Below, in pieces: positions 1 to 17,584 of a stretch of 17,584 nt of DNA. The position numbers and the translations under genes were made by a program. The DNA lies in NCBI RefSeq assembly GCF_901875635.1, contig NZ_CABFMN010000152.1, positions 1 to 17,584 on the forward strand, in the 5' to 3' direction. Numbering within the stretch: position 1 is the first letter of the stretch; each line of letters begins with the position of its first letter. The notes under the pieces are model-generated. The model searched no databases. It was not told the origin of the DNA and saw only the letters and a list, made by a program, of their open reading frames with translations. This stretch comes from Xylophilus ampelinus. GTDB taxonomy: Bacteria; Pseudomonadota; Gammaproteobacteria; Burkholderiales; Burkholderiaceae_C.

Positions 1-222
1 CCCAGCAAAGAAAGTAACGAACGTGACGATTTCGGCCGCAACGCAGACGCAGCAAGCGCCACAGCCCGATTGCACTTCCACCCAACAAACGGCGATCCGC
101 GCTGCCGAACGCCCCGTCCCAAGGACCCGGCAGCGCCCCCGTGTAGTCCGGCGCCCATTGCGCACCCGGTCCTCCGCTCGCCAGAATGGCCGCCGCCCCA
201 AGAACACCCGGAGACATCGACC
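1..222. other. Leader region upstream of the lipase-like lipoprotein, no gene seen
   Basis: This stretch precedes the first gene and has no coding region I can support. Open frames run through it (ATGs at 23 and 70), but the frame entered at 70 gives an Arg/Pro-rich, non-signal-like extension of the lipoprotein. A GGAG at 210-213 lies nine bases before the ATG at 223 and supports starting there. A promoter for the downstream gene is expected here, but no convincing -35/-10 pair stands out. The upstream neighbour is outside the window. Confidence 0.5.
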
Positions 223-1815
223 ATGCCCCCCAGCGCCCGCCCGCCCATCCTTCTTCGACTGGCCGGCGTGGCCGCAGCGGCAGGCCTGCTCCTCGCCGGC
301 TGCGGCGGTGGTGGCAGTGGCGGCGGGGGTTTCTTCCTGCCTGGTGCCGGCGGGGGCGGCTCGGCGCCGGACACGGGCCGCGGCTCGCTGGTCGGCAGTC
401 CCAGCACCATCGCCCGGCTGTCGGCCAACGAATTCCGCTCGCTGCTGCAGGCCGACGCGAAGGGCAGGGCCCTCCTGCAGGTCACCGGCGCGCCGGTCTG
501 CGGCGTGGCGCTGCGCAGCATCACCTACCGCACCGTCGGCGGCGCGGGCGAAGACACCAGCGCCACCGCGGCCGTGATGGTGCCCGCAGGCACCGAACCC
601 GCGTGCAACGGCAGCCGTCCCATCGTGCTCTACGCCCACGGCACCACCACCGCCCGCGACTACAACATCGCCCGCTGGATCGACCCCAACCAGCCCGCCG
701 CGGCCGAAGGTGTGATCGTGGCCGCCATGTTCGCGGCCCAGGGCTACACCGTGGTGGCGCCCAACTACGCGGGCTACGACGCCTCGCCGCTGCCCTACCA
801 CCCTTACCTCAACGCCGACCAGCAATCCAAGGACATGATCGATGCGCTCAAGGCCGCGCGCACCGCGCTGCCGCTGGACGGGGTGAGCGACGCTGGCTCG
901 CTGTTGGTCACCGGCTACTCGCAGGGCGGCTTCGTCGCGCTGGCCACGCACCGGGCGATGCAGGCTGCGGGCCAGAGCGTGACCGCGTCGGCGCCACTGT
1001 CGGCGCCCTCCGCCATCAGCCTGCTGATCGACTATTCCTTCAGCGGCTGGCCGGCGCTGGGCAGCACCGTCTTCGTGCCGTTGATCACCACCAGCTGGCA
1101 GAAGCAGTTCGGCAACGTCTACGGCAGCACCTCGGACATCTATGAGGCCCAGTACGCGCCGACCATCGAGACGCTGCTGCCGAGCCTCACGCCGCTGTCG
1201 ACGATCATCGGCGCCGGCCAGCTGCCGCAGACCGCGCTGTTCCCGGCCAACGGCACGCCCGGCCCGGTCGATCCGGCCCTGTCGGCGTTCTACGGCCCGA
1301 ACAACCTGGTGCGGCAGAGCTACCTAACGCAGGTGGCCAACGACATCACGGCCTCGCCCTGCCCGGGCAATACGCTGCCGGCATCGGGCGCGTCGCTGTC
1401 GACGCCCACGCCGCTCGATTGCAGGCCCGCCACGGGGCTGCGCCGCGCGGCGGTGGCCAACGACCTGCGCAACTGGACGCCCGCGCGCCCCGTGTTCATG
1501 TGCGGCGGCGCCCAGGACCCGACCGTGAACTTCACCAGCACGCTGGCCACCGCCGGCTACTTCCGCGCCAAGGGCGTGCCGCCGGAACGCCTCACGGTGC
1601 TCGACCTGGAACAGGCGGGCGGCACGGGTGACCCCTATGCCGCTGCGCGCGCGGGCCTGGCGCAGGCCAAGGCGCAGGTCTATGCCGCGGCCGAAGGTGA
1701 TGCGGCCGCCAAGGCACAGGCCGTGACGGTGGCCTACCACGGCACCCTGGTGCCGCCCTTGTGCCTGGTGTCGGCGCGGGGGTACTTCGCGGGCCTGCTC
1801 GGCGCGGGAGGCTGA
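223..1815 (+). CDS. Secreted lipase/esterase-like alpha/beta-hydrolase lipoprotein
   Basis: This is a 530-residue envelope lipoprotein of the alpha/beta-hydrolase fold, resembling bacterial members of the secretory lipase family. It probably hydrolyses an ester or lipid outside the inner membrane; the substrate is unknown. A signal peptide ends in the lipobox LAGC with Cys27 as the lipidated residue, followed by a Gly-rich linker. HGTTT near residue 141 fits an oxyanion-loop segment. GYSQGG gives the nucleophile Ser233 in a GxSxG elbow. Candidate acid and base are Asp432 (GGAQDPTV) and His506 (AYHGTLVPP), in the order expected for the fold. The ATG at 223 is chosen over an upstream ATG at 70 because it gives a proper signal peptide and has GGAG nine bases before it. 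The next gene is convergent with a 19-bp gap. Catalytic class is fairly sure; specificity is not. Confidence 0.85.
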   Translation: MPPSARPPILLRLAGVAAAAGLLLAGCGGGGSGGGGFFLPGAGGGGSAPDTGRGSLVGSPSTIARLSANEFRSLLQADAKGRALLQVTGAPVCGVALRSITYRTVGGAGEDTSATAAVMVPAGTEPACNGSRPIVLYAHGTTTARDYNIARWIDPNQPAAAEGVIVAAMFAAQGYTVVAPNYAGYDASPLPYHPYLNADQQSKDMIDALKAARTALPLDGVSDAGSLLVTGYSQGGFVALATHRAMQAAGQSVTASAPLSAPSAISLLIDYSFSGWPALGSTVFVPLITTSWQKQFGNVYGSTSDIYEAQYAPTIETLLPSLTPLSTIIGAGQLPQTALFPANGTPGPVDPALSAFYGPNNLVRQSYLTQVANDITASPCPGNTLPASGASLSTPTPLDCRPATGLRRAAVANDLRNWTPARPVFMCGGAQDPTVNFTSTLATAGYFRAKGVPPERLTVLDLEQAGGTGDPYAAARAGLAQAKAQVYAAAEGDAAAKAQAVTVAYHGTLVPPLCLVSARGYFAGLLGAGG

Positions 1816-1834
1816 TTCCCGACGACTGGGCGGC

Positions 1835-2218
1835 TCAGGCGGCGCGCTTGGTGTCCGCCAGCACCAGGGCGGCGCGGTAGGCGGCGCGGCCGGCCTTCTT
1901 GGTGTGCGTCACGAGGGAAGCCCAGCGCCGCTCCCGTTCGCGGGGAGAAGGCTGCCCCTCGGTCATCATCAGAGTCTGCGCCACGTCGAGCAGCGAACGC
2001 GCGGAAGTGAGGCAGAAGTGGATGGCCGTCTCCTCGGGCTTTTCGCGGTACACCTTGGTCTCGATCTTCTCTGCGGCTTCGCGCTCGTCCGGAGGCATCT
2101 CGCCCAGCGTGGTCGGACCGAAGAAGGGAATGGACCCCACGTTGCTGCGGGCCATCGCCCGTTCGACGGCCTGAAGCGCGTTCTCGATCAATGCTGCGTC
2201 TTGAAGCCTTGGGCTCAT
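1835..2218 (-). CDS. Conserved-looking small cytosolic protein, function unknown
   Basis: I do not recognise this 127-residue protein. It has no signal peptide, membrane segment or cysteine cluster. It is rich in charged and Ala residues and looks mostly helical; the segment ALIENALQAVERAMARS near the N-terminus is amphipathic, and the C-terminus is basic (HTKKAGRAAYRAALVLADTKRAA is split across a predicted helix). A longer frame extends upstream to 2302, but the start at 2218 is preferred because the minus strand reads GGGGAGGA seven bases before that ATG. Upstream lies the most AT-rich short stretch of this part of the window, a likely promoter. It is transcribed in the same direction as sua5 but separated from it by 163 bp, so it is probably its own unit. 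It converges with the lipase-like gene. Confidence 0.7.
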   Translation of the reverse strand: MSPRLQDAALIENALQAVERAMARSNVGSIPFFGPTTLGEMPPDEREAAEKIETKVYREKPEETAIHFCLTSARSLLDVAQTLMMTEGQPSPRERERRWASLVTHTKKAGRAAYRAALVLADTKRAA

Positions 2219-2381
2219 TGCCGATCCTCCCCGGATCCCATGTATGCGGAAAACCCGCAATGGTGCCACCTGAGACCGCTTCGGCCTACAGAATTCCCTC
2301 ACAGATCAATACAAAAGTTAACATCGGAAGCCGAGGTCAGCCGGCTGCCGCGCAGCCACGAAGAGCGCTCTCCAGCCAGGC
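2219..2381 (-). promoter_or_regulatory. Intergenic region with AT-rich promoter candidate and small dyad
   Basis: This 163-bp gap lies between the sua5 stop and the small unknown gene. Around 2296-2326 the sequence is unusually AT-rich for this window (minus strand GTTAACTTTTGTATTGATC), the best place for a promoter of the downstream gene, although no strong consensus boxes are evident. A dyad TGCGG-AAAAC-CCGCA occupies 2245-2259, in the presumed 5' untranslated region. Function is inferred from position and composition only. Confidence 0.35.
2343..2357 (-). terminator. Possible transcription-stop hairpin after sua5
   Basis: A perfect 6-bp stem, GGCTGC with GCAGCC, encloses a 3-base loop 25 bp downstream of the sua5 stop. 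No immediate T-run follows on the minus strand; the first T-rich stretch is some 20 bases further on. It could end the purE-purK-sua5 transcript, but it is a weak candidate. Confidence 0.25.
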
Positions 2382-3383
2382 TCAGGCAGCTGCAGCGCGC
2401 TGCAGCCGGTCGCGCACGCCTTCCCATTCGGGCGTGTCGGGCGGGGTCTCGATCCAGATGAGTTTGGCCCCCTCGTCGTCGAACCCGCGCAGCACGGCGA
2501 AAAGCTGCTGCGCCGTGGCGGCGGCATCGTCGGGCATGCGGCGCAGGTGCACGCGCTGCGAGCGGCTGCGGATCGGCGCACGCGCCCACACGGCGATGTG
2601 CGCGGCCTGTGCACCGAGCACGTCCAGCGCGGTCTGCAGCGCCTTGGCCTCCATCAGGCGCACCTTGGCCGCCGGGGCGTAATGCGCTTCCAGGGTGCCG
2701 GAGGCGCGCGGGTCGGGCAGCCCGAGCTCCTCGCGCGTGTGCAGACGCTCGCCGCACGCCCGCTCGACCTGCTCGCGGGTGATGGCGCCCGGGCGCAGCA
2801 GCACCGGGGCGCCGCGGCTGCAGTCGACGATGGTGGATTCGATGCCGACCTCGCACGGGCCGCCGTCGACGATCAGCAGCCCCTCGCCGAACTCGCCGGC
2901 GACATGCGCCGCCGTGGTGGGGCTCACGCGCCCGAAGCGGTTGGCGCTGGGGCCGGCCAGGCCGGGCACGCCCAGCTCGGCACAGGCGGCGAGCAGCGCC
3001 TGCGCCACGGGATGGGCCGGGCAGCGCAGGCCGATGGTGTCCTGGCCGCCCGCGGCGGCTGCGCCCACGCCGGGCTGGCGCGTGACGATCAAGGTCAGCG
3101 GCCCGGGCCAGAAGGCGCGCGCCAGGGCCTGCGCGAAGGGCGGCAGCGGCTGGGCGAAGCGCGACACCGACTCGGTGCCCTTCATGCCGGCGGCCACGTG
3201 CACGATGAGCGGATGGTCCGAGGGCCGCCCCTTGGCCTTGAAGATGCCGTGGACCGCCTCGTCCTGCGCCGCGTCGGCACCCAGGCCGTAGACCGTCTCG
3301 GTCGGGAAGGCGACCAGTTCGCCCGCCCGCAGCGCCAGCGCGGCGCGGTGGATGGCGGCGGGGTCGTGGCCGTCGAGGATCAT
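2382..3383 (-). CDS. L-threonylcarbamoyladenylate synthase, long Sua5 form
   Basis: This enzyme (Sua5/YrdC/TsaC family) makes threonylcarbamoyl-AMP from threonine, bicarbonate and ATP, the first step of the t6A37 modification of ANN-decoding tRNAs in the cytosol. The 333-residue product has the YrdC fold at about residues 10-200, with FPTETVYGLG at 26-35, KAKGRP at 49-54 and the PSAN motif of the nucleotide/substrate pocket. A C-terminal extension (about 215-333) corresponds to the Sua5-specific domain, so this is the long form rather than the short TsaC form. The start at 3383 gives the usual N-terminus. Its Shine-Dalgarno is weak, and the purK stop is only 20 bp upstream, so translation probably depends on readthrough from purK. 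The open frame continues far upstream inside purK, but that is a shadow. Confidence 0.92.
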   Translation of the reverse strand: MILDGHDPAAIHRAALALRAGELVAFPTETVYGLGADAAQDEAVHGIFKAKGRPSDHPLIVHVAAGMKGTESVSRFAQPLPPFAQALARAFWPGPLTLIVTRQPGVGAAAAGGQDTIGLRCPAHPVAQALLAACAELGVPGLAGPSANRFGRVSPTTAAHVAGEFGEGLLIVDGGPCEVGIESTIVDCSRGAPVLLRPGAITREQVERACGERLHTREELGLPDPRASGTLEAHYAPAAKVRLMEAKALQTALDVLGAQAAHIAVWARAPIRSRSQRVHLRRMPDDAAATAQQLFAVLRGFDDEGAKLIWIETPPDTPEWEGVRDRLQRAAAA

Positions 3384-3403
3384 GGCGTGTGCCGTATGGG
3401 GGT

Positions 3404-4603
3404 TCAGCAGGCGCTCGAATCGGCCAGGCCGAGCAGCGAAGCCGCCTGTGCCGCGACCGCTCTCACCTGCTCGACCGTGGCGCCCGTGACGTTCAGGTGG
3501 CCCATCTTGCGGCCCCGGCGCGCCTCGACCTTGCCGTACAGGTGCAGGTGGGTGCCGGGCAGCGCGAGCACGCGGTCCCAGGGCGGCTCGACCTGCGCGC
3601 CCCCGCCCTGCACGAACCACAAGTCGCCCAGGATGTTGAGCATGATGGCCGGGCTGTGCTGGCGCGGCGCCACCAGCGGCAGGCCGGCCAGCGTGCGCAC
3701 CTGCAGTTCGAACTGCGACTGCTCGCAGGCGTCCAGCGTGTAGTGGCCGCTGTTGTGCGGGCGCGGCGCCATCTCGTTGACGACCAGGCTGCCGTCCTCC
3801 AGCACGAAGAACTCGACGCACAGCACGCCGACGTAGTTCAGGCCGTCTGCTATCGATTTCGTAGCTGCCACCGCCCGCTGTGCCTGGGCCGGAGGCATGT
3901 TTTGCTCATGAACCTCGGTCACGGCCAGGATGCCGCCGCGGTGCAGGTTGCGCTGCGGCGGGAAGTGCACGGACTGCCCGTCGCGCCCGCGCGCCACGAT
4001 CACCGAGCATTCCATGGCCAGCGGCAGGCGCTTCTCGAGCACGCAGGCCACGCGGCCCGAGGCCGCCCAGGCGGCGGCCAGCTCGGCGCGCGTGTGCACG
4101 GTCTGCTGGCCCTTGCCGTCGTAGCCCAGGCGGGCGGTCTTGAGGATGCCGGGCAGCAGGTCGTCGCCGACGGCGGCGAGCTGGTCCTCGGTCTCGATCA
4201 CGGCATAGGGCGCAGGCCCCACGCCCCCTTCGGCGCTGCAGCGCACGAAATGCGCCTTCTCGCGGATGCGGTCCTGCGCGATGGCGACCGCGTCGGCGGC
4301 CGGCGCCACGGGGACGTCGCCGGCCAGCGAAGCCAGGGCACCGGCGGGTACGTTCTCGAACTCGGTGGTCACCGCATCGGCCAGCCGCGACAGGCGGGCC
4401 AGGCCGTCGCCGTCCTCGTAGTCGGCGTGCACGTGGTGATGGCTCACCCGGCCGGCAGGGCTGTCCGGATCGGGATCGAGCACCGCGGTGAAGTAGCCCA
4501 TGGCCTGCGCGGCGTGCACGAACATGCGGCCCAGCTGGCCGCCGCCCATCACGCCGAGGGTGCTGCCGGGGAGCAGCACCGAAGTCACCGTGGCCGGGCT
4601 CAT
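3404..4603 (-). CDS. purK: N5-carboxyaminoimidazole ribonucleotide synthase
   Basis: PurK is an ATP-grasp enzyme that converts 5-aminoimidazole ribonucleotide, ATP and bicarbonate to N5-CAIR in de novo purine synthesis; PurE then rearranges this product. The 399-residue protein has the N-terminal GGGQLGRM loop at about 20-27. The ATP-grasp core includes GYDGKGQ, and the metal-binding end is marked by VEFF...VNEMAPRPHNSGHYT. The start at 4603 is set by a near-perfect AGGAGGT seven to eight bases before the ATG, which discards 34 further upstream codons. It lies 61 bp after purE and 20 bp before sua5, all on the minus strand, as an operon. Residues 246-252 are encoded by a 19-bp repeat also present in the thioredoxin gene. 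Confidence 0.96.
   Translation of the reverse strand: MSPATVTSVLLPGSTLGVMGGGQLGRMFVHAAQAMGYFTAVLDPDPDSPAGRVSHHHVHADYEDGDGLARLSRLADAVTTEFENVPAGALASLAGDVPVAPAADAVAIAQDRIREKAHFVRCSAEGGVGPAPYAVIETEDQLAAVGDDLLPGILKTARLGYDGKGQQTVHTRAELAAAWAASGRVACVLEKRLPLAMECSVIVARGRDGQSVHFPPQRNLHRGGILAVTEVHEQNMPPAQAQRAVAATKSIADGLNYVGVLCVEFFVLEDGSLVVNEMAPRPHNSGHYTLDACEQSQFELQVRTLAGLPLVAPRQHSPAIMLNILGDLWFVQGGGAQVEPPWDRVLALPGTHLHLYGKVEARRGRKMGHLNVTGATVEQVRAVAAQAASLLGLADSSAC
3848..3866. repeat. Interspersed 19-bp repeat, copy 1 (inside purK)
   Basis: The sequence TGCTATCGATTTCGTAGCT occurs here and, letter for letter and in the same window orientation, at 5834-5852. It is an imperfect palindrome with GCTA...TAGC arms. 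Here it is read on the antisense strand of purK and encodes part of residues 246-252 in frame. Short repeats with similar GCTAT arms are familiar from Comamonadaceae genomes, as far as I recall; this is not checked. Confidence 0.75.
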
Positions 4604-4634
4604 CGGAACACCTCCTGCCCTTGGCCTGCGGTGC

Positions 4635-4666
4635 GAGCCCGCTCCGCAGCGGCCGAGCGCGGGCTC
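4635..4666 (-). promoter_or_regulatory. Intercistronic hairpin between purE and purK
   Basis: GAGCCCGC at 4635-4642 pairs with GCGGGCTC at 4659-4666, and the stem can be lengthened with a small bulge. It overlaps the purE stop codon and ends 31 bp before the purK start, so it could affect mRNA stability or the ratio of the two proteins. There is no T-run on either strand, so it is not a classical terminator. Role inferred. Confidence 0.35.
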
Positions 4667-5210
4667 ACAGCGCGCCCCCGCCCTGCGGCGAGAACGGCGA
4701 CACACCGGCAGCCACCTCGACCGGCGGCAGCGTCATGGCCTCGGCCGCCGCGGTCTGCTTCGCGCGGAAGGCGTCGAGCTGCGCGCGCAGGGCGGGGTTG
4801 GTCACAGCGAGCATCGACACGGCGAACAACGCCGCGTTGGCCGCCCCCGCGGTGCCGATGGCGAAAGTGGCGACCGGCACGCCCTTGGGCATCTGCACGA
4901 TGCTGTAGAGCGAATCGACGCCCTGGAGGTGGCGGCTGGCGACCGGCACGCCGAGCACGGGCACGGTGGTCTTGCTCGCCAGCATGCCCGGCAGGTGGGC
5001 GGCGCCGCCTGCGCCCGCGATGATGGCCGCCAGGCCGCGCGGCGCGGCGCCCTCGGCGTAGGCGAAGAGGGCATCCGGCATGCGGTGCGCCGACACCACC
5101 CGCGCCTCGTGGGCAATGCCGAATTGCGTAAGAATCTCGACCGCGCTGCGCATCGTCTCCCAATCGGAGTTCGAGCCCATGACGACGCCGACCTGGATGC
5201 TTTCTGTCAT
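4665..5210 (-). CDS. purE: N5-carboxyaminoimidazole ribonucleotide mutase, class I
   Basis: PurE moves the carboxyl group of N5-CAIR to give 4-carboxy-5-aminoimidazole ribonucleotide in de novo purine synthesis; it works directly after PurK in the cytosol as an oligomer. The 181-residue protein shows the class I signatures MGSNSDW at 11-17 and SAHRMP at 40-45, with His42 matching the catalytic histidine region of characterised PurE enzymes. The segments [12 protein letters not shown] and the later [10 protein letters not shown]...NAAL are also typical. A tail of some 20 residues past the core (ending SPQGGGAL) is slightly longer than usual. The start at 5210 is the canonical N-terminus (MTESIQVG), without a strong Shine-Dalgarno. 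It is first in the purE-purK-sua5 unit and diverges from the thioredoxin gene by 36 bp. Confidence 0.96.
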
Positions 5211-5246
5211 GGTTTCAATTCTACTTTTCGACCTCATCTGGCCCGC
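5211..5246. promoter_or_regulatory. Compact divergent promoter region between purE and the thioredoxin gene
   Basis: Only 36 bp separate the two divergent start codons, and the stretch is markedly AT-richer than its surroundings. On the purE strand TAGAAT (5 of 6 matches to a sigma-70 -10 box) sits eight bases before the ATG. If used, the purE mRNA would be almost leaderless, and the -35 region would lie inside the thioredoxin coding sequence. Neither gene has a clear Shine-Dalgarno. Promoter assignment is inferred. Confidence 0.4.
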
Positions 5247-6167
5247 ATGATTGACATCACTCTCGACAACTTCCAGGCCGACCTGATCGACGCCTCGCTG
5301 CAGACGCCCGTGCTGCTGGACATCTGGGCCGAATGGTGCGGGCCGTGCAAGCAGCTCGGCCCGGTGCTGGAGAAGCTCGAGGTCGAATACGGCGGCCGTT
5401 TCATCCTGGCCAAGCTCGACGCCGACAAGGTGCCGCAGATCTCCAGCCAGCTGTCGCAGATGTTCGGCGTGCGCAGCATCCCCTTCTGCGTGATGTTCAA
5501 GGACGGCCAGCCGGTCGACGGCTTCGTCGGCGCGCTGCCCGCCGCGCAGGTGCGCGAGTTCCTCGACAAGCACGTGCCCGGCGCCGACGAGCTCGAGGCC
5601 GCGCAGGAAGAGGAAGCCGCGCAGGAAGCCCTGGCCGAGGGCGACACCGAGGGTGCACTGGAAAAGCTGCAGCACGCGGTGGCCACCGACCCGTCCAACG
5701 ACGATGCCCGCTTCGACTACGTCAAGCTGCTGCTGCAGCTCGGCCGCGACGACGACGCCAAGGTCGCCTTCGCGCCGGTGATCGACCGCCGCACGCTGGT
5801 GCGCCGCTTCGATGCGCTTCAACGCTGGATGGATGCTATCGATTTCGTAGCTACTTCCGCCCTGGCGGCGGGCGATGTGGCCACTTTCGATGCGAGGATC
5901 GCAGCCAACAAGCGCGACTTCGAGGCGCGTTTCCAGCGCGCCCAGGTGCTGATGGCCCAGCAGCGATGGACCGACGCGATGGACGAGTTGCTCGAGATCC
6001 TCATGCGCGACAAGGCCTGGAACGACGAGCTCGCGCGCAAGACCTACGTCGCGATCCTCGAGCTCATCGAACCGCCCAAGGTCAAGGTGGCCGACGGCCA
6101 GATCCCGCCGGACGACCCGACCGTCGCCACCTACCGCCGGCGCCTGTCGAGCGTGATCCTGAGCTGA
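5247..6167 (+). CDS. Thioredoxin-TPR co-chaperone, CnoX/YbbN type
   Basis: This 306-residue protein has an N-terminal thioredoxin fold and a C-terminal helical TPR-like region, the layout of the CnoX/YbbN family, which protects proteins from oxidation and hands them to DnaK and GroEL. The thioredoxin domain (about 1-108) contains WCGPC with Cys31 and Cys34, and the cis-proline loop RSIPF with Pro79. Both redox cysteines are present, so disulfide exchange is likely, unlike the E. coli member, which lacks the CGPC pair. From about residue 115 come acidic helices ([17 protein letters not shown]) and two tetratricopeptide-like units reaching the C-terminus. There is no signal peptide, so it is cytosolic. 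Residues 196-202 lie on a 19-bp repeat shared with purK. It is transcribed divergently from purE; the next gene follows 83 bp later. Confidence 0.92.
5834..5852. repeat. Interspersed 19-bp repeat, copy 2 (inside the thioredoxin-TPR gene)
   Basis: This is the second exact copy of TGCTATCGATTTCGTAGCT, about 2 kb from the first. It is in frame in the coding strand of the co-chaperone gene, where it encodes the AIDFVA segment at residues 197-202. It lies between helices of the TPR region, where a replacement would be tolerated. Confidence 0.75.
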
Positions 6168-6250
6168 TCGCTCCCCGTCCGCGGCAGGCGGCGGCGGTAG
6201 GATCGCGCGACCGGTCACATCCGGTTGCACCGGAGAAAGTGGATCCCGCC

Positions 6251-6700
6251 ATGCGACTCGCCCGCCGCCTTGTTGCCCTCACCCTCGCGCTGCCGCTCGC
6301 GGCGGTGTCCCTCACCGCCTGCGGAAGCGGCATCAGCCTGGACGAACCCATCGAAGGCCCGACCTGGCGCCTGGTGCTGCTGGGCGACCAGCCCGTGGCG
6401 CCCGGCGACGACCCGATGCGCAACCCGCAACTGCAGTTCGACCGCAGCAGCGGACGCCTCAGCGGCTCGGGCGGCTGCAATCGCATGAGCGGCAGCTTCA
6501 CGCGCAGCGCCAGCCAACTGAAGCTGGGCCAGATCGCCGCCACCAAGATGGCCTGCGGCGATCCGGCCCGCAATGCGCTGGAGACGCAGTTCTTCCAGGC
6601 GCTGCAGGCCACGGCCAGCTACCGGCTCCAGGGGCCGGGCCGGATGGCGCTGCTGGACGGCACGGGGCGCACGGTGGCGGTGTTCGAAGCGGCGCGCTGA
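6251..6700 (+). CDS. META-domain (HslJ-like) lipoprotein
   Basis: This 149-residue protein is a probable outer-envelope lipoprotein with a single META domain, the fold of E. coli HslJ, a heat-inducible protein linked to novobiocin resistance. Its molecular role is not established. The signal peptide ends in LTAC with Cys24 as lipidation site. The mature part holds the family features: GPTWRL near residue 36, the strand-turn [15 protein letters not shown] around 69-83, and ATKMACGD near 98-105, where the two cysteines may form a disulfide. A GGAGA lies 14 bases before the ATG at 6251, rather far; an in-frame GTG at 6239 would add four residues without changing the signal peptide. It ends 17 bp from the convergent secreted protein gene. 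Confidence 0.85.
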
Positions 6701-6708
6701 CTCGGGGG

Positions 6709-6725
6709 CCGGCTCCTTCAGCCGG
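6709..6725. terminator. Small hairpin between convergent genes
   Basis: CCGGCT and AGCCGG form a 6-bp stem around a 5-base loop in the gap between the convergent stops at 6700 and 6718, running into the minus-strand gene end. It could serve as a weak bidirectional stop, but neither strand has a T-run. Confidence 0.25.
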
Positions 6726-7113
6726 GCGGCTTGCGCGTGAAGGTGACCTCCGTGCCGCGGCTGCTGCGGCCTTTCCAGGTGTTGTCGTCCACGCGCTGGA
6801 AAGGCATCGTGCTGTCCAGGCAGCCCGCCAGTGCCTTCGACGCCTGGAAACTGATCTCGATGCCCTCCGCGGTGGGATGCCATGCCACCGGCGTGGGCAG
6901 CCCCAGGCAGGGGTCGCCGGTGTTGCGCAGGCTGAACTGGTAGATGCCGCCCTGGCCCTGCAGGCGCAGGCTGGCGTCGTATTCCCTGCCATTGGGGACC
7001 CGCACGCGTGCGGACCAGTCGCCATCCAGGTTCAGGGGGGCCTGGGCCTGCGCCGCGGTTGCGCCCAGCACCAGCAACAGCGCCGCCATCGGGCCGATCG
7101 ACACGCGGCTCAT
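6718..7113 (-). CDS. Small secreted periplasmic protein, function unknown
   Basis: I do not recognise a named family for this 131-residue protein. It has a clear signal peptide (hydrophobic core at about 8-20, AQA-type cleavage near residues 23-25). The mature domain of about 106 residues is rich in predicted beta strands (LDGDWSARVRVPNG, DASLRLQGQGG, YQFSLRN) with two cysteines (DPCLG, AGCLD) that could pair. This would suit a small beta-barrel or sandwich in the periplasm. Its ATG overlaps the TGA of the large lipoprotein gene in an ATGA arrangement, so the two are translationally coupled and probably act together at the envelope. It converges with the META-domain gene. Confidence 0.75.
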   Translation of the reverse strand: MSRVSIGPMAALLLVLGATAAQAQAPLNLDGDWSARVRVPNGREYDASLRLQGQGGIYQFSLRNTGDPCLGLPTPVAWHPTAEGIEISFQASKALAGCLDSTMPFQRVDDNTWKGRSSRGTEVTFTRKPPG

Positions 7114-8798
7114 GGTGACACCAGGCCCAATTGCACCTTGAGGGCTTCCCAGGCACTGCCATTCAGTCGCTCCGACACCGAGAGGTTGTATTGCGCCTCG
7201 GGCCGGTTGCGCCGCACGGCGTAGACCTGCCCTTCGAACTCGGCGTAGTAGCGCAGCGTCGTCGCCACCCTCGGCGTGGGCTGCGGCATGTTGGGGAACT
7301 CGATGGCCCGCACGTTTCCGGGCAGACCTTGCACCAACCGCCAGGTGCCGGTACCGAGCGACACGCAGTTGGACAGCGTGGTGTAGTTGGGCGGGTTCGA
7401 ATCGCAGCGGTAGTACTCCAGCCCGTCGCCAGTGGTCGCGGCAAAGCGCAGCAGGCTGTTGGTGTCGTACAGGCCGAGATTGCGCGTGCCTGCGCCGGTG
7501 GCAGGGTTCACCGCGGCATTCGGCGAGCCCGCGATGAAAGCCTCGATCGTGCCGAAGCCCGTTCCATCATTGAGCAGGTTGATGTACATGGGCTGCACCA
7601 GTTCGAAGCCCTTGCGGTAGCGCACCATGGATCCGGCAGGAAAGGTCGCCGCCGGATCGGCCAGCGCGGACGCCGGATCGAGGTCGCCCAGGGTGTTGCC
7701 AGCCCCGGAACGGATTGCCTGCAACACATCTGCCATCTTTTGGCCGGCAACGTCCTTGAGTAGCGTATAGCCGACGCTGCGTGTGCTGTCGCCGCAGTAG
7801 TCGCTGCGGCTGGGCGCTCCGAGTGTGCTGGTGAATGCGGCCGTCTCGTCGCAGCGCACCCAGCCGGTCGAGCCAAGGCGCACCTGCGGATAGAGCACGC
7901 CATGCGCTGTGGGACTGCCGGCAGTCTGCCCTTCGCGCGCGTCCGTCAGCCGCACTCGGCCAGCGGCGGCATCCACGATTCCGTCGCTGGGGTAGTGCTG
8001 CGCGAAATAGTTGCTGGGGCTCGTGTAGCTCAGCTGCGCCAATTGGTCAGTCGGAGTCGGCGGGACGGTGGCCGGGTCAAGAACCCGCAGCGGATCGGAC
8101 ACACCCTGTCGCACGGCTTCGTGCAATGCATCGGCCACCAGTGCCGTCATGGTCCATGCGTCGTCGTCCCAGGTCGCCAGCAGGTCCCCACGCGGAACGT
8201 CCTGGTAGTCGTAGAACTGCGCCACGGGCAGGCCCAGCTGCAGCGAAGCCGCCGCCTCCGCCCGCTCGAGGCTCAAGCCCCCCGCCACGCCGGCCTGGAC
8301 CAGGGTGGTGAGCGGGTTGATCTGCGCGCGATGTCCGGCCGGTGCGCTCATCACGAAGGCTTCGGTGAACACCGGGAGCGTGGCATTGGCGCCGGCCACC
8401 TCGGCCAGCAACGGTGCCGCCAGCAACTCCTCGGCCGATACGGCGTCAGTGGGTGTGTAGGTGAAGCTGTAGGCGCCATCGGCCCCGGTGCGCGGCGCCT
8501 GCGGCTCGTCGGCGTCGCACCGGCGGTTGAGGTTGCGGTCGATGCACACCAGCGCGTCGCCAACCCCGTCCAGCACCACGACCTTGCCAGCGACGGTCAC
8601 CGGCCCCGGCGGTGGCGCGGCCGTGCCAGGACCCGGCCCCGCACCGCCGCCCGCACCACCACCCGCGCCGGCGCCCCCACCGAGCCCCACCAGCGGAAAA
8701 CCGCTCCCCCCACCACCCCCGCCACACGCGGCGAGCGCGCCCAGCAGGGCGGCGCTCGCCCCCAAGGCACCGACATGCCCGAACATCGTCTTCCTCAT
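7110..8798 (-). CDS. Large Gly-rich surface or envelope lipoprotein, function unknown
   Basis: This is a 562-residue lipoprotein. The signal peptide ends in LAAC with Cys25 as the lipidated residue, followed by a long Gly/Ala/Pro linker (about 26-68) that would hold the rest away from the membrane. Next comes a segment at about 69-110 with DRNLNRRCDADEP and TGADGAYSF, resembling Asp-rich, calcium-binding-like or carboxypeptidase-regulatory-like beta domains of surface proteins. The remaining ~450 residues include an INPLTTLVQAG segment and several cysteines; I cannot assign a catalytic activity. The start at 8798 is set by GGAGGA seven bases upstream; the frame stays open far beyond into the regulator gene, which is a shadow. 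It is followed by the ATGA-coupled small secreted protein and preceded by the LuxR gene and a dyad at 8869-8888. Confidence 0.8.
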   Translation of the reverse strand: MRKTMFGHVGALGASAALLGALAACGGGGGGSGFPLVGLGGGAGAGGGAGGGAGPGPGTAAPPPGPVTVAGKVVVLDGVGDALVCIDRNLNRRCDADEPQAPRTGADGAYSFTYTPTDAVSAEELLAAPLLAEVAGANATLPVFTEAFVMSAPAGHRAQINPLTTLVQAGVAGGLSLERAEAAASLQLGLPVAQFYDYQDVPRGDLLATWDDDAWTMTALVADALHEAVRQGVSDPLRVLDPATVPPTPTDQLAQLSYTSPSNYFAQHYPSDGIVDAAAGRVRLTDAREGQTAGSPTAHGVLYPQVRLGSTGWVRCDETAAFTSTLGAPSRSDYCGDSTRSVGYTLLKDVAGQKMADVLQAIRSGAGNTLGDLDPASALADPAATFPAGSMVRYRKGFELVQPMYINLLNDGTGFGTIEAFIAGSPNAAVNPATGAGTRNLGLYDTNSLLRFAATTGDGLEYYRCDSNPPNYTTLSNCVSLGTGTWRLVQGLPGNVRAIEFPNMPQPTPRVATTLRYYAEFEGQVYAVRRNRPEAQYNLSVSERLNGSAWEALKVQLGLVSP

Positions 8799-8868
8799 CG
8801 CCGATTCCTCCAGCCTTCGCACGGCCGGATTGGCCGTGGCCCAGTGTGGAATCCGGCGCTGCCGGCGC

Positions 8869-8888
8869 CATCGTTCAAACGAACGATG
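8869..8888. promoter_or_regulatory. Perfect dyad, candidate LuxR operator (site A)
   Basis: CATCGTTC-AAAC-GAACGATG is a perfect 8-bp inverted repeat around a 4-base spacer. It lies 71-90 bp upstream of the lipoprotein ATG and 44 bp after the regulator stop. The minus strand holds TTGAAC within it, which could act as a -35 element. Spacer and flank (TCAAACGA, two variable bases, GATGCG) recur at 10180-10200. Operator role inferred. Confidence 0.55.
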
Positions 8889-8932
8889 CGGAGCGCACCG
8901 CGCCGCGCCATGGCGCACGCGAGGCCGAGAGC

Positions 8933-10084
8933 TCAGTCGCCGAACAGCGGGCCGAACACACGCACCAACTCGCTCTGCCGCCGCACTCCGGTCTTGTCGA
9001 AGATCTGCCGCAACTGCGCCCGCACGGTGTGGACGGAGCGTACGTGGGCCTGGGCAATCTGCTGCGGCGAGCGGCCGCACACCAGTTGCGCGAGCACGCC
9101 ACGTTCGGCCGGTGTGAGGCCGTGGCGCTTCGCCGCCTCGTCGAAGGCTTCGGGTCCGCGCGCGGGCGTCAGGCCCTCGACGAACAGGAGCATCCGCGCC
9201 TTCGGCCACACCGTGCGGCAGGCATGGTCCTCGGGCATCGGCACCAGGCGAGCGCGGGCCGTCGCGGGCCGCGCCTGCGGCGTCGGACCGGGCAGCCACA
9301 GCAATCGCTCGGGTGCCAGTTGGCGCCGAGCCTCGTCGATGAACTGCGCCAGCGCGCTGCCGGAGCACTGGCCGATGCGAACCAGCCGGTTGCCGTGCAG
9401 TTGCAGCCAGCGCTCGTCGGCAAGCAGCCCCGACCCCGCGGCGTTGGCGTGCAGCACGCCGCCCCGGCCGTCGAGCACCCACACCGGCACCGACAGTTCG
9501 TCCAACGTCTCGGCCGCGAAGTGGGCCGCGCGCCGCGCCGTCGACAGCGCCCAATGGGCATGCACCGCCAGCTGCAGCGGGGCATGTATATCTCCTAGGG
9601 CCCGGACGTCGCCGGCACTGAACGACTCGAGCCCCGGACGCCGGTACAGCGTGACCACCGTGACAGGCAGCCCTTCGGCCTCCCGTCCCGCGTCCACGAT
9701 GAGCGTCATCAGCCGCTGAATGGCCTGCGGGCGGGCGAAGTCGTTGTAGAAGGCGGTGCGGCGCAACTCGTCCCACGGACAGGCCACCTCGCCCTGCACG
9801 CAGTAACCATCGCGAAGCGGGAGTCCGCGCCGCGCGGCCCCTAGAAACCAAGGATCCTGACTCGCCCAGTGGCGCAGGTATTCGGGCAGGGCGTCGGGAG
9901 GGAACTCGATGGACGCGTACAGCGTACGCTCGGCCGAGGGCGGCGTGGGTGTGTGCACCGCGGCCGCCGTGGCGCCGAAACGCCGGGCGAGGCGCCGCAG
10001 CACCTCGGGCCAGCGCGTGGCATCGGATGCGGCCGCGGTCGCCATGCGGACCGCCGCCACCTGTTCGCTGTCCCAAGCCGCCAT
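8933..10084 (-). CDS. LuxR-type transcriptional regulator with C-terminal helix-turn-helix
   Basis: This is a 383-residue DNA-binding regulator. The C-terminus (about 323-383) is a LuxR/NarL-type helix-turn-helix: LTPAERGVLAQLVCGRSPQQIA, then the recognition helix region SVHTVRAQLRQIFDKTG. The N-terminal part shows no phosphoreceiver domain. It looks like a sensory PAS/GAF-like region, with a segment near 210-260 (PVWVLDGRGGVLHANAAG) of PAS character; the ligand is unknown. The start at 10084 is chosen for GGAGGTG six bases upstream; 33 upstream codons are ignored. It diverges from a second regulator of the same layout and precedes the Gly-rich lipoprotein on the same strand by 134 bp. A dyad lies in each flanking intergenic region, so self-regulation and control of the lipoprotein unit are likely. 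Confidence 0.88.
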   Translation of the reverse strand: MAAWDSEQVAAVRMATAAASDATRWPEVLRRLARRFGATAAAVHTPTPPSAERTLYASIEFPPDALPEYLRHWASQDPWFLGAARRGLPLRDGYCVQGEVACPWDELRRTAFYNDFARPQAIQRLMTLIVDAGREAEGLPVTVVTLYRRPGLESFSAGDVRALGDIHAPLQLAVHAHWALSTARRAAHFAAETLDELSVPVWVLDGRGGVLHANAAGSGLLADERWLQLHGNRLVRIGQCSGSALAQFIDEARRQLAPERLLWLPGPTPQARPATARARLVPMPEDHACRTVWPKARMLLFVEGLTPARGPEAFDEAAKRHGLTPAERGVLAQLVCGRSPQQIAQAHVRSVHTVRAQLRQIFDKTGVRRQSELVRVFGPLFGD

Positions 10085-10284
10085 TGAGCACCTCCGCGGA
10101 GCGGCGCACGCCGCGCCGGGGTTGCCGCCGAGCATCGCAGTGCGCCACCGGCGTGACAAGCGCAGAGGCCGGGCCGGCCTCACTCAAACGAGTGATGCGT
10201 TGGCGGACCCGCTTGTCTAAGGTGGTTACCGGCGGGCACGGGCGATGCAACGCGCCCAATCCCAGGTCAACCGAGGACAGAGGC
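10085..10284. promoter_or_regulatory. Divergent control region between the two LuxR-type genes
   Basis: This 200-bp region separates the two regulator start codons and should carry both promoters. The only strong structure is the dyad at 10180-10195, almost central. Both gene ends have Shine-Dalgarno sequences: GGAGGTG on the minus side and GAGGACAGAGG on the plus side. No convincing consensus -35/-10 pair was found for either direction, which fits activator-dependent promoters. Confidence 0.5.
10180..10195. promoter_or_regulatory. Dyad, candidate LuxR operator (site B)
   Basis: TCACTC-AAAC-GAGTGA is a 6-bp inverted repeat with the same AAAC spacer as site A, followed by the same GATGCG flank. 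It lies 96-111 bp upstream of one regulator start and 90-105 bp upstream of the other. Arm pairs 3 and 4 from the centre differ from site A on both sides in a compensatory way, so symmetry is kept. Function inferred. Confidence 0.55.
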
Positions 10285-11382
10285 ATGCGAGCGGACGACG
10301 CATCGGGATCAGACCCCGCCTACCTGCGCGCGCGCGACGCGGTGCGCCACCTGTGCGATCCCGTGCCACCCTGGGACGACATCCTTGAGGGGGCGTGTCA
10401 CATCCTCGATGGGGACAGTGCGACGCTGATCATGCTCGACGTCGAGGGAACACTGCTTTCGTTTCAGCAGCGCCATGGTGACCCGGCAGCCGGGCGCGAG
10501 TATGTCGAACACTACTTCGCTCAGGACATCGTCGTGCCCGTTGCCGCCCATGCGCCGGCCGGCTCGTGGCTCGACACCGGCGAGCTTTTTTCTTCTGCCT
10601 TTCTGTCATGCAATGCCTTTTATGTGGACTTCATGTGCCGACATCGCATGCGCCAATTCGTCGCCTGCATCTTGGCAGACAGCCCTCAACGCCGCGGCGG
10701 CATCACTGTGCAACGCAGCCAAGTGCGTGCACCTTCACGTGCAGCTCGACAAAAGACACACGCGCGCCTCTTCACCGACGCTCTGCAGCACGGCCTGGCC
10801 GAACGCGAGCAGCGTGCGCAGCGCTGGATCCACGACGCGGCCGAGGCGCTTGCGCATTTCGACGAGGCACTGTGCCTGGTCACGCCGGCCGGGCTGGTGG
10901 TCCATTTGTCGCCGCTGGCGCAGGCGCGACTCTCCGGCGGGGCCGGCCGCCTCCAGATGCGTGCGGGCCGACTGCATCACACCGACGCGCGGGTCCAGGG
11001 CCGGCTGCTCGCCGCGCTGGCACAGGCCGCGCACTGCCATCGGCCGATCGCGTTGATGCTGCCCGACGGCACCAGCTGCGAACTCGCGCGCGCGCACGAT
11101 GCCCTGAGCATCGGCCGCGAAATCCTGGTGCTGTTGCGCCTGACCCGGCAGCCCGACGCCGCGCCGCTGCCCGACCCGGCGACGCTCCAGCAGGTCTTTG
11201 CGCTGACGGCAGCCGAAGCCCGTGTGTTGCACGCGCTGGCCAGCGGCCGGCGAGCCCACGAGGTCGCCCAGGCCCACGGGGTGTCCTACCACACAGTGCG
11301 CAGCCAGATCACGGCGCTGATGCAGAAGATGGACTGCGCGCGCCAGGTTGACCTCGTGCGTAAGGCGTTGCGTGGCGCCTGA
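10285..11382 (+). CDS. LuxR-type transcriptional regulator, paralogue of the divergent neighbour
   Basis: This is a 365-residue regulator with a C-terminal LuxR/NarL-type helix-turn-helix at about 307-365 (LTAAEARVLHALASGRRAHEVA, then VSYHTVRSQITALMQKM). The N-terminal 200 residues match the neighbour's layout (YFAQDIVVPVAAH against HWASQDPWFLGAA; a PAS-like LCLVTPAGLVVHLSPLAQ segment), so the two arose by duplication. It has no receiver domain and no acyl-homoserine-lactone-domain signature that I can see. The start at 10285 has GAGGACAGAGG just upstream. A stretch at about 10584-10620 is T-rich, with codon choice unlike the rest of the window. The phospholipase gene follows 105 bp later on the same strand, so it is the most obvious target besides the dyad sites. 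Confidence 0.87.
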   Translation: MRADDASGSDPAYLRARDAVRHLCDPVPPWDDILEGACHILDGDSATLIMLDVEGTLLSFQQRHGDPAAGREYVEHYFAQDIVVPVAAHAPAGSWLDTGELFSSAFLSCNAFYVDFMCRHRMRQFVACILADSPQRRGGITVQRSQVRAPSRAARQKTHARLFTDALQHGLAEREQRAQRWIHDAAEALAHFDEALCLVTPAGLVVHLSPLAQARLSGGAGRLQMRAGRLHHTDARVQGRLLAALAQAAHCHRPIALMLPDGTSCELARAHDALSIGREILVLLRLTRQPDAAPLPDPATLQQVFALTAAEARVLHALASGRRAHEVAQAHGVSYHTVRSQITALMQKMDCARQVDLVRKALRGA

Positions 11383-11432
11383 GTACGCCGACGCGACGGG
11401 GATAGGCTCCCCTGGACCGAGGAGACAATTCG

Positions 11433-11474
11433 TTGAAGATTGTGACGCCGACGGGCATGATGCGCTCCTTGTGA
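11433..11474 (+). CDS. Possible 13-codon leader peptide upstream of the phospholipase
   Basis: A TTG at 11433 lies eight bases after a strong GAGGAG (11419-11424) and opens a short frame (M/L-KIVTPTGMMRSL) that stops with TGA at 11472-11474, inside the loop of the hairpin that hides the phospholipase Shine-Dalgarno. Two in-frame ATGs (11457, 11460) lie within it. A ribosome reaching the stop would cover the left hairpin arm and could free the site. The frame is too short for coding statistics, so this rests on the spacing and the overlap with the hairpin. Confidence 0.35.
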   Translation: MKIVTPTGMMRSL

Positions 11475-11483
11475 GGAAGGAGC
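11464..11483 (+). promoter_or_regulatory. Hairpin sequestering the phospholipase ribosome-binding site
   Basis: GCTCCTT (11464-11470) pairs perfectly with AAGGAGC (11477-11483) around a 6-base loop. The right arm is the Shine-Dalgarno AAGGAG of the gene starting at 11488. When folded, the mRNA would block initiation, so opening it is a plausible control point. The pairing is seen directly; the regulatory role is inferred. Confidence 0.6.
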
Positions 11484-11487
11484 TTGC

Positions 11488-13635
11488 ATGGGAGCCGACC
11501 CAGCACCCGGGTGCGCGCTCGAAGCGGCCCCATGCCCTGATGGCCCGGCCTCGTGCAGAGCGCCTTGCGCCGACGCCCCCGCCCCCCCTGTTTTCGACGA
11601 CCAGGCGCCCCCCGACCGCTTCTGTGACCTCGTGCTCACGGGCGGGGTGACGAGTTCGATCGCCTATCCGGCGCTGCTGCTCATGCTGGCCAGTCGCTTC
11701 CGTTTCCACAGCATCGGTGGCTCGTCCTCGGGCGCGGGTGCGGCGGCGCTGGCGGCAGCCGCCGAGTACCGGCGGCGCCATGGCTCGGCGGAGGGCTTCC
11801 GGGTGCTGCTTGCCCGCACGTCGGAAGTGCGCGACTGGGTCGATGAGGCCCGCGGCATCACGCGGCTGCGCCAGCTGTTCCAGCCCTGGGCGCACAGCCG
11901 GCGTTTGTTCGACGCGCTGGTGCCGGTGCTGGCGCAGCCGGACATCGGCCTTGGGGCGATGGTCGGGGCGCTGTGGCGCGCCTATGTCACGACCCGGCGC
12001 TGGGTGGCCATCGCCCTGGGGTTGGCGGCCGCCGCGGCGGTCCTGGCCGTGGCCTTCGGGACGACCGGTGCGCTGGCGGCGGCCTTCGGCCATGTGGCGC
12101 ACTGGCTGTCGCCCGGTGAAGGCGGCAGCGCGCCCCTGTGGCTCGCCAGCGCACTCACGGGCGGCCTGGCGACGGCCGCGGGGCTGCTGGCTGCGGTGCT
12201 CGGCCTGGCGGGTCTGGCGGCGGGCGCCTGGGCGCTGCGCACGGACCTGCAGCGCCTGATCGCGCACGACTTCGGCCTGTGCAGCGGCACCGCGGGCGCC
12301 GGTGCACCGGCCGACGCGCAGCCCCCGCTCACCGACTGGCTGCACGGCCTGATCCAGGAGATCGCCGGCCGCAGCGTGGATGCGGCACCGCTGAGCTTCG
12401 CTGACCTGCGCCAGGCGCCGGCCTCGCCGCGCGCGCTGGGCCAGGGTGCACAGGAGATGGACGCGGTCTCGATCCGGCTGCAGGTGTATGCGGCCAACCT
12501 CACGCGAGGCCAGCCGCTGGTGCTGCCGCTGCGCAAGGACGACGAGCCGGTGTACTTCGTGCCGCGCGAGATGCGGCGACTGTTTCCCGATGCGGTGGTG
12601 GACGCGATGAAGACGCAGCGCTTCGGCCCCCTGCCGCGGGATGCGCGCGCCGCGCTGCACCAGCCGACGGACCTCGAGGCGCCGGCCGGCCAGCAGGCCG
12701 ACGACGACCTGTGGGTGCTCCCGCGCATGGAGCTCCCGATCGTCGTCGCGGCGCGCATGAGCGTGAGCGCGCCGCTGCTCTTCGCGCCGGTGCCGGTGTG
12801 GATGCTCGATCGCGAGCACGACGACACGCCTCGCCGCTGCCTGCTGTCCGACGGTGGCCTGTGCTCCAACTTCCCGATCCACATGTTCGACTGCGCCTTG
12901 CCTTCGTGGCCCACCTTCGGCGTGGCATTGCGTGATGCGCCGCGCGTGCCGGGCGCGCCGCTGCAGGTGCCCGACGCACTGACGCCGGAGCAGGTCCGCG
13001 GCGCGGTCTCGCTGCCCGAAGGATCGACGCACGCGCGCAGCGACTGGAACCGCTTCATCGAGGAGCCCTCGCCGCTGCAGCGCACGATGGGCTTCCTGGG
13101 CGCGCTGCTGGGCACCACCAAGGACTGGAACGACGCGCTGCTGGCACAGATGCCGGGCGTGCGCGACCGCATCGTGCGCATCGAGCTGCCGCCGGGCATC
13201 GGCGGCCTCAACATCGCGATGACGCCGAGGCAGATCCAGGCCCTGTCGGACCTCGGCGAAGAGGCCGGCCGGCGCCTGCTCGAGCGCTTTGCGCCGCCGG
13301 GGCGGCCCGACGGCACCTCCGCCGGCTGGGCCGAGCACCGGTGGACGCGCCTGCAGCTGCTGCGCGAAGCCCTGGCCGAGCTGCTGGCCGGCGCCCATGC
13401 GGCGGCCGCCGCCAGCCGCTACGCCAGTGCGCTGCGCACGCAGATCGCCGACGCCACCGTGCGCGCGCCGATGGACGAGGCGCCGGACAAACTGCTCAGC
13501 GCCTCGCAGGCCGCGGCGCTGCAGGGCGCACTCGACGCGCTGCTGCAGGCCGAGGCCGCATTGACCGGCCCGGCCGAGCCGCTGCCCCGGCCCATGGGGC
13601 CGCGTCCCGTGCTGCGGCTGCGCCCGCCGCTCTGA
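11488..13635 (+). CDS. Patatin-like phospholipase with inserted membrane hairpin
   Basis: This 715-residue protein carries a patatin-like Ser-Asp lipase domain, a family that releases fatty acids from phospholipids or other lipids. The glycine-rich oxyanion segment is LVLTGGVTSSIAYPALL (about 48-64). The nucleophile elbow GSSSG gives Ser80, and SDGG gives Asp455, the second member of the dyad. Between them lie two long hydrophobic segments, about 172-200 and 220-250, likely a membrane hairpin, so the enzyme should be anchored in the inner membrane. The first 35 residues are Pro/Cys-rich with four cysteines and look disordered. About 190 helical residues follow the core. The oxyanion loop lacks the usual Gly-Gly-Gly-x-Arg form. 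The start is set by AAGGAG, itself inside a hairpin. The DyP-P450 gene follows after 19 bp, as an operon. Confidence 0.85.
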   Translation: MGADPAPGCALEAAPCPDGPASCRAPCADAPAPPVFDDQAPPDRFCDLVLTGGVTSSIAYPALLLMLASRFRFHSIGGSSSGAGAAALAAAAEYRRRHGSAEGFRVLLARTSEVRDWVDEARGITRLRQLFQPWAHSRRLFDALVPVLAQPDIGLGAMVGALWRAYVTTRRWVAIALGLAAAAAVLAVAFGTTGALAAAFGHVAHWLSPGEGGSAPLWLASALTGGLATAAGLLAAVLGLAGLAAGAWALRTDLQRLIAHDFGLCSGTAGAGAPADAQPPLTDWLHGLIQEIAGRSVDAAPLSFADLRQAPASPRALGQGAQEMDAVSIRLQVYAANLTRGQPLVLPLRKDDEPVYFVPREMRRLFPDAVVDAMKTQRFGPLPRDARAALHQPTDLEAPAGQQADDDLWVLPRMELPIVVAARMSVSAPLLFAPVPVWMLDREHDDTPRRCLLSDGGLCSNFPIHMFDCALPSWPTFGVALRDAPRVPGAPLQVPDALTPEQVRGAVSLPEGSTHARSDWNRFIEEPSPLQRTMGFLGALLGTTKDWNDALLAQMPGVRDRIVRIELPPGIGGLNIAMTPRQIQALSDLGEEAGRRLLERFAPPGRPDGTSAGWAEHRWTRLQLLREALAELLAGAHAAAAASRYASALRTQIADATVRAPMDEAPDKLLSASQAAALQGALDALLQAEAALTGPAEPLPRPMGPRPVLRLRPPL

Positions 13636-13654
13636 CATCCCGACGAGGCCCCCG

Positions 13655-16600
13655 ATGCCCACCTTGCCCCCGGTCACCTCGCGCACGCTGCGCGGCATCA
13701 CCGACCTGACGCTGGCCGCACCGCTCAAGCGCGGCCTGGTCGCCGCCCCCGACGCCCGCGGCCACGAGACGCGCCTCATCACGCTGCTGCGCAGCCTGAA
13801 CACGCTGCGCTACGCCTCGTTGGAGGTCGACTTGGCGCCGGCGATCCCCGACATGATCGACCGCGTGCGCGCGCTGCAGTCCTTTCGCCTTGCGCTGACG
13901 GACGGTCCCGACGGCAGCCGCCAGTTGCTGCTGGCCGTGAGCTTCGACGGCGGCTGGGAGCCCTACATGCGCCGCGTGTGGCGCGACCTCGGGCCGCTGC
14001 TGGACGTGATCTTCTGCAACTGCGAGGGCTACCTGCTGGCGCGCACGCACCCCTATGCGGAGTACGCACGCTGGGTGCGCAGTGCACAGCGCAACACCGA
14101 GTTCTTCTACACCGCCAGCCCGGTCACCGTGAACGACCTGCACTGGCTGCGCGAGCAGCAGCGCACCCCGGCACCGCCGCAGCCACAGGCGAGCAACGCC
14201 ACGCTGGCCGCGCAGGCACTGCCGGGCCTCACGGCCCTGTACCGCCTCACGGAGTTCTACCCGCCCGGCACGCCCGATGGCGATTGCCTGCTGCACGCCG
14301 CGCACCACCTGCTGCTTCCGCTGTGGGAGCGAATGAGCGCGACGCCGCCTGCCCTTCCGCCCTCGGCCATCCCCTGCCGCACGCCCACCGAGGAGGCCGC
14401 CGTCGCCTGGTTCATGACGAAGGTGCAGGCGACGCCGGCCACGCCCGCGGGCACCTGCCCGGCCCACTGGGACTGGCCGCCGCCGGATGCGCAGGCCGGC
14501 ATCGTCAAGGCGCTGCCGGCCACGCCGACGCATGGGGCCCTGCTGCTCATCGAGTGCGACGACGCGAAGGCCATCGCCCGGCTGGTGCGGCAACTCGATC
14601 CCTCCACGCTCGGGGCGCGCGCCGCGCAGGCACACGCCGGGCCGTGGCGCAACCTGTTCTTCACGCTGGCCGGCCTGAAAAAGGCGCGCGTGCCCGATGG
14701 CCTGCTGGCCTGCCTGCCGGCGGAATTCCTCGAAGGCATGGAGGCACGCGCAGCGGTGCTGGGCGACCTGGAGGCGGACCACCCGCAACACTGGGCGCTG
14801 CCCGAACGCAACTGGCCGCCGGGCCACCCGCCCGCGACGCCGGCGCGCGTGGCGCTGTCGAGCGTGCATGCGGTGGTGCAGATCCTGGTCGCCGACGCGG
14901 CGTCGGCGCCGGGGTGGAAGCCGCTGGACAGCGCGCACCCGGCCCATCCGCACATCCTCGCCTTCGAGCGCCGGCTGATGCCGGGTGCGCGCATCCTGTC
15001 GGTGCAGCCGCTGCACCGGAACATCGACGCGCACGGCCAGGCGCGCGAGCACTTCGGCTTCGCCGACGGTCTGAGCAATCCCATGCATCCGCGTGACCAG
15101 CCGGCCGCCAGCCCGCGGGCTGGCGACTGGGACCGCTGGGCGCTCGGCGACTACCTGCTCGGCTACGGCAACAGCCACGACGACCCGCCGCTGCAGGGCC
15201 GCTTCTGGACCGACAGCACCTTCCTCGTCGTGCGCAAGCTGCGGCAGGACGTGGACGCGCTGCACGCGATGGTCGGCGGGCCGCCCGCGCATTCGGACCT
15301 CGCGGCGCGGATGGTCGGCCGGCGGCAGGACGGCAGCAACCTGATCGACGGCACGCTGGGGAACGCCTTCGACTATGCGAGCGACCCGGCCGGCGCGCGA
15401 TGCCCACTGCATGCGCATGTGCGCCGCGCCAATCCACGCGGCCTTCGGCCGGATCTGCAGGTGCTGCCGCGCATCCTGCGGCGTGGCATGTCCTATGGCC
15501 CGCCGCACAGTCCCGACACGGCACAGGACGAACGCGGCGTCGTCTTCATGGCCTACAACGCGTCCATCGCCGAACAGTTCGAGCTGATCCAGTCCTGGCT
15601 GTCGGGCGGCAACAGCGGGGGCGACGGCAGCTATTCGGGCCAGCGCGACCCCATCTTCGCCCGCCCGCGCCAGGGCGACCGCGACAGCTTCGTCTTCGGA
15701 CCGCCCCCGCGGCCGGCCCCGCTGCCACTGCCCGCCGACGCCCCGCGTCCGGTGGCGCTGCAATGGGGGCTGTACCTCTTCGTGCCCTCCGTGCCGGCGC
15801 TGGAGGACATCGCGCGCTTCGCCGCCGAGGCTGGGTGCCCGGCAGCGACCGCGCCCGACCCGGCGGCGGCCCAGCGCGCTGCAGAGGCCAAGAAGGGCGC
15901 CATCGTCATCGCGAAACTGAGGGCGGTGGAGTCGGCGCTCGGCCTGGACGCTGCGCGCGAGCAATGGAAGCTGGTGCTCGAAGACCTGGGCGCGCGGCAG
16001 AACGGCACCAGCCAGTGGCTGTGGACGGCCGTGCGCGAGCTGTACGACGGGGTGCTGCGAACGCCCTACGGCGTGCTGGTGGGTCGCCGCGACCGGGTGA
16101 TGGACGTGTTCGGCGACGACCGCAACTTCTCGGCCACCGGCTACTGCCCGCGCATGGCCTCGTCCTTCGGCGCCATCTACCTCGGGATGGACCAGGGGCC
16201 CGACTACCTCGCGCAGTCGACCGTGCCCAACGAAGCGATCATGGCCGTGACGCGGCGCCGGGCCTTCGATGCGACGTTCACCGAGACCGAAGCCCTGCTG
16301 GCTGGATGGCGGACACGCGCCGACGCGGCCGGTTTCTCGTTCGACGTGAAGGACCTCGTCGACGCGGTGCTGGCCCGCATCTGCACGGCATTTTTCGGCC
16401 TGCCCGAGGCTGGCGGCGCCATGCGCAGCGGCGGCTGGCAGGCGCGCAGCGGCCAGGCCGACGGCGGGCAGCCGAGTTGCCCGGGCCATTTCGGGGCGCC
16501 CTCGCGCTACATGTTCCAGCCCAACCCGGGCGAGGAGGCCGAGCGCCAGGGGCAGGAACACGGCAAGGCGCTGCGCGACTACGTCAACGCGCGCCTGAAC

Positions 16601-17200
16601 GGCTCCGGCGCCGACCTGCAGTCGACCAACGCCAGCGTCATCGGCGCGAAGCTGCGCGGCATCGACAAAGCGCGCTACGCCAGCACCCTCATCGGCATCA
16701 TGATGGGCTTCCTGCCCACGGTGGACGGCAACCTGCGCAGTGCACTCTACGAATGGGTCAACGATCGCTCGCTGTGGGAGCTGCAGATGGCCAGCGCCGC
16801 GCGCGGCCGCCCCAGGCAGCCGGGGCGCCCGCCACGGCACCCCTTCGCGGTGGCGCGGGCGGTGATCGAGCCCGCCCTGCGACGGACGATGCAGCTGCGC
16901 CCCGTGCCGGAACTGGTCTGGCGCACCGCGACGACGCGGCGGACGCTGGGCGGCGTGGAGGTGGCGCCGGGCGAGCGCATCGTGGTGGGCATCGTCTCGG
17001 CCATGCAGCAGAACCTGCGGGAGGGCAGCCCCGATCTGTGGCCGGTGTTCGGCGGCCGAAGGGCCGGCGAGCAGCACCCCACGCATGCCTGCCCCGGCTA
17101 CGAGATGGCGATGGGCGTGATGCTCGGCGTGCTGGCCGGGCTGCTGGGCGCCGAGTTGCGGCCGTCGCTGTCGCCGACGGTGCTGCGGCTGATGCCCTGA
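13655..17200 (+). CDS. DyP-type haem peroxidase fused to a cytochrome P450
   Basis: This 1181-residue protein joins two haem-enzyme domains. Residues 1-255 form a domain with FDGGWEPYMRRVWRDLG and FCNCEGY motifs, perhaps a degenerate ferredoxin-like peroxidase half. The DyP domain (about 275-720) has GFADG with catalytic Asp471, the proximal haem ligand His588 in HVRRANPR, and RGVVFMAYNASIAEQFE with Arg627 as likely distal arginine. From about 750 a P450 domain of usual size follows: YGVLVGRRDRVMDVFGDDRNFS, an I-helix-like GFLPT with Thr1022, and the cysteine loop HACPG with Cys1146 as thiolate ligand. No signal peptide is seen, so it is cytosolic or membrane-associated through its partner. 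The start has GAGG six bases upstream. By analogy with fungal Ppo oxygenases it may oxidise and rearrange fatty acids freed by the phospholipase; this is inference. Confidence 0.85.
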   Translation: MPTLPPVTSRTLRGITDLTLAAPLKRGLVAAPDARGHETRLITLLRSLNTLRYASLEVDLAPAIPDMIDRVRALQSFRLALTDGPDGSRQLLLAVSFDGGWEPYMRRVWRDLGPLLDVIFCNCEGYLLARTHPYAEYARWVRSAQRNTEFFYTASPVTVNDLHWLREQQRTPAPPQPQASNATLAAQALPGLTALYRLTEFYPPGTPDGDCLLHAAHHLLLPLWERMSATPPALPPSAIPCRTPTEEAAVAWFMTKVQATPATPAGTCPAHWDWPPPDAQAGIVKALPATPTHGALLLIECDDAKAIARLVRQLDPSTLGARAAQAHAGPWRNLFFTLAGLKKARVPDGLLACLPAEFLEGMEARAAVLGDLEADHPQHWALPERNWPPGHPPATPARVALSSVHAVVQILVADAASAPGWKPLDSAHPAHPHILAFERRLMPGARILSVQPLHRNIDAHGQAREHFGFADGLSNPMHPRDQPAASPRAGDWDRWALGDYLLGYGNSHDDPPLQGRFWTDSTFLVVRKLRQDVDALHAMVGGPPAHSDLAARMVGRRQDGSNLIDGTLGNAFDYASDPAGARCPLHAHVRRANPRGLRPDLQVLPRILRRGMSYGPPHSPDTAQDERGVVFMAYNASIAEQFELIQSWLSGGNSGGDGSYSGQRDPIFARPRQGDRDSFVFGPPPRPAPLPLPADAPRPVALQWGLYLFVPSVPALEDIARFAAEAGCPAATAPDPAAAQRAAEAKKGAIVIAKLRAVESALGLDAAREQWKLVLEDLGARQNGTSQWLWTAVRELYDGVLRTPYGVLVGRRDRVMDVFGDDRNFSATGYCPRMASSFGAIYLGMDQGPDYLAQSTVPNEAIMAVTRRRAFDATFTETEALLAGWRTRADAAGFSFDVKDLVDAVLARICTAFFGLPEAGGAMRSGGWQARSGQADGGQPSCPGHFGAPSRYMFQPNPGEEAERQGQEHGKALRDYVNARLNGSGADLQSTNASVIGAKLRGIDKARYASTLIGIMMGFLPTVDGNLRSALYEWVNDRSLWELQMASAARGRPRQPGRPPRHPFAVARAVIEPALRRTMQLRPVPELVWRTATTRRTLGGVEVAPGERIVVGIVSAMQQNLREGSPDLWPVFGGRRAGEQHPTHACPGYEMAMGVMLGVLAGLLGAELRPSLSPTVLRLMP

Positions 17201-17316
17201 AGCCCCACCAGAAATAGCAAGATTCGTCTTAGCAATTCTCTAAAAGAAAAGAGGCTGAAGCGCCCATCCGGCGGGCGCAACCAGCTCCCGAATTCACAGC
17301 AAAGTGGATGGCAGCC
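17201..17316. other. AT-rich intergenic stretch between convergent genes
   Basis: This 116-bp gap follows the fusion gene and precedes the end of the minus-strand partial gene. Bases 17212-17256 are strikingly AT-rich for this window. A small AAGA-TTCG-TCTT hairpin lies at 17219-17230. Apart from the terminator candidate at 17260-17278 no gene or site is seen. Confidence 0.5.
17260..17278 (-). terminator. Candidate intrinsic terminator of the minus-strand partial gene
   Basis: GCGCCC and GGGCGC form a 6-bp stem with a 7-base loop. Read on the minus strand it is followed, after a few bases, by a T-rich stretch (CTCTTTTCTTTT), as expected for a rho-independent terminator of the gene ending at 17317. 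On the plus strand no T-run follows, so it serves the fusion gene less well. Confidence 0.5.
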
Positions 17317-17584
17317 TCAGGCGCCGGCACGCAGCGCGGCCGCCTGGGCGAGGTGCCAGTCCATGCGAAGGCGCTCGAAGCCTTCGGTGGCGGCGTCGAG
17401 GTGGCGCTGCGCTTCGCCGCAGTCGTCGCGGCGCAGCGCCAGCCGTGCGCGCAGCAGGTGGTTGGACGCCGCCTCGTGCGGCGACTGTCGTAGCGCCGCC
17501 GCGTGGTCGGCCAGTCGCAGGTGGCGCGCCAGGGCGTCGGCGTCGCCGGCCTCGGCAGCCAGCCCGGCCAGCGCGCGCCCGGCC
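17317..17584 (-). CDS. C-terminal part of a TPR-like protein, 5' end outside the window
   Basis: Only the last 88 codons are present; the rest lies beyond the right edge. The sequence is Ala/Leu/Arg-rich helical repeat (DHAAALRQSPHEAASNHLLR, then ALRRDDCGEAQRHLDAATEG and FERLRMDWHLAQAAALRAGA). This resembles the C-terminal tetratricopeptide region of large AAA-type signalling ATPases, such as adenylate-cyclase-like or AfsR/MalT-like regulators, in which FxxLxMxWHLxxA is a common ending. The full domain set cannot be judged from this fragment. It converges with the fusion gene and has a terminator candidate downstream. Confidence 0.65.
   Translation of the reverse strand, partial: AGRALAGLAAEAGDADALARHLRLADHAAALRQSPHEAASNHLLRARLALRRDDCGEAQRHLDAATEGFERLRMDWHLAQAAALRAGA

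Follow-up and report, generated by a model that had tools for sequence, protein, structure and literature searches.

A bacterial fusion of a DyP-type peroxidase and a cytochrome P450, with lipase and cyclase links in its family

Introduction

Haem peroxidase-type domains and cytochromes P450 share one chain in the fungal psi factor oxygenases (Ppo) and linoleate diol synthases (LDS), CYP6001-6005, where the peroxidase-type domain is N-terminal, the P450 is C-terminal, and the P450 half is described as self-sufficient (PMC13049297; PMC5919972). The two are also joined in oomycete CYP5619 (PMC5919972). In the parts of a haem peroxidase superfamily review that we drew on, P450 fusion is mentioned for fungal LDS only, and the DyP-type superfamily is described as having arisen independently of the peroxidase-cyclooxygenase superfamily (PMC4420034). 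In Pseudomonas aeruginosa, 10S-DOX and 7,10-diol synthase (PA2077/PA2078) form a haem-peroxidase-derived pair for fatty-acid oxygenation in the diol synthase pathway (PMC4496055).

An earlier note on the DNA analysed here had proposed that one of its genes joins a DyP-type peroxidase to a P450, and knew of no characterised bacterial fusion of this kind. The latter statement agrees with our literature searches aimed at such a fusion, which found none in titles and abstract openings; term searches found no mention of P450 in a DyP review or in papers on alpha+beta-barrel haem proteins.

Results

The window (the whole stretch of DNA that was analysed, 17,584 nt, from a relative of Xenophilus) contains this gene, a patatin-like lipase gene whose end lies 19 nt ahead of the fusion, and the end of a cyclase gene convergent with the fusion (Table 1). 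No stop codon interrupts the fusion frame, which encodes a single product similar in length to the fungal Ppo/LDS chains. In the AF2 models, which do not include haem, residues 271-724 are predicted to take the alpha+beta barrel DyP fold, and the region assigned to P450 matches the P450 fold. Thus, the proposal of a single DyP-P450 polypeptide is confirmed by one ORF, full-length homologues and both folds, and it is a genuine fusion in which the haem-ligand residues of both halves are invariant. The N-terminal module contains a DGGWEPYMR motif (residues 98-106). No signal sequence was seen on inspection by eye, and the enzyme is probably cytoplasmic. The earlier note did not mention the N-terminal module, the degenerate ExxR, the link to lipases, the cyclase as a dedicated partner or the triple chains that include an SGNH hydrolase, which are described here.

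Table 1. Positions of the features in the window
Feature	Position	Strand	Evidence or remark
Patatin-like lipase, 715 aa	11488..13635	+	PF01734, E 1.8e-10
DyP-P450 fusion gene, 1181 aa	13655..17200	+	one ORF; full-length homologues
N-terminal module, residues 1-270	13655..14464	+	one ferredoxin-like domain (dimeric alpha+beta barrel type), then helices
DyP-type peroxidase domain, residues 271-724	14465..15826	+	profile, sequence and fold matches
Asp471 of GxxDG, distal catalytic Asp	15065..15067	+	88/88; 74/74 rows covering this position
His588, proximal haem ligand	15416..15418	+	88/88; 73/73
Arg609, presumed distal Arg	15479..15481	+	88/88; 73/73
Linker at the DyP/P450 boundary, residues 725-737	15827..15865	+	pLDDT <50
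P450 domain, residues 765-1181 aligned, fold match 778-1180	15947..17197	+	hhalign, PDB profile alignment, fold
Pro1021-Thr1022, helix I	16715..16720	+	Pro at the usual acid of the acid-alcohol pair; hhalign-placed column
Arg1077-Gln1080 (RTMQ), ExxR position of helix K	16883..16894	+	hhalign, PDB profile alignment
HACPG, thiolate Cys1146	17084..17098	+	Cys 88/88 and 69/69
Class III cyclase-AAA gene, C-terminal end (remainder beyond the window)	17317..17584	-	97% identity over 88 aa to the L001 gene end

A protein search with the fusion gave 386 relatives, and 115 of the 120 listed are 1100-1300 aa long. Among the matches listed, the named full-length relatives are called DyP, EfeB-type peroxidase or 'hypothetical', and a few P450-only fragments from one source carry the name 'cytochrome P450'. 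The Pfam P450 model is blind to the P450 half of the fusion. A scan of contigs from one genome per species gave 69 loci with fusion matches, chiefly in Burkholderiales genera, with two in Bradyrhizobium and some in MAGs of other or vaguer name. The Cys motif lies in frame with the DyP half at 63 of them, the other six run into contig ends, and at none of the 69 do the matches fall in more than one frame. This survey, which the earlier note had called for, refutes a frameshift or assembly error uniting two genes, an explanation that is now vanishingly improbable.

Among 399 genomes of one family, that of the nearest genome, there were 35 matches: 32 clear (E 2.6e-74 or better; frames of at least 1003 aa), one cut at a contig end, and two weak ones with frames of 389 and 417 aa. 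The 417-aa frame (L072) proved on inspection to be an ordinary P450, not a fusion. Across the phylum, 398 genomes gave four matches, two of them true (G112, and G001, which is cut at a contig end), and 385 genomes of the class of G112 gave three, two of them clear. The weak P450 matches G024, G630 and G941 were taken as ordinary P450s from score and frame length. Bradyrhizobium clusters with Variovorax soli in our tree, which was made by a quick method with a midpoint root and has long branches; some transfer of the fusion between classes is therefore likely.

Residue conservation was counted in a close alignment of 88 rows, which comprises the window and 87 of the 120 listed matches (of 386) and favours close relatives, and in a wider 75-row set (the window, 69 loci, four triple fusions and L102), where several rows are incomplete and counts include only rows having a residue at the position. 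A P450 alignment was built from the window and 60 loci, out of 63 whose P450 part is complete (L002, L029 and L051 were excluded). Asp471 and His588, which the earlier note had read as DyP signatures, are invariant, as is Arg609, which we take to be the distal Arg from its spacing from His588 and a role as in the DyP literature. The fusion passes the Pfam DyP model PF20628 (34.4 bits, cut-off 20) and falls under the cut-off of TIGR01413 (92.2 against 100.5 bits). In a Pfam scan of the fusion with E up to 1, PF20628 alone was found and a COX/animal-peroxidase-type domain was not, so that, as claimed earlier, the peroxidase half is unlike the fungal Ppo/LDS type.

DyPs are consumers of peroxide, and we know of none that forms fatty-acid hydroperoxides. 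The DyP half may use H2O2 to convert the substrate into a radical that captures O2, may reduce hydroperoxides, or may control the peroxide supply of the P450 half; this role is the weakest step of our reading. Many DyPs oxidise dyes, aromatic compounds and xenobiotics in vitro, and relatives of the fusion occur in Xenophilus azovorans and on a plasmid of Variovorax sp. WS11. Oxidation of such compounds would suit the DyP fold, but linkage to lipase and cyclase genes argues against it, and we consider it a long shot.

As for the P450 half, the thiolate motif (R/H)xCxG of the superfamily is present as HACPG, the cysteine loop that the earlier note had pointed out, and C1146, H1144 and R1090 are invariant (Arg1090 in 70/70 of the wider set; presumed to be the haem-propionate Arg). 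PF00067 matched none of 61 P450 domains of the family at E up to 0.1; of the two profile searches suggested before, that for DyP thus succeeded and that for P450 did not, while the suggested structure modelling recovered both folds. The ExxR Glu and Arg occur together in only one of 70 rows (L033). The helix-I acid column has Pro in 88/88 close relatives and, in the wider set, Pro in 68 and Ala in two of 70, with an acid in none, while the next position keeps Thr in 62 and Ser in seven. CYP157 lacks the ExxR Arg, so ExxR loss alone does not exclude P450 status (PMC3599690), and the acid-alcohol pair is missing in peroxygenases (PMC10988616). The domain can therefore still be a functional P450, which, by analogy with these peroxygenases, is more likely peroxide-driven if it works. 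The missing acid does not by itself prove peroxide use, and the retained Thr/Ser (69/70) is a caution against taking it as proven.

That Thr would also suit an ordinary monooxygenase using O2 and NAD(P)H, its ferredoxins coming from genes elsewhere and the DyP half clearing leaked H2O2. Ordinary P450s are found in 16 of 21 relatives in the host group, where redox partners can thus be expected. On the other hand, the helix-I acid is gone throughout. In addition, 98 neighbour proteins from 30 of the 69 loci gave 152 Pfam families, and the 25 most frequent include no redox-partner family. We therefore regard an ordinary monooxygenase as improbable.

Neighbouring genes were found with a gene caller and with lipase, cyclase and Crp profiles custom-made for this analysis. 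The patatin of the window has GSSSG at 78 and DGG at 455, with hydrophobic stretches at 170-203 and 219-251 between them. At 10 of the 69 loci a patatin homologue lies directly upstream of the fusion, with 23-86 nt between the end of its ORF and the match. Eight of the ten fall in the branch of the window, to which Variovorax soli and Bradyrhizobium also belong; the other two, L028 and L041, are on a separate deep branch. None is seen at the other 59, at least four of which (L004, L023, L045, L049) have less than 600 nt of upstream sequence. In the Roseateles/Pelomonas branch, neither of our two lipase profiles detected a lipase next to the fusion; the one match was a GDSL gene in L068, which lies 5.4 kb upstream.

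In four genomes (L070, L079, L080, L081), one of which belongs to another class, an SGNH hydrolase is fused to the P450 end in a triple chain. PF13472 gave E values of 5e-3 to 1e-11 on these, above its cut-off in L081 only, and GDS, GND and HP blocks are visible. The same C-terminal extension occurs in four database proteins (P0120, P0168, P0179, P0190), of which P0120 is full length and P0168 and P0179 are without the DyP part. Moreover, a related GDSL gene sits immediately upstream of the fusion in L033. Adjacent patatin and fused or adjacent SGNH/GDSL hydrolases point to an acyl-lipid substrate, which is probably a fatty acid or a different acyl lipid, although most loci show no patatin. 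The interpretation in the earlier note is supported in part; its hydroperoxide chemistry gains indirect support from these lipases in part of the family and from a P450 half that has lost the helix-I acid on which ordinary O2 activation relies.

The cyclase partner is about 1000 aa long, with class III cyclase and AAA_16 domains above Pfam cut-offs in all seven proteins scanned (including the genes of L001, L011 and L047) and TPR repeats above the cut-off in four. It lies downstream of the fusion at 55 of the 69 loci (including one weak match, L064, 76 bits), within 500 nt at 46 and at 1.4-4.8 kb in nine. It is convergent at 53; the two Bradyrhizobium loci have it on the same strand, so that patatin, fusion and cyclase stand in one line there. 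It is absent from seven of 62 loci having enough sequence, and seven further loci have no room for it. In all eight genomes chosen among the carriers, one of them the source of the query, the sole strong homologue of the cyclase (E <1e-70) is the fusion neighbour (2.1 kb away in one), the next best being 2.7e-24 or worse. The cyclase also adjoins a Sphingopyxis fusion copy (L104), and on a Sphingopyxis plasmid a Crp/Fnr gene adjoins the same cyclase. Crp/Fnr genes were found at eight of 72 loci searched, adjoining the cyclase in L001-L004, L006, L041 and L028 (divergent) and the fusion in L081.

The PycC models of PADLOC match the cyclase (best E 5.3e-12 for L001, 5.9e-13 for L007), and Pycsar effectors have a cNMP-binding part that the Crp neighbour matches (E 1.1e-14). 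These matches would suit an anti-phage or stress system, with the cyclase giving a nucleotide signal, the patatin as effector and the haem enzyme as damage sensor. However, they are confined to domains found generally in class III cyclases and in proteins that bind cNMP, and PADLOC models did not match the fusion, the window patatin or one triple fusion; we judge such a system very improbable.

Lipid-hydroperoxide detoxification deserves more weight, though we still think it unlikely. Both halves would destroy peroxides of damaged membranes and the patatin would excise oxidised acyl chains, with no signal involved. Peroxide consumption is possible for both folds, the patatin is next door, and no biosynthetic family is prominent among the 25 commonest of the 98 neighbour proteins. 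However, the cyclase is dedicated and accompanied by Crp/Fnr in some loci, and the gene is rare (the two true cases across the phylum); dedication and rarity would be easier to explain by a specialised pathway than by general repair.

Discussion

Our reading, to which we give about even credence as a whole, is a two-haem enzyme that acts with peroxide on an acyl lipid and is tied to cyclic-nucleotide signalling. The lipid would be released by the adjoining patatin or, in other lineages, by the SGNH hydrolase domain of the same chain. The DyP half, with its intact Asp/Arg/His site, would activate peroxide, and the P450 half, coupled to it and needing no redox partner, would use peroxide or a lipid hydroperoxide, most likely in the manner of a peroxygenase or a hydroperoxide isomerase. 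Substrate channelling from one half to the other, as suggested in the earlier note, may be part of this. The cyclase-AAA(-TPR) protein, with Crp/Fnr in some loci, would couple the enzyme to a cyclic nucleotide, as a sensor of the product or a controller of its use.

More tentatively, and well short of an even chance, the genes may form a module that makes and senses an oxylipin: a lipase (patatin or the fused SGNH domain) supplies a fatty acid, two haem steps convert it into a specific oxidised lipid, and the cyclase senses this product and signals to Crp/Fnr through a cyclic nucleotide. If true, bacteria would have arrived independently, starting from an unrelated peroxidase fold, at the kind of two-haem hormone enzyme that fungi have. 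Should the P450 half work without a redox partner, it would offer a small peroxide-driven P450 of bacterial origin and a means to probe which functions really depend on ExxR and on the helix-I acid. Should the links to lipase and cyclase prove meaningful, bacterial oxylipin signalling, for which few enzymes are known, would be opened to experiment.

Among separate enzymes, the nearest solved relatives of residues 271-724 in sequence and fold are Deinococcus radiodurans DyP (8re2/8re3) and other solved DyPs, which share the Asp/Arg/His site but are stand-alone proteins of 442-445 residues with neither the extra N-terminal module nor a P450. We know of no solved CYP152 enzyme fused to a peroxidase. 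CYP152 (OleT), compared by description only, has no acid-alcohol pair and performs peroxide-driven fatty acid chemistry (PMC10988616); it shares the absent helix-I acid with the fusion but has a helix-I Arg binding the carboxylate, where the fusion has Pro or Ala at the acid column. CYP157 of Streptomyces retains the ExxR Glu, whereas the fusion usually has neither residue, and the passages on it mention no fusion (PMC3599690). PA2077/PA2078 are separate proteins of the di-haem cytochrome c peroxidase type with no P450 (PMC4496055).

Of the fused chains, CYP5619 has the opposite order, with the P450 N-terminal, and retains EXXR (PMC5919972). The DyP-P450 chain appears most like the fungal dioxygenase-P450 fusions, its nearest working parallel, and shares with them HxC in the Cys pocket (PMC13049297; PMC5919972). 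On the other hand, their N-terminal half belongs to the peroxidase-cyclooxygenase superfamily and that of our chain is DyP-type, so the latter is not a member of the Ppo/LDS family; it also differs in the loss of ExxR and the helix-I acid, in its bacterial hosts and in its lipase and cyclase partners. These likenesses suggest a bacterial counterpart of the fungal two-haem fatty-acid hormone enzymes, and a haem peroxidase and a P450 have here been joined once more, with a peroxidase of another fold.

Plasmid-borne and single-half relatives of the fusion

Two relatives of the DyP-P450 fusion are located on plasmids (locus coordinates are collected in the table below). The copy at locus L042 is on Variovorax sp. 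WS11 plasmid pVarWS11_iso, and the fusion gene can therefore be plasmid-borne. The second, on Sphingopyxis sp. DBS4 plasmid pDB-1, is immediately preceded by a Tn3 transposase gene; because the ORF starts directly behind this gene and is so short, its N-terminal part is absent. The cyclase-AAA and Crp/Fnr regulator genes still adjoin this shortened ORF.

A third plasmid, from Rhizobium, carries a relative of the DyP half only, which is adjoined by an alpha/beta hydrolase gene, with a catalase gene further along, and is possibly a stand-alone cousin of that half. Database proteins with the P450 half only (P0140, P0142, P0143 and P0145, 413-434 aa), one of which is encoded on a 105-kb contig, may be split genes, fragments or start-site errors.

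Features in the window and in loci with relatives of the fusion
Locus	Coordinates	Strand	Feature	Remark
Window	8933-10183	-	LuxR-type regulator, GerE domain	upstream of patatin gene
Window	9949-11382	+	LuxR-type regulator, GerE domain	upstream of patatin gene
L001	13654-17067	-	cyclase-AAA gene	close relative of window
L068	3723-4616	+	GDSL-type gene, related to fused hydrolase domain	~5.4 kb upstream of fusion
L104	8761-11190		DyP-P450 ORF, shortened	Sphingopyxis sp. DBS4 plasmid pDB-1; 809 aa only
L105	9034-10308		DyP-half-only relative	Rhizobium sp. ACO-34A plasmid; annotated hypothetical

Neighboring genes

In the Roseateles/Pelomonas branch of L068, two lipase profiles detected no lipase adjoining the fusion, only the distant GDSL-type gene. 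The two LuxR-type regulator genes of the window are divergently oriented, and among the 69 loci close copies of both are present in L005 alone. The cyclase domain of L001 has GIAKHL, as compared by eye, versus NIAARL in L011; by its sequence, it seems to have lost the catalytic-core Asn/Arg and may be a non-catalytic sensor.
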